Assembly (NCBI GenBank): GCA_903858935.1
Contig: CAIOKO010000085.1
Span: 1-64,000 of the forward strand
Reading direction: 5' to 3'
Source of the DNA: an uncultured Schlesneria sp.
GTDB lineage: Bacteria; Planctomycetota; Planctomycetia; Planctomycetales; Planctomycetaceae
Length of the DNA: 64,000 nt
Shown: in pieces, positions 1-64,000 of the stretch
Position numbering within the stretch: position 1 is the first letter of the stretch
Layout: the number at the start of each line of letters is the position of its first letter
Made by a program: the position numbers and the translations under genes
The notes under the pieces: model-generated
Database searches by the model: none
The model's input: the letters and a program-made list of their open reading frames with translations, nothing else
Told to the model about the DNA's origin: nothing

Positions 1-204
1 CGCGTGACATTCGAAGAAAAAGGTTCAATTTGGTTTTATCGTCTGCCGAGTGATTCCTTGTTGGGATAGAATGGTTTGCGTTCGGATTGTTTCCGGACTT
101 TCCGAAATTTCCGACAGATGGGCCGGGGCAGGATGTTCATGCGGCCGAGGTTTGCGAGCGACGTCTTGATGGCTTAACTCGCCCAGCGGTGAATCGAAAA
201 TTGC

Positions 205-1692
205 ATGCGACAACCAACCGCCCTGATGCTGTCTGCCGGTACTTTGATTGCAGGAATGATGATCGGAGCCGGCCTGATGTGGCTACCGGTCAACCGAACA
301 GTCCACGCCCAGAACCTGGATGGTGCGACGGCCGAACGGATCTACCGCGAACTCAGCACCGAAGGCTCGTCCTTACAGGACGGAAGCACGCTGCTCGCAA
401 AAATTGCAGCCGTGACGACTCCAAGTGTTGTTCATATTCAATGTGAAAAGCGAGTACAGGGTGGACGAGGAAAAGAAGAAGAAACCGGATCGGGCGTGAT
501 CCTGACAAGCTCCAAAGCAAGTGGCTATTTCGTCGTGACCAATTGTCACGTTGTTGACAAGACTCCGGTCGATTCAATCTCGATTTCCCTTTATGACGGT
601 CGCGTGATTCAGCCGGAACGAGTGTATACCGACGCCGAGTCGGATATCGCAGTCCTTAAGATCGGTACGACGAATGTGACCGCCGCAAAATGGGGAGACA
701 GTCGAAAGGTTGACATCGGCCATATGGTTCTCGCCATGGGAAGCCCTTTCGGACTCAGCCGTTCCGTGACGCTCGGGATCATCAGTGCTCGAGGACGACG
801 TAAACTGCAGCTGGGCCGCACGGAAGTCATCAACCAGGATTTCCTTCAAACTGATGCCGCGATCAATCCTGGGAATAGTGGCGGCCCATTGATTGATCTT
901 CAGGGGCGTGTGATCGGCATTAACACCGCCATTGCCACGTCAAGCGGCGGCAATGATGGGATCGGATTCAGCATTCCCAGTTATCTGGCGCAGCGTGTGA
1001 TGGATCAGCTTCTCGAACACGGAGTCGTGCCGCGAGCCTGGATCGGTGTGAAATTAGACGAGCACTTTGATATCAAAGTCGCCAACAAGCTGAAATTGGA
1101 TCGGGCGATGGGTGCCCGAGTCAATGAGGTCTACGAAAACTCGCCCGCATCACGCGCTGGGCTACAGCTCGGTGATGTTGTCTTGAACTTTGACGGATTC
1201 GATGTTCAGGATCATGACCACTTAATCAATCTCGTCAGCCTGTCACCGATTGGAAAACAGATTCGCATGTCGGTCTGGCGCGCTCAGAAAAAAATGACGC
1301 TCTCGATCGTACTCGCCGACCGCAGCGATCTTCGAAAGACAAGTGAAGCTCCCGTGCAACAAGGGCGGGGCGTACCCGTTCGGCCGATGGGACTAATTGT
1401 CCACCCATTGGACGGAGATCTGGCAGAACAACTGGGACATCAGAGGACATCACGCGGCCTTCTGGTATTGAAAGTCGAACGTGGCAGTACGCTCAGCGGA
1501 GACTTGGAAGCTTACGATGTCCTTGAAGCCGTTGGCCGCACACCTGTGGCAAGTCTTGAAGACCTGAGTCAGGCTCTCGAACAAAATTCTCACAGCGAAT
1601 CCGTGATCCTCAAGATTCATCGGACGGCACAGTCTGAGGCCAAAAATCAACTTGTCATCTGGCACAAATGGATTGCATCAAGACCTCAATAA
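205..1692 (+). CDS. HtrA/Deg-family envelope serine protease with two PDZ domains
   Basis: A 495-residue exported protein of the HtrA/Deg family, which degrades or refolds damaged envelope proteins. Residues 1-35 form a signal peptide or anchor (hydrophobic TLIAGMMIGAGLMWLP, then VHA-Q). The trypsin-like domain shows the full triad: TNCHVVD (His115), ESDIAVLK (Asp147) and NPGNSGGPL (Ser225). A first PDZ domain spans about 278-370 (PASRAGLQLGDVV) and a more divergent second one about 392-480. The ATG at 205 immediately precedes the signal sequence. The gene is monocistronic and converges on the reductase gene ending at 1750. DegP, DegQ and DegS types cannot be told apart here, so no symbol is given. 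Confidence 0.93.
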   Translation: MRQPTALMLSAGTLIAGMMIGAGLMWLPVNRTVHAQNLDGATAERIYRELSTEGSSLQDGSTLLAKIAAVTTPSVVHIQCEKRVQGGRGKEEETGSGVILTSSKASGYFVVTNCHVVDKTPVDSISISLYDGRVIQPERVYTDAESDIAVLKIGTTNVTAAKWGDSRKVDIGHMVLAMGSPFGLSRSVTLGIISARGRRKLQLGRTEVINQDFLQTDAAINPGNSGGPLIDLQGRVIGINTAIATSSGGNDGIGFSIPSYLAQRVMDQLLEHGVVPRAWIGVKLDEHFDIKVANKLKLDRAMGARVNEVYENSPASRAGLQLGDVVLNFDGFDVQDHDHLINLVSLSPIGKQIRMSVWRAQKKMTLSIVLADRSDLRKTSEAPVQQGRGVPVRPMGLIVHPLDGDLAEQLGHQRTSRGLLVLKVERGSTLSGDLEAYDVLEAVGRTPVASLEDLSQALEQNSHSESVILKIHRTAQSEAKNQLVIWHKWIASRPQ

Positions 1693-1749
1693 TCTGCTTT
1701 TCAATGACGTTTTTTCGCCCGCGCGCTGAAATCAATTGACTCGATTGCT

Positions 1750-2739
1750 TCACGCTGGTGGGATTTCGACGATGACTTTGCCAAACACGTTTTCGCGTAG
1801 TTTTTCGAATGCGGCTGCCGCTTCCTTCAGTGGAAATCGCCGGTCAATAATCGGGCGTGATTGGGTGCCGTCCATCAATTTAACGATCTGTTCCCATGCC
1901 GATTGTGACTGTTGCGGAGTGTCATCCGTGACAAGGACCCCGTGAATCGAAGCTCGTTTGAACATCAGAGCGGGAATGGGAATTGTCCCATCAACCCCAC
2001 CAAGAACTCCCACAACGCTGACTCGTCCGTGAAGCCCCAGCAAATGGACTGACGTCGCCAGCGATGGACCGCCAACGTTTTCGACGACCAATGAAACTCC
2101 TTTGGCCCGCACCGCATCGCAGATTTTTTCCTTTAAGTACGGGTCATCGGGAACAAAAACATGGCGTGCACCGACCTGGTGAAGTTGCGACCGTTTGGCG
2201 TCCGAACGGGACAAGGCGACAACGGTGGCTCCGACAGAATTTGCTAACTGAATTGCGGCAAGTCCGACACCGCCTGAAGCCCCCGTGACGACGACGGACT
2301 GGCCAGATTTCAGACCACCCAAATCAAACAGAGCTTTCCAGGCCGTGTGAAATACCAGCGGAGCGGCAGCCGCTTCGGCGTCAGTCCACCCATCGGGTTT
2401 TCGAGCCAGATTATCGGCCCCGATCCATTGCTGTTCGCAAAGGGTCCCGTTTGTGAGATCCGTGGTTGAGGACTGGAGCACTACGACCGCGTCACCCGGC
2501 TGCCATTTCCCCAGGCTGTCACCTCGAACAACGACGCCACAGGCATCACGACCGGAAATAAACGGCGGCTTGGGTCCGCCGGGATATTTTCCTTCAATCT
2601 GGAAATTGTCGGCTGGGTTCAGACCAACTGCGTGAACCCGCACCAGTACATCAACGGGTCGACCTTCGCGTAATTCGATCTGGGTAAGTTGTGTGTTGGA
2701 CCAGCCACCGGGTGGTGAAGTGACAAGAGCGTGCATCAT
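1750..2739 (-). CDS. MDR-family NADPH:quinone reductase-like oxidoreductase
   Basis: A 329-residue medium-chain dehydrogenase/reductase. The N-terminal GroES-like part contains PADNFQIEGKYPGGPKPP and GRDACGVV; the nucleotide-binding Rossmann domain starts with VVVTGASGGVGLAAIQLA at about residue 148. The Cys/His ligands of a catalytic zinc are not seen, which fits the zinc-free quinone reductase/crotonyl reductase branch. Such enzymes reduce quinones or activated double bonds with NADPH in the cytoplasm. The start is a double ATG (2739 or 2736). It lies 13 bp downstream of the GH10-like gene on the same strand, so the two probably share a transcript. The substrate is unknown. Confidence 0.88.
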   Translation of the reverse strand: MMHALVTSPPGGWSNTQLTQIELREGRPVDVLVRVHAVGLNPADNFQIEGKYPGGPKPPFISGRDACGVVVRGDSLGKWQPGDAVVVLQSSTTDLTNGTLCEQQWIGADNLARKPDGWTDAEAAAAPLVFHTAWKALFDLGGLKSGQSVVVTGASGGVGLAAIQLANSVGATVVALSRSDAKRSQLHQVGARHVFVPDDPYLKEKICDAVRAKGVSLVVENVGGPSLATSVHLLGLHGRVSVVGVLGGVDGTIPIPALMFKRASIHGVLVTDDTPQQSQSAWEQIVKLMDGTQSRPIIDRRFPLKEAAAAFEKLRENVFGKVIVEIPPA

Positions 2740-2752
2740 AAAACACCTGTAT

Positions 2753-4249
2753 TCAGGCTTTGCGATGATGATTCAATCGTTGAGCAATAATTTGCTCAAC
2801 AATCGGTTTGGGACTGCGATCAGCCCGCAAAAGTCCCGAATGGGGAAGATTGTGCGGATCGGCATCAGAAAAATGAGGAAAAAACACGCCAGCGACGCGT
2901 GGCTTGGCAACCAGTAATTCAAGCATCAGGTTCAGCCACTTTGCCTGTTGATCCTCGTCACACGAACCGTCCCAGACTCGAGGATTAACATTGATTTGCG
3001 AACGAGCGTATGGATCAGGATTGGCGGATGACGGACAAGCCAGCGTCACAAAGATAGGAATGTCCAGGATCGTCCAGGCATCAATTAATCTCGAACATTC
3101 CAACAGGTCGCGTCTGGCCGATCCGAACGACTTAAAGCCATTGGCGATTTCAAGATTCACACCCGATAATCCAACACCGGATCGGAGCAGTGCGTCAACG
3201 ACTTGCAGCGGCGACAGGCGAAGTAAGCCTCGCGACTGATAGTCACCCCAGGGCTGATCGACCCGAACGACAAGTTGAGCGTCTTCATCAACCTGCCTGG
3301 CCACGTCGAAAACTCGTGCGGCTAATGTAAGGCGACTCTCTTCGGTCAGGTTCAGGACTCCACCCGTGTTGATCCGGCTGCAGATTTCCCAGACGTGGAT
3401 ACGACCGAAATACCGGGAGATTGCAGTTTCCACAAAATCACAAACAAAACTTTGCAGGTTAAAGACGTCGTGTTCCCAGCGAGTGAGCCAGGCTGGCAAG
3501 CCACCAGGACCAAGATCAAGCAGCGGGCCGCCGCGAACCATCTGCTTTTGTGATTCGCACCATTCAATTTGCCGGTCGGTCGAATCCCAGTTGTACTCAC
3601 CCTCGACTTCCTCAATCATCGTCCAGGGAATTGAAACGGTGGCCGAGTTGAACATTTCGTTGAAAAGCTCGGATTCCTTCGCAGACGGGATCGATCCCAT
3701 CAATTCACAGCCAATCGAAACCGGAAGAGTTCCGAACCGTTGTAACCGACCGGCCAAGGCCTGGGCGGCATAGGATCGCGTCAAGATTTCCGCAGCCTCA
3801 CAGGCATATCGAATGGCGTCGTTCGCAAGTGCGCTGGATTCTTCTGGCTGCGTCTGCGACGCAGCCGCACGAGAGAACGCACGGTGTGCTGCCCGATTGG
3901 GGTCATTGAATTCCGGCGGAATTTTTAAGCCGGCAAGTTCCCACTGAGCCGACTGATTTCGAACTTGAACGATCTTTCCGCGAGCGAGCTCAACGGCTAA
4001 GAGGTATGGCTCTTCGCGTTCTGGCAACGAAGCGGTCGGGATGACAATTCGACCAAATCCCTGCACTGGCCAGACAACATGAAATTTGGCACTTTCCGAA
4101 GAGGTTCGCCGACATCCCACAATGTTATTGAGGATCTCGATCCGGGTTGGAAAGATTCGTCCATCGGCACCTGTTAAGTATCCCGCATGAACTTCTGGCC
4201 AGTCACTAAGCAGGTTAGCGGGGTAGACAGCAAACCGAATCAACCCCAT
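2753..4249 (-). CDS. GH10-like (xylanase-fold) protein lacking both catalytic glutamates
   Basis: A 498-residue protein. Residues of about 195-480 read as a GH10 TIM barrel: FNSATVSIPWTMIEEVEGEY followed by WDSTDRQIEWC and VRGGPLLDLGPGGLPAWL matches the family's block around the substrate-binding strand. Both catalytic glutamates are replaced. The acid/base motif W-D-V-V-N-E reads W-E-I-C-S-R (Arg292) and the nucleophile motif I-T-E-L-D reads V-T-L-A-C (Leu403). Residues 1-190 form an extra N-terminal region with beta character and no motif I recognise. No signal peptide is seen, so a cytoplasmic place is likely. It is probably cotranscribed with the MDR gene 13 bp downstream. A carbohydrate-binding or scaffold role is inference only; the fold call is firmer than any function. 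Confidence 0.7.
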   Translation of the reverse strand: MGLIRFAVYPANLLSDWPEVHAGYLTGADGRIFPTRIEILNNIVGCRRTSSESAKFHVVWPVQGFGRIVIPTASLPEREEPYLLAVELARGKIVQVRNQSAQWELAGLKIPPEFNDPNRAAHRAFSRAAASQTQPEESSALANDAIRYACEAAEILTRSYAAQALAGRLQRFGTLPVSIGCELMGSIPSAKESELFNEMFNSATVSIPWTMIEEVEGEYNWDSTDRQIEWCESQKQMVRGGPLLDLGPGGLPAWLTRWEHDVFNLQSFVCDFVETAISRYFGRIHVWEICSRINTGGVLNLTEESRLTLAARVFDVARQVDEDAQLVVRVDQPWGDYQSRGLLRLSPLQVVDALLRSGVGLSGVNLEIANGFKSFGSARRDLLECSRLIDAWTILDIPIFVTLACPSSANPDPYARSQINVNPRVWDGSCDEDQQAKWLNLMLELLVAKPRVAGVFFPHFSDADPHNLPHSGLLRADRSPKPIVEQIIAQRLNHHRKA

Positions 4250-4522
4250 CGCTGCACCGGCCTGCTTGAAAGAGAAAGGAAATCAAAACCCGGTAAGTAC
4301 ACGACCTTAAAGCCTACGCCTGTAGGAACATTACAATCAAACAAACCGGTGTGAACATGGGAAAAATAAAACACAGAGTTTTGGAGGACCAAACTACCAA
4401 ATATCAGTGTAGTACTGGCGCGCACGTTGTTCAACCAGTCCGACGTCTGGTAGTCTTTTTTGGAAATTCCGGTAACAAAATGTTTTTCATTTCGAACGTT
4501 CCTCTGAAGATGCCATCATCCT

Positions 4523-5407
4523 ATGAAACCGCTATTGCAAAGTGAGATCCCTGGTCGAAATCCGATTCGCGGTAAAGTTCGAGACGTCTACGATTTCGGT
4601 GATCGGCTGCTGATTGTGGCAACCGATCGAATCAGTGCGTTCGACTGGATACTTCCAACCGGCATCCCTGATAAGGGACGTGTGCTGACGCAACTAAGCC
4701 GATTCTGGTTTGACCTGCTGCAGGTGCCACATCATCTGTTGAGTATGAATGCAGCTGACCTTCCGCTTCCCGAGGGTACCGACATTGCTGCGCTGGATGG
4801 CCGCAGCATGGTTGTCCGGAAAACGAAAGTCTTTCCGATCGAATGCGTTGTACGCGGGTATCTGTCGGGTTCAGGCTGGAAAGAATATAAGTCGAGTCAG
4901 ACGGTATGCGGACTTTCGCTGCCATCCGGTTTGCGTGAAAGCGACCGATTGCCAGAGCCGATTTTTACTCCCGCCACAAAGGCAGAAACCGGCCATGACG
5001 AAAACATTTCGTTTGAACGGATGTCGAAAATCATCGGTGAAGTGCATGCAATCCGATTGCGTGATTTCAGCATGCAGGTCTATACCAAGGCCGCCGAATA
5101 CGCCAGGGCTCGCGGAATCATTATCGCTGATACAAAATTCGAGTTCGGAGTCGTTGACGACATCATCATCCTGATCGATGAGGTGTTAACGCCGGACAGC
5201 TCGCGTTTCTGGCAAGCCGACCAATTCTCACCCGGCAAATCGCAACCGAGTTTTGACAAGCAATTCGTACGCGACTGGCTGGAAACAACCTCATGGGACA
5301 AAAACAGCCCGCCGCCCGCACTTCCGGATCGTGTTGTGGAAGTGACTCGCGACAAATACATCGATGCTTACGAGCGTTTAACGGGAACAACATTTCCCTG
5401 GAAATGA
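4523..5407 (+). CDS. purC: Phosphoribosylaminoimidazole-succinocarboxamide synthase (SAICAR synthase)
   Basis: A 294-residue PurC, which condenses CAIR with aspartate using ATP in de novo purine synthesis. The N-terminal ATP-binding motifs [10 protein letters not shown] and [10 protein letters not shown] are present, as are the family signatures [16 protein letters not shown] and [10 protein letters not shown]. The length fits the longer, yeast-like and proteobacterial/planctomycete form. The start is the ATG at 4523, right before the conserved [15 protein letters not shown] block. It begins a compact plus-strand unit: the next gene starts 9 bp after its stop, and pyrF follows. The 273-bp gap upstream is shared with the divergent GH10-like gene and should hold both promoters. 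Confidence 0.97.
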
Positions 5408-5416
5408 GACACGACC

Positions 5417-5875
5417 GTGAAACGCCTGAGTTTATTCTTCGGCCTGATGTCGTGGTGGATGCGTCTGCAAATCCTGGTGATGATCCTGTTCATGGTCTTT
5501 CAGTTCAGGTTTGACGTGCGCAAAGGAATCTGGCCCGTTGCGGTCGCAATCGTCATCGCCACCTGGCTGGTCGGCTGGCTGTTGATGAAGTTGATGATCG
5601 CTTATCCTCGACCAGCGTTTAAGATCTGGAGTTCACTTGCAGGCTTGATCCTGTTCGTGCTGTTGACCATGTACACTCAGGGAAGAGGCCAACGGTGGTG
5701 GTTCAGGTTGGGTGCTCACTTTGGACGCGAAATTGTGATCGGTCTTTACCTGAGTTGCGGATATTGGTTCCTTTCAGAATTGCGTCTACTGCAAGACCGC
5801 CCGAAGATAGAGCCTGAAAGCGAGCACGACATTTTCCCGCCTGCTTATGACGAAAGTCGTCTGACGAATGAGTAA
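5417..5875 (+). CDS. Small four-helix membrane protein of unknown function
   Basis: A 152-residue protein that I do not recognise by family. It has four predicted membrane segments, near [46 protein letters not shown] and [17 protein letters not shown], and a short acidic cytoplasmic tail. The start is GTG at 5417, 9 bp after the purC stop. Its own stop overlaps the pyrF start by 8 bp, so its translation is tied to both nucleotide-biosynthesis genes. No catalytic motif is visible. The placement may reflect shared transcription only. Confidence 0.8.
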
Positions 5876-6809
5876 CCACTACGCAACCCGATTGCACGCC
5901 GCGATCAAAGCAAAACAAACACCGGTCCTGGTTGGCCTTGATCCCAGGCTGGATCAGCTTCCGCCAGATGTCTTGCGACACGCGAGGGATGAACACGATG
6001 ACCCCGTAGCTCAGGCAGCTGCGGCATTCGAAGAGTTCTGTGTTCGCCTTATCGATGTCGTCTCGCCACTGGTTCCGGCCGTCAAACCACAGTCGGCGTT
6101 TTTTGAGGAATGGGGGCCGGATGGCTGCCTCGCGCTATCTCGCGTGATACGCTACGCGCGATCGAAGGGATTGATCGTGATCTGTGACGCGAAACGAGGT
6201 GATATCGGCACCACGGCAGAAGCCTATGCCAGAGGTTATCTCGCGGGAGCCGACCCGAAAGCGGCCTTGTGGCAATCCGACGCACTGACCGTCAATCCCT
6301 ATCTCGGACGGGATACGCTTGAGCCATTCGTCAAGATTGCAAAAGAACGTGGGGCGGGAATCTATGTGCTGGTCAAAACCAGCAATCCCGGTTCCGCATC
6401 ATTCCAGGATCAGAATGCTGGTGGAACGACAATCTATCAGCACGTTGCGCGTGTGGTGGAAGAACTGGCTCTGGAGACCGCTGAAGATGGATTTGGCTGT
6501 GTTGGAGCGGTGGTCGGAGCCACCTACCCTCGTGAACTGGTCGAACTACGGGCATCAATGCCACATGTTCCGTTATTGATTCCGGGTTACGGCAGCCAGG
6601 GCGGGGCGGCTGCCGACGTCGCAACCGCATTTCAGGAAACGGGATTGGGAGCCGTCGTTAACAATTCGCGAGGAATCAACTTCGCGTACAAGGCGGAACC
6701 GTATGCCGAACAATTTGGACCAAGAAAATGGGAAGCGGCGGCTGAAGCGGCTACAAAGCAGATGATCGCTGACCTTGCAGCGAATACGACGGCAGGAAAA
6801 CTTATCTAG
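5868..6809 (+). CDS. pyrF: Orotidine 5'-phosphate decarboxylase, type 2
   Basis: A 313-residue OMP decarboxylase, which makes UMP from OMP in the last step of de novo pyrimidine synthesis. The catalytic cluster is intact in [18 protein letters not shown] (Asp107, Lys109, Asp112). The N-terminal [11 protein letters not shown] block, the phosphate-loop region [10 protein letters not shown] and [10 protein letters not shown] also match. The length fits the long type 2 form found in planctomycetes and actinobacteria rather than the roughly 230-residue E. coli form. The ATG overlaps the end of the preceding membrane-protein gene, which indicates translational coupling in the purC operon. Confidence 0.95.
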
Positions 6810-6857
6810 ACCTACATTTCATATGATTGTTTCGTTCAATACTCGAAAGGCTCGGTA

Positions 6858-8198
6858 ATGTCACAGGCTCATCGTTCAAATCGTCGGTCCTTTTTGAAAC
6901 AAGCGGCACTGAGTGCCTTCGCCGCTCCGGTCTTTATTCGCGACTTGCGAGCCGCTTCGCCGAACGACGTTGTCCGTCATGCCAGTTTTGGTGCGTCTGG
7001 AATGGCCGGTGCCGATCTTTCGCAAATTGCCAGTCATCCAAAAGCAAAACTGATCGCCGTAGCGGATGTTGACCTGGGACGAGCCGAAGAGTTGAAGAAA
7101 AATTTCCCCGACATTCGCGTGTACCAGGACTGGCGACAGTTGCTCGACAAAGAGCACGCCAATCTCGATTCGGTCAACGTTTCGACACCAGATCACATGC
7201 ACGCGTCACTGGCGATGGCATCAATGCAGCGCGGGCTAAACGTCTATGGCCAGAAACCACTGACGCATGATGTTTACGACTCTCGACGACTGGCTGAGGT
7301 TGCTGCGGAAAAGAAACTAGTGACTCAGATGGGAATCCAGATTCATTCACATCCCGCCTATCGGTCTGCCGTACAATTGATCCAAGGAGGTGCGATCGGC
7401 AAAGTGCAAAGTGTCCATTCATGGAGCAGCAAGAAATGGGGCGACGAAACCGCGCGGCCTGATCGAACTGATCCAGTTCCCGCCAATTTCAATTGGGATC
7501 AATGGCTAGGTGTTTGTGAATCTCGTCCGTTTATCGGCAACGGCTATTACCATCCAGGGAACTGGCGTAAGCGACTGGATTTCGGGACAGGGACCTTCGG
7601 TGACATGGGCTGTCACATCTTCGACCCCGTGTTCAAAGCTCTGGAATTGACCGCACCACTGACGTTGCGGTCAACCGGTCCAAGCCCGACCGCCCATAAC
7701 TGGGCGAACAACGCCGTCGTGCATCTGACCTTTCCACAGACGAAACAAACGATTGGTCCCGTGATTCCGATTACCTGGTATGACGGAGACCAGCGGCCAT
7801 CTCCTGAGATCATTTCCAGGCACCTGAAAGATCGACCGCTGCCCGATCAAGGCTCGTTGTTCATCGGCGAAAAAGGGGCGATGTTATTGCCTCACGTTGA
7901 CATGCCAGTGTTGCTTCCAGAAGACCAGTATAAGGGTTACCCAAGGCCGCAATTGAGCGACATCAACCACTGGCATCAGTTTGTCGACGCGGTACAGGGG
8001 AAAGGTTCGACGTCGACTCACTTCGGATATTCAGGACCACTCACGGAAAGCGTACTGCTCGGCGGCGTCTCGACCTTCTTCCCGAACGAGACACTCGAAT
8101 GGAACGCCGCCAAACTACAGTTCACGAATAAGCCCGAGGCCGCCCGCTTGATTCGACGACCACCTCGCAAAGGCTGGGAGGTCACGGGACTGAGCTGA
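6858..8198 (+). CDS. Tat-exported Gfo/Idh/MocA-family oxidoreductase
   Basis: A 446-residue NAD(P)-dependent sugar-type oxidoreductase with a Tat signal (SNRRSFLKQAALSAFAAP, residues 7-24), so it acts outside the cytoplasm. The Rossmann part follows with ASFGASGMAGADLSQI and AVADVDLGRAEELKKNFP, and the catalytic-lysine motif is GLNVYGQKPLTHD. The C-terminal half (VQSVHSWSSKKWG; GTFGDMGCHIFDPVF) is the substrate-binding sheet. Planctomycetes carry many such exported paralogues, thought to act on sugars or sugar acids; the substrate cannot be read here. The gene stands 48 bp after pyrF with its own leader, so it may or may not belong to that operon. Confidence 0.92.
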   Translation: MSQAHRSNRRSFLKQAALSAFAAPVFIRDLRAASPNDVVRHASFGASGMAGADLSQIASHPKAKLIAVADVDLGRAEELKKNFPDIRVYQDWRQLLDKEHANLDSVNVSTPDHMHASLAMASMQRGLNVYGQKPLTHDVYDSRRLAEVAAEKKLVTQMGIQIHSHPAYRSAVQLIQGGAIGKVQSVHSWSSKKWGDETARPDRTDPVPANFNWDQWLGVCESRPFIGNGYYHPGNWRKRLDFGTGTFGDMGCHIFDPVFKALELTAPLTLRSTGPSPTAHNWANNAVVHLTFPQTKQTIGPVIPITWYDGDQRPSPEIISRHLKDRPLPDQGSLFIGEKGAMLLPHVDMPVLLPEDQYKGYPRPQLSDINHWHQFVDAVQGKGSTSTHFGYSGPLTESVLLGGVSTFFPNETLEWNAAKLQFTNKPEAARLIRRPPRKGWEVTGLS

Positions 8199-8403
8199 CT
8201 TTTGACGGTACGAATGGATGAATAGTGAGTGTCGTCAGCCCTTGTAAATGGGACAAGATTGCGTTCTTGCGACCTGACCAAGAGTCTGTCATTGTTTTGT
8301 CAGGCAAAGAAATGCATTAAAATGTTGTTCGCTTGATCATTCTTTTGCCATTCGGTGTGTGCATGGTAGACTTTTTGCGTGACACTTTAATAAGGAGCTT
8401 CTG

Positions 8404-8631
8404 ATGGTTTTGCTGGGACACGTCAAGAACGGGACGATCGTCGCGGATGATCCGATCGTGCTTCCAGAGGGCGCGTCGGTTCGTATCGAAGTGGATATTG
8501 AAAGCACTGCGAAAAATCAGACTTCAAAGGAACCTCGTAAAGGTGGGCTATACGCTGGTCAAATTGTGCTCGCCCCGGACTTTGACGAATGGCCAACCGA
8601 TCTGCAGGAATCGCTAGGGATGGTTCCGTGA
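8404..8631 (+). CDS. VapB-like antitoxin of a PIN-domain toxin-antitoxin pair
   Basis: A 75-residue protein. The N-terminus (VKNGTIVADDPIVLPEGASV) has the short beta-strand pattern of AbrB/DUF-type antitoxins, and the C-terminus (GLYAGQIVLAPDFDEWP) is the toxin-wrapping tail common to antitoxins paired with Sll0205-type PIN toxins. A strong AAGGAG ribosome site sits at 8392-8397, six bases before the ATG. Its stop overlaps the toxin start as GTGA, so toxin translation is coupled to it. The role is to bind and silence the neighbouring nuclease and probably to repress the pair. The family assignment rests on context plus the tail motif. Confidence 0.75.
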   Translation: MVLLGHVKNGTIVADDPIVLPEGASVRIEVDIESTAKNQTSKEPRKGGLYAGQIVLAPDFDEWPTDLQESLGMVP

Positions 8632-9005
8632 AGTTATTGCTGGATACGCACACATTTTTATGGTGGCTGTCTTCGCCAGACCAAATTTTACCAGCAACTG
8701 CGATGCAAATTGCTGATGCCAATAATGAGATTTTCGTGAGTGTTGTCTTGCTATGGGAAATCGCGATTAAACGTACGATCGGAAAGCTGCAAGCCCCGAT
8801 CGATTTGCAGTTGGATGTTGCGCGAGTCGGGTTTAAACTTTTGCCAATTACGGTGAATCACATTGTTGCGACGGAACGACTACGATTACATCATCGCGAT
8901 CCGTTTGATCGAATGTTGATTGCGCAGGCTGAGCAGGAACAAGCAACATTGGTGACACGAGATCCGCAATTTCCGCCCTACGGCATACCGCTTTTAAATG
9001 CGTAA
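8628..9005 (+). CDS. VapC-like PIN-domain ribonuclease toxin
   Basis: A 125-residue PIN-domain protein: LLLDTHTFLWWL (Asp6) starts the fold, EIFVSVVLLWEIAIK supplies the conserved acidic residue, and HHRDPFDRMLIAQA plus TLVTRDPQF supply the remaining acidic metal-binding residues. Such toxins are Mg-dependent RNases that cut tRNA or rRNA when freed from the antitoxin. I place the start at GTG 8628, within the antitoxin stop (GTGA overlap), because an upstream start at 8589 would add a tail with no family match. The gene converges on the RDD gene ending at 9060. All PIN acidic residues appear present, so the toxin looks intact. Confidence 0.85.
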   Translation: MKLLLDTHTFLWWLSSPDQILPATAMQIADANNEIFVSVVLLWEIAIKRTIGKLQAPIDLQLDVARVGFKLLPITVNHIVATERLRLHHRDPFDRMLIAQAEQEQATLVTRDPQFPPYGIPLLNA

Positions 9006-9059
9006 CCTTAGATTGAACCACCAACCTTTCTGATGGATTCCCGATTGTCAGAGTTGGGA

Positions 9060-10013
9060 TCATCCGCAGTTCGGTCCGACAGCTTTACGGCATTGCCTGG
9101 CATCAACGACAAGTGTGTCCGCAGCGAGGTCTCCCAGTCGCTGGCGGCATCCGGTGACAAGCATGGTAGTGATCCCAGGCAATGGGGAAAGCAACAAGGG
9201 TGCGTCAACGGCCATTAACAATTCTCGCAACAGTGATCGGGCAATTCCGCAGGGACGAAGAGACGTTCCAAATGTACGCAATCCGAACAGCCACTTGCCC
9301 GGCGTCACGCCCCAGCGAGCCTGCATCAGGACCAACATGATGAAGAACACGATCGATGCGAGTACATCGGGACGAAGCGTTTTGAATAACTCAGTGAAGG
9401 CCTGTTGGGATTCACCCGATCCCCAGTAAAGTCGAATGATCTGTTCTTCAGGGATGCTGGGCAGCGAGACCAGAGCGCGGACCAGCAGCGGACTGAACAG
9501 TAAGATCAGATCAATCGCTCGTGCCAGGCATCGCCGACCAAACGTCGCGAGTTGGACGGTGTCGTGACCAAATTGATACGACGAATCTTGCCCACGCGAT
9601 AGCCAGATGCTTGAGCAGATTAACAGAATCGTGACGACGAAAACGACACCGACGATTTGCATCAGGACTCGTTCCGTCCAGTGAAGCCACTTGGTGATCG
9701 GAGTGCTGATTGGCAAATTCACGTCATTAAGCTCGCCTCGTTCATAGCGTTGAATTCGGGGCCTGAAAAGATTTCGATCTTGAATGGCGTAGACCTCTTT
9801 CCCATCGAATGTGCTGTCCAGACTGCTCGCGTTCCAAGGCGCCAGGCCTGTTTCCATGACCACTCGAAACGGCGTTTCACTTCCGGCAGGAGTTTGTTCC
9901 CAAAATTGAACCGACTTATCGGGCTGGTCGAAAGCCACGATTAACACCCCATCGCCGGCGCGGCACGAATTAAAGAATCGCCGACCAAAGTCGAGTTTTT
10001 TCCAACCAGTCAC
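9060..10013 (-). pseudogene. C-terminal part of an RDD-family membrane protein, split from its N-terminal part by an in-frame TAG
   Basis: An open frame of 317 codons from a GTG at 10013. It holds the end of a soluble beta-rich domain, a membrane anchor (VVFVVTILLICSSIWL) and an RDD membrane domain (RRCLARAIDLILLF; WGVTPGKWLFGLRTFG; RQRLGDLAADTLVV). The frame is open a further 31 codons upstream, up to a single TAG at 10107-10109, and beyond that stop the same frame continues as the gene at 10107-10775. The GTG has no ribosome site, and no better start is seen, so this half is unlikely to be expressed alone. It may be a fresh pseudogene, a sequencing error or a readthrough product. RDD domains are linked to ion transport in some bacteria; the function here is unknown. 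Confidence 0.72.
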
Positions 10014-10106
10014 ATCGGAAGCGACATTGCTGGGGAAAGCTGCCGAAGCGATTTCCGTGTCTCGAGTGACAAATTCCAGTCCTTGGCGATAGCAAAAAAC
10101 GTTCTC

Positions 10107-10775
10107 CTAGCTTCCGCTGTGAAGGAGATGTTGTGTGTCACCGACGGAAATCACACGGACCCATTCCCGCGCAGATGGTCGTACGGGATCTGATCGCGAT
10201 TCTTTCCAAAGTGGAACGAGTTGTTGTTCTCCGCTGAGTTCATCCTTTTCCCAGCGGCGTCCGACTCCGGGCAAGGCAACTTCTCCCCGGTCTTCCCATT
10301 CTCCTTCGTTGAAGACCAATAGACGATAGACGCCGTCATTATCAATGATGGCAGGTAAACCGTGATAAAGAAACATATGACATACTTGCAGGACGTTTAA
10401 CTTTCGCTTCGGTCGATATTCGGTCTGTCGTTCACCATCGACCTCAATCACCAGTCCACCACCGGCAAGCCATAGACGATTGCCTTCGGTGACCCAGCCG
10501 TTCCACGGCAAATGGATGGGATAGTCGGTGATGCGTTCATGACCTGAATCGAGATCAACCCCCTTGATTTCGAATTGAATCCCAGACGCGTCGCCCGACG
10601 CCAACAGCAATTCATTTCGATGGATCAAGGCGATTTCAAAGGTTCTCAGGTACCCCGAAGGCATCTTTCGAAAAGCCTGGATCAGAACGAGCGCAATTCC
10701 AGCGACCTGCAACATCACCAGCAATGTCCCCAAGGCGATGACCCATGTCCAACGGTCTACCACGCCATGATTCAC
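10107..10775 (-). pseudogene. N-terminal part of the TAG-split RDD-family gene
   Basis: A 222-codon frame starting at ATG 10775. Residues 11-35 form a membrane anchor (WVIALGTLLVMLQVAGIALVL), and the rest is a beta-rich soluble region resembling propeller blades (LWLAGGGLVIEVDGE; AIIDNDGVYRLLVFNEG). It ends HLLHSGS-TAG, and the same frame goes on without another stop as ENVFCYRQGLEFVTRD and into the RDD part ending at 9060. Read through, the product would be 571 residues: anchor, soluble sensor-like domain, then RDD membrane domain. The TAG differs by one base from CAG, TGG, AAG and GAG. Confidence 0.7.
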
Positions 10776-11218
10776 AAATGCTCTCCAGTCTCAGGTGATG
10801 CCGCAGTTTTCCGGGTCATGGCAAAAGCCATGTCAAAAAATACTAACATCCACGGCAAACAGGACAATCACGACAGATTGTCAGGTGATCAGCCCCGCTT
10901 TGCAACCACTGTGTTGTGAAACAGAATGTAAAAACCTGAAGGTGTCAAAAGCGAAGAGGAGACCTTCGGTCGGGTCCAGTGCGGGGTTAGGAGACCTGCG
11001 CACAAAATGCCCTGCAATCGTCTTTGGACACGTCAACGCGCGAACGATTTCCCTATTCTGAACCCGTCATCCGACGCGCATCAACCGGCTGTGCCGGCTG
11101 AGGGATGACGCCGGTCTGGTCGACCAGTTAACTTACTTGAATGGCCAGACGGGCGAATCAGTATTGGCTCAATCCCGAATAGAACAATTTTACGAATCAC
11201 GAATCAGGATACGACGAG
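10776..11218. other. Divergent intergenic region with a nested hairpin
   Basis: About 440 bases between the divergent RDD gene and the aldolase gene. I see no gene in it. Near the aldolase side is a nested inverted repeat: GTCATCC at 11066-11072 pairs with GGATGAC at 11103-11109, enclosing CCGGC-TGT-GCCGG at 11085-11097. This could be a leader structure, an old terminator or a degenerate repeat. No clear sigma-70 promoter stands out by eye. Confidence 0.45.
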
Positions 11219-11986
11219 ATGATTACAAACTCGGTGAAACACAAGGTGAAATCTGGTGGCGTTGCGATCGGTACGATGATGTTCGAGTTCAATACCACGG
11301 GGATTGGACGGATTGCCGCGAATGCCGGGGCGGAGTTTGCCGTTTACGATATGGAACATACCGGCTGGGAAATCGAATCGATTCGAATGCTGATCGCGAC
11401 GACACCTTGTCAGACGCTGGTCCCGATCGTGCGGATTCCGACGACACAATACCACTTCGTCTCACGCGTCCTCGATATGGGTGCAATGGGCGTCATGTCG
11501 CCCATGGTGGAATCGGCCGAAGAGGCGAAGTTACTGGTCCAGTCGGCCAAGTATCCACCAATGGGACGTCGAGGCGCGGCTTTTGGAGTGGCTCATGACG
11601 GCTACGGAGCCGAATCAATCACCGACGCCGTTCGTTCTGCGAATACCGAATCGTTGCTGATCGTTCAGGTGGAAACAGCCAAGGGGCTCGCGAATCTCGA
11701 AGAAATCGCGTCCGTGGCCGAAATCGATGTGTTGTGGATCGGTCTGTACGACATGGCGAATTCGTTGGGGATTCCGGGACAGATGGATCATCCCAAGATT
11801 CAAGCGGCCATTGAGAGCGTGCTTGATGCTTGTCGGCGACATGGCAAAGTTCCCGCCGTGCTGGTGAACAGTATCGAAGAAGGTCGAGCTCAGCTTAAAC
11901 GGGGATTTCGATTGGTCGCCTTCGGGGCTGACAACGGGATTTATCAGACTGCTTTGAAACAGGGACTGGCGGCATTGCGCGCGTAA
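11219..11986 (+). CDS. HpcH/HpaI-family aldolase
   Basis: A 255-residue class II (metal-dependent) pyruvate aldolase of the HpcH/HpaI type, which cleaves or forms 2-keto-3-deoxy sugar acids or 4-hydroxy-2-oxo acids. The TIM-barrel landmarks are AEFAVYDMEHTGWE, LVPIVRIPT (Arg), GAMGVMSPMVESAEEA, LIVQVETAKGLANLEEIA (metal-binding Glu) and DVLWIGLYDMANSLG (metal-binding Asp). The length matches the family. It is a single gene with a structured leader upstream and the inverted-repeat element downstream. The substrate cannot be told from the sequence; 2-dehydro-3-deoxyglucarate and 4-hydroxy-2-oxoheptanedioate are both possible. Confidence 0.88.
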   Translation: MITNSVKHKVKSGGVAIGTMMFEFNTTGIGRIAANAGAEFAVYDMEHTGWEIESIRMLIATTPCQTLVPIVRIPTTQYHFVSRVLDMGAMGVMSPMVESAEEAKLLVQSAKYPPMGRRGAAFGVAHDGYGAESITDAVRSANTESLLIVQVETAKGLANLEEIASVAEIDVLWIGLYDMANSLGIPGQMDHPKIQAAIESVLDACRRHGKVPAVLVNSIEEGRAQLKRGFRLVAFGADNGIYQTALKQGLAALRA

Positions 11987-12083
11987 TCGAATGTCACACG
12001 GAAAAGATCGGGGTTTGTGACAAAATCCAGGACTTCTTCGAAGTTGAAACCTGACTCATCGAGTCAAGTTTCGGAGTTTCTTC

Positions 12084-12255
12084 CAAAGATAGCCATCATC
12101 GCTCCGCGTGATGAGCATGCGTTGGAAACGATTCAATCGTTTCCTTTGCCTCGGAACAAAGACTTCGTTTGAATACTTTTTTTGAGAACATGCTGACTGG
12201 TGTATAACAGATTCTCGAACAATGCTCATCACGCGGAGCGATGATGGCTACTTTG
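12084..12255. repeat. 172-bp element with about 34-bp terminal inverted repeats
   Basis: The left arm at 12084-12118 and the right arm at 12222-12255 are inverted copies, with 29 bp perfect (12090-12118 against 12222-12250) and the rest matching around one extra A at 12089. The 103-bp interior contains a second perfect palindrome, GGAAACGATT-C-AATCGTTTCC, at 12124-12144. No ORF of note is inside. The element directly abuts the ACTGCTT palindrome at 12255-12291. It could be a MITE-like relic or a long structured RNA; no target-site duplication is obvious. Confidence 0.85.
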
Positions 12256-12291
12256 AGCACTGCTTGACCGGGGACGGTCAAGCAGTAGCAC
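12255..12291. repeat. 37-nt palindromic repeat, copy A (ACTGCTT family)
   Basis: The arms ACTGCTTGACCG (12259-12270) and CGGTCAAGCAGT (12275-12286) form a 12-bp perfect stem with a GGGA loop. The 37-nt unit matches the reverse complement of copy B1 at 21458-21494 in both arms (15 and 13 of 15 bases) while the 7-nt centre differs. It lies between the aldolase and HAD genes, next to the 172-bp inverted-repeat element. It may also act as a terminator for the aldolase, but no T tract follows. Confidence 0.8.
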
Positions 12292-12430
12292 AAACGGCGA
12301 AGAACTCGTCTTCATAATCATGCAATCAATCGTGGACGACGGTCTGAGTGGCAACTAGACTTTGATTTGTGTGTCACCCGATTGAGCGACCTCTTAACCA
12401 ATTTGCATTTGAGGGAAATTCGAAAACGCC

Positions 12431-13099
12431 ATGACTCAGACGCTTCCGACGATTCAGGCCGTTTGTTTTGACCTGGATGGATTAATGTTCAATACGGAAG
12501 AGGTCTTTTACGTTTCCGCCGACGTACTGCTGCAACGTCGCGGGATGAGGATGTCTCGCGGCGCCATGGACGCCATGCTGGGTCGACGACCGCTCGAATC
12601 GCTGACCGCGTTTCGGGATTACATGGGACTGAACGAAGAACCCGCCGATCTGCTGGCGGAGTCGCGTGTGATTTTCCATGAGATGCTGATCGATCAACTG
12701 AAGCCGATGCCGGGTTTGTTCGAACTATTGGATTTGATCGAATCGAAAAACATGCCGAAAGGGGTTGCGACTTCGTCGCCTCGCGATTACCTCAATGATA
12801 TTTTCGGACGTTTCGACCTCGCTCCTCGTTTTCCAATTCAACTGACGGCCGAAAGCGTGACACAGGGAAAGCCGAATCCTGAAATCTATCTGAAGGCGGC
12901 CGAACATTTGGGTGTCCGGCCTGAGAATATGCTTGTGCTGGAAGACTCGGAAACGGGGACTCGTGCGGCAGCAGCAGCGGGTGCATTTATTGTTTCGGTT
13001 CCGCATGAACATACGGCTGGTCACGATTTCAGTCAGTCGAAATACATTGCCAGCGGATTGAATGACCCGTTTATTCTGAAGATTCTGTCGCAGGTTTAA
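12431..13099 (+). CDS. HAD-superfamily hydrolase (beta-phosphoglucomutase-like)
   Basis: A 222-residue HAD subfamily IA phosphatase or phosphomutase. Motif I is CFDLDGLMFNTE (Asp14 and Asp16, nucleophile and acid/base), motif II is GVATSSPRDY, the motif III lysine is in QGKPNPEIYLKAA, and motif IV is MLVLEDSETGTRAAAAAG. A helical cap lies at about residues 20-95. These proteins are small cytosolic enzymes that dephosphorylate sugar phosphates or related metabolites. The gene sits 185 bp before the megasynthase on the same strand; that distance gives no strong case for a shared operon. The substrate is unknown. Confidence 0.9.
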   Translation: MTQTLPTIQAVCFDLDGLMFNTEEVFYVSADVLLQRRGMRMSRGAMDAMLGRRPLESLTAFRDYMGLNEEPADLLAESRVIFHEMLIDQLKPMPGLFELLDLIESKNMPKGVATSSPRDYLNDIFGRFDLAPRFPIQLTAESVTQGKPNPEIYLKAAEHLGVRPENMLVLEDSETGTRAAAAAGAFIVSVPHEHTAGHDFSQSKYIASGLNDPFILKILSQV

Positions 13100-13284
13100 T
13101 TCGGTGAGACTTCGAAATTTCGATCGTACTCTGCTCAGAAACATTCTGGTGGGCCTCGAAGACTCGACGCACCCTACCTTGAAATCATGAACATTGCCGA
13201 CGGCGTGGTTTGGGTTGAGCTGGCTGATTATGATGTCGGCTTGATTTCTCCCCGTTCTCTGCTCAAATTGAAGTCTTTGCCGAT

Positions 13285-16200
13285 ATGTCGACGACTGACC
13301 GAACCGAACGAGTTGCCATTGTCGGCATCGGTGGCATCTTTCCAGGTGCGCCCGACCTGGGCACATTCTGGAAGAACATTGCCAACGGAATCGATTCGGG
13401 GCGAAACGTCCCGAAGGACCGCTGGTTTCTCAGTCCGGAAACTGCGTTTGATCGTGATGGGCCGAAATCAGATCGAGTCTATTCCACATGGGGCTGCTTT
13501 ATCGAAGATTTTCAGTTTGATCCAACAGGATTGAACCTGGACCGGAATCTCCTGGTGAAACTCGACCCGCTGTTCCATCTGGGTCTGCATGCGTCTCGCA
13601 TGGCCTGTCAGGATGCACGGGGACTTGTCGGTATCAGCCCGGATCGGGTCGGCGTTATTCTCGGGAATATTGTCCTGCCGACAGAATCGACGTCAGCAAT
13701 GTGTCGCGACGCACTGGGTCGGACATTTCTCGAACGGATCGTCGGATCAGCTCAGTTGACTGCCGAACGCCGCAGTCAATTGATGTCTGAATGTCGCCGC
13801 CATTCGCCACGTTCGGATTGGCATCCACTTAACCACTATGCGGCCAGCCTTCCGGCTGCGTTGATCGCCGAAGGCCTGGGACTGGGGGGGCCGGCCTATA
13901 CACTGGATGCCGCCTGTGCTTCCTCACTTTATGCCTTGAAATTTGCGTGCGAAGAACTGCTGGCTCATCGAGCCGATGGCATGTTGGCGGGAGGGATGTC
14001 GCGACCCGACTGCCAGTACACTCAGATGGGATTCGCTCAGCTCAAGGCATTGTCGCGACGTGGCCGCTGTGCTCCATTGAGCGCCGCTGCTGACGGCCTG
14101 GTAGTTGGCGAAGGGGCCGGAGTTTTCGTCCTCAAGCGATTGACCGATGCCATCAAATCGGGCGATCACATTTACGGAGTGATTGCCGGAATTGGTCTGT
14201 CGAACGATCGAGGTGCGAACCTGCTGGCACCTCATTCTGAAGGCCAGCTTCGCGCCATGCGATCAGCGTATCAGCAGGCAGGATGGCAACCGAGTGACGT
14301 TGACTTGATTGAATGTCATGCGACAGGGACTCCTGTCGGTGACAGCGTCGAAATTGACAGCCTGCATCAGTTATGGGAGCGGGAGCAGGCGGTTCCCGGC
14401 CAGTGTGTGATTGGGGGAGTGAAGTCGAATGTCGGTCACCTGCTGACGGGTGCCGGGGCAGCCGGTCTGATGAAGGTGTTATTGGCCATCAGACATCAGA
14501 CGCTGCCGCCGACCGCAAATTATGAAAAACCTGCGACGACGCTGGCAAAAGCCGGAAGCCCGTTTCGCGTCCTGCGCCAGGCGGAAGTGTGGGAACAACG
14601 TGTCGAAAAATCGGTGACTGAGCACGGGACGCGATCGGATTTGATTCCTCGTCGTGCCACAATCAATGCCTTTGGATTCGGCGGAATTAACGCGCATGTG
14701 TTGATTGAAGAATTCGTTGAAGCAACGTCGCACAAGGTCTCACGAACCGAAAACGGCGGCTTACCGATCAGCCTGGAATCCAGACAGTCCTCACTTCACG
14801 AGCCGAGTCTGAACATTGCCATCGTCGGCCTTGCGGTTCAGAGAGGAACGGAGGCATCATCTAACATCAACGGCCCCAAGCACGGTTCTGTAAACGAAAA
14901 CAATTTGCGGAATGACTGGGGAGTGACAGCGACGGAGTGGTATCGTGATGAAGTCGGCTCAGCGTTGGATGCACGCCAATCATTGTGTAACCCGATTTCG
15001 TCGCTTCATTTGCCGCTCGGCGAATACCGCATTCCTCCGCTGGAAATGCAGGATATGCTGCCGCAGCAGCAGTTGATGCTGAAGATTGCTGCCGACGCCT
15101 TGCGCGATGCCTTGCATCCAGACCAGGAACAAACTCTTCAAACGGCAACTGCCGCTTTGGGAAACCGTACTGGCGTGTTCATCGGCATCGAGCTTGATCC
15201 GAATACGACGAACTTCCATCTTCGCTGGTCGATTGAAGAATTGGCACCACAATGGGCAGACGTGCTTGGTCTGGTCCTTACTCCCACAGAGATGACTGAA
15301 TGGGTGGAGCAACTGAAGAAATCAGTCGGCCCACCGTTAACAGCCAATCGCGTGATGGGAAACCTGGGTGGCATCGTCGCCAGTCGGTTGGCTCGTGAAT
15401 TTAATGTCGGTGGTCCCAGCTTCACCATTTCTGCCGACGAGAATTCTGGTTTACGCGCGTGTGAAATGGCCGCCCATGCGCTGCGACGAGGGGAACTCGA
15501 TCAGGCTCTGGTTGGTGCGGTCGACCTGCCGTGCGATCTTCGAAGTCGGCTAGCCGCGTGGCGACTGTCCGGCAGACCAAAGGGAACTACGACCTTCGAT
15601 AGTGCAACGGCGTTTGTGCTGAAACGGTTCGAAGACGCAATTGCTGATGGTGACCCGATTCATGCTGTGATCACGCAGATTGATTCGTCGAATCAAAGAA
15701 ACAGCAACTCAGATTCATTCAATTATGCTGGTTCCGCGACTGGATTATTAGAGTTAGCAACTGCCACAGACTCATTGCGGCACCGCATTCTGCCAGGCTC
15801 AACTTCCGATCACTGGTTACACAATCGGTCGGACGGATCAAGACGAATTCGGGTATTGGGTCGAGGGGTCGACGGCCGAGGGCTAGCTTTTGAACTTGCG
15901 GATCGCCTCGACTCAACACCTTTCCATTCTCCGAAATCCAAGGTTCTGGAAACTCTGCGGTTGAATGTGGGTCTGTTTGTGATCGATGGTGACAGCATCG
16001 GAGAACTCGAATCAGGCTTGGATCGATTAGCGGAGTTGGCTGATTCACGTGAGTTGATCGGGCTGCTGGCAAAACGTTGGTTTTTGGCGCGACCGCCATG
16101 CGAAGGACGGCAATTGGCGGTCTCTCTCGTGGTCAAGTCGATCGATGAAATGCCAGAAGTCATTCGATTGGCGAAGGTTCGTCTTTACGGAAACTCGGCA

Positions 16201-19200
16201 GTCGACGGTATTGATCGGCGGATTTTCTTTTCGCGTGATCCGCTGGAAAATCGCGGTCGACTGGCATATGTCTTTCCGGGTTCGGGAAACGCGTTTCTTG
16301 GCATGGGCCGTGAGCTGCTTTCGGCGTTTCCCGAGATCCTGCTTCGACAAGATGCTAAGAACAATCGGTTGAAGGACCAATATCGTCCAGAGTTAATCTG
16401 GTACGGCAAGTCGAACGTGGAACTGTTAGATGATCACAAGGCGATGATCTTTGGCCAGGTTGCGATAGGGACTGGCGTGTGCGATCTGCTTGCACGCTTC
16501 GGTATCCAGCCTTCCGCCAGTCTTGGATATAGCCTGGGCGAGTCTGCGGCATTATTCGGATTACGCGCCTGGACTGATCGAGACGAAATGCTCGACCGAA
16601 TGGATGCCGCATCGCTGTTTGGCAGCGATCTGGTTCATCCGTTCAATGCGGCCAGACGTGCCTGGAACATTCCTGACGGGACTGACGTCCCGTGGGTCTC
16701 TGGTGTGATCGATCGTTCTGCGGATGAAGTTCGTGCGGCCATTGCCGCATCAAACACGAACGAGGCCACAGTTGATTCGGATCGTGCGTCGCGTGTTTAT
16801 CTGTTGATCGTTAATACACCAAATCAATGCGTCATCGGAGGTGATCGGGGCCAGGTTGAACGACTCGTCAAGAACTTGTCGGCGAAATTCGTTACGTTTG
16901 CGGCACCAAGTACGGTTCATTGTGAAATCCTTCGCCAGGTTGAATCGGCCTATCACTCACTACACGTGATGAGGACGACCGCACCCGCTTTCGCAGATGC
17001 GAATGGTCATTCGAGACCCATTGACTTTTACAGCACGGCATGGGGTTGTCCCTACGAGTTGACGCAGGAAAGCGCTGCTGAGGCCATCCTTGCACAAGCA
17101 GTCAATACGATCGATTTCCCCCGCGTGATCGAGCGAGCATATGCCGATGGTATCAGAGTATTTCTTGAGATCGGGCCAGGTTCATCGTGTACCCGAATGA
17201 TTGACGAGATACTCGACGTTCGTCCGCATCTTGCCCGATCGGTCCTTCCGGCCACGGCGAATCCGATTTCGACGTTCCTTGAATTGCTGGCAGCGTTGAT
17301 CGCAGAACGAGTTCCAGCCGACCTGACGTACCTCTATGGCGACGAACACTCGCAGCAAAGCAAGTCGACCAAAGTCCGTTCAAACCGGGAAATTGTGACC
17401 GAAACAGGAGGGCCACAATTCTCGATTCCCTCTCCTCCAAACGGCTGGCGATTTCAATTACGACCGATCACCATCAGTCATGATTTTGATGAAAATCCCA
17501 TTCCAGTCTTCGTAGAAGACCATCCACGCCGTCCTTCGATCGAAGAGAAGCTTCCATCGTTAACAAATACAAAACTTTTCACACCTGAACCTTCTGGACC
17601 GAATGTTATGACACAGTTGGACGATCTGCTGGCCGCCCGAATGAAGGCACACGAAACGTATCTTCGCGTGTCAGCCGAGGCGCAACGGATCATGGCCGAT
17701 CAGCTTGAATTGCTATCGAGACTCGCAGGTGGTGACACTCTTGAACCAGCCAATCCACCGATTGGAAATGTAACGGCATCGAACCTGGATTCAATCTCAG
17801 CGACTGAAACGACACCCCAGTTATTGACGACCGCCATCCCTTTGGTTCCACCTCGATCGCTGTCGCGCCCGCAGTGTATGGAATTTGCAATCGGCAAGAT
17901 CGGTCGCGTGCTGGGAGAATTATTTGCCGAGATCGATCAACATCCAACTCGAGTCAGACTACCTGATGAACCGTTAATGCTCGTCGACCGCATTCTTGAA
18001 ATTGATGGTGAACCACTTTCAATGACATTCGGCCGTGTTGTGACGGAACACGACATTCATCCGGGTGCATGGTATCTCGATTGCAATCGGATTCCGACAT
18101 GTATTGCCGTTGAAGCGGGTCAGGCAGATTTGTTCTTGTCGGGATGGCTGGGGATCGATTTTGAAACGAAGGGAATCGCCAGTTATCGATTACTGGATGC
18201 CGTCGTCACATTTCACCGCGAATTGCCGGGACCGGGTGAGACGATTCATTACGACATACGCATTAATCACTTCTTTCGCCAGGGTCAGACCTACCTGTTC
18301 CGTTTCGAGTTCGACGCCACGATCAATGGCCAACGACTGTTGACGATGCGGGAAGGATGTGCAGGCTTCTTCACCGAAGCCGAACTGGCTGGAGGGAAGG
18401 GGATTGTTCATACGGCGCTGGACCGACAACCTCGCCCGGGAAAGCGTTCAGCCGACTGGACGGATCTCGTTGCAATGGGGGTCGAGAGTTATGACGATCG
18501 CCAATTGATGGCGTTAAGACAAGGGCAGCTTGGTACGTGTTTTGGCCCGGCCTTTCAGCGACTTTCTTTAGAATGTCCCGTGACCATTCCGGGTTTGACG
18601 AATGATCAATTATCAGTATCCAGTCGACGGTCGAAGATGTGGTTGATCGATCGTGTACTGAAGCTTGATCCGAGCGGAGGGAAATTTGGCTTGGGGATGA
18701 TCCTGGGTGAGCTGGACATTCATCCGAATGACTGGTTCCTGACCTGTCACTTCTGTGACGATCAGGTGATGCCCGGGACGCTCATGTATGAATGCTGTAT
18801 GCACACGCTACGGATCTTCCTGTTGCGCATGGGATGGGTGGGCGAATCGGGACAAATGGCGTACGAGCCGATCCCGGAAGTGCGCAGTCGGCTGAAGTGT
18901 CGCGGCCAGGTTCTCGCCAGTACAAAAAAGGTCTGGTACGAGATTACCCTTAAGGAAATTGGATATACCGAAACCGGAACTCCCTACTGCCTTGCCGATG
19001 CCCTGATGTATGCCGATGGCAAGCCGATCGTCGAGATTACCGATATGTCGGTCCGATTGTCCGGGCTGACACGCGACGCGATCGAACGCCTGTGGTCGGG
19101 ACCAACAACCGCTCGCGGCGTATCTACGACACCGGCACACGGCTTGAGTGCGCACGGTGCGACTCATTCGTCGACGATACCCCAACCCGTTTACGACCGA

Positions 19201-20304
19201 CGTCCGGCCTTGTTTGACACCGATCGCATCACGGCATACGCCATTGGAAACCCTTCAGATGCGTTTGGCGAACGATATCGCATTTTTGATTCGGATCGGA
19301 TCATCGCGAGACTGCCAGGCCCTCCTTTTCAGTTTCTGGACCGGATCGTCGCAATCAGCGGGTGTGAGCAGTGGGTGTTGAAACCGGGGGGAGAGGTTGT
19401 TGCGCAATATGATGTTCCACCAGATGCCTGGTATTTTGCATCCAACCGTCAAAAGCGGATGCCGTTTGCTGTCCTGCTTGAGACGGCGCTGCAACCGTGT
19501 GGATGGCTGGCTGCGTATGTCGGATCAGCTTTGACCAGCGATATCGACGTCTCTTTCCGCAACCTTGGCGGCACGGCAACTCAGTACCGCGACGTCACCG
19601 CAGCATCGGGGACTCTGACGACGACGGTGAAAATGACTCGCGTTTCCACTTCTGGTGGCATGATTATTCAGCATTACGATTTTGACCTCAGGTGCAATGA
19701 CGAACCGGTTTACGTCGGCAACACGTACTTTGGTTTCTTCTCCAAAGCATCGTTGATCAATCAGATTGGCATTCGGGATGCGAAACCATTTGTTCCGTCC
19801 CCCGCAGATGACCAATATTGCACTAACTTTCGTTATCTCGACCAGGCACCGTTCGCTGATTCGCAATTTCAAATGATCGATGATGTGAAGTTATCTTTAG
19901 CGAACGGGCCGTTCGGTAACGGCTTTGTCATCGGAACAACTTCAGTCGACCCGACATCGTGGTTCTTTAAGGCCCACTTCCACCAGGACCCGGTTGTACC
20001 CGGTTCGCTGGGTCTTGAGTCGTTTTTTCAACTTGTGAAGTTCTATGCAGCCCGGCGATGGAAACTCGGTGAAAACGCTCAGTTCACGACGCCAATCATC
20101 CACCGGCCGGGAGGTCAGATTCATGGGAAGCATGAATGGGTCTATCGAGGACAGGTGATCCCACGAGACAAGCTTGTCACGGTCACTGCGGTCATCAAGC
20201 AAGTTGACGATGCGACCAAACAATTGACGGCCGAAGGCTTCTTGTCGATTGACGGCAGAATCATTTATCAGATGAAGGAATTTTCCGCCGGGGTTCAAGC
20301 GTAA
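13285..20304 (+). CDS. Pfa-type lipid/polyketide megasynthase: KS - CLF - AT - (pseudoDH-DH) x2, no ACP
   Basis: A 2339-residue multidomain protein like PfaC of polyunsaturated-fatty-acid synthases, with an added acyltransferase. KS (about 1-480): LDAACASSL (Cys211), ECHATGTP (His345), SNVGHLLTG (His385). A second KS-like domain (about 510-900) has SADENSGL, with Glu719 where the Cys should be: a chain-length-factor-like partner. AT (about 985-1330): GYSLGES (Ser1083) and His1212. A helical linker (about 1440-1480) follows. Then come four hotdog units: two degenerate (near MLVDRILEIDG and FQFLDRIVAISG) and two with the FabA/FabZ-type active site, CHFCDDQVMPGTL (His1822) and AHFHQDPVVPGSL (His2231). 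No carrier-protein Ser motif is seen, so ACPs must come from another gene that is not in this window. No partner ER, KR or PPTase is nearby. The product, a lipid or polyene, cannot be told. Confidence 0.88.
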   Translation: MSTTDRTERVAIVGIGGIFPGAPDLGTFWKNIANGIDSGRNVPKDRWFLSPETAFDRDGPKSDRVYSTWGCFIEDFQFDPTGLNLDRNLLVKLDPLFHLGLHASRMACQDARGLVGISPDRVGVILGNIVLPTESTSAMCRDALGRTFLERIVGSAQLTAERRSQLMSECRRHSPRSDWHPLNHYAASLPAALIAEGLGLGGPAYTLDAACASSLYALKFACEELLAHRADGMLAGGMSRPDCQYTQMGFAQLKALSRRGRCAPLSAAADGLVVGEGAGVFVLKRLTDAIKSGDHIYGVIAGIGLSNDRGANLLAPHSEGQLRAMRSAYQQAGWQPSDVDLIECHATGTPVGDSVEIDSLHQLWEREQAVPGQCVIGGVKSNVGHLLTGAGAAGLMKVLLAIRHQTLPPTANYEKPATTLAKAGSPFRVLRQAEVWEQRVEKSVTEHGTRSDLIPRRATINAFGFGGINAHVLIEEFVEATSHKVSRTENGGLPISLESRQSSLHEPSLNIAIVGLAVQRGTEASSNINGPKHGSVNENNLRNDWGVTATEWYRDEVGSALDARQSLCNPISSLHLPLGEYRIPPLEMQDMLPQQQLMLKIAADALRDALHPDQEQTLQTATAALGNRTGVFIGIELDPNTTNFHLRWSIEELAPQWADVLGLVLTPTEMTEWVEQLKKSVGPPLTANRVMGNLGGIVASRLAREFNVGGPSFTISADENSGLRACEMAAHALRRGELDQALVGAVDLPCDLRSRLAAWRLSGRPKGTTTFDSATAFVLKRFEDAIADGDPIHAVITQIDSSNQRNSNSDSFNYAGSATGLLELATATDSLRHRILPGSTSDHWLHNRSDGSRRIRVLGRGVDGRGLAFELADRLDSTPFHSPKSKVLETLRLNVGLFVIDGDSIGELESGLDRLAELADSRELIGLLAKRWFLARPPCEGRQLAVSLVVKSIDEMPEVIRLAKVRLYGNSAVDGIDRRIFFSRDPLENRGRLAYVFPGSGNAFLGMGRELLSAFPEILLRQDAKNNRLKDQYRPELIWYGKSNVELLDDHKAMIFGQVAIGTGVCDLLARFGIQPSASLGYSLGESAALFGLRAWTDRDEMLDRMDAASLFGSDLVHPFNAARRAWNIPDGTDVPWVSGVIDRSADEVRAAIAASNTNEATVDSDRASRVYLLIVNTPNQCVIGGDRGQVERLVKNLSAKFVTFAAPSTVHCEILRQVESAYHSLHVMRTTAPAFADANGHSRPIDFYSTAWGCPYELTQESAAEAILAQAVNTIDFPRVIERAYADGIRVFLEIGPGSSCTRMIDEILDVRPHLARSVLPATANPISTFLELLAALIAERVPADLTYLYGDEHSQQSKSTKVRSNREIVTETGGPQFSIPSPPNGWRFQLRPITISHDFDENPIPVFVEDHPRRPSIEEKLPSLTNTKLFTPEPSGPNVMTQLDDLLAARMKAHETYLRVSAEAQRIMADQLELLSRLAGGDTLEPANPPIGNVTASNLDSISATETTPQLLTTAIPLVPPRSLSRPQCMEFAIGKIGRVLGELFAEIDQHPTRVRLPDEPLMLVDRILEIDGEPLSMTFGRVVTEHDIHPGAWYLDCNRIPTCIAVEAGQADLFLSGWLGIDFETKGIASYRLLDAVVTFHRELPGPGETIHYDIRINHFFRQGQTYLFRFEFDATINGQRLLTMREGCAGFFTEAELAGGKGIVHTALDRQPRPGKRSADWTDLVAMGVESYDDRQLMALRQGQLGTCFGPAFQRLSLECPVTIPGLTNDQLSVSSRRSKMWLIDRVLKLDPSGGKFGLGMILGELDIHPNDWFLTCHFCDDQVMPGTLMYECCMHTLRIFLLRMGWVGESGQMAYEPIPEVRSRLKCRGQVLASTKKVWYEITLKEIGYTETGTPYCLADALMYADGKPIVEITDMSVRLSGLTRDAIERLWSGPTTARGVSTTPAHGLSAHGATHSSTIPQPVYDRRPALFDTDRITAYAIGNPSDAFGERYRIFDSDRIIARLPGPPFQFLDRIVAISGCEQWVLKPGGEVVAQYDVPPDAWYFASNRQKRMPFAVLLETALQPCGWLAAYVGSALTSDIDVSFRNLGGTATQYRDVTAASGTLTTTVKMTRVSTSGGMIIQHYDFDLRCNDEPVYVGNTYFGFFSKASLINQIGIRDAKPFVPSPADDQYCTNFRYLDQAPFADSQFQMIDDVKLSLANGPFGNGFVIGTTSVDPTSWFFKAHFHQDPVVPGSLGLESFFQLVKFYAARRWKLGENAQFTTPIIHRPGGQIHGKHEWVYRGQVIPRDKLVTVTAVIKQVDDATKQLTAEGFLSIDGRIIYQMKEFSAGVQA

Positions 20305-20336
20305 CACAGACGTAGCACTGAAAACATAAGCCAAGC

Positions 20337-20361
20337 GGCGTCAGGTTTTTGGCCTGACGCC
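20337..20361. terminator. Hairpin between convergent genes
   Basis: GGCGTCAGG (20337-20345) pairs perfectly with CCTGACGCC (20353-20361) around a 7-nt loop of T and G. It lies 33 bp after the megasynthase stop and before the convergent gene that ends at 20445. It is likely a bidirectional terminator. No strong T tract follows on the plus strand. Confidence 0.55.
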
Positions 20362-20444
20362 ACTCGGTAAAAGTGATGCTAGACTGATTGCCAATATCAG
20401 TCGATCGATGGAAGACAGACCAAAGTATGGGCTGCGACAACCGA

Positions 20445-21272
20445 CTATCCCAGTTCCTCAACTTTTTCGGCGAGTTGCTCAACCGCTTTGATCAGTCGTT
20501 TACGGACTTTGTCAGGGAGTTCTGCAAATTCTTCGAGGAACTGTGGCGTGATCAGATTCACGCAGCGTTCGATGGTTGTTGTAAAACGCTTGGCAATCTG
20601 TTCTGTACTCAGGACCGGCCGTTCGCCTTGCTCGCGTCCGGGAACTGTCGTTGCATTCGCATTAAACGGCGCATAGTCGTCCCCCGTGCCACCGGACATG
20701 CGATTGGCGAGTACCGGATTCGGGTCGGTTTCGCCGTCTGTGGAATTGTTCGCCGAAACAGAAAACGACGATTGATGATCGAACGGAGCGGCTTCGCGAG
20801 CGAGGGACGGCTCCGTGGGGAGACCATCCAGCGCATCGTCCATGGCGGGAGTGTTCAAATCCTCTCCCCGCTGCGCTCGACGCCAGGCTTTCATTTCGGC
20901 CACGCCGGCCTGGACGTCATCGGCCCATTGCAGGCACTCGGCGGCATCGTCCCAATTTATGGAGGCGTAAAAATGCGACCATTTCAATGTCGAATAGTTT
21001 TGATAGACGTCAGCAAATGTCTCCCAAACTCGACGTCGCTGATAAACCTGATCGGCACTGAGCGAGACGAGCGCGGCAAAATCGGCATCCGTCCTGCCCC
21101 GCGCAAATCGCTTTGTCCAAAGAGCGGCACACTCTCCGACCTCCCAGTTACAGCGGCTGACCGCGACTTGAGCACGCGCGATCAAAGAGGCTTCTGTTTC
21201 TTCGCGTACGATTTCCGCAGTACCGGAATTCGACATATCAATTTCCCATGGAGTTGCAGGTGCCTGTGTCAT
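20445..21272 (-). CDS. Hypothetical protein, helical, possibly DNA-binding-like
   Basis: A 275-residue protein I cannot assign to a named family. Residues of about 28-120 are helical and rich in Trp and Arg (NWEVGECAALWTKRFARG; QVYQRRRVWETF; YSTLKWSHFYASINW), which resembles the recognition parts of plasmid/phage KfrA- or DUF3102-like proteins, but that is a loose likeness. A low-complexity Ser/Asn/Asp-rich linker follows (about 155-215), then a C-terminal helical segment ending KRLIKAVEQLAEKVEELG that may be a coiled coil. The start may be ATG 21272 or the Met 12 codons inside (21236). It is convergent with the megasynthase and separated from it by a hairpin. Confidence 0.65.
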   Translation of the reverse strand: MTQAPATPWEIDMSNSGTAEIVREETEASLIARAQVAVSRCNWEVGECAALWTKRFARGRTDADFAALVSLSADQVYQRRRVWETFADVYQNYSTLKWSHFYASINWDDAAECLQWADDVQAGVAEMKAWRRAQRGEDLNTPAMDDALDGLPTEPSLAREAAPFDHQSSFSVSANNSTDGETDPNPVLANRMSGGTGDDYAPFNANATTVPGREQGERPVLSTEQIAKRFTTTIERCVNLITPQFLEEFAELPDKVRKRLIKAVEQLAEKVEELG

Positions 21273-21457
21273 CCGTCGAAGTTCGACCGAGTCGAACCGT
21301 GGCGAACCGCTGTCGCCGACAAAACATCGCCCATCCGTGGAGGCGGAATCGTATCGCTCGGCAATTTGTCTCGCTACTGTTCAACCGCAATTTGAAAATC
21401 GCGGGACTTAAAGTGATTAGCCGTATGGTCTTGTGCTCCGTCAATCGTCGAAGTGAT

Positions 21458-21494
21458 GTGCCACTGCTTGATCGCCTTGGGTCAAGCAGTGCTC
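21458..21494. repeat. 37-nt palindromic repeat, copy B1 (ACTGCTT family)
   Basis: Arms CACTGCTTGA (21462-21471) and TCAAGCAGTG (21482-21491) form a perfect 10-bp stem. In reverse complement it has the same 37-nt length as copy A at 12255-12291 and the same arms, but a different centre. The outer ends read GTGC and GCTC. Confidence 0.8.
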
Positions 21495-21521
21495 TTCGGT
21501 TTACAAAAAAGGACGGTTGAA

Positions 21522-21557
21522 GACACTGCTTCTCCGAAAACTCCGAAGCAGTGGCAC
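21522..21557. repeat. 36-nt palindromic repeat, copy B2 (ACTGCTT family)
   Basis: Arms CACTGCTTC (21524-21532) and GAAGCAGTG (21545-21553) flank TCCGAAAACTCC. The end GAAGCAGTGGCAC shares the outer GTGCCACTGCTT (in reverse) with copy B1. Its final 17 bases recur inverted at 59663-59679. Confidence 0.75.
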
Positions 21558-21618
21558 AGAATCTTGATTCGGTAGTTCGAAGTTACGCTCGTGTCCGACA
21601 GAAAGGGACTTTTCCGAA

Positions 21619-23268
21619 ATGGATTGGCTGACGTCACTTCGAGACCAATTGCCGCTGTTGCTCGTGTTGTCGCCCTTGATCGGATTTGTTGTGACGTTGA
21701 TTGCGTCACGGTTCGAACCGGGACTGGTACGTACGCTCGCTATTTCTAACGCACTTTGCAGCCTGTTTATCCTGGCAGGACTCGAGTGGCAGTTTGAGTT
21801 GGATCTCGCGGCAGATGCAGACATCATCCGGCTTGCCGAGCGTGAAATCGCGAAATCCGACAGGGAAATCGGTTCGATAAGTGAAGTCCGCCGGACATTG
21901 GATCGACGTCGCGTTGAACGGCTTCGCCATCAATGGTTTGCCGTCGATGGAACCAATCTTTTTCCCGTACTGCTTCTGACTATGATGACAATCGTCGTCA
22001 TCCAGCGAACGAATTCGTCACCTGACATCAACCGCTATTTTATTCCAATTGTCCTGTTGTTTGAGACCGCTTCGCTGGGCCTCATGATAACTTACGATCT
22101 AGGAATCTATCTTATTTTGTCCGCCGCGAGTGCCGTCGTCATCAGTCTTTTGATCGGCCAATACGGCAATTCAGAACGTCGCTCGAACGCCGGGCATTTC
22201 TTGACGGCTCAATACTGCGGGGGTGCGTTTGTCACGATGGGGTTTGCGATACTGGTCGTCGCTGTCCCATGGATGAAAATCCAGGATTCGACGAACACTC
22301 CGTCGATTTCATGGAACATCGCCAGCATCACTCAAGAGATTCAAAAATGGGCCACTCGGAACGAATTGGCTTACCACTATGTTTACGAGTGCTTCCCTTG
22401 GATGTTGCTGGTATTGTCGATGGGGTTCGCAATTCAAGCGGGATTGTTTCCGTTTCATTCCGCGCAAATCAGCGTGATGACCAGCGCTCGACCTGAGATT
22501 GCCGTACTTTTACTGGCTGGAACGTTATCGGCCAGTCGCATTGGCTGGCTCAGGTTTGTCATGCCGCTGGCTCCTGACCTGATGGTTTCGTTCGATGGCT
22601 GGATGTTGATTCCTTCGTTCGGTGGTGCCGTTTGGGGTGCGTTCCGTGCAATTGCCCCGACCGAATCGCGATATCGGCCTGCGTACGTCTATCTGAGCAT
22701 TTCCGGCGTCCTGCTGCTGGGCTGCTATTGCTTCACACGAATCGGAATGGCCGGTGCATGGCTGATGCAACAGCAATTGACCGTGATCATGTGCTCGATC
22801 CTTTTAATGATCGATGATCGCCAGATTCCTGAAAACGACATTGGCCCCGTCAATGAAGCAACAGTTGGAGTGAGGTTGAGTACTCGGGCTCTGTTGTTGT
22901 TAGCCTGCTTTCCGATACTTGGATTCTTCGCGAGCAGTTATCTGATCGTTGCAGAATTATTGAACGACAATCTGCTTCTTGCGGCGACGGTATTTATCAT
23001 TGCGGCATTGATTTTCAGCGTTCTCAAATTGGCGATCGAGCAACATGGCCGAATGGAAACACTTTATGGTTCAAGCGTGAACCGCAAATGGCGACTTCCC
23101 ATCTGGTTCATGGCGATCCTTTCGCTGACGATTGCATCAACTGTGTTTCCAGGATGGTTGCTCCACCAGTGCGAACCAGAGTTTGCACGCGTTTTCCGTC
23201 GATTCGAGCAAATACCATCTGCAGATTTCGCCGAACCTGCAACAAATGACCGGCAATCAGCACCGTAA
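21619..23268 (+). CDS. Divergent NuoM-like (Mrp/complex I antiporter-type) membrane protein
   Basis: A 549-residue polytopic membrane protein. It follows NuoM in outline: VDGTNLFPVLLLTMMTIVVI matches the VDG-S-FF helix of the family, VLLFETASLGLMI keeps the essential TM5 glutamate (Glu149), and GFAIQAGLFPFH matches A-V-K-x-P-L-F-P-F-H. The TM7 lysine is Gln273 and the TM8 lysine position in AGTLSASRIGWLRF is also not Lys. A charged insertion (about 64-104) separates the first helices. No other complex I gene is near, so it is an orphan. It may be a structural or regulatory paralogue, or part of a membrane complex that does not pump protons this way. The ATG follows an AAAGGGA site. Confidence 0.72.
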   Translation: MDWLTSLRDQLPLLLVLSPLIGFVVTLIASRFEPGLVRTLAISNALCSLFILAGLEWQFELDLAADADIIRLAEREIAKSDREIGSISEVRRTLDRRRVERLRHQWFAVDGTNLFPVLLLTMMTIVVIQRTNSSPDINRYFIPIVLLFETASLGLMITYDLGIYLILSAASAVVISLLIGQYGNSERRSNAGHFLTAQYCGGAFVTMGFAILVVAVPWMKIQDSTNTPSISWNIASITQEIQKWATRNELAYHYVYECFPWMLLVLSMGFAIQAGLFPFHSAQISVMTSARPEIAVLLLAGTLSASRIGWLRFVMPLAPDLMVSFDGWMLIPSFGGAVWGAFRAIAPTESRYRPAYVYLSISGVLLLGCYCFTRIGMAGAWLMQQQLTVIMCSILLMIDDRQIPENDIGPVNEATVGVRLSTRALLLLACFPILGFFASSYLIVAELLNDNLLLAATVFIIAALIFSVLKLAIEQHGRMETLYGSSVNRKWRLPIWFMAILSLTIASTVFPGWLLHQCEPEFARVFRRFEQIPSADFAEPATNDRQSAP

Positions 23269-23448
23269 TGGGCCGAAAACAGTCGTATTCTAGGTGATCT
23301 AACCTGACTTTTAGGATTATAACTTCAGCCGTCAGGATTGGTCAGCCGATGAGACGAATGAGGTCGTCCTGTAATCAGGGCTCCTGTTTCAGCAGACTTT
23401 AATCCAATTTGATCATTTCGGCCGTTGATAAATCGAGGAGCATCATCC

Positions 23449-24318
23449 ATGAACCGCACACTTCTTAACTGCATGGCCCTGGCGGGTCTGGTGAGCATTA
23501 TGCCAGCGAACGTGGATGCTCAATGTCGTAAATGTGCATCGCAACAAGCGATGTTGCCTCCCGTTGTCCCAATGGCTGCGGCACCTGCCAATTGCACGAT
23601 CTCTCAGACGCGTCCTGTCGTGACAACTCAGCTTCGCCCACAATCGGTGACGACGTTTCGAGATGTGACCGAAACACAGATGCAACAAAAACAAGTCGTC
23701 GAAAACGTCCCGGTGACGACCACGAAAAATGTCACGGTCGATGAGGGTGGTTTTCAGATGGTTTGGGTTCCCAAGCCCGTGACCAAGCAAGTTGCGGAAA
23801 CGACCCTTCAGCAGCAGGTGAAGACGGTTTCCGTTCCGGTACAGGTCACTCGCCGAGTTCCCCAGATGGCGACCCAAATGGTTCCGGTGCAGTCGGTCCA
23901 ATACGTGACCGAGCATGTTCCGGTGCAAGCGATGGCCATTGCTCGCCCTGCCTGCTCGACATGTGGCAACAGCCAGGCGTTCGGTATGCCGCTATTCGCA
24001 CCTCAAATCGGATACGCACCTGCTTACCAGGCTGTCCCCTATGCAACGGCTGTGATTCCTCAGACACCGGTCAGCACGGTTCCAACACAGCAGACGGCTT
24101 CGATTACCGCCCCTGCTTACCAGCCAACACCAGCCCAGCAAGAGACGGTTCCGGCTCGTTCCACGCCTGAACCTTACGAAACGGTGCCACCTCGAGGAGG
24201 TGTGCCGATGCCAAAAGACGAGGCGACATCACCGGCACCTGCTCGCAAGACATCAATGTTTAACGGTGTTCCATCAGCTGCTTCCGTCTGGCAGTCCCGG
24301 AACTCGGTCACACGCTAG
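23449..24318 (+). CDS. Secreted Gln/Val/Pro-rich protein with VPV-type repeats
   Basis: A 289-residue exported protein without a named domain. The signal peptide is MNRTLLNCMALAGLVSIM to VDA. Residues of about 60-170 repeat a short pattern of Val-Pro-Val and Thr-rich strands (VVENVPVTTTKNVTV; QVKTVSVPVQVTRRVP; TQMVPVQSVQYVTEHVPVQA), similar to the YTV-type repeats of planctomycete surface proteins. The middle has Cys pairs (CRKC, CSTCG), and the tail is Pro/Thr/Ala-rich. The ATG at 23449 is chosen because GAGGAG lies at 23435-23440. It is likely part of the cell envelope or a surface protein. The last 45 bp overlap the convergent epimerase gene. Confidence 0.78.
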   Translation: MNRTLLNCMALAGLVSIMPANVDAQCRKCASQQAMLPPVVPMAAAPANCTISQTRPVVTTQLRPQSVTTFRDVTETQMQQKQVVENVPVTTTKNVTVDEGGFQMVWVPKPVTKQVAETTLQQQVKTVSVPVQVTRRVPQMATQMVPVQSVQYVTEHVPVQAMAIARPACSTCGNSQAFGMPLFAPQIGYAPAYQAVPYATAVIPQTPVSTVPTQQTASITAPAYQPTPAQQETVPARSTPEPYETVPPRGGVPMPKDEATSPAPARKTSMFNGVPSAASVWQSRNSVTR

Positions 24319-25329
24319 GTCCTGTTCTCGACTGCCGACGGATGTACTCTTTAGCGACTCCGTCAATCGCCGAAGTCCTTCTTCGATGGTGATTCGAGGG
24401 ACGTAACCGAGGTCACGTCGAGCGGCATCGAGTCGAAACCAGTGAGCAGTCGAAAGTTGGCGGGCGACGAACCGGGTCATTCTCGGTTCGTCCGTGCGGC
24501 GGGTGAGTGTGTAGATTGTCTCGAGCACCCCGCCGACAGCGTAGGCCGTCGTGGCTGAAATGCGACCCGTAATCGGGGCGACGTCAGCACACGCGAGCAG
24601 CCGATTGATGAGATCCCAAAGCGGCTGCGGTTCTTCATTGGAAATGAAAAAGGCTTTACCTGCTGCTTTTGAGCCGATTTCCAGTCGGTCAAATGCCAAT
24701 AAATGCGCATCGGCCGCGTTATCAATATAGGTTGTGTCGACAAGATTCTTGCCATTTCCGACTTGCCGCAACTGACCTGACCGAGCTCGTTGAATCAGCC
24801 TCGGAACAAGATGGTTATCACCGGGTCCCCAGATCAAGTGGGGACGAAGCGACACGGTGGCCAGTTGATCCCCGTTTGCCGTCATGACCATTCGCTCGCC
24901 GATCGCCTTAGTCAGCGGATAATGAGCCAGGTAGCTGGACGGATAAGAAACAGATTCATCGATACCGACTTCGTCCTTTCCGTTGAAGACCACGCTGGGC
25001 GAACTCGTATAAATCAGCTTGCAGATCCTGTGTGATTGACACGCGGCAATCACGTTCCGGGTACCGATCACGTTTGCATGATGATAGTCATCGTATCGTC
25101 CCCAGACACCTGCCTTTGCAGCGACGTGGAACACCGCCTGACAGCCTGCAGCAGCCTGTTGAACTATCGCCGCATCAGCGATGTCTCCTTTCACGCAATC
25201 GACACCCAACGTTTCGAGTTCCAGGGATGCGCTCCGCTGCAGGCTTCGCACCATGTCACCTCGCGCAAGCAGGCGTCGAACAATCGCTTGCCCGAGAAAT
25301 CCATTACCACCCGTTACTAAAACACGCAT
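24274..25329 (-). CDS. NAD-dependent epimerase/dehydratase (3beta-HSD-like extended SDR)
   Basis: A 351-residue extended short-chain dehydrogenase. MRVLVTGGNGFLGQAIVRRL is the Rossmann start, VKGDIADAAIVQQAA the cofactor Asp region, and YPLTKAIGERMV holds the catalytic Tyr-x3-Lys with the Ser in YTSSPSVVFNG. The pattern is close to the 3beta-hydroxysteroid dehydrogenase/HpnA group, often tied to isoprenoid, hopanoid or sugar-nucleotide chemistry. The substrate is not readable. The gene is convergent with, and overlaps by 45 bp, the secreted VPV protein gene. Confidence 0.88.
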   Translation of the reverse strand: MRVLVTGGNGFLGQAIVRRLLARGDMVRSLQRSASLELETLGVDCVKGDIADAAIVQQAAAGCQAVFHVAAKAGVWGRYDDYHHANVIGTRNVIAACQSHRICKLIYTSSPSVVFNGKDEVGIDESVSYPSSYLAHYPLTKAIGERMVMTANGDQLATVSLRPHLIWGPGDNHLVPRLIQRARSGQLRQVGNGKNLVDTTYIDNAADAHLLAFDRLEIGSKAAGKAFFISNEEPQPLWDLINRLLACADVAPITGRISATTAYAVGGVLETIYTLTRRTDEPRMTRFVARQLSTAHWFRLDAARRDLGYVPRITIEEGLRRLTESLKSTSVGSREQDLACDRVPGLPDGSS

Positions 25330-25364
25330 CAGCAGGAGCTTTCAAACAAATCGCCATTAGAGGA

Positions 25365-25409
25365 GGCTTCCAGCCTGCACGAGATCTTGTGCCGCACGGG
25401 CTGAAGCCC
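25365..25409. repeat. Imperfect inverted repeat GGCTTCCAGCC / GGCTGAAGCCC
   Basis: GGCTTCCAGCC (25365-25375) and GGGCTGAAGCCC (25398-25409) are near inverted copies with one bulged base, giving a hairpin in the leader of the epimerase gene, upstream of its start. The two GGCT-GAAGCC-type words recur in planctomycete intergenic DNA to my recollection, which I cannot check here. It could be a dispersed repeat or a terminator of the zinc-ribbon neighbour's region. Confidence 0.45.
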
Positions 25410-25512
25410 ATGCTACGGCGTTTGAACGGCCGTTTCTATTTACAAACACGAACAAACTTAACGTGAAAAGACGCAATACACCGGTACCACCCGGTGGCGG
25501 CTTCTCGTCGTG

Positions 25513-25758
25513 CTAGAGCGGAACGACAGACAAAACCATCGTGAACAGGAGAATCACAATTATGGCAATTACCCACCAAGAATTCTGTTTGCGCTGCATA
25601 TCTTCGGCTGTAATCCAGCGGTTACAGGCAGGACAATGGTCAGCCGCTTCAAGCATCGTCTCACCGCAATGAGGACACGGAATATAACCCTCGTCAGGTT
25701 CCTCGTCCGATTCGTCATACCAGCCGTCGTCACTTTCATTGTCCTCTGTCTGTCGCAT
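25513..25758 (-). CDS. Small zinc-ribbon protein with C-terminal membrane anchor
   Basis: An 81-residue protein: an acidic N-terminus rich in Asp and Glu, a zinc ribbon with two CxxC pairs (CPHCGE and CPACNRW, residues of about 28-48), and a C-terminal membrane helix (WWVIAIIVILLFTMVLSVV). The start at 25758 is chosen because GAGGGG lies just upstream; a longer reading from 25800 lacks a ribosome site. It would be anchored in the membrane with the ribbon in the cytoplasm. The role is unknown. Confidence 0.75.
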   Translation of the reverse strand: MRQTEDNESDDGWYDESDEEPDEGYIPCPHCGETMLEAADHCPACNRWITAEDMQRKQNSWWVIAIIVILLFTMVLSVVPL

Positions 25759-26043
25759 GTAATTCCCCTCGACATCATGGTGCCAGAGTCGATCCTCCAA
25801 ACGTCGCGTAAATCATCTTAGACGGCAATCGTAATCCACATAATCGATTCATTTTCCACAATCGTTTGTCTCGATGCGACAACTCTTTGCCAATCGGCAA
25901 AGTTTGCCGTATCGGTTGGCGATACTCTTCAACGAGAGCGAATTGAATGTGGGGTCATTCACTCGTAAGGGACATCATTTCAGGTTCCGGATGACCCAAG
26001 TATCCATTATTTTTCCGTTTCGACGGGATTGGGAGAATGGCTT

Positions 26044-27669
26044 ATGTTTACGACCGAGCATTCGAGAACACGTACAATAGAGAATCAGCTGGCTGAACAG
26101 CTGAAGCAAACCTGGTTAATGCTGTTCATGGGAGTGACGATTGGATTTGTCGGACTGCACTTCTTCGTGACGCGCCCGACAGCGAATGAATTGGCTAAAA
26201 TGAAAGCCAGCCTGACGACTGTCGAAGAGAGGATGCAGGACCTGGCGTCGACCAATGATAACGTCTGGGAAGCCAACAGCCTGCTGACGAGCTTACGCGC
26301 TCAGCACGATCAGGTTGCCGACGCTCGCGTGGCACTGCAGGCGATTCGCGAATTGCGAACCGAATTGCTCCAAGTCGCTTCGAAGAATGACACCGTGTCG
26401 AAAGCAATCGGGGGCGTCGACAAATTGCAGTCGCGCATTATTGATCAACAGGTAAAGACAGAAGGGGCATCCCGTGTTTTCGAGCTAATTCAGTCATTTG
26501 AGGATCAAATCGTCGGGCAACAGGATTCCCATGACGAAGCCGCCAACTCGCTCGAAAAGTTGATTGCCCTCAAGGAAGTTGCTGCTTCGCAAGCAACTGA
26601 CCTTGAACAGGCTCAATTAGCGCTCAATCAACTTGTCGACTTGAGCAAAGGATTGCAGAAACAGATCGATTCAATCGAATCAGCTCGATCCAGCTTTGAA
26701 GGCCTTGCATCGCTCAAGTCCGGTTTAAATGCCGCCTCAGAGAACTTGAAAGCAGCTCAAAATGTTTCAGACCAGTTGGTCGCCTTGCAACGTCGTCTGG
26801 CCGACGGTGGACAACAGGCCGAACTTGCGACGGAACGAGCCGAGCGTCTAATCGGACTTAATCGCAAGCTTGTCGCTGGTGAGTTGAATCTGACCACTTC
26901 GGAAAAGGGCTTGGATCGACTCCTCACAATTCAGGGCAAGCTTGGCAACGAACAGTTGAACCTTGGAGCCTCTGAGCAGAACCTTGAAGGGTTACTCACG
27001 ATTCAAGGCAAGTTGGCGAACGAGCAATTGAATGTCGCTTCGTCTGACCAGAATCTGGACGAACTGCTCAAGATCCAGGCGAAATTGACGGACGAAGCGT
27101 TGAACATCGCCCTTTCGACAGAGAACGTGAATGGACTTCTCACGATCCAGGGTAAGTTGACGAGCGATGATTTGAATGTCGCAACATCGGACGAGAACCT
27201 TGATGGATTGCTGACAATTCAAGGGAAGCTGGGTGACGGCCAACTGAATATCGCCGCGTCAGAACAGAATCTGGACGGTTTGCTGACGATTCAAACGACA
27301 CTCGTCGCTCAAACACGCAACCTGGCCGATGCGATTCAGACGTTGGAAGTGCTCAGTGGCTTCCGAGAAGAATTGAATGCGCAAATTCAAGCGTTGGCTG
27401 GTGTCCGTCACGATCTCGTGGAACTGAGCCTGATGGAAACTTCATTGGCGAAAGTTGCACGAATCATGAAGCCACTTGTTGAACTGGGAAACATTCGACG
27501 ACTGAGCGACGAAGAATTGCGTCACGCCGCCCGCAGCATCCTTGATGGACGGACCGCAACCCGGGTCACGAAGAACAGTTCTGACAATCGACCGACTGCG
27601 ATCAGTGGAATCTCGGCCGAAACTTCGGCTGACGAATACGGGGATGTCCCGATGCCAACCAACGAATGA
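26044..27669 (+). CDS. Membrane-anchored coiled-coil protein with 24-residue tandem repeats
   Basis: A 541-residue protein I do not know by family. A membrane anchor lies at residues of about 22-42 (LMLFMGVTIGFVGLHFFV). A long heptad-rich helical region follows, with many Leu, Gln, Glu and Lys and no Cys. Residues 276-419 hold six tandem 24-residue repeats with the frame L-x5-N-x8-L-x2-LLxIQxK, such as ENLDGLLTIQGKL, followed by a seventh degenerate unit. The start is ATG 26044, eight bases after GGGAG (26031-26035); an upstream TTG at 26029 is unlikely. The tail is polar. It may be a structural protein of the cell envelope or an elongated tether. A terminator hairpin follows the stop. Confidence 0.8.
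   Translation: MFTTEHSRTRTIENQLAEQLKQTWLMLFMGVTIGFVGLHFFVTRPTANELAKMKASLTTVEERMQDLASTNDNVWEANSLLTSLRAQHDQVADARVALQAIRELRTELLQVASKNDTVSKAIGGVDKLQSRIIDQQVKTEGASRVFELIQSFEDQIVGQQDSHDEAANSLEKLIALKEVAASQATDLEQAQLALNQLVDLSKGLQKQIDSIESARSSFEGLASLKSGLNAASENLKAAQNVSDQLVALQRRLADGGQQAELATERAERLIGLNRKLVAGELNLTTSEKGLDRLLTIQGKLGNEQLNLGASEQNLEGLLTIQGKLANEQLNVASSDQNLDELLKIQAKLTDEALNIALSTENVNGLLTIQGKLTSDDLNVATSDENLDGLLTIQGKLGDGQLNIAASEQNLDGLLTIQTTLVAQTRNLADAIQTLEVLSGFREELNAQIQALAGVRHDLVELSLMETSLAKVARIMKPLVELGNIRRLSDEELRHAARSILDGRTATRVTKNSSDNRPTAISGISAETSADEYGDVPMPTNE
26869..27372 (+). repeat. Six 72-bp in-frame tandem repeats plus a degenerate seventh
   Basis: Units of 72 bp begin at 26869, 26941, 27013, 27085, 27157 and 27229, and a degenerate one at 27301. 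All lie in frame within the coiled-coil gene, so each encodes 24 residues. The words encoding LLTIQGKL are the most conserved. The period is exact and the units differ by many silent and conservative changes, so the array is old rather than freshly amplified. Confidence 0.9.
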
Positions 27670-27698
27670 TCTGACGTTCGAAATCTCGAAATGAACGG

Positions 27699-27740
27699 CA
27701 ACCGGGATGCGTTAATTATCGCGTCCCGGTTGTTTTGTTT
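27699..27740 (+). terminator. Rho-independent terminator after the coiled-coil gene
   Basis: CAACCGGGATGCG (27699-27711) pairs with CGCGTCCCGGTTG (27720-27732) with one G-T pair and a TTAATTAT loop, followed by a run rich in T (TTTTGTTT). It lies 30 bp after the coiled-coil gene stop. Confidence 0.88.
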
Positions 27741-28008
27741 AACCCGAAGCCATCGGCGCAGGCGGATCGGCGTCCAGCCGATTTCTTCGAGCGTTGCCGA
27801 GCCTCGACGGGAAGACGAAACAAGAGGCTAACATTCGCAAAATGAACGATGACGCCTCAGGCTTTTCAGCGACGCCGGCTGACTCGCTTCTCTGCAAGGA
27901 ACGATTAAACGGTCAAAAGACCTGCAAAATGGAACGTTGAGCACGCCTGACCGACGGCATACAATGTGTCTTCTTTCAAAAACATGCATTTTCCCAAGGC
28001 AATCTACG

Positions 28009-30255
28009 ATGCGACGAGTGCGAACGGGCGGTGGTTGGCCAGCAGTACGATACACCTTCAGCAAGGCGCGCGAAGCAGGTGGATTGTGGAAATTATGGAA
28101 AGCCATGCGTTCAAAAAACGCTTGCAAGACGTGTGCTCTGGGAATGGGAGGTCAGCAAGGAGGGATGGCCAATGAACGGGGCGTCTTCCCCGAGGTTTGC
28201 AAAAAGTCGCTGCAAGCGATGGTGTCTGACATGCAAGGGGCGGTGACGCCCGACTTCTTTAAAACCTACTCGATTCCACAACTACAGATGTTCTCGCCAC
28301 GGGAACTCGAAAACAGCGGTCGACTGACACAACCCGTAATTCATCGAAAAGGCGAGAACTATTATCAGCCGATCTCGTGGGAAGATGCATTCAAAAAAAT
28401 CATCGCGAAGCTGACACCCGCCTCGCCAGAAAACGCCAATTTGGATTCGTCGCAACGGGCAAAACCAAACGAAACTTTCTGGTATTTCAGTGGTCGCAGT
28501 TCCAACGAAGCCGGATTCCTGTTGCAAGTCTTTGCCCGCGTCTTCGGAACGAACAACGTCAATAACTGTTCGTTCTATTGTCATCAGGCGAGCGGTGTGG
28601 GACTCGGCAGCGTCCTCGGTACCGGCACGGCCACTCTGGTCCTCGAAGACGTCGAGCATGCCGACCTTGTCTTCATCATCGGAGGAAACCCTGCCAGTAA
28701 TCATCCACGTCTGATGTCGACTCTGAAAAATCTCCGACGAAAAGGGGGACATGTTGTTGTGATCAACCCGATTGTTGAAACCGGGTTGGTCACTTTCAGC
28801 GTACCGAGTGATCCCATCAGCCTGTTGTTCGGAACCAAGATCGCATCGTTGTACGTTCAGCCTCATATTGGTGGTGACCTGGCTCTGCTGACAGGCATCG
28901 CCAAACGGATCGTGGAAATGAATGCCCACGACGAGCACTACCTGGAAACTTACTGCGATCATTGGCCAGAACTGAAGGCGCAACTCGCTGGCCTCGACTG
29001 GAACGAGATCTACCGCAAATCGGGTGTCGATGCCGCAGCCATTCAGGCGATTGCCACACGGTATGCGAATGCCGAAAACGTCGTCTTCACCTGGACGATG
29101 GGAATCACACACCATACGTACGGTGTCGAAAACGTCGAAGCGATCGCGAATCTTGCGCTACTGCGAGGGATGGTCGGACGACCCAACGCGGGATTGTTGC
29201 CCATTCGAGGTCATTCCAACGTTCAGGGAATTGGTTCGATGGGGGTCACTCCGCAGCTGAAAGAAGCGATCTTTGAACGATTACAGACGCACTATGGACT
29301 GCAGCTTCCGACGACGGCCGGGCTTGATACGCTGGCCTGCATGGAGGCGGCCAGTCGAAAAGAATTGAAGTTCGGCTTCTGCCTGGGTGGAAACCTGTAT
29401 GGCTCGAATCCCGATTCAACTTTCGCAGAACGTGCGCTCGGTGAGTTAGATCTTCTTGTTCATCTCAACACGACACTGAATACAGGCCATGCCCACGGAC
29501 TCGCCAAAGAGACAATTATTCTGCCGGTGCTGGCACGCGATGAAGAGCCTCAAGCCACCACTCAGGAATCAATGTTCAACTACATCCGTTTAAGTGACGG
29601 CGGGCCATCAAGGCATGTCGGGCCCAAAAGCGAAATCGAAGTCATCGCCACAATCGCCAGCGGTGTACTGGGTAACAAGGGGCCTATCGATTGGGAATCG
29701 ATGCGCAATACCAATCGAATTCGCGAAGCGATTGCCAAGGTCGTTCCAGGCTTCGAAAAGATCAAAGACATTGGTGCGACAAAGAAAGAGTTTCAACTTG
29801 ACGGCCGCACGTTTCATACGCCGGAATTTCCGACGAAAAATGGCAAAGCCCAGTTGCGAGTCCACTCGCTACCCGAACTGATCGGGGGCCCGAACGAGTT
29901 GCGTATGATGACGATTCGAAGTGAAGGACAGTTCAATACGGTCGTGTATGAAGACTACGATCTCTATCGAGGCATTGAAGGCCGATTTGTCATCCTGATT
30001 CATCCCGACGATCTTGTTCGCTTTCGTCTGCTACCGGGTCAAAAGGTGACGGTTCGTAGCGGGACGGGCGAAATGACAAATATCATCGCCACGCCGTTTG
30101 AAAAAATCCGACCGGGGAACGCGGCGATGTACTATCCTGAATGCAATATTCTGGTTCCTCGCTTCGTCGACCCAAGATCCCGCACACCCGGTTTTAAGTT
30201 AGTAATCATTACGATTGAAGCGACGAAGGTAGGTCGATTGCCCCTGCTGAGGTAA
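28009..30255 (+). CDS. FdhF/YdeP-type molybdopterin oxidoreductase
   Basis: A 748-residue member of the YdeP/'oxidoreductase alpha subunit' branch of molybdopterin enzymes related to formate dehydrogenase. The N-terminal GGGWPAVRYTFSKAREAGG and NACKTCALGMGGQ are typical of the branch, with one CxxC only and no full 4Fe-4S ligand set. The cofactor-proximal motif is FYCHQASGVGLGS: Cys191 stands where E. coli FdhF has selenocysteine. The middle (ADLVFIIGGNPASNHPRLM) and C-terminal beta-barrel domain (LLPGQKVTVRSGTGE) bind the bis-MGD cofactor. The start is ATG 28009; earlier in-frame starts precede low-similarity sequence. It is a single gene, so electron partners are not known. moeA at 54.8-56.0 kb would help supply its cofactor. 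The substrate is not known; YdeP itself is linked to acid resistance. Confidence 0.88.
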   Translation: MRRVRTGGGWPAVRYTFSKAREAGGLWKLWKAMRSKNACKTCALGMGGQQGGMANERGVFPEVCKKSLQAMVSDMQGAVTPDFFKTYSIPQLQMFSPRELENSGRLTQPVIHRKGENYYQPISWEDAFKKIIAKLTPASPENANLDSSQRAKPNETFWYFSGRSSNEAGFLLQVFARVFGTNNVNNCSFYCHQASGVGLGSVLGTGTATLVLEDVEHADLVFIIGGNPASNHPRLMSTLKNLRRKGGHVVVINPIVETGLVTFSVPSDPISLLFGTKIASLYVQPHIGGDLALLTGIAKRIVEMNAHDEHYLETYCDHWPELKAQLAGLDWNEIYRKSGVDAAAIQAIATRYANAENVVFTWTMGITHHTYGVENVEAIANLALLRGMVGRPNAGLLPIRGHSNVQGIGSMGVTPQLKEAIFERLQTHYGLQLPTTAGLDTLACMEAASRKELKFGFCLGGNLYGSNPDSTFAERALGELDLLVHLNTTLNTGHAHGLAKETIILPVLARDEEPQATTQESMFNYIRLSDGGPSRHVGPKSEIEVIATIASGVLGNKGPIDWESMRNTNRIREAIAKVVPGFEKIKDIGATKKEFQLDGRTFHTPEFPTKNGKAQLRVHSLPELIGGPNELRMMTIRSEGQFNTVVYEDYDLYRGIEGRFVILIHPDDLVRFRLLPGQKVTVRSGTGEMTNIIATPFEKIRPGNAAMYYPECNILVPRFVDPRSRTPGFKLVIITIEATKVGRLPLLR

Positions 30256-30526
30256 CGATGTCATTTTCCCGACCAACTTTTAATAGAACGGTTTTAAAAT
30301 AGCGTGAAACTCGAGACGCCATTCAATGAACCGGCTCACGGTAACTTTCACGAGTCTGGCATCCTGCCCAAAACGGCCTGCAATTTGAATCGCCACGACC
30401 AGCGGGCCCGTTTTTACCCATGATCGGCGAGTGGCTTGCGAACGATCGTGAGCGATCAACTTGATCACGCTTTTTAAACGTCTGGTGGGACATCGAAGAC
30501 CTGCCCCACCATTCAGTTCCGCGCCG

Positions 30527-31417
30527 CTACTTTTTCAATGCCTCAGCGACGAACTCGAATAAGGCCTTGGTTGACGGATCATCCGCAGTCCCCAAGTTGT
30601 TGTTGATTCGGGAGTGGTTGGTTTCCTGGGCACCGAAGACTTTGGTGGGGATTCCGGCTTCCTTCAGTACGGAACCGAGGCGTTGGGCCTGGGCCGAGTT
30701 ATCTGGATGATCATTGACGTACAGGATCAGAAATGGCGGGATTCCCTTGCCCTTGGCCACATGCGTTACGGCCGAAAAGTCGCGGTGTTTTTCGGGGTCA
30801 TTGCCGAATTTTTCGCGGTGCCCGAATTTGGCTTGTGGCTGGCCGTGAACCGTGCGACGAGTTTCTGCCGTGGTGATGATGGCGGGGACGTCGTAGGTGT
30901 CGCCGTCGACGGGGACGCAGCCCTTGATGATTGACAGACTCAATCCCTCGGCCTTGAGATACCGGTCATCCGTGCAGATCAATGCCGCCAGTTGGGCTCC
31001 TGCTGAATGCCCCATAACGAGTAGCCGCTTTGGATCGCCACCGTATTCTGCAATGTGGTCATGAACCCAATGAATCGACTTGGCAATGTCGCGATTAATG
31101 GTCCCCATTTCGACGTTGGGTAACAAACGATAGTTGGTCGCGACGAAGACGAATCCTTGATCGACAAAGGCTTGCGGTTTTAACTGCACGGCCGATTTGT
31201 CCCCGGTCTGCCATCCGCCACCGTGAATCCAGAAAATGACGGGAACGTCTTTGGCATTCACCGGCGAATAAACATCAAGCACCTGACGTTCGACAGCCGG
31301 CTCTGCGTAGGGGATATCACGCTTGAGGACGAATTCTGCACTCTGAGTCTGGGCGATGGGCAAAAGCAAAACCGTTATGAAAGCCAGATTAGAAAGGCGA
31401 TTCAAAATTTTGGTCAT
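30527..31417 (-). CDS. Secreted alpha/beta-hydrolase esterase
   Basis: A 296-residue esterase/lipase-like hydrolase with a signal peptide ([17 protein letters not shown]). The oxyanion-hole motif is IHGGGW, the nucleophile elbow is MGHSAGAQ, and an Asp and a His follow late ([23 protein letters not shown]). The start at 31417 is chosen because AAGGAG stands upstream; an alternative Met at 31525 would run into the neighbouring gene. It probably acts on short acyl esters, perhaps of plant polysaccharides, outside the cytoplasm. It is on the same strand as and downstream of the dehydrogenase gene (about 100 bp apart). Confidence 0.88.
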
Positions 31418-31515
31418 CACTGGGATTCTCCTTAAAATAATTCGATCGCGGCGCGAGTTAGCGGTTGTCGAACAGTTCAAGCGTTGGGTTACAGCATAAC
31501 CTTTCGGTGGCGCCA

Positions 31516-32517
31516 TCAATACCAAGCCCGCTTGTCGACCTGAGTCTTTGGCGGTTCACCGTTGACGAAACACTGGATATTTTCGAGCAGGGTTTCCAGG
31601 TGACGCTCAGCGATCCGAGGTGAAGCGGCGGCGACATGAGGAGTGATAATCACGTTCGACATCTGCCAGAGGGGATGTTCAGGCGGCAGCGGTTCGGGGT
31701 CACAGACATCGAGTGCCGCTCCGGCGATTTCTCGTTCACGCAGGGCGTCAGTCAAATCCTGAAGGTCCACGATTGCACCGCGGCCAATATTGATCAGAAA
31801 GGCCGACCGTTTCATCGCTTGGAAAACGGGACGTTGAAACAAGTTTCGGGTGATTGGAGTCAGCGGAGCGGCGATGACGACGTAGTCAGAACGGCTCAAG
31901 AGATCGGGTAATCTTTCGAGAGGCCAGACATCATCTAAGACACCGGGGACAGAAGGTGTCTTGGGATCAACCCCGGTTAGTGTCATTCCAAACGCTGCGG
32001 CACGACGGAGGATTTCGGCACCGATATTTCCCACGCCAACGACACCCAGCGCGCAATCGGACAGGTGTTGATGTGCGCGATCCATGGGAAGGACGGTCCC
32101 CGGCGCGTTCACAAAATCGGCGACGTAACTCTGGTCACCGACGGGCGACCAGACAGATTGTTGCTGCTGCCGAAGATAGACATGCAGGTTCCTGGCGAAG
32201 CAGAGGATAAAACTCATGACGTGGTCGGCGACGACATCAGAAAACAAGCCTCGCATGTTGCTCAAGACACAAGGATGCTCGATCAACTCAGGGAACAGGT
32301 AGTGTTCCAGACTGGCGGTTGGCGACTGGACCCAGCGAAGTTGAGTCGCATGTCGCAGTAGTTCATGGGTCAGCTTGCCGAAGAACGCATCAGCGTTCTG
32401 AATCTCAATCGATGCTTGTTCGATTGACTCGGCATTGATGACGTGCATGGGATACGCCGCAGCGCAAACTTTGTTCAAGCGACGTTCATCGATCGGCGGA
32501 AAGATGACAAGCTTCAT
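31516..32517 (-). CDS. D-2-hydroxyacid dehydrogenase
   Basis: A 333-residue NAD-dependent D-isomer-specific 2-hydroxyacid dehydrogenase. The NAD site is [16 protein letters not shown], the Arg-bearing loop is [14 protein letters not shown], the Glu is in [16 protein letters not shown], and the catalytic His is in [14 protein letters not shown]. It reduces a 2-keto acid, such as a phosphoglycerate-like or glyoxylate-like substrate, to the D-hydroxy acid. The substrate is not readable. It is probably expressed with the esterase downstream. Confidence 0.9.
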
Positions 32518-32740
32518 GATTGATGCCGATTCATTTCAAAGGTGTGGAAAAGAGAAGTTTTGAATGGTTGGACAACTTTCAGCACGTCGTGTCAAGGTTC
32601 ATGGGTATCACAATTCTTACTTTAGAAAACATCGTTTTTTCGACTTGCTCTTGAGCGAGACTGACGGCAGAATACCGCCCCGTGTTGGTTCCTCGGAACC
32701 TTCTGGCATCTCTCGATTCATGTCTGCATGAGGTCGCTCG

Positions 32741-32989
32741 ATGCGTTGCTATTTGCGAGCTGAAGACGAAGGTTTGACAATAGGTTCGGTTCAGATCAAT
32801 GTGCTGGAGGTCCGGCATGATTCTGTCCTGCTGGGGATCCATGACCCCAGCGCTTCACCCGCCTATCGTGAAGAAGTTCTTTACATCCAATCTGATGACG
32901 ATGACCAAGAATATGCGGAAGATGCTGAATCGGCATTTGAGCCACTCCAGTTCCAAACGATCAATTCGTTCGCAATTCCGTTGCGATAA
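32741..32989 (+). CDS. Divergent CsrA-like RNA-binding regulator
   Basis: An 82-residue protein. Residues 10-46 follow the CsrA pattern: EGLTIGSVQINVLEVRHDSV then LLGIHDPSASPAYREEV, matching GExIxIGDxIxIxVxxxxGxxVrlGIxAPxxxxVhREEV. The key Arg in the REEV motif is kept. The N-terminal strand (MRCYLRAED) is divergent from MLVLSR, and a long acidic tail (about 47-70) replaces the usual C-terminus. CsrA proteins bind GGA motifs in mRNA leaders and change translation. A GAGG site lies at about 32729. It sits 60 bp before uppS on the same strand. If it is real it may have altered RNA specificity. Confidence 0.68.
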   Translation: MRCYLRAEDEGLTIGSVQINVLEVRHDSVLLGIHDPSASPAYREEVLYIQSDDDDQEYAEDAESAFEPLQFQTINSFAIPLR

Positions 32990-33049
32990 CCTCGTAGGCT
33001 TGCCCTTTGCGTGACCGCGCGGACACAATCGTGCGGAGGATTCTCGCCA

Positions 33050-33859
33050 ATGGCATCGACGACCGCATCAACCAACGCTCATAACGTCCCGATACGACGA
33101 TCCGCTGATGATCCCTATTCATCAGAACAGATCGCCGAGTTTGGGTTGTGCGCAGATCGACTGCCTCGACACATCGCCATCATTATGGATGGCAATGGTC
33201 GATGGGCTCAGGCACGCGGGATGCCACGGATTGAGGGACACCGTCGCGGTGTCGCGAGCGTTCGCACTGTGATCGAGACCTGTTCGCGGCTGAATGTTGA
33301 ACAACTGACCTTGTACTGCTTCAGCAGTGAGAACTGGAAACGACCTGAGCTTGAACAGAAACTGTTGATGCAGTTGCTGGAACAATACCTGATCGAAGAG
33401 CGGGCGGAGATCGAGCGACAGAATCTTCAGTTTTCAGTCATCGGGCGTCGTCCCGCTCTGGGTGAAAGCGTTAATCGAGAGATCGATAGAACGTATGCCT
33501 GTGCACGGGAAAACACCGGCATGCGTCTGTGCCTGGCAATCAACTATGGAAGTCGTGTCGAGATTGCAGATGCGGTGAAAACAATTGCACGTCGAGTTGC
33601 CACCGGTGAGATTGATCCGGAATCTGTCGATGAATCGACTATCGAAGCCCACCTTGATACTGCAGGGATGCCCGACCCCGATCTGGTGATTCGGACCGCG
33701 GGTGAAATGCGAATCAGCAACTATCTGCTTTGGCAAATCAGCTATGCTGAATTGTGGGTCACGGAAAAGTGCTGGCCTGATTTTGGCCAGGAAGAATTAT
33801 TTACCGCGCTCCGCGATTTCGCGCAGCGGCACCGCCGGTTTGGAGGCCTTTCGAACTGA
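33050..33859 (+). CDS. uppS: Isoprenyl transferase (undecaprenyl diphosphate synthase)
   Basis: A 269-residue cis-prenyltransferase, which makes undecaprenyl diphosphate for cell-wall and O-antigen carriers from isopentenyl and farnesyl diphosphate. IAIIMDGNGRWAQARGMPR carries the catalytic Asp47 and diphosphate loop; CFSSENWKRP and AINYGSRVEIADAV follow, and the late RTAGEMRISNYLLWQISYAE motif is intact. The start at ATG 33050 is chosen because GGAGGA lies at 33035-33040. An N-terminal extension of about 40 residues precedes the usual start of the domain. cdsA starts 7 bp after its stop, so the two are cotranscribed. Confidence 0.95.
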   Translation: MASTTASTNAHNVPIRRSADDPYSSEQIAEFGLCADRLPRHIAIIMDGNGRWAQARGMPRIEGHRRGVASVRTVIETCSRLNVEQLTLYCFSSENWKRPELEQKLLMQLLEQYLIEERAEIERQNLQFSVIGRRPALGESVNREIDRTYACARENTGMRLCLAINYGSRVEIADAVKTIARRVATGEIDPESVDESTIEAHLDTAGMPDPDLVIRTAGEMRISNYLLWQISYAELWVTEKCWPDFGQEELFTALRDFAQRHRRFGGLSN

Positions 33860-33866
33860 GGCACGA

Positions 33867-34793
33867 ATGCTCGTCTGGCGAATTCTCGTTTCTGCAATTC
33901 TGATCCCACTGTTCGTCGGGTGTTTTTACCTGGATTCGAGACTGGGTGCTCCCGCGCCTATTCTGCTGGGAATGTTCGTCTTCCTGGCCGTTTTTGGCGC
34001 TCGTGAAATGGTTGACCTGCTGTGGACACGCTCATTCACGCCAAACAAAATCATCGTTTCAGCCTGTTGTGTTCTGGTGACAGCCGCAGCCTGGTGGGGC
34101 CGGTTCGGCCACATGCCGATTAAGATTCCCTCTGATGACAATACGCTCGCACAAGTCATGCTCGCCTATGCCATGACAATACTCGTTCTATTTTTACTGG
34201 CCACGTATCGATACCGTGAGCCTGGCGCCAGTATGGAGACACTGGGCGCAGAACTGTTGATCGTCAGCTACGTCGGTGTCTTACTGGGTGTCGTTGCACA
34301 GCTTCGTTGGGTTGCCGGAAGCGCGGCGGGGTATTTAGTCATCGGATCGTTGTTGATCGTGACCAAAGGTGGCGATGTCGGTGCTTACACGCTGGGACGC
34401 CTGTTCGGACGGCGAAAACTCGTGCCGTTACTTTCACCGGGAAAGACGTGGGCGGGGGCAGTTGGCGCCTTGATTGGATCAGCAGGAAGCGCCGTTCTCT
34501 GGCTTCAATTTGCCACACCTCTCTTCACGCCAACTGGAGACGCCAACTGGCTACCACCGATCTGGTGGTCGTCCGCCATTTATGGACTGATCCTTGGGAT
34601 CACGGGTTTGGTTGGCGACCTTTGCGAATCGCTGATCAAACGGGACGTTGGCAAAAAGGATTCGTCGAGCCTGCTACCAGGATTTGGAGGCCTGCTTGAC
34701 CTGATGGATAGTGTGCTTTATGCCGGTCCGGTTGCCTATGTCCTTTGGAAAGCGTTACCGCTGGCGACCTGGATGCCGCACGATATGAACTGA
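33867..34793 (+). CDS. cdsA: Phosphatidate cytidylyltransferase
   Basis: A 308-residue CDP-diacylglycerol synthase with about eight membrane helices, which activates phosphatidate with CTP for phospholipid synthesis. The C-terminal signature is SLIKRDVGKKDSSSLLPGFG (from residue 255). The usual PGHGG-x-x-D-R-x-D reads PGFGG-LL-D-L-M-D: His is Phe273 and Arg is Leu279, while the metal Asps stay. GDVGAYTLGRLFGRRKLVP is also present. The start at 33867 follows the uppS stop by 7 bp. The uppS-cdsA pairing is widespread in bacteria. Confidence 0.93.
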   Translation: MLVWRILVSAILIPLFVGCFYLDSRLGAPAPILLGMFVFLAVFGAREMVDLLWTRSFTPNKIIVSACCVLVTAAAWWGRFGHMPIKIPSDDNTLAQVMLAYAMTILVLFLLATYRYREPGASMETLGAELLIVSYVGVLLGVVAQLRWVAGSAAGYLVIGSLLIVTKGGDVGAYTLGRLFGRRKLVPLLSPGKTWAGAVGALIGSAGSAVLWLQFATPLFTPTGDANWLPPIWWSSAIYGLILGITGLVGDLCESLIKRDVGKKDSSSLLPGFGGLLDLMDSVLYAGPVAYVLWKALPLATWMPHDMN

Positions 34794-35001
34794 TCAAGAG
34801 AGGGGGCTTGTCGTTCTGGGATCGGGTTATTCAATTTTCAGGATTGCGCATGTTGACCAGTTGAATTTGAAGATCACCTGACCGGCCAATTTTGAAATTT
34901 GAATACCTACCCCCCGATCTGAAAACACTGGCGAGCGACAACGCACGCCAGCGGCATATCACCCGAAAGTTAAGACTCGAATAACATGCTCGTGCTATTT
35001 A

Positions 35002-36987
35002 TCAATTGACCAATAAGTAGATCACCCTGATTGCGTGACCTTTGCTTTTGGGATCGGCCGAATTGGCAACCCTCAGTTCCAGGACATGGTCACCTTCCGC
35101 AAGTTCTGCAGCCAGCATTTTTGCCCAGGGAAGATGCAACTGGGGACTCCAGACGGTAAACAGTTCTTGAGTGCGCCATTCACCGTTGTCGACGCGGAAC
35201 TCGACAGCCCCGGTATCTGGCCCGGAGGCAACGAACAAGCCGACCGCGGTTCCGTTAAACTTGAATTTGAGCGTTGACCCGGCTTCTTCGGCGACGAGCG
35301 CCGGCACTTTTACAAATCCGGGACGAGTTCCCGCGTTATCGGAAGGAGACCAATCTGGTACGAGCACCCATCCTTTTTCAACGGTCACCGATTTGTTTTC
35401 CACAACGTCTTTCGGATTGATCAGACGACCGTGAAAGTAACTATGAGCGTCGAGGGGCGACGGTAGTGGTGGATGTTTTGGTTCCGCAGCAACTGTTCCT
35501 GAATCCTTCCAGGCGGCATCGAACAATCGATGAATCGATTTTGCATAAAGTTCATGACCAAACGGTGAAGGATGCAGATCGCGAAAATCTTTCGCCCATG
35601 TGAACTCCTTCGCATGAATTCGTTCCGCCACTTCCCGCGCGAGATTGATGGAGGGTACTCCGTAATGTTCTGCAACTTTCTCATGATTGCCGATCACGGC
35701 GGGGGTCTCACCACGGTTGATTTGTTCGATCTTTCCAGGATCGGCAAAGTGCAGCAAAACGATGTCGATTCCAGGATTTGCCAATAGAGCCTGACGAACG
35801 ATCCCTTCCATTCCTCGTACTTGATCGACATTAGAAAACCCGTTCGTGTCGTCATTCACGGCGGCTTCTTCGAATAAAAGGTCGACGGGACCGCGACTCA
35901 GCACATCGCGTTGGAATCGGAAAGCACCTGGCGTTGAGCCAAGCGATGGAATGCCGGCATTGATGAAGTCGAACTTCGTCTCAGGAAACCGACGTTTGAG
36001 GTCTTCGCAAACCTGATCACGCCAACCAGGAGTTGAAGCGGTGATTGAACCACCAAGGAAGACCACGCGCCCCGTTTTTTCTTTTTCGAATTTAAGACGA
36101 CAATTGTTCAAGCCACCTCGCAGTATGAAGTAATCGTATCCATAGGGGGTCGCGGGTTCGCGGACTCGATCGGCAAACCCGGTATGAGTCAAAACAAAGT
36201 TCACGATCCGAGCCGGGTCTTTCAAACTGTGCGGATGATGGTTGCAGTTAGGCTTGGCTATCATCGTGAATGGACCGCCGAGTTGCTTATATCGTTGCTC
36301 GACAAGTCCCGAATTTTCATCGATTGGTACAACGTCGTCCGTTTCGCCACACACATGCAGCAAAGGGATTTTCGCTTTTGCCAGAGGCGCGAGGTTGTCA
36401 ACGGGATTGAGCTGATACGCGACCGCTTCATCATCGCTGGCAAACCCGTAAAGGTTCTTAACTCGTTCCCAATCGCCGGGTGACCCTTTTCCTTTGCCCT
36501 TGCCTCCAGGCCAGCTCTTGAAGTCGCAGACAGGAGCATCATTGTAAACGCAGGCGACTTTTTCAGGGTTCCTCGAAGCCCAGTTCAAACTAAACAAACC
36601 ACCACGACTGAATCCTTCGAGAACTGTTTTCGACGAAAGAGAAAAATCTTTCGTGACATATTCATACAGGGAATCCATATGCTTCATCGCCACGGGGGAA
36701 CCGTAGAGATTCTGCAGATCGATGTAGGCAACATGAAATCCATTTGCCAGTAACGCGATATCTGCTTGCGGTTCATGTCCAAAGAATTCCGTTCTCCAGA
36801 TCCAGGGGTTGCCCATCGCTGGAGTCTTCGGAACGATCAAGAATGCATTACGTCCATCAACAATGAAGTCGCGTTTTTCATATCCTTGCCATTCGGCACC
36901 CGAAAGGCTGTGCGGAATCCATTGAAACGCCGCAATAAACACAAAGACGACAAGTCTGCGAAGATTCGAAGTCTGAATTAAACGCAT
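35002..36987 (-). CDS. Secreted fusion: alpha/beta hydrolase + SGNH/GDSL hydrolase
   Basis: A 661-residue exported protein with two hydrolase domains. The signal peptide (LRRLVVFVFIAAFQWIP) is followed by an alpha/beta hydrolase (about 30-275): nucleophile elbow EGFSRGGLFSLNWA, acid in GETDDVVPIDEN, His in NHHPHSLKDP. From about 300 an SGNH domain begins: VVFLGGSITAS (Ser block), INAGIPSLGSTPG (Gly block), DLLFEEAAVNDDT (Asn block) and RDLHPSPFGHELYAKS (Asp-x-x-His). A C-terminal beta-sandwich (about 490-660) may bind sugars. It may remove acetyl or ester groups from polysaccharide, with the first domain acting on a second bond; this is inference. It is divergent from the sulfatase gene. Confidence 0.85.
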   Translation of the reverse strand: MRLIQTSNLRRLVVFVFIAAFQWIPHSLSGAEWQGYEKRDFIVDGRNAFLIVPKTPAMGNPWIWRTEFFGHEPQADIALLANGFHVAYIDLQNLYGSPVAMKHMDSLYEYVTKDFSLSSKTVLEGFSRGGLFSLNWASRNPEKVACVYNDAPVCDFKSWPGGKGKGKGSPGDWERVKNLYGFASDDEAVAYQLNPVDNLAPLAKAKIPLLHVCGETDDVVPIDENSGLVEQRYKQLGGPFTMIAKPNCNHHPHSLKDPARIVNFVLTHTGFADRVREPATPYGYDYFILRGGLNNCRLKFEKEKTGRVVFLGGSITASTPGWRDQVCEDLKRRFPETKFDFINAGIPSLGSTPGAFRFQRDVLSRGPVDLLFEEAAVNDDTNGFSNVDQVRGMEGIVRQALLANPGIDIVLLHFADPGKIEQINRGETPAVIGNHEKVAEHYGVPSINLAREVAERIHAKEFTWAKDFRDLHPSPFGHELYAKSIHRLFDAAWKDSGTVAAEPKHPPLPSPLDAHSYFHGRLINPKDVVENKSVTVEKGWVLVPDWSPSDNAGTRPGFVKVPALVAEEAGSTLKFKFNGTAVGLFVASGPDTGAVEFRVDNGEWRTQELFTVWSPQLHLPWAKMLAAELAEGDHVLELRVANSADPKSKGHAIRVIYLLVN

Positions 36988-37143
36988 TTGATTTCCGGGA
37001 TTGGTGATATCTTAATACGCCAACGAAAACGGCTGAGTGAACTTCAATACCGTTTGCGATTTTGGCAACCCTCGGATTAAATGGCAACTTGAGACAGAAC
37101 ACTTCGGTGTCATTTACTTCTCGCATTCAGGAGTTGACCTTCG

Positions 37144-38592
37144 ATGGTTGATCGCGTGAAACGATTACTCTGTGGCGTCTGGTTGATCATTGGATCTGCC
37201 TGCATGCCGTTGTTTGCGGCGGACAGGCCCAACATCGTTTGCTTTGTCGTTGATGATCTGGGGTTCATGGATATCCAGCCAAATAACCCCAACTGTTTCT
37301 ATGACACGCCACATTTGAAGCGACTGGCGGAATCCGGATTGCGATTTACATCAGGGTATGCAGCCTGTCCGGTTTGTTCGCCGACTCGTGCGAGTCTGAT
37401 CACCGGGAAGTATCCACAGCGAACGGGGATCACTGACTACATTGGAGCGGCACAACCTGATGTCTGGAATCGACCCACAAAACTATTGCCCGCCCCCTAT
37501 CGAGATCGACTGCTGCTGGAAGAGACGACATTGGCCGAGACGCTAAAAAGGGCTGGTTACTCCACGATGTTTGCGGGAAAATGGCATCTCGGCCCGGAAG
37601 GATTCTGGCCTGAGACGCAAGGATTCGATTTGAATTACGGAGGGATTGATCGCGGCGGCCCATACGGAGGCAACAAGTACTTTTCACCCTACGGCAATCC
37701 ACGGTTGGCTGATGGACCTGTCGGTGAACATCTGCCTGACCGATTGGCGTCGGAAACCGTCAAGTTCATTGAAGCGCATCGTACAGAGCCGTTTCTTGCG
37801 TACTTTTGTTTTTACTCAGTCCATACGCCGCTGATGGCTCGGAATGACTTAAAATTGAAATACGAAGAAAGGGCCAAAAAACTGGTCGCGACGAATCCCA
37901 AGTGGGGCCAGGAACGCGAACGTGCGGTTCGACTGGTCCAGGATCATGCTGTCTATGCCGGCATGGTCGAAGCAATGGATCAAGCGGTGGGAAAGGTTCT
38001 TGACGCAATTGATCGACTCTCCCTGACTGACAACACGGTCGTGATCTTCACATCCGACAACGGCGGCCTTTCGACATCGGAAGGCCATCCAACATCGAAC
38101 GTGCCATTACGAGCGGGAAAGGGCTGGATGTATGAAGGTGGCATCCGCGTACCATACATCGTAAGAGCCCCTGGCCTGACGAAACCAGGTCAGGTCTGCG
38201 ACACGCCAATTATGAGTATGGACCTTTATCCAACTCTGATGGAATTGGCAGGTGTTACGATCCCGGCAGGTCCTTCAGTCGATGGCAGCAGCCTTGTCCA
38301 ATTATTGAGTGGTGGTGACCTGAAGCCACGTCCCCTGTTCTGGCATTATCCCCATTACGGAAATCAGGGGGGAGCCCCTGGAGGAGCTATCAGGGATGGC
38401 GACTGGAAGCTGATCGAATGGTACGAAGACGGATCTCTCGAGCTTTTTAATGTGAAAACTGATTTGGGCGAGACGACGAACCTGGCCGCCGACATGCCGG
38501 ACAAGGTTAGGGAGCTAAAGGCAAAACTCGCGAATTGGCGGACAGAAGTTGGTGCCGTGATGCCTACGCTAAACCCCAAATCTGCCAGATGA
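37144..38592 (+). CDS. Secreted formylglycine-dependent sulfatase
   Basis: A 482-residue arylsulfatase-type enzyme. The signal peptide (LLCGVWLIIGSACMPLFA) is followed by NIVCFVVDDLGFMD (metal Asps). The modification motif is VCSPTRASLITGKYPQRTG, with Cys78 the residue turned into formylglycine by a sulfatase-modifying enzyme. YSTMFAGKWHLG and TVVIFTSDNGG complete the active site. It likely removes sulfate from algal or animal polysaccharide in the periplasm, like the many sulfatases of planctomycetes. A CAGGAG site lies at 37128-37133. It is divergent from the double hydrolase, suggesting a shared role in degrading modified polysaccharide. Confidence 0.95.
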   Translation: MVDRVKRLLCGVWLIIGSACMPLFAADRPNIVCFVVDDLGFMDIQPNNPNCFYDTPHLKRLAESGLRFTSGYAACPVCSPTRASLITGKYPQRTGITDYIGAAQPDVWNRPTKLLPAPYRDRLLLEETTLAETLKRAGYSTMFAGKWHLGPEGFWPETQGFDLNYGGIDRGGPYGGNKYFSPYGNPRLADGPVGEHLPDRLASETVKFIEAHRTEPFLAYFCFYSVHTPLMARNDLKLKYEERAKKLVATNPKWGQERERAVRLVQDHAVYAGMVEAMDQAVGKVLDAIDRLSLTDNTVVIFTSDNGGLSTSEGHPTSNVPLRAGKGWMYEGGIRVPYIVRAPGLTKPGQVCDTPIMSMDLYPTLMELAGVTIPAGPSVDGSSLVQLLSGGDLKPRPLFWHYPHYGNQGGAPGGAIRDGDWKLIEWYEDGSLELFNVKTDLGETTNLAADMPDKVRELKAKLANWRTEVGAVMPTLNPKSAR

Positions 38593-38708
38593 ACTTGCTT
38601 GAAAACTCCGCATGGACGATCCGAGAGTTTATCGAAATAACAAAGAGATTTTTTGATTGGGAAAAATGCAAGGACATGTGGGTGTTACGCAAAGGCCGGT
38701 TCGGATTA

Positions 38709-39503
38709 TTACACACGATTTTGGGTTCGAATTTGACTAAGAATTCCGTCCCATAAGGAAATTCGCTGAGAAATAGCCCGCAATGCGGTGGTTATCGCTT
38801 CGGATTCGCGATGTTGCTGACTATCGCAAAGTGTGGCGAGTAGTCTTTTTGAAAGCGGGCCATGGTCGTTTGCGTCAAGTTCGATGTGTCGTCGAAGATA
38901 GTGGCCAAATCGTTCGACAGTCACACCTTGGTTTTGTAACGATACGACAAACCTGGAAAACATGTCGGGGATCACATCTTCCCGTCCATAGAAGAATGCA
39001 GCGGCCACTTCGTGGGGCTGACCTTTCATCGCCAGTCGGATCGTCGATTGCACGAACTCACGCGTGCTTGGAAGAATTTCCGCTTTTTTTAGGGCTTGTT
39101 CGATGGGAACTCGGTTTCGAACCTGAGCAACGAACGTCCGAATTGGTCGGGTATCAGCTTCGACTTCTTCCATGGCAGCCAGATAGAGTTCGAAATGACT
39201 TGAATAGCCCCCGCGGCCGTCCTCATCACATTCTTCGCCAAGCACGATTTCGTTGATAAAGCGCGCATGGGAAGCATGAGATGCCGGCGACCAGGGGATA
39301 TCGCAACATGTCACAATATGCTGCAACCGCTTTAGCAGTGACATGAAGTCCCAGACAGCAAACGCATGCTCACGCATGAAAAGCCGTAGATTCTCTTGTG
39401 TCTGAACCGATTCGTACAATGGATGATTCAGTAATTCTGAGCGAAGGTTTTCCAGCACGATCATTTGATGCGAAGATTCGGATGCCAGGAAAGCAGATGA
39501 CAT
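38709..39503 (-). CDS. DUF3050 heme-oxygenase-fold protein
   Basis: A 264-residue helical protein of the DUF3050 family, whose fold is that of heme oxygenases and the related diiron oxidases. The family opening is LRLFMREHAFAVWDFMSLLK, and the middle has HARFINEIVLGEECDED and HFELYLAAMEEVEAD. The C-terminal half has AAAFFYGREDVIPDMF and LRRHIELDANDHGPLS. The several conserved His, Glu and Asp could hold a metal pair, which would make it an oxygenase; that is an inference. It has no signal peptide. It lies downstream of the DUF1501 gene on the same strand, separated by a terminator-like hairpin. Confidence 0.82.
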   Translation of the reverse strand: MSSAFLASESSHQMIVLENLRSELLNHPLYESVQTQENLRLFMREHAFAVWDFMSLLKRLQHIVTCCDIPWSPASHASHARFINEIVLGEECDEDGRGGYSSHFELYLAAMEEVEADTRPIRTFVAQVRNRVPIEQALKKAEILPSTREFVQSTIRLAMKGQPHEVAAAFFYGREDVIPDMFSRFVVSLQNQGVTVERFGHYLRRHIELDANDHGPLSKRLLATLCDSQQHRESEAITTALRAISQRISLWDGILSQIRTQNRV

Positions 39504-39827
39504 GACAAACTTTCTGATGACCTGCGACCGCGTGCGTTCAAAAACACGCCAACCTTTTTAAATCGGGTTGGCGGAGGGGCTCGGCACTTGGAATTCGTCT
39601 ACGGATTGAACGCAGAGTTATAGGAGACTAGGTCATTTTCGACATGTCGACAAGGGCTAAATCTGGAAAAATATTTCGTGAAACTGAATTTTGGAACATC
39701 CGGATCATAGCACATGATGCATGGAAACCCTCGCGTCACATTGAATCTTCAGATGCCATCCGACGAGAAGAAGCGGCGATATCGATCAATTCGAAGTAAG
39801 TTAGTGGATTTCGTCCCAAGCGAACTG
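39504..39827. other. Gap with a minus-strand terminator
   Basis: About 320 bases between two minus-strand genes. The only structure I see is the hairpin at 39547-39573. The promoter of the DUF3050 gene should be just right of 39503. A short ORF (39714-39938, plus) has no support. Confidence 0.5.
39538..39573 (-). terminator. Terminator downstream of DUF1501 gene
   Basis: Read on the minus strand, CGCCAACC pairs with GGTTGGCG around an 11-nt loop, and the stem is followed by TGTTTTTG. It lies about 255 nt after the stop of the DUF1501 gene that ends at 39828. Confidence 0.6.
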
Positions 39828-41303
39828 TCAGGCCAAAAGTTTTTGAACGACGTTTCCGTGAAGATCGGTCAGTCGATAATTTCGCCCCTGAAATTTATAC
39901 GTCAGCTTCAGATGATCCATGCCCAGCAAATGGAGTAGCGTTGCGTGCAGATCATGAACATGCACCTTGTCCTCGGTGATGTAATAGCCAATTTCGTCGG
40001 TGGCACCAATTGTTTGACCGGTTTTGATCCCACCACCGGCCATCCACATTGTGAACGCTTCCACATGGTGGTCTCGGCCCATCATGTCTCGCGGTTCGCC
40101 CTGCGGCGTCCTCCCGAATTCACCACCCCAGATCACAATCGTTTCGTCGAGCAAGCCGCGACGCTTGAGATCGCTAACCAGTGCCGCGGAAGCTCGATCA
40201 ACTTCGCGACAACGATCATCGAGCGATTTCCCCAGTTCCGTCCCGACGTTTCCGTGGTGGTCCCAGTCAGTATGGTAAAGCTGTACGAATCGGACCCCCC
40301 GTTCAACTAATCGGCGTGCGAGCAGACAGTTGTTTGCAAACGAATGCTTTCCCGGTTCGGCCCCATAAAGTTGTAGTGTCTCTGGCGTCTCACCATTCAG
40401 GTCCATTAACTCCGGGGCACTGGTTTGCATCCGATAGGCCATTTCATACGACGCGATCCGTGTCGAGATTTCTGAATCTTGAGTCGACTCGTGCCGTAAT
40501 TGATTCAGATCGTTAACAGCATCGACAAAATCGCGTTGCTGAAGTGAATTCATGCCTGGCGGGTTCCCCAGGTTCAGGATCGGCTCTTTCCCCGAGCGTA
40601 ACGGGACACCCTGAAATTGTGTCGGGAGGAATCCACTTGACCAGAGTGGCGCCCCACCTCGCGGTCCGCGTGGACCCGACTGAAGCACCATGAAGCCGGG
40701 AAGGTTTTGCGATTCACTGCCGATTCCATAGGTCACCCACGACCCCATGCTTGGTCGCCCCATGAACTGCGGCGATCCTGTGTTCATGAACAGCTTTGCG
40801 GGACCATGATTGAAAACGTCGGTGGTCATCGAACGAACAAGGCAGATGTCGTCGGCCACTGTTACCAGGTGCGGAAGACATTCGCTGATGACTGCGGCTG
40901 ACTCTCCATGCGCTCCGAATTTGCGAACCGTCCCCAGAAGTTTGGCATCCGGTTTAATGAAGGCAAACCGTTTTCCTTTGACATACGATTCGGGAATCAC
41001 CTGACCGTGCAGTTCTTGCAGTTTTGGTTTCGGATCAAACAGTTCGAGTTGACTTGGCCCACCAGCCATGAACAGAAAGATCACCGACTTTGCTTTTGCA
41101 GGCCCGTGAAGACCCCGACTTCCCTCATTGAAGCCCGCAGGTTGGAATTCGGCGAAGGCAGGTTGATTTCCCGCAAGCAGTTCGCCCAATGCCATGCCTC
41201 CGAGGCCGACCTGGCAGTTGTGAAAGAAGTGTCGACGAGTGATTTCGCGCAACAAATGTTGTTCACGCGAATCGGGCATCGAACACCGGATGTCACTTTG
41301 CAT
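39828..41303 (-). CDS. DUF1501 family protein
   Basis: A 491-residue protein of the planctomycete DUF1501 family, which has an alkaline-phosphatase/sulfatase-like fold. It has a twin-arginine leader (LREITRRHFFHNCQVGLGG), then KSVIFLFMAGGPSQLELFDPK, a middle CLVRSMTTDVFNHGPAK, and an active-site-like end WGGEFGRTPQGEPRDMMGRDHHVEAFTMWMAGGG. DUF1501 genes usually pair with DUF1549/DUF1553 cytochrome proteins; this one does not, although a pair lies at 42.8-47.2 kb. The start is placed at ATG 41303; the ORF is open further upstream but that part is unlike the family. It is probably exported. The function of the family is unknown. Confidence 0.9.
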   Translation of the reverse strand: MQSDIRCSMPDSREQHLLREITRRHFFHNCQVGLGGMALGELLAGNQPAFAEFQPAGFNEGSRGLHGPAKAKSVIFLFMAGGPSQLELFDPKPKLQELHGQVIPESYVKGKRFAFIKPDAKLLGTVRKFGAHGESAAVISECLPHLVTVADDICLVRSMTTDVFNHGPAKLFMNTGSPQFMGRPSMGSWVTYGIGSESQNLPGFMVLQSGPRGPRGGAPLWSSGFLPTQFQGVPLRSGKEPILNLGNPPGMNSLQQRDFVDAVNDLNQLRHESTQDSEISTRIASYEMAYRMQTSAPELMDLNGETPETLQLYGAEPGKHSFANNCLLARRLVERGVRFVQLYHTDWDHHGNVGTELGKSLDDRCREVDRASAALVSDLKRRGLLDETIVIWGGEFGRTPQGEPRDMMGRDHHVEAFTMWMAGGGIKTGQTIGATDEIGYYITEDKVHVHDLHATLLHLLGMDHLKLTYKFQGRNYRLTDLHGNVVQKLLA

Positions 41304-41421
41304 TGTCTTTCTTTCGCAAACAGCATCACCTGACGAAAGCCTGAATTTCAAAGTCGTTTTGATTGAATTAATGTATGATACGCAATTGATGAATGAATTC
41401 ACGCGACTCAAGGAGAAAAAC

Positions 41422-41787
41422 ATGTCCGCTCAGAGTCTTGAGCAACTACGATCCAGGAAGTGCGTCCCGTGTGAAGGGGGCGTTCCCAAATTGACAAAAG
41501 CCGCGGCCGAAGAACAGCTTGCCAAGCTGGTGGGTTGGATCATCACCGCTGATGGCCAACGAATTCGGAAGGAATGGATCGCCAAGCATTTCATGGCCGG
41601 AATGCGGTTCTTCGATCTCGTTGCAGAAATCGCCGAAGCAGAAGGACATCACCCGGATCTCCACCTCGTCGGTTTTCGAAACGTGGCGGTTGAAATCTGG
41701 ACGCATGCAATTGGTGGGCTGTCCGAGAATGATTTTATCCTGGCCGCAAAGATCGATGAACTACCGATCCAATTGAAGCCGGTTTGA
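41422..41787 (+). CDS. phhB: Pterin-4a-carbinolamine dehydratase
   Basis: A 121-residue enzyme of the PCD/DCoH family, which removes water from 4a-hydroxytetrahydrobiopterin to recycle the pterin used by aromatic hydroxylases. The active-site motif is EAEGHHPDLHLVGFRNVAV, followed by EIWTHAIGGLSENDF (Trp, His and Asp ends). AAGGAG lies just before ATG 41422. It converges with the AraC gene (7 bp apart at 41794). No phenylalanine hydroxylase is near, as is common outside proteobacteria; a molybdopterin-side role has been suggested for some homologues. Confidence 0.93.
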   Translation: MSAQSLEQLRSRKCVPCEGGVPKLTKAAAEEQLAKLVGWIITADGQRIRKEWIAKHFMAGMRFFDLVAEIAEAEGHHPDLHLVGFRNVAVEIWTHAIGGLSENDFILAAKIDELPIQLKPV

Positions 41788-41793
41788 CAGATA

Positions 41794-42708
41794 TCATCGC
41801 CGTCCAGGGTAGTCTGAAGGAGACCAGCCCATCACGCGCTTGAACGTTGTGGAAAAAACAAACGGGTTTTTATAGCCCACGTCGTTGGCGATCGACTCAA
41901 TTTTACGTCGTTGTTCGATCAGAAGCTCCGCTGCACGCCGCATGCGTAACCAGATCAATTGTTGTCTTGGACTTCGTCCAAGCTCCCTGAGACAGAGTCT
42001 TTGCAGTTGTTTTTCGCTCAGATGAACGACGTCAGCCATTTCAGCGATCGTCCAGGGCTGGCCCAAACCTGCAGCAACCCGTTCCCAAAGCTGCCAGATC
42101 CTGGGATCCAGGCGAGTTGGAGCAGCGAAACGCAAAACATAATAATGGACGAGGTCGATCCATTGGCCGATAACAGGAGAATCCATTTGCAGCAATTCAC
42201 GATGGTCATTTTGACTGTCGTGTTTCGTGGCGGTACATTCATGGAATAAGCCGAGAATCGCCAGTCGCAAGCCTTCCGAATCAAACTGCGCGATGACAGG
42301 GGTTTGTGCTGATGTCAGTGGCTGCTGTCCTGAACGCTCCTGATAACGAACCCAGCAGAAATCCCACGACCGACCGGGTGTGGTGTGGAACGCATGTAGC
42401 GTTCCCGGTGGCAGCAAGACAGCCTGGCCAGGGGTACATTTTGTCCAGCGTCCGTCGACTAATACACATCCTTCACCACCGAAACAGGCAAGAAAGTAAC
42501 TGCCACCCAGTCTGGTCCTGACAATCTTGAACGGCGATGGCATACGGGCCACAGCCAAATGTCGGATTCTGTATCGATTGAGTTCGGAGCAGACTTGAGC
42601 TGACGCCAGCCATTCACGCGAATCTTCCGCATCTCCGCGAATCATCGAGACTTCCGCGTCGGGCGGTCGAATGTCGGTTTCAGATAGATTTTGGTCGGGA
42701 CGACACAT
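41794..42708 (-). CDS. AraC-family transcriptional regulator
   Basis: A 304-residue regulator. The N-terminal cupin-like ligand domain (about 45-150) has LPPGTLHAFHTTPG, and the C-terminal double HTH (about 205-300) has TIAEMADVVHLSEKQLQRLC and IESIANDVGYKNPFVFSTTF, with the end VMGWSPSDYPG typical of the family. It likely binds a sugar or similar small molecule and controls the divergent gene cluster at 42819, 110 bp away. The divergent gene is a PSCyt1 protein, so it is a good candidate target. Confidence 0.9.
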   Translation of the reverse strand: MCRPDQNLSETDIRPPDAEVSMIRGDAEDSREWLASAQVCSELNRYRIRHLAVARMPSPFKIVRTRLGGSYFLACFGGEGCVLVDGRWTKCTPGQAVLLPPGTLHAFHTTPGRSWDFCWVRYQERSGQQPLTSAQTPVIAQFDSEGLRLAILGLFHECTATKHDSQNDHRELLQMDSPVIGQWIDLVHYYVLRFAAPTRLDPRIWQLWERVAAGLGQPWTIAEMADVVHLSEKQLQRLCLRELGRSPRQQLIWLRMRRAAELLIEQRRKIESIANDVGYKNPFVFSTTFKRVMGWSPSDYPGRR

Positions 42709-42818
42709 GGAGATCGGTCGCAGTCTGGTTATGATAGAATAGTGTATCGATCGATCAGGAATTGAAGCAGACTGATTGCAAAATACCAGAGATTCGAATT
42801 AAGCGAGACGACATCATA

Positions 42819-45782
42819 ATGATCATTGTTCGTAAACCACATTTCCAGCTGCTGCTGGGTTTTTCGATACTTTTGGGTACCAGGAATGTATCGGCTCAAT
42901 CGTCCGATCCGATCGATTTCGGTCGTCAGATTCAGCCGATTCTGGCGAAACGTTGTTTTGCTTGTCATGGTCCTGACAAAGCCGAAGGGGGACTGAGGCT
43001 CAATCACAAAGAGTCTGCCCTATCCAAACAGGCTTCGGGTAAACAGGCCCTGGTACCGCAACATACCGAACAGAGCGAATTGCTTCGCCGCGTGACTTCG
43101 ACGGATGAGAGTGAGCGAATGCCCCCGGAGGGTCCGCCCCTGACATCGGCTCAGATCGAACTGCTGAAACGATGGATTGAACAAGGAGCGGAATGGAAAC
43201 AACACTGGGCCTTTTTGCCGCCTGAGAAAAACGCTCCACCATCGGTGAGGAACCCCGCCTGGGTGACCAACCCGATTGATGCATTTATTTTACATAAACT
43301 TGAACAGGCTGGCCTGGCTCCCGCGGTTCCGGCAGATAAGACCTCCCTGTTACGTCGAGTGACGTTCGACCTGACGGGACTTCCCCCTACTCAGGCAGAT
43401 GTCGAATCGTTTGTTGCCGACAATTCACCCGGCGCGTACGAAAAAGTTGTTGATCGGCTGCTTCAATCCCAGCAGTACGGCGAACAATGGGCTCGTCATT
43501 GGCTGGATGTTGTTCGCTATGCCGACACAAACAGCTTTGAACGAGACGGGCCGAAACCGAATGCCTGGCGATACCGTGACTATGTAATTCGGTCGTTCAA
43601 CAGCGACAAGCCGTACGACCGATTCGTACGTGAGCAACTGGCTGGTGATGAATTGCCTGATGGAGGATCAGACGGTCTGATTGCCACAGGCTTCTACCGA
43701 CTCGGCCAATGGGATGACGAACCCGCCGATCGGTTACTCGCGTTATATGACGGTTTCGATGACATTATTACGACGACGGCCCAGGGTTTTCTCGGGTTGA
43801 CCGTAAATTGTGCTCGTTGCCACGACCACAAAATCGATCCGATTTCACAGCAAGACTACTACAGCCTGTTGGCGTTTTTTCAAGGGGTGACGCCAAACGG
43901 TAACCCGAATCCGAACACTGAACGTCCGATTTTTGCGGACGAGGCGGCCAGGCAGGCCTATCTGGTTGCGGTAAAAGACCATCAGGAACAAATGGACAAG
44001 ATTCAGGCAACGATTTCGGCAATCGAAAAGAATTTTCGCGAACGGCTTGATACTCAAGAGCCCCAAATTCTTCCGGCGGATTTAGACGAATTGGAATATC
44101 GTTTTTACCGCGACACATGGCAGAAGCTTCCTGATTTTGACAGCCTGAAACCAGAGACGAAAGGGAAGCTGGAAAAAGGCTTTATTGATATTTCGCTTGC
44201 AACGCGCGAATTCTCATTTGGGTTTGTATTCACGGGAGTCTTAAAGGTTCCAGCGGATGGTGAGTATACATTCAGCGTTGATTCGGATGATGGTTCGCGG
44301 TTGACGATCCAGGGGCAAGAGATTGTCCTGTACGATGGAATTCACGGTACGGGCCAGCCACACTTTGGAAAGATTTCCTTAAGGAAGGGGCGAGTTCCCA
44401 TTCGCGTCGACTATTTTCAGGGGCCCACCGGCGCGAAGGACCTGATCATTAAGTGGTCGGGACCAGAGGTCCAGCAGCGACTACTTTCCGTCCCATTTGA
44501 AGAGGGATTACGTGCCTCAGAAGGAAAAAATCGCAAAAAGGACTTTAAAAACTTAATTACTTCAAAGGGGCCGGGAATTCTTGGGACCGAAGTCTATGGC
44601 CAGTACACGAAATCGCTTCAACAACTTGACGAACTGAAACGCAATAAAGTCAATGCACCGTCGGCGCTGTGTGTCACCGAATTGGGACCGAATCCACCCG
44701 AAACGTTCCTGTTAAAACGGGGTAATCCGCAGTCTCAAGGTGATGTGATGGTTCCAGCCTATCTCTCGCCGCTTGGTGGCGGTCTGGCGAACATTCCGAA
44801 GCCTGATTCCTCGGCAATAACTTCGGGTCGACGGCTGGCTCTGGCGAATTGGATTGCGTCACCAAGCAATTGGTTAACCGCACGAGTTATGGTCAATCGA
44901 TTATGGCAGCATCATCTTGGACGTGGAATTGTGCGCTCGCCTAACAATTTTGGTTTACTCGGCGATCGCCCCACGCACCCCGAATTACTGGACTGGCTGG
45001 CAATTGAATTTATGCAAGGCTCAAATCCAACCAACGGTCAAGGTTTGATTCCAGGCGATGCGTGGACGATGAAGCGGATACACAAATTGATCGTGACCTC
45101 AAGCACGTACCGTATGTCATCGAGTGCTCCAATCCAGAACTCCGCCACAAAAACAACAACTTCGAGCGATAAGAATCCCCTGTTGGTCGATCCGTTAAAT
45201 CATCTGTTCTGGCGGCACGACATGCGACGACTTGGGGCTGAAGAGGTGCGCGATTCGGTTCTCGCGGTGAGTGGCCATTTGAGTTCGAAAATGTATGGTC
45301 CAGGTGTTTATCCGAAGATCAGCGACGAAGTCAAAGCAGGACAGTCGAATCCTGGGGCAGGATGGGGCAATTCGACCATCGAAGATCAATCCCGCCGAAG
45401 TATTTACGTTCACGTTAAACGTTCGCTGGTACTTCCGATTCTTTCGGATTTTGATGTGGCGGATACAGACAGCAGTTGCGCCGCTCGCTTCACGACAACG
45501 CAGCCAACTCAGGCCCTGGGGATGCTGAATGGTGAATTTTTAAACGAGCAGGCGACACAGTTCGCGAAACGTTTACGAGCCGAGGCAGGGGCCGATGTCA
45601 AACGGCAGATCTGGCTCGCGTATCGCCTGGCCCTGAATAGAGAACCGGATCAAGACATGATTCAACGAGGGCTGTCTTTGATCGAAGCATTGAAAACAAA
45701 GCATGAATTGTCGGCTGATATAGCTCTCGAAAAATTCTGCCTAATGGCTTTAAACCTGAATGAATTCGTTTATCTGGACTAG
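42819..45782 (+). CDS. PSCyt1-DUF1549-PA14-DUF1553 multidomain cytochrome protein
   Basis: A 987-residue exported protein with the planctomycete arrangement. The signal peptide is residues 1-25. A c-type heme site follows: CFACH (Cys46, Cys49, His50) in PSCyt1, with GPDKAEGGLRL after it. DUF1549 (about 135-345) has LRRVTFDLTGLPP and WARHWLDVVRYADT. A PA14 carbohydrate-binding domain (about 460-560) has GEYTFSVDSDDGSRLTIQG. DUF1553 (about 650-970) has RRLALANWIASPSNWLTARV and FNNFGLLGDRPTHPELLDWL-like blocks. The protein may deliver electrons from a bound polysaccharide oxidation; that is an inference from the heme and PA14. The DUF1501 partner starts 8 bp after its stop. Confidence 0.92.
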   Translation: MIIVRKPHFQLLLGFSILLGTRNVSAQSSDPIDFGRQIQPILAKRCFACHGPDKAEGGLRLNHKESALSKQASGKQALVPQHTEQSELLRRVTSTDESERMPPEGPPLTSAQIELLKRWIEQGAEWKQHWAFLPPEKNAPPSVRNPAWVTNPIDAFILHKLEQAGLAPAVPADKTSLLRRVTFDLTGLPPTQADVESFVADNSPGAYEKVVDRLLQSQQYGEQWARHWLDVVRYADTNSFERDGPKPNAWRYRDYVIRSFNSDKPYDRFVREQLAGDELPDGGSDGLIATGFYRLGQWDDEPADRLLALYDGFDDIITTTAQGFLGLTVNCARCHDHKIDPISQQDYYSLLAFFQGVTPNGNPNPNTERPIFADEAARQAYLVAVKDHQEQMDKIQATISAIEKNFRERLDTQEPQILPADLDELEYRFYRDTWQKLPDFDSLKPETKGKLEKGFIDISLATREFSFGFVFTGVLKVPADGEYTFSVDSDDGSRLTIQGQEIVLYDGIHGTGQPHFGKISLRKGRVPIRVDYFQGPTGAKDLIIKWSGPEVQQRLLSVPFEEGLRASEGKNRKKDFKNLITSKGPGILGTEVYGQYTKSLQQLDELKRNKVNAPSALCVTELGPNPPETFLLKRGNPQSQGDVMVPAYLSPLGGGLANIPKPDSSAITSGRRLALANWIASPSNWLTARVMVNRLWQHHLGRGIVRSPNNFGLLGDRPTHPELLDWLAIEFMQGSNPTNGQGLIPGDAWTMKRIHKLIVTSSTYRMSSSAPIQNSATKTTTSSDKNPLLVDPLNHLFWRHDMRRLGAEEVRDSVLAVSGHLSSKMYGPGVYPKISDEVKAGQSNPGAGWGNSTIEDQSRRSIYVHVKRSLVLPILSDFDVADTDSSCAARFTTTQPTQALGMLNGEFLNEQATQFAKRLRAEAGADVKRQIWLAYRLALNREPDQDMIQRGLSLIEALKTKHELSADIALEKFCLMALNLNEFVYLD

Positions 45783-45790
45783 GTGAGATC

Positions 45791-47245
45791 ATGTCGATTC
45801 CTAATTTTTGCGGACGAACGCGACGCGAATTTCTTTGGCAAAGCGGTGCAGGATTTGCCGGAACCGCGCTTTCCGGCATGTTGCAGCGAGAGGCGATGCG
45901 GGGGGCAAACGTTCTGGCGTCGGACAGCGTCGCCCATCAGAACCCGCTGTCCGCAAGAGAACCACATTTCGCGCCCAAAGCCAAAAACGTGATTTTTCTA
46001 TTCATGTATGGGGGCCCCAGTCACATCGACACCTTCGATTACAAGCCTGCGATGAAGGGACGCGACAACCAGACGATTGAAGTCAAAACCTTTGGTCGTG
46101 GTGGTCATAAAAATCAAGGCCGAATTGTTGAGCCTCGATGGAACTTCCACCAGTATGGCAACTGTGGCAAGTGGGTCAGCGACCTCTTTCCGCACCTTGC
46201 CACATGCGTTGATGATATTGCGTTTTTACATTCAATGACCGCCGATTCGCCGATTCACGGTTCAGCCATGCTGATGATGAATTCGGGCAAAATTACATCG
46301 GGCAGCCCATGCCTGGGGTCGTGGGTCAATTACGGGCTCGGAAGCGTCAACGAAAACCTGCCAGGTTTCGTTGTCATGCTTGATCCTTCCGGTGGACCGA
46401 TAAGCGGTGCCAAAAACTGGTCGAGCGGTTATATGCCCGCAACGTTTCAAGGGACGATACTTCGCTCGAAGGGGGCTCCTATTATCGACCTCAACACACC
46501 AGAAGGCACGACGCGCGCGATGCAGCGTGAACTTTTGGATGCACTGAACGACGTGAATTCAGCACATGCGGCGACTCGTTCTGATAACTCAGAATTGGCC
46601 GCAAGAATTAATAGTTACGAACTGGCGTTCAAGATGCAGAAGCACGCACCTGAAGCAGTCGATTTTTCGCAGGAGACAGCCGAAACGCACAAGCTTTATG
46701 GTCTGGACCAGCCTCGAACTCAGGATTTTGGTAAACGCTGTCTGCTCGCCCGACGACTGGTCGAACGGGGTGTCAGATTTATCCAACTCTATTCCGGTGG
46801 TAACCACAACGACGCCAATTGGGATGCACACGGCGATCTGGAAAAAAACCATAATTTCCACGCCGGGAACACGGATCAACCGATTGCAGCGTTACTGAAA
46901 GATCTGAAGCAGCGTGGTTTGCTCAAGGATACGCTGGTCGTCTGGGGTGGTGAATTTGGGCGTCAGCCTACGGCCGAATACGCTATGGGAACTGGTCGTG
47001 ATCACAATGCGTACGGATTCACAATGTGGATGGCTGGTGGCGGCATCAAGGGCGGTGTCAGCGTGGGAACGACGGATGAACTTGGATCGGCTGCGGTCGA
47101 ATCACTCTTTCATGTGAAGCGTCTGCACGCGACCATTTTGAGTCAAATGGGGCTGAATCCGAACGGCCTTTCGTACTACCATGGAGGTCTCGATCAAAAA
47201 CTGGTCGGCGTGGAGCACGTTGAACCTATTGCAGAAATCATTTAG
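45791..47245 (+). CDS. DUF1501 family protein, partner of the PSCyt1 gene
   Basis: A 484-residue DUF1501 protein with a Tat signal (CGRTRREFLWQSGAGFAGTA). It has KNVIFLFMYGGPSHIDTFDY, LHSMTADSPIHGSAMLMM, and the active-site-like end VVWGGEFGRQPTAEYAMGTG with RDHNAYGFTMWMAGGG. It differs from the minus-strand paralogue at 39.8-41.3 kb and lies 8 bp after the PSCyt1 protein gene, so the two are cotranslated or cotranscribed. Export by Tat implies folding in the cytoplasm with a cofactor or metal. The exact reaction is unknown. Confidence 0.93.
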   Translation: MSIPNFCGRTRREFLWQSGAGFAGTALSGMLQREAMRGANVLASDSVAHQNPLSAREPHFAPKAKNVIFLFMYGGPSHIDTFDYKPAMKGRDNQTIEVKTFGRGGHKNQGRIVEPRWNFHQYGNCGKWVSDLFPHLATCVDDIAFLHSMTADSPIHGSAMLMMNSGKITSGSPCLGSWVNYGLGSVNENLPGFVVMLDPSGGPISGAKNWSSGYMPATFQGTILRSKGAPIIDLNTPEGTTRAMQRELLDALNDVNSAHAATRSDNSELAARINSYELAFKMQKHAPEAVDFSQETAETHKLYGLDQPRTQDFGKRCLLARRLVERGVRFIQLYSGGNHNDANWDAHGDLEKNHNFHAGNTDQPIAALLKDLKQRGLLKDTLVVWGGEFGRQPTAEYAMGTGRDHNAYGFTMWMAGGGIKGGVSVGTTDELGSAAVESLFHVKRLHATILSQMGLNPNGLSYYHGGLDQKLVGVEHVEPIAEII

Positions 47246-47279
47246 GCCAACGAACGATGTTGAGGGCGAAAGTGAATCG

Positions 47280-47675
47280 ATGAACGACCAACTGAAGTAC
47301 TATTCCAATAAGCTAGCCTACGAAATTGATTCCTGGGATCTCAAGGTTGCGATCGATGCGGGCGAGAAGATAACAATCGTGGACACTCGCTCGCCCGAAG
47401 CCTTTCAGCGTGGCCATATTCCAGGTGCAGTCAATTTGCCTCACCGAACGATTTCTGCTCCAACAACGTGTTCACTCGATATGTCTAAATTGATTGTCAG
47501 TTACTGTGACGGAATCGGTTGCAACGCTTCGACAAAAGGAGCGATGAAACTCACTCAGCTTGGGTTTCGTGTGAAAGAGCTAATTGGAGGAATGGATTGG
47601 TGGAAACGAGACGGCTACGAGATTCACAATGAGTCTTCGCTGGAGACGCCGAATCAGTGCGGGTGTGAATCGTAG
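47280..47675 (+). CDS. Single-domain rhodanese sulfurtransferase
   Basis: A 131-residue rhodanese. The domain starts near IVDTRSPEAFQRGHIPGAVN, and the active-site loop is SYCDGIGCNASTKGA with Cys76 the expected nucleophile and a second Cys81. The C-terminus has a further Cys pair (QCGCES). It transfers sulfur or reduces disulfides in the cytoplasm. The ATG at 47280 is chosen over a longer reading that overlaps DUF1501. It follows the DUF1501 gene by 34 bp and so is likely the last gene of that operon; a terminator-like hairpin covers its stop. Confidence 0.9.
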   Translation: MNDQLKYYSNKLAYEIDSWDLKVAIDAGEKITIVDTRSPEAFQRGHIPGAVNLPHRTISAPTTCSLDMSKLIVSYCDGIGCNASTKGAMKLTQLGFRVKELIGGMDWWKRDGYEIHNESSLETPNQCGCES

Positions 47676-47702
47676 CGATCATTGTGGCTGACGCTACTTT
47701 TT
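47672..47702 (+). terminator. Terminator of the PSCyt1-DUF1501-rhodanese operon
   Basis: GTAGCG (47672-47677) pairs with CGCTAC (47692-47697) and TTTTT follows at 47698-47702. The stem includes the rhodanese stop codon. The convergent FHA gene ends at 47694, within the element. Confidence 0.5.
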
Positions 47703-48281
47703 CTGATTCGCTTTCACCGTTTCCCAGTGCTTCCGAATGACGGCGGCGGCTTCGTCTTTAATTGACAGGACCTTTGTCGGCAGAGATTGCTTGGGCGGCA
47801 ATGGTACTGCGGCAGGCGCCGAAGACGGGACAGAATTTTTCGCGGTATCAGAACCAGCGTCTGATTTCGATTTCCCCGAAATAATGGCGGTATCAGTCCC
47901 CGTGTAATTTGAACCAGGATCCATCAGCCAGTCTGCGATTTCGTTGTCGGATACTTTCGGTTGACTGCCGCCAGCGGAAACCTTGGACTTTTGCAAGACA
48001 GGTACGGACAGCAATGTCGAGCCGATTCGCAGGACGTCGCCTTCTCTCAAGAGAGTCGGAGCTTTAATGGGCACATCATTGACGAACGTACCATTTTGGC
48101 TACCAAGATCCGTCACAAGAATTCCTTCCGCAGAATTCTTAATGACGCAATGCTTACGACTGACAGAAGCCGATCCGATTCGAAGATCGCAATCTTCATC
48201 CCGCCCGACGACCATTTCTTTTGCTGGCAAAAGAAGCCGCTTTCCTTGAAGTTTTCCCGATTGAATGACGAGCTCTGTCAT
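47694..48281 (-). CDS. FHA-domain protein
   Basis: A 195-residue protein with an N-terminal FHA domain (about 8-95): MVVGRDEDCDLRIG, VSRKHCVI and DLGSQNGTFVND hold the phosphothreonine-binding residues Arg, Ser and Asn. The C-terminal part (about 100-195) is a low-complexity linker and a short helix with Lys/Ala. FHA domains read Ser/Thr-kinase phosphorylation, which planctomycetes use widely. The start is 48281, behind an AGAGG site. It lies 75 bp downstream of the REC-zinc-ribbon gene on the same strand and so may be cotranscribed. A partner kinase is not seen. Confidence 0.88.
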   Translation of the reverse strand: MTELVIQSGKLQGKRLLLPAKEMVVGRDEDCDLRIGSASVSRKHCVIKNSAEGILVTDLGSQNGTFVNDVPIKAPTLLREGDVLRIGSTLLSVPVLQKSKVSAGGSQPKVSDNEIADWLMDPGSNYTGTDTAIISGKSKSDAGSDTAKNSVPSSAPAAVPLPPKQSLPTKVLSIKDEAAAVIRKHWETVKANQKK

Positions 48282-48356
48282 TTTTACGCCTCTTCCACTT
48301 TGCAGATACGATACGTCGGCTTCCAAAACCCCAACGACTTCAGATACAATTTCAAA

Positions 48357-48923
48357 TTAACCCGGTACCGTCATTGGTTCACCACACTGTGGGCAAATCA
48401 TACTTCGGCCTTTGTGAGCGGTACTGACTCGAAATCGCTTTCCACAAATGCACGTGAATCGAATTCTATCCGACGATTCTTTCGTATCATCCTGACGTGC
48501 TTTTGACCAGACGGCTTCAGCGACCTGACGAATGGTCGCAATCAGTTGTTCGGCCTCAACCGGCTTCGTCAAATATTCATCGGCTCCTACGCGCTTCGCC
48601 AACGCCCGGGACTCGTCGCTGTCAATCGCACTGAAGATCAGAATGGGGATTGTATCATCAGAATGCTTCAGACGATCACAAATTTCGAAACCTGATTCGC
48701 CCGGTAAGATTAAGTCGAGGATCACAAAGTCGGGTTTCTGCATCACGAAGAATGACTGTGCTTGACCACCGTCCTTGGCGATTTTGACAGACATCCCATG
48801 ATGTTCTAAGACGAGCTTCGTCGCATTTGCAGAGTCTGCATCATCTTCGACCAGCAACACAAGGTTGACTGTCACACCAACATTCGCCAGCTGCGACCAA
48901 CGATCACCATTCACGGGCATCAC
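48357..48923 (-). CDS. Response regulator receiver domain with C-terminal zinc ribbon
   Basis: A 188-residue protein: a CheY-like receiver domain (about 20-140) with the acid pocket VEDDAD (Asp27, Asp28), phospho-acceptor VILDLIL (Asp70) and YLTKPVEAEQL (Lys), then a C-terminal zinc ribbon with two pairs (CICGKRF and CPQCGEPM). There is no HTH, so it does not bind DNA in the common way. The ribbon may bind nucleic acid or a protein partner. No histidine kinase is near. It lies upstream of the FHA gene. Two ATGs at 48923 and 48920 are possible. Confidence 0.87.
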   Translation of the reverse strand: MMPVNGDRWSQLANVGVTVNLVLLVEDDADSANATKLVLEHHGMSVKIAKDGGQAQSFFVMQKPDFVILDLILPGESGFEICDRLKHSDDTIPILIFSAIDSDESRALAKRVGADEYLTKPVEAEQLIATIRQVAEAVWSKARQDDTKESSDRIRFTCICGKRFRVSTAHKGRSMICPQCGEPMTVPG

Positions 48924-49398
48924 CAGTTAATTCCGTTTCGCGTCAATGGATAAGGGAAGTTGACAGGCCCGAAATCGCGTTACAGCGACGTCAATTGCGT
49001 TACATCCTTTTTGGGACAACGATTCATTGTCACGGGGCGAAGTTCGCATTCGCGCGACTCCCGTATGCATGCATACTTGAATACCTTAAAAACGATCTTG
49101 AAGCAACTACATCTTTTAATCGAAGACTATGAATTCTAGCGCCCAAACAGTGATTTACCAGAGATTTAAGACAAGATTCAGGTCACTGAAGTGTTGAGAA
49201 GTGACTTCAAAAACAGATTCGACAAGGAACAATGAATATTTGATGAACAGAAGGGCATTGAAAATTGTTGTCGCTGATGCGTCGAACCAACGGAACCCAA
49301 AATCAATTCTCTCATAGACTTTCAATAGGAGAATTCTGACTTGATCGAATACCATTTGCCAACGAATTCCGGATTTCAAATGAATTGAGGCATTTCCA
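48924..49398. other. Divergent regulatory gap with operator-like repeats
   Basis: About 475 bases between the minus-strand receiver gene and the plus-strand dihydrolase-like gene. It holds no gene I can support. Two direct repeats of GCGTTACA at 48977-48984 and 48997-49004 are 20 bp apart, two turns of the helix, 54 bp upstream of the receiver gene. A 14-bp perfect palindrome GTATGCATGCATAC stands at 49063-49076. These look like operator sites. Confidence 0.5.
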
Positions 49399-50226
49399 AT
49401 GCACGAACTGAACCAGCCGACAATTCTGATGTGTCCGCCTGATTTCTATGGAATCGAATACGAGATCAATCCGTGGATGAACCGAAGCACGCCCAATGAT
49501 CCTGCTCGTTCTCGCATCCAATGGCTCGGACTGCACGATGTGCTGGTCTCGCTCGGGGTGGATGTCCGGCTGATGGAACCGGTCCAGGGACTTCCCGATC
49601 TGGTGTTCACGGCAAATGCTGGCCTTGTCTGGAAGGACAAGGTTTTCCTCGCTTCATTCCGACATTCTGCAAGGCAGGGTGAAACAATCCGGGATGAGGC
49701 CTGGTTTCAGGCTGCTGGATTTGAAACACTCTTGTTGCCGTCTCCACTGAACTTTGAGGGAGCAGGCGACGCCCTGTTTTGTGGCGACACGTTATACGGC
49801 GGGTATCTCGTCCGCAGCGATGCCTCGGCGATACAATGGCTGGGAACCCGCATGGGATGTCGTGTCATCCCACTGCAGCTTGTTGATGATCATTACTATC
49901 ATCTCGACACATGCTTTTGTCCGCTGGATGCCAGGACCGCGTTATATTTTCCGGCAGCATTCGATGATTACGCTCGCCGGGCATTATCTCAGATCCCTCA
50001 CCTGATCCCTGTGCATCCGGATGAAGCGTCCCGATTCGCCTGCAATGCGGTTGTCGTTGGTCGCCACGTCGTGTTGAACACAGGTTGCCCGCGTCTTGAA
50101 GCCGACCTGACATCACATGGTTTTACACCCCATTCCACGCCGCTTGACGAGTTCCTTAAGGCGGGGGGAAGCGCAAAATGCCTGACACTTCGCCTGGATG
50201 GAGAAGATGCGGCAATCTGGCCGTGA
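49399..50226 (+). CDS. Arginine-dihydrolase/DDAH-like amidinotransferase-fold enzyme
   Basis: A 275-residue enzyme of the guanidino-modifying fold (DDAH, arginine dihydrolase ArgZ N-terminal type). Family landmarks are PDLVFTANAG, NFEGAGDALFCG, DHYYHLDTCFCPLD (catalytic His) and the end GGSAKCLTLRL (catalytic Cys). It hydrolyses the guanidinium group of arginine or a methylated arginine, likely to ornithine or citrulline with ammonia. No ornithine cyclodeaminase domain is fused. It may serve nitrogen recovery. The start at ATG 49399 is directly before the MCPPDFYGIEYEINPW block typical of the group. Confidence 0.88.
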   Translation: MHELNQPTILMCPPDFYGIEYEINPWMNRSTPNDPARSRIQWLGLHDVLVSLGVDVRLMEPVQGLPDLVFTANAGLVWKDKVFLASFRHSARQGETIRDEAWFQAAGFETLLLPSPLNFEGAGDALFCGDTLYGGYLVRSDASAIQWLGTRMGCRVIPLQLVDDHYYHLDTCFCPLDARTALYFPAAFDDYARRALSQIPHLIPVHPDEASRFACNAVVVGRHVVLNTGCPRLEADLTSHGFTPHSTPLDEFLKAGGSAKCLTLRLDGEDAAIWP

Positions 50227-50236
50227 GCAGCTCCAA

Positions 50237-51685
50237 TTACTTCGGTTGTTTGATCTGCGATAACGCTTGAAGAGCTCGAAGCCTCGCTTCATGATGATCA
50301 ACAATGGGGTAAGGATAACTATGACCGAGATAAACCCCAGCCTTTGCCAAAACACCTTCTGGAGCCAACCATGGGGCATGTAAAAAGTCGGTAGGAAGTT
50401 GCCGCAATTCAGGCAACCACCGACGAAGATATTCGCCACTGGGATCGAATTTCTCAGACTGACTTGTCGGATTGAAGACTCGGAAATATGGCGCTGCATC
50501 TGCTCCACAACCTGCAGTCCATTGCCAACCCAGCGTATTGCTGGCGAGATCGGCGTCCACCAGGGTATCCCAAAACCACTCAGCACCGCGCTGCCACGCG
50601 ATCAGTAAATCCTTGACAAGGAACGAAGCGACAATCATGCGAACGCGATTGTGCATCCATCCCGTATTCCAGAGCTCTCGCATTCCCGCGTCAACAATTG
50701 GAAATCCAGTTTGTCCACGCTGCCAGGCGACCAGTCCTTCCGCATCTTCCCGCCAGGGAAATCGAGAGAACTCAGACCGCAACGGCTGCCTGGTGGTTTT
50801 TGGGAAATGAAACAGCAAATGGTAGGCAAATTCTCGCCAGCCAATTTCTTTTATAAAGGTTTCCGCACCGGTTGATTCGCGTCCGCCTCGCTGCTCTTTG
50901 ACTCGTCGATGCGTTTCGTGCCAGATTGTTCGCGGACTGATCTCACCGAAATGTAAATAGGGCGAAAGCATTGAAGTCCCGCGTTGGGCAGGCTGGTCAC
51001 GAGCGACATCGTATTCAAAGACCGTCGATTCCAGAAATCGATCTAATTCAGCTTTTGCGGAATTCGCTCCCGTAAGCCAAGTCGTTTTCAATCCGGCATC
51101 CCACGAAATTGTCGGCAGGAGACCCAAGTGATCGATTGTTAACGAGCTGGGCCAGTGTTCGGGAGACGGCAGCCACTGAGGGGCTGGCTGAGGCATCGCG
51201 GGCGAATCGCGGTTCAGGCACGATTTCCAGAAAGGCGTAAATACCTGGTATGGGCGTCCTTCTTTCGTCTGGACTTCCCAAGGCTCAAATAGCAGTTGAC
51301 CATTTGAGCTTTCGGCAATAATGCTTCGGCTTCGTAATTCCGCCTTAACTCGAGAATCTCTCAAGATACTCGCAGGTTCGTAGCACCGAGTCCAAAAAAC
51401 GGCGGTCGCCTTTGTCTCTTCAATCAGAGACATCAGTTGGGAAAGAATATCCCCCTGTCGAATGATGAGTCTCGAGCCAAGAGAGATCAACTGGTCATTG
51501 AGTCGACCAAGAGAATGATGCAACCACCAGCGGCCAGCTGCACCGGCCTGCCAATCAGATTGATCGGTGTCGTCAGAGACGTAAATCGGAATGATTGGGC
51601 CACCGTGATTGATCGCGGCCGTTAACGCAGGCTGATCGTCCAGTCTCAAGTCTCGCCGAAACCAGACAAGACTCGGCTCAATCAC
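50237..51685 (-). CDS. phrB: Class I deoxyribodipyrimidine photolyase
   Basis: A 482-residue CPD photolyase, which splits cyclobutane pyrimidine dimers with light energy. The N-terminal antenna domain is PSLVWFRRDLRLDDQP; the FAD domain (about 200-480) has the flavin and DNA motifs GWREFAYHLLFHFP, TGFPIVDAGMRELWNTGWMH and NRVRMIVASFLVKD, and the tryptophan-rich block LASNTLGWQWTAGCGAD. Its ATG overlaps the stop of the LitR/CarH-like regulator by 4 bp, so light regulation is likely. It converges with the dihydrolase-like gene (11 bp apart). Confidence 0.95.
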   Translation of the reverse strand: MIEPSLVWFRRDLRLDDQPALTAAINHGGPIIPIYVSDDTDQSDWQAGAAGRWWLHHSLGRLNDQLISLGSRLIIRQGDILSQLMSLIEETKATAVFWTRCYEPASILRDSRVKAELRSRSIIAESSNGQLLFEPWEVQTKEGRPYQVFTPFWKSCLNRDSPAMPQPAPQWLPSPEHWPSSLTIDHLGLLPTISWDAGLKTTWLTGANSAKAELDRFLESTVFEYDVARDQPAQRGTSMLSPYLHFGEISPRTIWHETHRRVKEQRGGRESTGAETFIKEIGWREFAYHLLFHFPKTTRQPLRSEFSRFPWREDAEGLVAWQRGQTGFPIVDAGMRELWNTGWMHNRVRMIVASFLVKDLLIAWQRGAEWFWDTLVDADLASNTLGWQWTAGCGADAAPYFRVFNPTSQSEKFDPSGEYLRRWLPELRQLPTDFLHAPWLAPEGVLAKAGVYLGHSYPYPIVDHHEARLRALQALSQIKQPK

Positions 51686-52620
51686 GATGCAAGTTCATCA
51701 GGCGTCGTCGGAGTTCCGATACGTCGGATCGCTTTTGCAAATGAGTGCAACTGTTGCATTGACTCGCAATGGCAGCAGTAAGTCAATTTCGTTCGAATTT
51801 CTTCATTAAACGCCCGACCGCCGATCACCAAGGCTGCTCCGACCGATTCAGCAGCATCAGACAATTTCTTGAAATCGCTCGCGAATTGATCGACATCACT
51901 GATCTTTACAGATGCAGCAAGCCAGAAAAGCTTGGGTCTGGTATCAAGAATTGCACGTACCATTGAATCAAATGGTATCGCAGTTCCAAGCGAATTTGCG
52001 TTCCAGCCAGCGTCGCGAAGTACCAATTCGGTCATCGTCGTAGGCAACGAACACGTGTCGCCAGTTAAAGTCCCGCCGATTGCCGTCCAATAAGGATTAA
52101 TTGGTGGTAGAATATGACGCAATTCAAAAAGTACTCGTTGAGCGACCTCGCAACTGCGACGTTCCTGATAAATGTCCGCTGAATGTCCTTCCCAATGACG
52201 ACTAATCTCAGTGAAAGCGGGACACAGCACTTTATCGCAAATTGCACTGATGGTGTGCTTGGAGTTATAGAGCTCAAAAACATACTGCCAAGCCCGATCT
52301 CCATCCCCCTTGATCAACGCATCGCTCACCGCCTGCACTGCTCGATCTGGTCCAAGTCGATCTAGTCCCACGACCGTCCGATCCAGTCCATTCGATGATT
52401 GGGGAGAATGAGTCTGTAAACCGAATCCTTCAAGACTGATGATATTGATATCGTGGTTGCGTTCTTTCACGAATCGCAGAACGTCGCTGACCGGTAGCTT
52501 GCGATGACCACCCTCTGTTTTGATTGTTTTAATCAAACCACGATCGCACCAACGCTTGAGAGTTGACTCACTCACGCCGATTGCTCGGGAAACTTGTTTG
52601 GGCGACAACATATCAACCAT
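51682..52620 (-). CDS. LitR/CarH-like MerR-family regulator with B12-fold domain lacking cobalamin ligands
   Basis: A 312-residue regulator. Residues 4-56 are a MerR-type HTH (SPKQVSRAIGVSESTLKRWC; TEGGHRKLPVSDV). Residues of about 90-170 are the helical bundle and about 180-300 the B12-binding fold of CarH/LitR. The bundle's W-x9-E-H motif reads Trp143 to Glu153-Arg154, and the lower-ligand E-x-H-x-x-G reads D-T-C-S-L-P (Cys190 for His). Thus Trp and Glu remain but both histidines are gone. CarH represses its targets in the dark and lets go in light through adenosylcobalamin. This one may sense light without it, or another signal. It is coupled to the photolyase by a 4-bp overlap. The start at 52620 (AGGGA upstream) is set by the HTH. 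Confidence 0.85.
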   Translation of the reverse strand: MVDMLSPKQVSRAIGVSESTLKRWCDRGLIKTIKTEGGHRKLPVSDVLRFVKERNHDINIISLEGFGLQTHSPQSSNGLDRTVVGLDRLGPDRAVQAVSDALIKGDGDRAWQYVFELYNSKHTISAICDKVLCPAFTEISRHWEGHSADIYQERRSCEVAQRVLFELRHILPPINPYWTAIGGTLTGDTCSLPTTMTELVLRDAGWNANSLGTAIPFDSMVRAILDTRPKLFWLAASVKISDVDQFASDFKKLSDAAESVGAALVIGGRAFNEEIRTKLTYCCHCESMQQLHSFAKAIRRIGTPTTPDELAS

Positions 52621-53199
52621 CAGCAAAACATCCCTTGTACGTCTGACTTTTAGGCAATCAGGGTGTCGAAATTGAAAAAACACCTTTGAATCTGGCCGTT
52701 TCACCTGGAAAATGCCGAGACGTAACTCTGAATTGGGTACCGATTTTTCAGTTACGCTGGGCAGGATGTTTCTAGGCACGATTGGCCGCAATTCAACCCT
52801 CAAATTTCAATGACTCCCATTTTTTACCTTGATTCCGTCTGATTCATTTCAGCTCACCCGAATGGGTTTTCAGTAAGATGACATTTTAGATTTCCTGGAG
52901 ACCCTCGCCTCGAATTTATTTTCAGTGTCTTTTCTCTCAATGACACGAAGGCAATCCACAAAACTAAAATGTTGCCTGAAAACGCAAAAAGTTCCTTTTT
53001 GCCGAGCTTGAGCTCCCCAACACGGATCACTGTGATGCAGGTCAGTAACGCATACTAAGAGATTAACACCCAGTTGGTTTCAGAGTCAACAACATTGTGG
53101 GATCTGCATTGTAAGAGAGCGACAATTCAGGGAAAAGCCGATTAAAATCGTTACCAGGCTTTTGGCTCACCAGCGCGAGGCGACTGAAATTGGATCTTT
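52621..53199. other. Long divergent gap upstream of the light-response operon
   Basis: About 580 bases between the LitR-like gene (minus) and the small KaiB-like ORF (plus). The sequence is AT-richer than its surroundings. I find no protein with support; a longer reading of the LitR-like gene reaches 52803 but adds no known motif. The promoters of both genes should lie here. A small inverted repeat CGATT-AA-AATCG is at 53142-53153. Confidence 0.45.
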
Positions 53200-53427
53200 A
53201 TGACGGATAATCACAGGAATCAACCTGTTCTTTTGTACTTTATTTCGACCAATAATAGATCACGTGCCATTAAGGCGGCGGTCAATGTGCAATTGGCCCG
53301 TCTAACCTCTTCATATTTCCAATTTATTCCGGCACTTTCCATACTGAACGAGGCAGAAGACAAGGTTTTGCGAAAAACGCAATGCGATACGCTTTTGAGT
53401 ATTTCGGAGGATTTGTCATTCCTTTAA
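53200..53427 (+). CDS. Small KaiB-like thioredoxin-fold protein (tentative)
   Basis: A 75-residue protein. VLLYFISTNNRSRAIKAAVN resembles the KaiB opening LxLYVAGxSPxSxRAIxNL, and IPALSILNEAEDKVLRKT resembles its IDVLxxPExAE segment, followed by CDTLL for the ATPTL motif and EDLS for GDLS. The segment between the last two is about 12 residues shorter than in KaiB. KaiB and its relatives act in circadian timing or stress. The ORF begins at ATG 53200 with no clear ribosome site, and its 3' end overlaps mgtE by 12 bp. The likeness is by eye; it may also be a random frame. Confidence 0.4.
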   Translation: MTDNHRNQPVLLYFISTNNRSRAIKAAVNVQLARLTSSYFQFIPALSILNEAEDKVLRKTQCDTLLSISEDLSFL

Positions 53428-54801
53428 GAGTGTGCCGCTTAACACCATCGTGGAGACCGAGAAATAGATTACCAAACCCGTAACATCGACAAATGTCGCG
53501 ACGAAGGGGGCAGACGACGTAGCAGGGTCAAGCCCCAACTTTTTTAGCCCAAATGGGAGCATTGAACCAATAACCGAACCCCATAGGACAATTGCCACAA
53601 GGGAAAGGCTGACGGCAACGCCAACCTGGATCCAGTGGGGGCCGTAGACATCCGAAAAAGCGCTCCAGATGGCAATCCTAAGGAATCCGATCGAGCCGAG
53701 AATCACACCAAGGATTGCACCCGATAGTAATTCGCGGCGAAAGACACTGATCCAGTCGGCTAATCGGATTTCGCCAACAGCCAGTGCGCGGACGATTAAT
53801 GTTGCAGCCTGGGACCCCGAGTTTCCGCCGCTGGAAATAATCAACGGGATAAAGAGTGCCAACACGACCGCTTTCGCGATCTGATGTTCGAAGTACCCCA
53901 TGGCCGTCGCCGTGAGCAGTTCACCTAGAAACAAAATCACCAGCCAGGTCGCTCGCTTATGGACCATTGTCAGCAAAGGCGTCGTGGCATAGGGTTCACT
54001 TAATGCTTCCAATCCACCAAATTTTTGCGCGTCTTCGGTCGCCGCCTGCTCTGCGACATCCAGCACATCATCGATTGTGACGATTCCCACAAGCTTATTG
54101 TGGTTATCAATGACCGGTAAGGCGGTACGGTCATAGCGTCGGAACACTTCGATCGCAGATCGTTTCAGGTCAGTCGCTCTTAATGAAACAAAGTTCGTAT
54201 CCATCAGACGTTCGATCGTCGTGTGGACCGGTGCAAGTAGAATCTGTCGGATTCGTAAATCGTCGATTAAGTGCATGTCATGGTCTACAACGTAAACCAC
54301 ATTCAGTGACTCGCTGTCTTGGCCGTGGCGTCGAACGTGATCAAGAACGTGTTCGACTGTCCAATTTGACCGTACGGCAACAAAATCCGGTGACATCAGT
54401 CGGCCAACACTGTCTTCAGGGTATTCCAAAAGCGATCGTGCGATGGCCTGCTGCTGAGCGGAAAGTGTTTGCAGGTGCTTCTCGCGGTCGGCTTCGTTAA
54501 GCTCTTCAAGCAGCGCGGTTCGATCATCTGCCGACATGTCATTGAACAGGGCACCCGCATCTGTCGGATCCAGACTCTCCAGCAAGAAGTGCTGAGTTTG
54601 TCGATCAAGATATTCGAAAATCAGAGTTCGTTGCGGACCGTGCAACAATTGAAATGCAGTACGTTCATCTTCATCACTCAGGTCTTCAAACAGCTCGGCA
54701 ATGTCAGCGGGTTGCCACATGTCCAGCACTTCACTGAGCGTTGTCCCATCGCGCGTCTCAAGCAATTCACGAATTTCGGGAAGCATCAGCTTGCTGAGCA
54801 T
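53416..54801 (-). CDS. mgtE: Magnesium transporter MgtE
   Basis: A 461-residue Mg channel. It has the N domain of superhelical repeats (about 1-130; WQPADIAELFEDLSDEDE), a CBS pair (about 135-260; VVYVVDHDMHLIDDLRIRQI and IDNHNKLVGIVTIDDVLDVA) that senses Mg, and five membrane helices (about 290-460). The pore signature GGNSGSQAATLIVRALAVGE and the late FVDVTGLVIYF (Asp in the pore) are intact. It takes Mg2+ across the inner membrane and is closed when the N and CBS domains fill with Mg. moeA starts upstream (10 bp gap), so the two are likely cotranscribed. Confidence 0.95.
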   Translation of the reverse strand: MLSKLMLPEIRELLETRDGTTLSEVLDMWQPADIAELFEDLSDEDERTAFQLLHGPQRTLIFEYLDRQTQHFLLESLDPTDAGALFNDMSADDRTALLEELNEADREKHLQTLSAQQQAIARSLLEYPEDSVGRLMSPDFVAVRSNWTVEHVLDHVRRHGQDSESLNVVYVVDHDMHLIDDLRIRQILLAPVHTTIERLMDTNFVSLRATDLKRSAIEVFRRYDRTALPVIDNHNKLVGIVTIDDVLDVAEQAATEDAQKFGGLEALSEPYATTPLLTMVHKRATWLVILFLGELLTATAMGYFEHQIAKAVVLALFIPLIISSGGNSGSQAATLIVRALAVGEIRLADWISVFRRELLSGAILGVILGSIGFLRIAIWSAFSDVYGPHWIQVGVAVSLSLVAIVLWGSVIGSMLPFGLKKLGLDPATSSAPFVATFVDVTGLVIYFSVSTMVLSGTLLKE

Positions 54802-54810
54802 TTTTTTATT

Positions 54811-56037
54811 TCACCAACCGAAGGTTTCAAGTTCGTCGCCGGCTCGGTACTGACGAGCCTCGCCAGAAAGATAGGCCATTCCATTCGCTGCGACGGTACC
54901 GCAGAGATCGGACGAACCATGCCAAGGGACCAGCGTGACAGCGAGACTGCCAGCCCTTTGGGTCAAACGCGCCGGATGATACGTCGGGCGGTCGGGTCGG
55001 GTCGAGTAATCGTGCTCAAGTTTCGCCAATTTCGGCGGAACCATTACCGGCACCAATCCCATCAATCGCCTGATAGCTGTACGAACGAACAACTCACAAC
55101 AAACCAAGCTGCTAACGGGGTTTCCTGGCAAGCCAAATACGTAACATTGGGAACAATCCCCATGATCCGTAAGGCCGTTTCGCCCCCCTTTTCCAAACCA
55201 GATCGGCTTCCCCGGCTTCATATCAACCTTGTGAAAGATTTCGGTCACACCCATTTCAGCGAGTGTGATTGGCACAAGATCAAGTGTGCCAGCCGATACG
55301 CCACCCGAAAGAACAAGGATGTCGCATTGCAGTCCCTGTTGAATTTTCAGTCGCAACTCATCACGATCGTCGCGTGCAATGCCAAGTCTAACTGGAATGC
55401 CGCCGGCAATCTCGATCTGAGCGGCCAGCATGGATGCATTGGAATTCCTGATCTGAGCAGGTCCTGGTTTTTCTTCGATGGGAACCAACTCGTCACCGGT
55501 CGCAAGTACAGCGACATTTGGTCGACGGCGAGCGGGTACAACGGCGTATCCCAGTTCAGCAAGTGCTCCAATACGGGGAGCACTTAAAACATCACCAATA
55601 CGCAGAACACGGTCTCCGGCTGAAGCGGATGTTCCGCGTAGGATCGTGTTCGTTCCCACTCGCAGCGGCACCGTTTTAATTAAGACTTGATCGCCGTCCC
55701 GAGAAGTCTCCTCAATCTTGACGACAACATCGGCACCACCAGGCATCGGGGCACCCGTCATGATTTGAGCCGCTTCGCCCGCTCCGACGTTTTTCATGGG
55801 AACGCGGCCAGCCGTGATGATTTCCGTTACGCGAAGCGATGCAAAGCCGCTCGAAACGTCTCTCGAGCGGACCGCGTAACCATCCATCAAACTCTTGTCA
55901 AACGGGGGAATGTCTTCTGGACTGTAGACGTCTTCCCCGAGCACCAGTCCGAGCGAGTCTTCCAGAGTAATATCCGTAAGACCAAACGGCTGGACCGTTG
56001 CCACCAATTTTTCGATCGCTGCGGCAACCGTCAGCAT
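54811..56037 (-). CDS. moeA: Molybdopterin molybdotransferase MoeA
   Basis: A 408-residue MoeA, which inserts molybdate into adenylylated molybdopterin. The N-terminal LEDSLGLVLGEDVYSPEDIP and DKSLMDGYAVRSRD, then IMTGAPMPGGADVVVKIEE and the C-terminal domain VAVLATGDELVPIEEKPG, RNSNASMLAAQIEIAGG and SGGVSAGTLDLVP are all present. It serves enzymes such as the FdhF-type oxidoreductase at 28-30 kb. It is transcribed just before mgtE, 10 bp apart. Confidence 0.95.
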   Translation of the reverse strand: MLTVAAAIEKLVATVQPFGLTDITLEDSLGLVLGEDVYSPEDIPPFDKSLMDGYAVRSRDVSSGFASLRVTEIITAGRVPMKNVGAGEAAQIMTGAPMPGGADVVVKIEETSRDGDQVLIKTVPLRVGTNTILRGTSASAGDRVLRIGDVLSAPRIGALAELGYAVVPARRRPNVAVLATGDELVPIEEKPGPAQIRNSNASMLAAQIEIAGGIPVRLGIARDDRDELRLKIQQGLQCDILVLSGGVSAGTLDLVPITLAEMGVTEIFHKVDMKPGKPIWFGKGGRNGLTDHGDCSQCYVFGLPGNPVSSLVCCELFVRTAIRRLMGLVPVMVPPKLAKLEHDYSTRPDRPTYHPARLTQRAGSLAVTLVPWHGSSDLCGTVAANGMAYLSGEARQYRAGDELETFGW

Positions 56038-56079
56038 AATGCTACTTCACGCGGGTTGAATCGGATGTCTAAGATTTAA

Positions 56080-57825
56080 TCAATAATTCCACTCAACACC
56101 CAGATTGAAGTTGTGATTGAAAAAATCAGACTTCTGGCCATTCAACTGTGGCGTCAGTGGATACTGATTCCAGATGATTGTGTTTTGCGGACGGTAGACG
56201 CTCCCAATATACATGAAGGTGTACCCTGCTTGCAGATTAGCCCGCTCAAAAATCTCAAGCTTGTTCACATAAGGGATCATGTCAAATATCGGGAACTTAA
56301 CGTTGACCGATTGTTCGAACATTGGCGACATGCTTGTCGTCTGTTGTTGAGTTGTGAATGAGGTCAGCTGAGGACTATTGGGCATGGTCGGAACAGTATT
56401 GGCGATCCCATTGGTCTGCCCCGCAATGTTAAATCCGTTTCCGATGCCATAGCCTGTAATCTGACGTGAGGTCACATTTGCCAGGGCTGCGAACTTCGTA
56501 TTTCCCCACACTTGAAATTTCGAAGTCGGCTTGCCGAGGTCGATTCGAAAACCTGCTTCAGGACCAGCCATCTGGGAAAGATCCGACGAAACAAGGTGTG
56601 AGTGCAACACATTCGGGTTCGAGAAGAATGGATCAAGTGCGAGCGGTGTCAGGTATCCTGAGAACACCGTTCCGCCGTTGCCACCACCGCCACCGCCACC
56701 ACCACCCGTTGAAGGATTATTGACAGTGTAACCCAGACCGCTGTCATACCCGTCGAAGCTGAATGTTTCTTTCAAGTGAATATATCGGGCACCCACTAAC
56801 GGACGGACCCTTAACGCTGGTTGCTCATAAATCGAATTGAAATACCAATCCGAATTGGCGCCCATCAATTGAGACGTAAATCGGATGGAAACACCCATGT
56901 CATATGGTTGAACGGCACCGTAGAGCCCGTTACCGTCAGTATCGCCTGGCGGACTTACGGCATTCGTCGTTGTCCCCGTTAAGAGTGGCAGGTACGTCGT
57001 TGTCACCCCGGAATTCCCTAAGGGGAGACCAAACCAAGCATGCAAGTGCAACAGGGGATTGTAGTTTCCACTGTTCTGATTGATATCCAGCAGCGGATCA
57101 TACAGATTCCAGCTTGATGTCGCTTGCCCTTGAACGAAACCAGACACCACAAACCCGGTATCGTCCGGATTGAACCATCCCCACGTACCTCGAAAGCCTC
57201 CAGACGTCATCACGTTAGACAAGATACCAGTCGTCTGGGCACCGAAGATCGTTGGACTTCCAATGGTTCCCGTACCACCGTTGCCACCACCACCACCTGC
57301 GGAAGCGTTAATGTAGCGGTAGGGGCCCGTGGTAAAGATTGATTGGTCGAACTGGGTCGTCCCGCCCAATAAGTTACCTGCGGCCGTCGTTCCAGAGACT
57401 AGGTTCCCTTGAAGCGCGTCGATGGAAATAGGGTTAACCCCTGGCGCTCCGATCAGGGTCTCTGTCCCCCCTTGAGTGCGTGCAAACAACGCCTCAGCCG
57501 AGAAATAATACTTGCGGTTTCCCTGCAAGATCTTGTTGAACCAGAAGCCATCCTCATAGGCGATGGAATCCACCGGCGGGCCGGCGAATGGCGAAATATT
57601 CGGCCATGCCGTCGCATTCGGGGGATAACCCGGTGCCTCCAAACCGGAATAGTATTGCTGCGTCGGACCGTACGCGGGGGCGTACGGTGACGGGGGCAAT
57701 CCCATGCCAACTTGATCTGGATTTCCATTGGATGGCATCATCGGTGGCTGGGCGCTGGACGTGCCAACCCCTGCCAATGCCATGCATCCACCCAACATTA
57801 CAGCCAACCAGTGCCGTGTCCGCAT
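56080..57825 (-). CDS. BBP7-family outer-membrane beta-barrel protein
   Basis: A 581-residue planctomycete outer-membrane barrel (BBP7 type). A signal peptide (LAVMLGGCMALAGVGTSSA) is followed by a Pro/Tyr-rich linker and amphipathic strands such as YYFSAEALFARTQGG and GFRGTWGWFNPDDTGFVVSG. The end FNLGVEWNY carries the terminal aromatic residue of barrel proteins. Two Gly runs (near 56680-56708 and 57283-57300) are likely flexible surface loops. Porin or adhesin roles are possible; none is shown. It is monocistronic, with a 440-bp gap upstream. Confidence 0.85.
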   Translation of the reverse strand: MRTRHWLAVMLGGCMALAGVGTSSAQPPMMPSNGNPDQVGMGLPPSPYAPAYGPTQQYYSGLEAPGYPPNATAWPNISPFAGPPVDSIAYEDGFWFNKILQGNRKYYFSAEALFARTQGGTETLIGAPGVNPISIDALQGNLVSGTTAAGNLLGGTTQFDQSIFTTGPYRYINASAGGGGGNGGTGTIGSPTIFGAQTTGILSNVMTSGGFRGTWGWFNPDDTGFVVSGFVQGQATSSWNLYDPLLDINQNSGNYNPLLHLHAWFGLPLGNSGVTTTYLPLLTGTTTNAVSPPGDTDGNGLYGAVQPYDMGVSIRFTSQLMGANSDWYFNSIYEQPALRVRPLVGARYIHLKETFSFDGYDSGLGYTVNNPSTGGGGGGGGGNGGTVFSGYLTPLALDPFFSNPNVLHSHLVSSDLSQMAGPEAGFRIDLGKPTSKFQVWGNTKFAALANVTSRQITGYGIGNGFNIAGQTNGIANTVPTMPNSPQLTSFTTQQQTTSMSPMFEQSVNVKFPIFDMIPYVNKLEIFERANLQAGYTFMYIGSVYRPQNTIIWNQYPLTPQLNGQKSDFFNHNFNLGVEWNY

Positions 57826-58265
57826 CAGTCGTTCCCTGACTATGAACGCCGTGAACTCGGAACGATCGCGAGTCTCGTCTTCGCTCCGAGTAGCCCGTTC
57901 TCCGCTTCCCGACGCAACGATGACTCTACGGGCGCAGCAATCTGCGCCTAGCGGAAGTATCGGCGGGAGGTGTTGGTAAACTGTACCGAAGATTCGGATC
58001 GTAACGAAATTTCCTTTTTTTCTGAGACCGGACCGGTCAATTCTGCCGGAGAACGCCGACCGAGATCAAATACCGGGTCGCCATCACATGTAAAAGCCCA
58101 GCTGAGATATCGAGCCCCGGTCCCAGACGCCATGTCGATCGACCAGCAGCGCCTTCCGATCAGTCACAAATACGACGAACGGCGGCAAACGAAGATGCAC
58201 TCCCGCAAACCACGATCCGGATATGAGTGTTTGCTAAAGAGGTCGACTCATTACCAGGGCCTGAC
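57826..58265. other. Upstream gap of the barrel gene
   Basis: About 440 bases between two minus-strand genes, the barrel gene and the glycosyltransferase gene. There is no gene I can support. A 13-bp palindrome GACCGG-A-CCGGTC lies at 58026-58038, about 200 bp upstream of the barrel start, and could be an operator. Confidence 0.45.
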
Positions 58266-59543
58266 TTAGTAGCTCGAAACTCCGAATTTCTGGACGGTTG
58301 CTTCCGCCAGGCGGGAAAAATCGTGCTTCATGCGGACTCCGTTGTAACCAGTTGTGGCCAGCTTCATTCGCAAGCTTGGGTCCTGCAGAACCTGCCGAAG
58401 CAGATCGGCCAATGATTCGGAGTTGTCTGTTTCTGACAGCAACCCACCCCCCGTCGATACGATCAGCTCGGGGAAAGCAGCGTGATCAGGAAGCACCACT
58501 GGAATGCCGTTGGCCCAGGCTTCAAGGACATAAAGTCCTTTGGGTTCCTGGAACCTCGCCGGAACGCTGAAGACGTCGATCGATTTGAAAAAGTCAACCT
58601 TTTCGGCATGTGTTGCCGGACTCCCAATATATTGGAACGCGTCTCCCAACGGCTCTGCCATTTGACGCACCGTTTCGAAATAGGCGTGATTTTGGGATCC
58701 GAGGTACCCACCTGCTCGCAGTTGGATATCGGGAATGCTCTGCTTCAATTTCAGCACGCTTTGAACCAGGACGTCTAATCCTTTTTCGGGACAAATTCGA
58801 GCGAAGTAACCAACCGTCGGGGGGGACCCCAGACCAGCCTTTGGCTTTCCGTCGTGTTTTGCACAATCGATGGAAAGAGGTAATTCGATGAATTTCTCTC
58901 GCGGCAGGTTCAGATACTGGGACATGTAATTTCGATAGAACTGGCTATGGACAATATATCCGTCATATTCCGCTGCCCGTTCAGTCAGGATCGACATCAC
59001 TTTCTGCCGATACGGCTCAATGAGACCATCCAGAAAAACATCGTCACCTTGCAAGACACAAAAAACGCGGCCGGCGTATTTTTTTCGAAGAGTACGAAGC
59101 GATCCGCTGAGTAGCGAATTGCTGAAACAGATAATATCGGGCTTGAGGCTGGACACGAATTCTGCCAGTTCTTCACCCGCCTGCCGATGAGGACCTGATT
59201 CGCCCGAGAGCATGGAAACGGTCATGCTTCCCAATTCTGCGGCATCGTTTCCGACGGCACCGCGCGTTGCCTGGCGAATAATTGCTGGTGAATCGAGCCA
59301 TCGTGTAAGAAATCGCGGAAGACTGCGCCAGAATTTGAAGTGGTCGCTCAGATAAAGATTAATCCCGCCGAAAAAGATGCGTGACGAGGTTTGATCCTCT
59401 TCATCGACACGAATCGGCGTATAGAGTGGAATCAGCGAAACCTCGACTCCCGCCTGATGAAGCGCCCGTGCCCATGTGTTGTCGTGCATGCAAGACCCGC
59501 AAAACATGCCGGCCCCTCCTGCGGTAACGATCGCCAAATGCAT
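58266..59543 (-). CDS. Glycosyltransferase family 4 (GT-B)
   Basis: A 425-residue GT-B enzyme. The N-terminal AIVTAGGAGMFCGSCMHDNT and LIPLYTPIRVDEED are typical of a planctomycete group of family 4 transferases; the nucleotide-sugar domain has VGYFARICPEKGLDVLVQSV and the FQEPKGLYVLEAWANGIPVV E-x7-E-type motif. It transfers a sugar from a nucleotide donor to an unknown acceptor in the cytoplasm. The start at ATG 59543 follows GAAGAG; a GTG at 59567 is also possible. Confidence 0.9.
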   Translation of the reverse strand: MHLAIVTAGGAGMFCGSCMHDNTWARALHQAGVEVSLIPLYTPIRVDEEDQTSSRIFFGGINLYLSDHFKFWRSLPRFLTRWLDSPAIIRQATRGAVGNDAAELGSMTVSMLSGESGPHRQAGEELAEFVSSLKPDIICFSNSLLSGSLRTLRKKYAGRVFCVLQGDDVFLDGLIEPYRQKVMSILTERAAEYDGYIVHSQFYRNYMSQYLNLPREKFIELPLSIDCAKHDGKPKAGLGSPPTVGYFARICPEKGLDVLVQSVLKLKQSIPDIQLRAGGYLGSQNHAYFETVRQMAEPLGDAFQYIGSPATHAEKVDFFKSIDVFSVPARFQEPKGLYVLEAWANGIPVVLPDHAAFPELIVSTGGGLLSETDNSESLADLLRQVLQDPSLRMKLATTGYNGVRMKHDFSRLAEATVQKFGVSSY

Positions 59544-59662
59544 TTCAACCGACTCTTCAGTGGACACAATACAGATCTGACCGCTGCGAGGTTAAGTTTC
59601 TTAGAGAAAAAAAACTACTCGCAACCACGGTTGTGTTCGCCGATGTTGAGATTTGGTGTTGC

Positions 59663-59679
59663 GTGCCACTGCTTCGGAG
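59663..59679. repeat. Half copy of the ACTGCTT palindrome
   Basis: GTGCCACTGCTTCGGAG is the exact reverse complement of the last 17 bases of copy B2 (21541-21557). The expected second arm is not present; the sequence after it has no match that I see. It lies in the 260-bp gap upstream of the glycosyltransferase gene. Confidence 0.7.
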
Positions 59680-59803
59680 ACGCAGAGTCTTCTCGACCTA
59701 CCGCTCGAAGGTCACCGCGTGACCGAAGACTATTTTGCAAAGGCTCGCTGATTGAGAAGATTGACAACGTAGTCGGGTATCGCAAATTTTAATTCCGAAG
59801 TCA

Positions 59804-60754
59804 TCAGAACTCGGGAGTCAGCTCTCCATCGCTTCGATGTGCCAAATTTCGAAGTGTCTTCGGATCCGTGTTCATGCTCATTGCATACACGGCGCCATCG
59901 CCTTTCAAAACCATGAACAGATTTCCGGTATGGTCACTGCCGATCCCCCCCACGATTTCACGATCTGCTTCTAGGTCTGAGAGTCCTTGCTTTAACGTGA
60001 TACGGTCAACGCCATCCTTGCGGCTCGAATTGAATTCCCAACCGTCGCCTCCTGCGCCGCCACGAGAGTTCGGCTGGCCGACTGGTACCGCTCGAACGAC
60101 GTTTCTTAAAGACGATCGTGTTCCAGAAATCCAACCCAGGTCACGTGCATGATCGATCCTGCTCTCGACTACAAAGAGCGTATTCGAACTTCCATCTCGA
60201 ATTTGCTCGTATCGAATGGAACTGTTCAGGAACAACACTCCGTTCTGATTCACGTCGATCGGAGTTTCAAAATCATTGTGGATTCCGCTGTAATTCGTCC
60301 ACGCATAAGTCAGCGAAGGGGTGTCTCTGGCTGATGGGCACTGCAAGATGCCGATCTGAAATTGTCTCGCTGGCAGATTGATCGGGTCGTACACGGACCT
60401 CGTAAAATCAATGTGCTCGTAGACATATTGCTTTTCAAGATAGGGAAGAATCTGCGAGATCCATCCCATGTGGTAGCCGCCCCCTTCTTTCGACAGTATC
60501 GGCCCGGAATTATTCTGCGTCCCAGGCGGCAGAACTTCGTGAGCCATCATGTAATTGTTTAATGCGACTCCGATCTGCATCATGTGGTTCAAGCATTGCG
60601 CTCGCCGAGCCGCTTCACGAGCCTGCTGAACGGCAGGAAGCAACAACGCGGCCAACACCGCGATGATTGCAATCACAACCAGCATTTCAATCAGCGTAAA
60701 CCCTGATCGGAAATACGTTGGACTCCGGCGAGAAGCGAGACTCAATCGAATCAT
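59804..60754 (-). CDS. DUF1559 protein with type IV prepilin N-terminus (copy 2)
   Basis: A 316-residue pseudopilin-like protein. The prepilin leader is RSGFTLIEMLVVIAII (cleavage after Gly, Glu at +5), followed by the planctomycete AALLLPAVQQAREAARRAQC helix. The C-terminal H-x9-DG region reads HTGNLFMVLKGDGAVY. The protein is 58 bp downstream of a paralogue and highly similar at DNA level in places, including the block around 60236-60300. DUF1559 proteins are very abundant in planctomycetes and are thought to form surface fibres or secreted complexes. Confidence 0.92.
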   Translation of the reverse strand: MIRLSLASRRSPTYFRSGFTLIEMLVVIAIIAVLAALLLPAVQQAREAARRAQCLNHMMQIGVALNNYMMAHEVLPPGTQNNSGPILSKEGGGYHMGWISQILPYLEKQYVYEHIDFTRSVYDPINLPARQFQIGILQCPSARDTPSLTYAWTNYSGIHNDFETPIDVNQNGVLFLNSSIRYEQIRDGSSNTLFVVESRIDHARDLGWISGTRSSLRNVVRAVPVGQPNSRGGAGGDGWEFNSSRKDGVDRITLKQGLSDLEADREIVGGIGSDHTGNLFMVLKGDGAVYAMSMNTDPKTLRNLAHRSDGELTPEF

Positions 60755-60812
60755 ACAAGGTTTCTCGGAAGCACCTGAGGCTTAAGCAGGACGACTGTCA
60801 TCAATCTCGCCA

Positions 60813-61790
60813 TCAAAAATCCTTAAGCATTTCGCCGTCAGACCGATTTGCCAGATTTCGGAAAGTTTTGGGATCAATGTTCTGACTGATAAATCGGACG
60901 GCGCCGTCTCCCATCACGAAATGCCCGCCTCCGACATGAAAGCTGCTTGGTCCTCCGACAAACTCGCGGCCCGACTCCATATCGGCCAGTTCCTGCCTCA
61001 AGTTGCTGCCGTTAACATTGCTGAGCGATGTGGCATGCAATCGGAATGTCGGTTCTGGCTGCGCGACAGGCTGTGCACTGCCGGCCCCTTCATCGCCTGA
61101 CGAAGCAGCGGCAGGGGGATTGTTCGGGATCGCAACGACCAGATTTCGCAATGATGATCTTGTTCCCGACATCCAGCCGAGATCGCTGCCGGTATTCAAG
61201 CGACATTCTGCGACGTAAATCGTGTTTGAACTCCCGTCGGTGATCTGTTCATATCGAATGGAACTGTTGAGAAACAAGACTCCATTCTGATTCACACCGA
61301 TCGGAGTTTCAAAATCATTGTGAATTCCGTAGTAACTCGTTGCGGCAGCTGTTGGGCTGACGCCGGCGCTTCCGTCAGAAGGGCAGAGAAAAGAACTGAT
61401 CCTCTGCTGACGGGCAGGAACGTTGGCTGGATCATAAACCGACTTATTGAAATCGATGTGGTTATAGACATTCTGCTGTTCGAGATACGGCAGGATCTGT
61501 GTGATCCAGCTCATATGATAGCCAGCCCCCTCTTTGGACTGAATTGGTCCGGTGTCATTCTGAGTCCCCGGGGGCAGCACTTCATGAGCCATCATATAAT
61601 TGTTCAAAGCCAGGCCGATCTGCATCATGTTGTTTTTACATTGAGTTCGTCGCGCAGCTTCGCGAGCCTGCTGAACAGCAGGGAGCAACAACGCAATTAA
61701 GACCGCGATGATCGCGATTACGACCAGTAGTTCGATCAGGGTAAAACCTGAATGACGAGTTGCTCGATGGTTTGGAGTCACGTTGGACAT
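60813..61790 (-). CDS. DUF1559 protein with type IV prepilin N-terminus (copy 1)
   Basis: A 325-residue paralogue of the preceding gene product. The prepilin leader is HSGFTLIELLVVIAII with LLPAVQQAREAARRTQC after it, and the C-terminal motif is HVGGGHFVMGDGAVRF. An Ala/Ser/Gln-rich insertion (about 225-245) is not in copy 2. It lies 70 bp downstream of the pseudopilin operon, which may drive it. The long near-identical DNA blocks shared with copy 2 suggest a fairly recent duplication. Confidence 0.92.
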   Translation of the reverse strand: MSNVTPNHRATRHSGFTLIELLVVIAIIAVLIALLLPAVQQAREAARRTQCKNNMMQIGLALNNYMMAHEVLPPGTQNDTGPIQSKEGAGYHMSWITQILPYLEQQNVYNHIDFNKSVYDPANVPARQQRISSFLCPSDGSAGVSPTAAATSYYGIHNDFETPIGVNQNGVLFLNSSIRYEQITDGSSNTIYVAECRLNTGSDLGWMSGTRSSLRNLVVAIPNNPPAAASSGDEGAGSAQPVAQPEPTFRLHATSLSNVNGSNLRQELADMESGREFVGGPSSFHVGGGHFVMGDGAVRFISQNIDPKTFRNLANRSDGEMLKDF

Positions 61791-61860
61791 GGCGAACAGC
61801 TTCCTGTTAGATGAAAAAATGATTGTTTTAGTAAATCGACTTTGAAATTGAGTTTTAATT

Positions 61861-62271
61861 TCATGGGACGGGTCTGGAACGTGTCACGCGCACAAGATCA
61901 GGGTGCCCTGTCGGATACTCTGCAATTACCGACACCATCCGACGTTCAGGCTGTGTCGTGTCGTTTGTCACTGAAAGTCGAACTGTCGCAGTTCGATCCG
62001 GAGAGAGTTGCTCTGCCGGGACTTTCCATTCTTCAGTCGTGAAATCGGGTTTGATCTTCAGCAACACCAGGGCGCGATCACAGCCTGCGTCAGCGAGCAG
62101 ATTGGCTTGAAGTCGATACTCGTCACGCTTGAGCTGACGATGCGACATCGCTGTGGTTCTCAGAAGAGCGGCAATGAGCATCGAGGCGACCAGAATCGCC
62201 ATGAGAGCAAACACCATGGCTGCTCCTCGGCGAGTTGGTTTTGTACGAACATGATTGAAGGTTGTTTTCAT
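61861..62271 (-). CDS. PilX/GspK-like minor pseudopilin
   Basis: A 136-residue protein. The N-terminus has TRRGAAMVFALMAILVAS, a prepilin-like leader and hydrophobic helix but without Glu at +5, as in GspK or PilX. The rest (RLQANLLADAGCDRALVLL) matches the PilX-type alpha helix. It is much shorter than GspK. The ATG overlaps the stop of the preceding pseudopilin gene as ATGA (62268-62271), so translation is coupled. It likely joins a type II secretion or pilus pseudopilus tip. Confidence 0.8.
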   Translation of the reverse strand: MKTTFNHVRTKPTRRGAAMVFALMAILVASMLIAALLRTTAMSHRQLKRDEYRLQANLLADAGCDRALVLLKIKPDFTTEEWKVPAEQLSPDRTATVRLSVTNDTTQPERRMVSVIAEYPTGHPDLVRVTRSRPVP

Positions 62272-62882
62272 TGTGCGATCTCCGACGAACTCGTCTCTGT
62301 CGTTGATTTGTTCTGGATGTTTGTCGTTGCACTCGCCAGACGGTCTTTCCGTTTGAGGTGAGCATCGATTTTCAATGCCCTGAGAGGAACGGCTTCCTGA
62401 TGTTGTTTCACGAGAACAGCACCGGGTCGCTCAATCACAAGCCTTCGCAGTGTCGATTCATCGTCCGAACCGGCGAAGAGGGAAATGTGACAATCAGGCA
62501 TGCGAAAGTCGTCACGGGCCGTCACCTGATCATTCGATACGAGCACTCGAGCAAGACCATCAGCGATGACCTGATATCGGATTTGAGTTCCACTCGAGTT
62601 TGCGAGCGTCAAAACCGGTTTGTCACTCTCAGATCCGCTCGACAAGGCTCCTATTTCGGACTGATGAACGTCGTCTCGGAATTGAATGGCCAGGCGAGAA
62701 ATGGTCCGCTCGGTGACAAACGACTGGGCAACAAGCCTTTCAGACCGCAATAGCAGATGAAACGTCATGCCGACCAGCCCGATAACGATTGTCATCATGC
62801 TGATCACGACCAGCATTTCTATCAAAGAAACACCGCGCCGTTTGTGAGTACCGCTCTGAGCCCGCCGAATCGTGGTCACCAT
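62268..62882 (-). CDS. GspJ-like pseudopilin
   Basis: A 204-residue pseudopilin. The leader is KRRGVSLIEMLVVISM (cleavage after Gly, Glu at +5). The body (RTISRLAIQFRDDVHQSEIG) fits a GspJ-type minor pseudopilin. The ATG at 62882 overlaps the previous stop by one base (TGATG), which favours it over a longer reading from 62912. It acts in the inner membrane and periplasm as part of the pseudopilus. Confidence 0.82.
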   Translation of the reverse strand: MVTTIRRAQSGTHKRRGVSLIEMLVVISMMTIVIGLVGMTFHLLLRSERLVAQSFVTERTISRLAIQFRDDVHQSEIGALSSGSESDKPVLTLANSSGTQIRYQVIADGLARVLVSNDQVTARDDFRMPDCHISLFAGSDDESTLRRLVIERPGAVLVKQHQEAVPLRALKIDAHLKRKDRLASATTNIQNKSTTETSSSEIAQ

Positions 62883-63442
62883 CAGGGCACCTCTTTCATC
62901 GAATGCACCCACGCAGACAAGCGGAGCGGACTTACCAGTTCACCCGCACGGTTCTGCCACTGGATCGAAGCGATGATCTGACGCGTTTCGAATTCATCCG
63001 CCAGTTGTTTCACGACCAATGTCTGCTGTAAGCCGGGCAAGACCGCCTGCAAATCGCGATCGGGATTGGGAACTTTTAGTTCCCCTGGCTCAAGATCAGA
63101 CCAGCCTCGCTGCACTGCTTCCTCGAGCAGATTGGTTGCGTGCTGTACAGCAAACTGTCGTTGTTCGGCCGAGCGTCGTTCACGAGAAACAAGCAACAAC
63201 ATGGGAATCGTCATCGAGAACAGGATTCCCAATAGTAGACAAGTCCCAATCATTTCGATGATTGTGAAACCGCCACGAAGACCCGGAACTTGCGAGTGGT
63301 GGATACGGGAACAACGGACAGTTGCTCCTCCCGGATCACCTAATCCGATCGTCGTTCGATATCCTGTCAAGTATGGCTGAAGTCTCATGATCTCTTTCAT
63401 GCTTTCCTGATATTCCAGCGCCACGAAGGAGACTGGGGGCAT
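62882..63442 (-). CDS. GspI-like pseudopilin
   Basis: A 186-residue protein with a long N-terminal segment before a prepilin leader, GLRGGFTIIEMIGTCLLLGI (about residue 55). The body has RRSAEQRQFAVQHATNLLEE, like GspI/H minor pseudopilins. The start at 63442 is 6 bp after the GspF stop. A Met at about residue 20 (MRLQPYLTG) would give a shorter leader and is also possible. Confidence 0.8.
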   Translation of the reverse strand: MPPVSFVALEYQESMKEIMRLQPYLTGYRTTIGLGDPGGATVRCSRIHHSQVPGLRGGFTIIEMIGTCLLLGILFSMTIPMLLLVSRERRSAEQRQFAVQHATNLLEEAVQRGWSDLEPGELKVPNPDRDLQAVLPGLQQTLVVKQLADEFETRQIIASIQWQNRAGELVSPLRLSAWVHSMKEVP

Positions 63443-63448
63443 CTTGGA

Positions 63449-64000
63449 TCAACTCAAATCGTTTAGTAACTTGACCAATGGAAGAAACATGGCAAACGCC
63501 ACAAAACCAACGATCAGTGACATTCCGATCAGCAGAATCGGGCGTGCAAATTCCATGAATGCCGACACGCGAAACGCCGAACGGCGTTCCAGGTTGGTCG
63601 CCAACGTTTCGAGAGCCCAAGGGAGGTTCCCGGTCTGTTCAGCCGTTTCAAGAACTAAGGTTTCTGAGTGTTTTAACAACCCTGCTGCTTGAAGCGTCTG
63701 CCAATTAGGGGTCCCTGCTTGAAGAGACTCGACCGCCCAGGCCAATCGGTCGCGAAGCCTGATTGGTCCAGGATGTTTTGCAATGGAATTCAAGGCCTGT
63801 TCCAGAGGAATTTTCTGTTCCACACTTTGCGCAAGGGCGCGCATGACGTCAGGAGTATGCCAGCGAATAAACCAGCGTCCTAAAACGGATTGCAGCATGA
63901 CTCGCCATCCGTAGTACTGCGCCATCGAGACGAAAATAAAGATGATGATCGGGATATAAAATAGTGGTAGCCCGAAGACATACCAGAAATTGACGACGGC
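63449..64000 (-). CDS. GspF/PilC-type inner-membrane platform protein, partial (5' end outside the window)
   Basis: The C-terminal 183 residues of a GspF/PilC protein; the frame is open to the window edge, starting AVVNFWYVFGLPLFYIPIII. The second F domain is RALAQSVEQKIPLEQALNSI and LVLETAEQTGNLPWALETLA, and the last membrane helix is PILLIGMSLIVGFVAFAMF. GspF is the polytopic platform of type II secretion and type IV pili, which couples the ATPase to pseudopilus assembly. It leads the pseudopilin operon. The ATPase GspE should lie upstream of the window. Confidence 0.9.
   Translation of the reverse strand, partial: AVVNFWYVFGLPLFYIPIIIFIFVSMAQYYGWRVMLQSVLGRWFIRWHTPDVMRALAQSVEQKIPLEQALNSIAKHPGPIRLRDRLAWAVESLQAGTPNWQTLQAAGLLKHSETLVLETAEQTGNLPWALETLATNLERRSAFRVSAFMEFARPILLIGMSLIVGFVAFAMFLPLVKLLNDLS

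Follow-up and report, generated by a model that had tools for sequence, protein, structure and literature searches.

A single in-frame TAG interrupts an RDD-family gene of an uncultured Schlesneria, a probable recent nonsense pseudogene

Introduction

The RDD family has been defined through an Arg that opens the first RDD helix, an Asp within that helix and a C-terminal Asp, as set out in the parts of PMC5996927 that deal with the definition. Two RDD proteins have been characterised: that of Halobacillus andaensis, presented in those same parts as a Na+(Li+,K+)/H+ antiporter, and SppI of Bacillus subtilis, which in the sections of PMC7568657 devoted to it inhibits the protease SppA. As for genes that are interrupted by a stop codon, the portion of Belinky et al. 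2021 (PMC7918605) concerned with selection argues for the retention of many in-frame stops in bacteria, at dN/dS values below 1. Young bacterial nonsense pseudogenes, as treated in the relevant pages of Kuo and Ochman 2010 (PMC2916853), show one inactivating mutation with past constraint retained.

Here we describe a gene of the window, i.e. the whole stretch of 64,000 nucleotides that was analysed, from an uncultured Schlesneria genome (G000) which was compared with genomes of the same genus group, 15 in all. Like the two characterised RDD proteins, its read-through product has a C-terminal RDD domain with the conserved Arg and two Asp; unlike them, it carries ~400 extra N-terminal residues, comprising an anchor helix and an apparently strand-rich region, and it is interrupted by a stop. 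The reading that we consider likely is that of a very recent nonsense pseudogene, from a fast-evolving, multi-copy gene lineage that is being lost across the clade.

Results

On the minus strand, positions 10775 to 9060 form a single frame which, read through, spans 571 codons and contains one internal stop, the TAG at codon 223 (Table 1). A sequence-only reading of the window had claimed as much (two ORFs in one frame, separated by 31 open codons and broken by the TAG alone), and the frame reading bears it out. The GTG start at 10775 has GGAG 7 bases upstream and aligns with the ATG of the orthologues in genomes G001 and G004. For the second half, the same reading had seen neither a ribosome site nor a good start; the lack of a good start stands, but the lack of a site does not, since an AGGAG overlaps the TAG. 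The TTG nearest behind this AGGAG is out of frame.

Table 1. Positions of the interrupted gene, its parts and signals, and the segment that carries it.
Feature	Position	Strand	Remarks
Segment carrying the RDD gene, absent from the corresponding G001 site	9012..11099		flank comparison
Upstream ORF	10107-10775	-	GTG start, 222 aa
Downstream ORF	9060-10013	-	GTG start, 317 aa
5' part of the RDD gene	10107..10775	-	GTG 10775-10773; first hydrophobic segment; first half of the putative strand-rich region
Premature in-frame TAG	10107..10109	-	lies in a loop whose length varies across the family alignment; G001 and G004 have CAT
AGGAG overlapping the TAG	10104..10108	-	first in-frame ATG, GTG or TTG 31 codons on
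3' part of the gene	9060..10106	-	open down to TGA 9060-9062; carries the second hydrophobic segment and the RDD domain
RDD domain, PF06271	9120..9548	-	residues 410-552 of the read-through frame; E 1.4e-15
Right-border copy of the ~65-bp dispersed repeat	11033..11097		repeat search

The RDD membrane domain that had been proposed from the letters of the window is correctly called, PF06271 scoring 58.2 bits against a gathering cut-off of 24.1. Arg 415, Asp 422 and Asp 549 do not vary in any of the 17 rows of the family alignment (A2), and each of these rows matches PF06271 at E 0.1 or better; the correspondence of these three positions with the residues named in PMC5996927 is our own reading. 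All three lie downstream of the TAG. Hydrophobic segments are found at residues 9-38 and 366-396, with none in the long stretch between, the order of the read-through protein being an N-terminal anchor helix, the strand-rich region, a second helix and the C-terminal RDD domain. The strand-rich character of the middle region is hinted at by the look of the sequence and by an AlphaFold model built from two rows (the G001 protein and the read-through window protein), whose mean pLDDT of 32 is too poor to trust and makes the order of strands and helices a hint only; that the region may be beta-propeller-like is an idea. It matched no Pfam family, the NCBIfam search yielded nothing credible, one PDB match, at E 0.067, was dismissed as chance, and a PDB search with the 17-row profile found no solved structure for it. 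A literature search on planctomycete RDD paralogues returned none using 'RDD' in that sense, from which no absence is claimed. Within the genus, the family that combines an anchor, a strand-rich region of ~300 residues and an RDD domain is multi-copy, with as many as 20 places matching in a single genome (G006).

A stop codon flanked by open frame is by itself not a rare pattern, as the 64-kb window holds five stops that are bordered on each side by 150 or more open codons in one frame. Another of these, at 48357-48359, turned out to be two separate ordinary genes, the second with its own ATG. The TAG at 10107-10109 differs from the bare pattern in that homologues run straight through it: the G001 and G004 orthologues do so, and the other full-length A2 rows, G001 included, are open across the site in 16 cases out of 16. 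These rows were picked as open frames and give no measure of how often copies are broken; the alignment left out the broken or partial copies L007/L043, L041, L042 and L050, the G004 and G005 orthologue copies, the second G006 copy (L048) and L021, of which L048 and L021 were used in the tree only. Homologues that end at HSGS and are accompanied by a separate RDD protein, which would have contradicted a single gene cut by the TAG, were looked for and not found among those aligned.

Matches at E 1e-60 or better are present in 7 of the 15 genus genomes (that of the window included), and the tree groups the window gene with those of G001 and G004 with 100/100 support. A near-full orthologue exists in these two other genomes among the 15. 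The G001 orthologue, from a Schlesneria MAG, is intact (its one TGA is the terminal stop), 557 aa long and about 70-71% identical to the window copy, while that of G004 has its own 2-base insertion after codon 401, so that the frame ends a few codons on, before the RDD domain. The window stop, at codon 223 of the 571 in the homologous frame, is absent from both orthologues. The TAG of G000 and the frameshift of G004 both remove the RDD domain and leave the anchor with some or all of the sensor-like region. What G005 keeps, on contig C307, is a C-terminal relic that spans residues 490-557 and is linked to the flank lying to the right of the locus in G001. The orthologous locus of the G001 gene in the window genome itself, on contig C190, has flanks that both match G001 (82.8% and 88% identity) and retains ~30 N-terminal codons. 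Among G000, G001, G004 and G005, an intact copy is found in G001 only; the gene is expendable in the clade, as follows from the G004 frameshift, the G005 relic and the loss of the copy at the orthologous locus of G000. An older RDD-family pseudogene with 5 internal stops lies on contig C228 of G000 (L043 6305-7402). Among the relatives searched there was no further genome of the window's own species.

The window copy sits away from the G001-orthologous locus, at a site where G001 has no such gene and where the gap between the PIN and aldolase genes is about 140 bp in G001 (contig C6) vs 2,088 bp in G000. Contig C209 of G005 shows the aldolase side only, and contig C11 of G004 shares sequence from window position 10949 onward, so that, relative to G004, the segment reaches 10949 at most on its right side. 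The window copy may be a moved orthologue or may go back to an older duplication. The right border lies in repeat-rich DNA. With the region of the ~65-bp repeat as query, matches numbered 65 in G000, 83 in G001, 63 in G004, 57 in G005, 45 in G013 and 21 in G010, counts that refer to the whole query and include a few matches other than the repeat itself. Its copies often stand in tandem at a spacing of 65-98 bp, which leaves no room for a gene; an integron cassette, an idea prompted by the position of the repeat at the border, is not claimed.

Other repeats were seen in the surroundings. One of ~53 bp, at window 10953-11005, is also found near the G001 gene (L038 7698-7750), on G001 contig C6 and on G004 contig C11. 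A dispersed repeat of ~225 bp (window ~12030-12255) lies between the aldolase and HAD-like genes, with more than 100 matches at 74-89% identity across G000, G001, G004 and G005, and none in G002 or G006 among the matches listed; it has perfect inverted arms of 29 bp (12090-12118 and 12222-12250), a MITE-like look and no match in Rfam. A third, of ~150-180 bp, occurs at window 60574-60703 and 61596-61748 and at about 4890-5080 of L038, with many copies in G000, G002 and G005.

Concerning selection, dN/dS between G000 and G001 is 0.25 before the TAG (95% 0.15-0.38) and 0.28 after it (0.20-0.39); the two intervals overlap and constraint shows no relaxation after the stop. Between G001 and G004 the values are 0.21 before and 0.175 after the frameshift. 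No second lesion was found in the frame that remains downstream of the TAG. Equal selection on both sides together with the lack of a second lesion indicates that the TAG is young. In a neutral simulation over 337 codons, the chance of staying lesion-free after the stop was, without indels, 0.15 at 0.05 substitutions per site and about 0.027 at 0.1; setting indels to 5% of substitutions brought the former value down to 0.03. The G000 branch amounts to ~0.35 substitutions per site (half of a dS near 0.7), hence the stop falls in the last part of that branch, an age bounded by the simulation only. Unrelaxed constraint and freedom from further lesions are expected of a very young pseudogene and do not decide whether the gene is one.

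Five neighbouring genes show dN/dS of 0.02-0.16 between G000 and G001, vs 0.25-0.28 for the RDD gene, and protein identities of 90-99.5% vs about 70%. The RDD gene is therefore weakly constrained for its neighbourhood and evolves much faster than its neighbours; the difference in identity would also fit a distinct paralogue.

The main rival to a young pseudogene is an error of base calling or assembly, or a mixture of strains, such that the gene is really intact and the TAG absent or carried by a minor strain only. One substituted base, in a draft assembly that counts 280 contigs, with no other lesion and equal selection on both sides, is what such an error would look like. Errors, however, need not cluster on one gene, and this one also carries damage in G004 and survives only as relics in G005 and at the orthologous locus within G000 itself; the lesions of G004 and of the window could both be assembly errors, but we regard this explanation as rather unlikely, and infer that the TAG is present in the living cell and not in the assembly alone.

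Decoding of UAG was surveyed through RF1 and the tRNA matches of the genome. RF1 is present, above its family cut-off, and none of the 51 tRNA matches typed by ARAGORN has the UAG-reading anticodon CTA, in a survey that scored 150 of 342 first-look candidates and covered all 20 amino acids. An alternative code or a suppressor tRNA is rejected on these two grounds, within the scope of that survey. TAG terminates 4 of the 32 window ORFs that reach 250 aa or more; one of the four is the gene at 5868-6809, presumably pyrF, whose product is 97% identical in G001.

These data weigh on a second alternative, namely that readthrough of UAG or some other leaky decoding yields a little full-length protein and keeps the gene functional at low dose. 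The low dN/dS after the stop speaks for it, since purifying selection there would be expected of a readthrough protein too, which counts against a pseudogene. With dN/dS far below 1 before and after it, the TAG also recalls the stops discussed in the above portion of Belinky et al. 2021 (PMC7918605). In contrast to those stops, the window TAG occurs in one genome only and the conservation argument, as made there, does not apply: the codon is CAT in both G001 and G004, no stop is found there in the 16 other aligned rows (picked as open), and RF1, the tRNA set and the ordinary use of TAG as terminator all point the other way. Low dN/dS past the stop is compatible with a young pseudogene and with readthrough alike; decay is favoured because the stop is unconserved and because sister genomes carry independent damage, and readthrough seems improbable to us.

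A related idea takes the TAG of G000 and the frameshift of G004 together, as dose control through leaky decoding or as a sign that RDD-less anchored forms are themselves favoured. If it were true, with full-length protein held at a low set level, it would be a case of dose control by nonsense or frameshift in a constrained gene, but we give it very little credence. Finally, a division into two genes, one for an anchor-sensor fragment and one for an RDD protein with its own start, to which the overlapping AGGAG and the constraint on both halves might point, is highly improbable, given that the first in-frame ATG, GTG or TTG comes 31 codons past the TAG (10013), lies within sequence that the orthologues conserve and lacks Shine-Dalgarno-like bases close upstream, that the downstream frame would begin within the strand-rich region, and that none of the aligned homologues is divided likewise.

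Discussion

A fresh pseudogene was one of three options raised from the sequence at the outset, beside a base error and a readthrough protein, and it is the one favoured by the equal selection, the lack of a second lesion, the absence of the stop from the orthologues, the G004 lesion, the relics, the presence of RF1 and the lack of a UAG-reading tRNA among those typed. In this pseudogene, the nonsense mutation at codon 223 would end translation inside the extramembrane region, the RDD domain would thereby no longer be made, and probably no functional product results. As to its history, the gene may have been lost from the orthologous locus in G000 while a copy at another site was kept and then disabled. 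The window gene resembles the young nonsense pseudogenes of Kuo and Ochman 2010 (PMC2916853), as far as the pages cited above describe them, in its one inactivating mutation and its retained past constraint, and the deletion down to relics in the other genomes resembles the decay described there. It looks like ordinary gene decay, and not like a new way of reading the code.

For the intact protein, a role in ion-coupled transport or as a membrane regulator might be guessed by analogy with the two characterised RDD proteins.

For annotation, both ORFs belong together as one interrupted RDD gene and are not two genes; beyond that the significance is small. The locus shows sister species losing one gene lineage through lesions of their own, and illustrates how low dN/dS past a stop can mean that the stop is young and need not mean readthrough.

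Follow-up and report, generated by a model that had tools for sequence, protein, structure and literature searches.

The gene at positions 13285..20304 (+) of the window, a stretch of 64,000 nucleotides from a contig of an uncultured Schlesneria sp., probably codes for the fused PfaBC protein, second subunit of a Type I-like Pfa synthase, acting within a dispersed Pfa/Ole hydrocarbon pathway. The PfaBC enzyme is of a known kind and it is the layout of the genes that is new. That a whole planctomycete clade keeps its pfa pathway in dispersed form is new as far as the accessible literature shows, and an earlier report is possible.

The pfaBC gene is a single open frame with an ATG start and codes for 2339 amino acids; among named records the most similar ones come from uncultured Schlesneria and from S. 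paludicola, which places the host in the Planctomycetaceae. The Pfam matches are two ketoacyl-synt stretches, Ketoacyl-synt_C, Acyl_transf_1 and four FabA-like stretches. The domain order KS-CLF-AT-DH'-DH-DH'-DH, read from the DNA alone in an earlier note, was confirmed by Pfam, NCBIfam and an alignment with 11 orthologues. The KS domain (13306..14739, +; Pfam: PF00109 and PF02801) carries the triad C211, H345 and H385, which is unchanged in the 11 orthologues. In the CLF, the chain-length partner of the KS (approximately 14812..15684, +, with a second PF00109 stretch at 15028-15546), E719 indeed stands at the Cys position, as the same note had observed, but the Glu itself is not conserved, with E, A, Q, D or G in this column across the orthologues and Cys in none. 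A single unbroken alignment to PDB 6riw spans residues 8-752, covering KS and CLF. The acyltransferase (16237..17334, +) has its S1083 in a GYSLGE motif and H1212, both invariant in the alignment. Its best PDB match is PfaB 9ry8 (4e-23, the next best being 1e-8), and the TIGR02816 pfaB_fam model matches residues 989-1347 with 69 bits, which is under the cut-off of 144, and also matches all 11 orthologues. Judged by these similarities the AT is of the PfaB type.

After a variable linker without ACP (17392..17874, +) follow two hotdog pairs. The first consists of a degenerate DH' (approximately 17887..18474, +), one of the four FabA stretches, and an active FabA-like DH/isomerase (18631..19062, +; H1822, E1836), which holds the best PF07977 stretch and scores above the NF003509 cut-off with 213.8 bits. 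The second consists of a degenerate DH' located by alignment (approximately 19237..19764, +) and an active FabA-like DH/isomerase (19837..20289, +; H2231, E2245), recognised by its FabA-like stretch and the alignment. The His and Glu of both active hotdogs are invariant across the 11 orthologues, and the partner hotdogs of both pairs lack the catalytic His. One degenerate and one active hotdog together count as one DH, and with two such pairs the protein has the DH2 that is normal for PfaC. The polypeptide thus has what characterises a pfaBC fusion, namely KS-CLF-AT-DH2 in one chain, a KS with C-H-H and a CLF without the condensing Cys. Full-length relatives with the identical domain order occur in many phyla at 39-65% identity, and this order is therefore beyond chance.

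The Pfam profile search detected no PP-binding, KR or ER domain in the PfaBC protein, no ACP, KR or ER was seen among the flanking genes scanned with Pfam and NCBIfam, and the genome-wide profile search gave no PP-binding match on the pfaBC contig, all of which agrees with the earlier note. An ACP concealed in the linker at residues 1440-1530, which the note had named as a possible refutation, was considered and rejected. The linker has no HMM match, and its single ACP-like string, LDSIS (residues ~1501-1505), is found in none of the other aligned orthologues and is therefore not an ACP.

Other genes of the window were also annotated. Just downstream of pfaBC there is a lone NADH-quinone oxidoreductase subunit M-like protein (21619-23268, +; TIGR01972, below cut-off), whose position beside pfaBC is conserved only in G004, the closest relative checked. 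Further along, an FdhF/YdeP-type molybdopterin oxidoreductase is encoded at 27937-30255 (+; above its cut-off), and at 54811-56037 (-) lies a gene for a molybdenum cofactor protein resembling MoeA.

The synthase had been called an orphan, dependent on a carrier from elsewhere, and a genome search for an ACP-repeat PfaA, an ER and a PPTase had been proposed. The host genome, which has a size of 7.93 Mb and is in 280 contigs, contains all three, so the synthase is not an orphan, and a carrier is indeed available on another contig. The single PfaA (2510 residues, KS-MAT-ACPx4-KR-PS-DH) adjoins pfaD on contig C138 (72.6 kb); pfaBC is on C85 (84.8 kb), and both loci lie well inside their contigs. 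PfaA scores 1747 bits against TIGR02813 (cut-off 1010) and has four LGIDSIK motifs, corresponding to four ACPs. PfaBC could act with a different ACP, though nothing else of the PfaA type turned up in the genome. PfaD, the ER, is likewise present in one copy (633 bits, cut-off 449), and a Sfp/HetI-like PPTase is encoded on C212.

The genome also contains a complete oleABCD set, with OleA on C187, OleB on C254, OleC on C57 and OleD in the window. OleB and OleC were recognised because they resemble the genes that clustered relatives have between oleA and oleD. The solved relatives of OleA, 3s21 and 3row, bear the deposited name 3-oxoacyl-ACP synthase III; we take them to be Xanthomonas OleA. The OleD-like 2-alkyl-3-oxoalkanoate reductase (24274..25329, -; NF042422 453 bits, below the cut-off of 580) lies 4 kb downstream of pfaBC, shares 55-63% identity with the OleD proteins from pfa-ole clusters, and is probably a pathway partner. 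Its closeness to pfaBC may be due to chance; among the genomes checked it was seen in G000 and G004 and not in G002, and we therefore do not take it as main evidence. With PfaA, PfaD, the PPTase and OleA-C on other contigs and OleD in the window, the synthase of this Schlesneria genome is, on its gene content, complete but dispersed.

Across 170 Planctomycetaceae genomes, in which pfaBC was scored by its DH part, pfaBC and pfaD are found in the same 28 genomes, with one pfaD each, and neither is found in the other 142, although co-occurrence within one clade is not independent evidence. Three of the 28 (G059, G147 and G148) have a divergent pfaBC, which is clustered with pfaDA in G059 and G147. 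In the remaining 25, pfaBC and pfaDA are on separate contigs or, in four single-contig chromosomes, far apart, with distances by the shorter way round of ~1.8 Mb (G002), 3.5 Mb (G015), 1.6 Mb (G132) and 1.7 Mb (G133). Isosphaeraceae and Gemmataceae have a single pfaD-pfaA-pfaBC-ole cluster. The genes pfaD-pfaA-pfaBC-oleA-oleB are contiguous in G042, G046, G047, G050, G053 and G058, and are followed by oleC-oleD in all of these but G042 (oleC being assigned by position and similarity). Intermediate layouts exist: in genera g44 and g54 pfaBC-oleA-oleB-oleC stay together, with oleD where the fetched stretch reaches it, and pfaDA is elsewhere, while pfaBC and oleA are adjacent also in Planctopirus, G015 and Schlesneria G008. 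In most Schlesneria oleA has moved away from pfaBC as well.

The wider sample consisted of 80 named pfaBC loci. Where enough upstream sequence was available, pfaA was found upstream of pfaBC in 36 of 46 loci, thus the split is uncommon but not limited to Planctomycetaceae; oleA follows pfaBC directly in 55 of the 69 loci with enough downstream sequence and is absent there in 14. Six loci from Thiotrichaceae, other Gammaproteobacteria and other lineages (L136, L182, L185, L124, L129 and L118) have pfaBC without pfaA in the ~10 kb upstream, and may represent independent splits. The pfaA frame of Isosphaera pallida (L089:2286-12029) is divided into two overlapping ORFs of 672 and 2234 amino acids, which suggests a frameshift or sequencing error. 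In Schlesneria G007 there is a second pair of large frames with KS (G007:C19:182417-191004, in L101; 1866 and 3145 amino acids), which may belong to a different secondary lipid or PKS system.

FastTree trees were built for PfaBC, PfaA, PfaD and OleA, and the group with split genes is monophyletic in all four (support 1.0, 1.0, 0.96 and 0.92, respectively). Tree distances correlate between PfaBC and PfaD (r = 0.88) and between PfaBC and OleA (r = 0.90), as is expected of any vertically kept genes and is by itself no proof of contact. The inner branching differs in places where support is weak, so the trees fix the order of the break-up events only in part. By these trees the Schlesneria genes share descent with the clustered planctomycete pfa genes. 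Since they are not contiguous, with pfaBC on C85, pfaDA on C138 and the two unlinked in closed relatives, we class the system as related to Type I but dispersed, and not as a Type I cluster.

OleA is found in 159 of the 170 family genomes and its presence alone therefore says little. In the OleA tree the split-clade sequences join the pfa-linked ones from other families (0.95) and stand apart from those of family members without pfa, to which they are 36-42% identical compared to 74-93% among themselves. Each genome of the pfa clade has one OleA. In pfa-bearing Planctomycetaceae (including L048:1498-2691) OleA has a ~40-residue insertion, which is missing in pfa-less relatives and mostly missing in the clustered Isosphaeraceae.

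The reading which we regard as best, and as probable from the sequence comparisons, is a Type I-like Pfa/Ole pathway for a polyunsaturated, 31:9-like hydrocarbon, dispersed but retained. PfaBC would act in trans with PfaA and PfaD from the remote locus, the growing chain being held on the PfaA ACPs after their activation by the Sfp-type PPTase. The KS-CLF of PfaBC would carry out part of the condensations, and the two double-hotdog DH/isomerases would dehydrate and shift double bonds so that these become cis and methylene-interrupted. Handling or off-loading of long acyl chains may fall to the PfaB-type AT; a recent study showed that stand-alone PfaB is a terminal acyltransferase for long chains (PMC12895367). 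OleA would then accept a polyunsaturated acyl-ACP, probably C16:4-like, and OleBCD would turn the head-to-head product into the long polyunsaturated hydrocarbon. In Shewanella, OleA draws acyl groups directly from the Pfa ACPs and with OleBCD yields a 31:9 hydrocarbon (PMC6463001), and Geobacter with Type I genes produces hentriacontanonaene (PMC3098273). By analogy to these two, we favour the hydrocarbon outcome, given the conserved neighbourhood of pfaBC and oleA and the pfa type of OleA. No published hydrocarbon profile of Schlesneria or Isosphaeraceae was found in the literature searched.

The same Pfa system could instead make a membrane PUFA (EPA-like) or another long-chain acid, with the Ole enzymes serving FAS II chains. 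PfaA does exceed the cut-off of an omega-3 PfaA model, PUFA-producing Psychroflexus (Type D) has the same pfaBC architecture, and the near universality of OleA in Planctomycetaceae would suit a separate role. We nevertheless consider this product unlikely, as the sole OleA of each pfa-clade genome is of the pfa-linked kind, unlike that of pfa-less relatives, and oleA is mostly the next gene after pfaBC where relatives are concerned. Moreover, the published polar-lipid fatty acids of P. limnophila (PMC3035269) and the polar-lipid profile of I. pallida (PMC3072084) list no PUFA, which fits a diversion to hydrocarbon, although growth temperature or conditions may also account for it. A self-standing megasynthase with a FAS II or NRPS/PKS carrier and an unrelated product is strongly disfavoured and in our view very improbable. 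The flanks do lack carrier and reductase, and the genome also has free ACPs and NRPS-like carriers, but the perfect co-occurrence with pfaD, the clustering of pfaBC with pfaDA in sister families and the matching trees speak against it. We also rejected as hardly credible that faulty assembly or binning of a genome in 280 contigs had produced the separation of pfaBC and pfaDA, given the position of both loci well inside long contigs and the megabase distances in the four single-contig chromosomes.

For the dispersed Pfa/Ole pathway, an ancestral pfaD-pfaA-pfaBC-oleABCD cluster would probably have broken first into two loci and in Schlesneria into about five, with all genes kept. More tentatively, and with somewhat less than even confidence, we propose that the subunits, now megabases apart, have been kept intact across at least six genera of one clade since this stepwise pfa-ole break-up, with a clade-specific OleA whose insertion adapts it to the synthase.

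Among the known systems, the closest is Type I of Geobacter and Gemmata (PMC3098273, Shulse & Allen 2011), which shares the fused pfaBC, the PfaA and PfaD homologues and the ole genes; Geobacter MAG proteins are ~43-48% identical to PfaBC, in most cases over the full length. In contrast to the clustered Type I genes, pfaDA, pfaBC and most ole genes of Schlesneria are unlinked. The internal AT, which the earlier note set against systems with AT in PfaB or PfaA, is not new, since fused pfaBC genes are described in Types C and D (KS-CLF-AT-DH2) as well as H and I (PMC3098273) and myxobacterial Pfa3 carries an AT (PMC8436480, PMC6731297). The note's other possible refutation, an identical architecture with an assigned product, therefore applies as far as the architecture is concerned, whereas a demonstrated product exists only for relatives.

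Type J of Planctomyces limnophilus (PMC3098273) has an isolated pfaD-pfaA pair as on C138 and was published as apparently partial. In G133, which we infer to be P. limnophila, two loci of the chromosome (L203/L204; G133:C1:4298124-4305038 and 580597-589618) lie 1.7 Mb apart and between them carry the pfaD-pfaA and the pfaBC-oleA pair. Type J of this species is split rather than partial, which is again new as far as the accessible literature shows and may have been reported earlier. A seemingly orphan synthase or a seemingly partial cluster may thus be half of a dispersed complete system. Genetic tools and genome-wide essential-gene work exist for P. limnophila (PMC10632474), so with Type J reinterpreted it becomes directly testable how Pfa, Ole and polyunsaturated hydrocarbon are linked in aerobic planctomycetes.

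Pfa3 of the myxobacteria Aetherobacter and Minicystis resembles the Schlesneria PfaBC in having the AT inside the KS-CLF-DH subunit, but has a C-terminal AGPAT and sometimes DH4, neither of which is present in Schlesneria. The pfaABCD and oleABCD genes of Shewanella, with their 31:9 hydrocarbon (PMC6463001), match in content, as PfaA, PfaD, the PfaB-type AT, the PfaC domains and OleA-D are all present, while PfaB and PfaC are separate there and fused in Schlesneria, where the genes are scattered.
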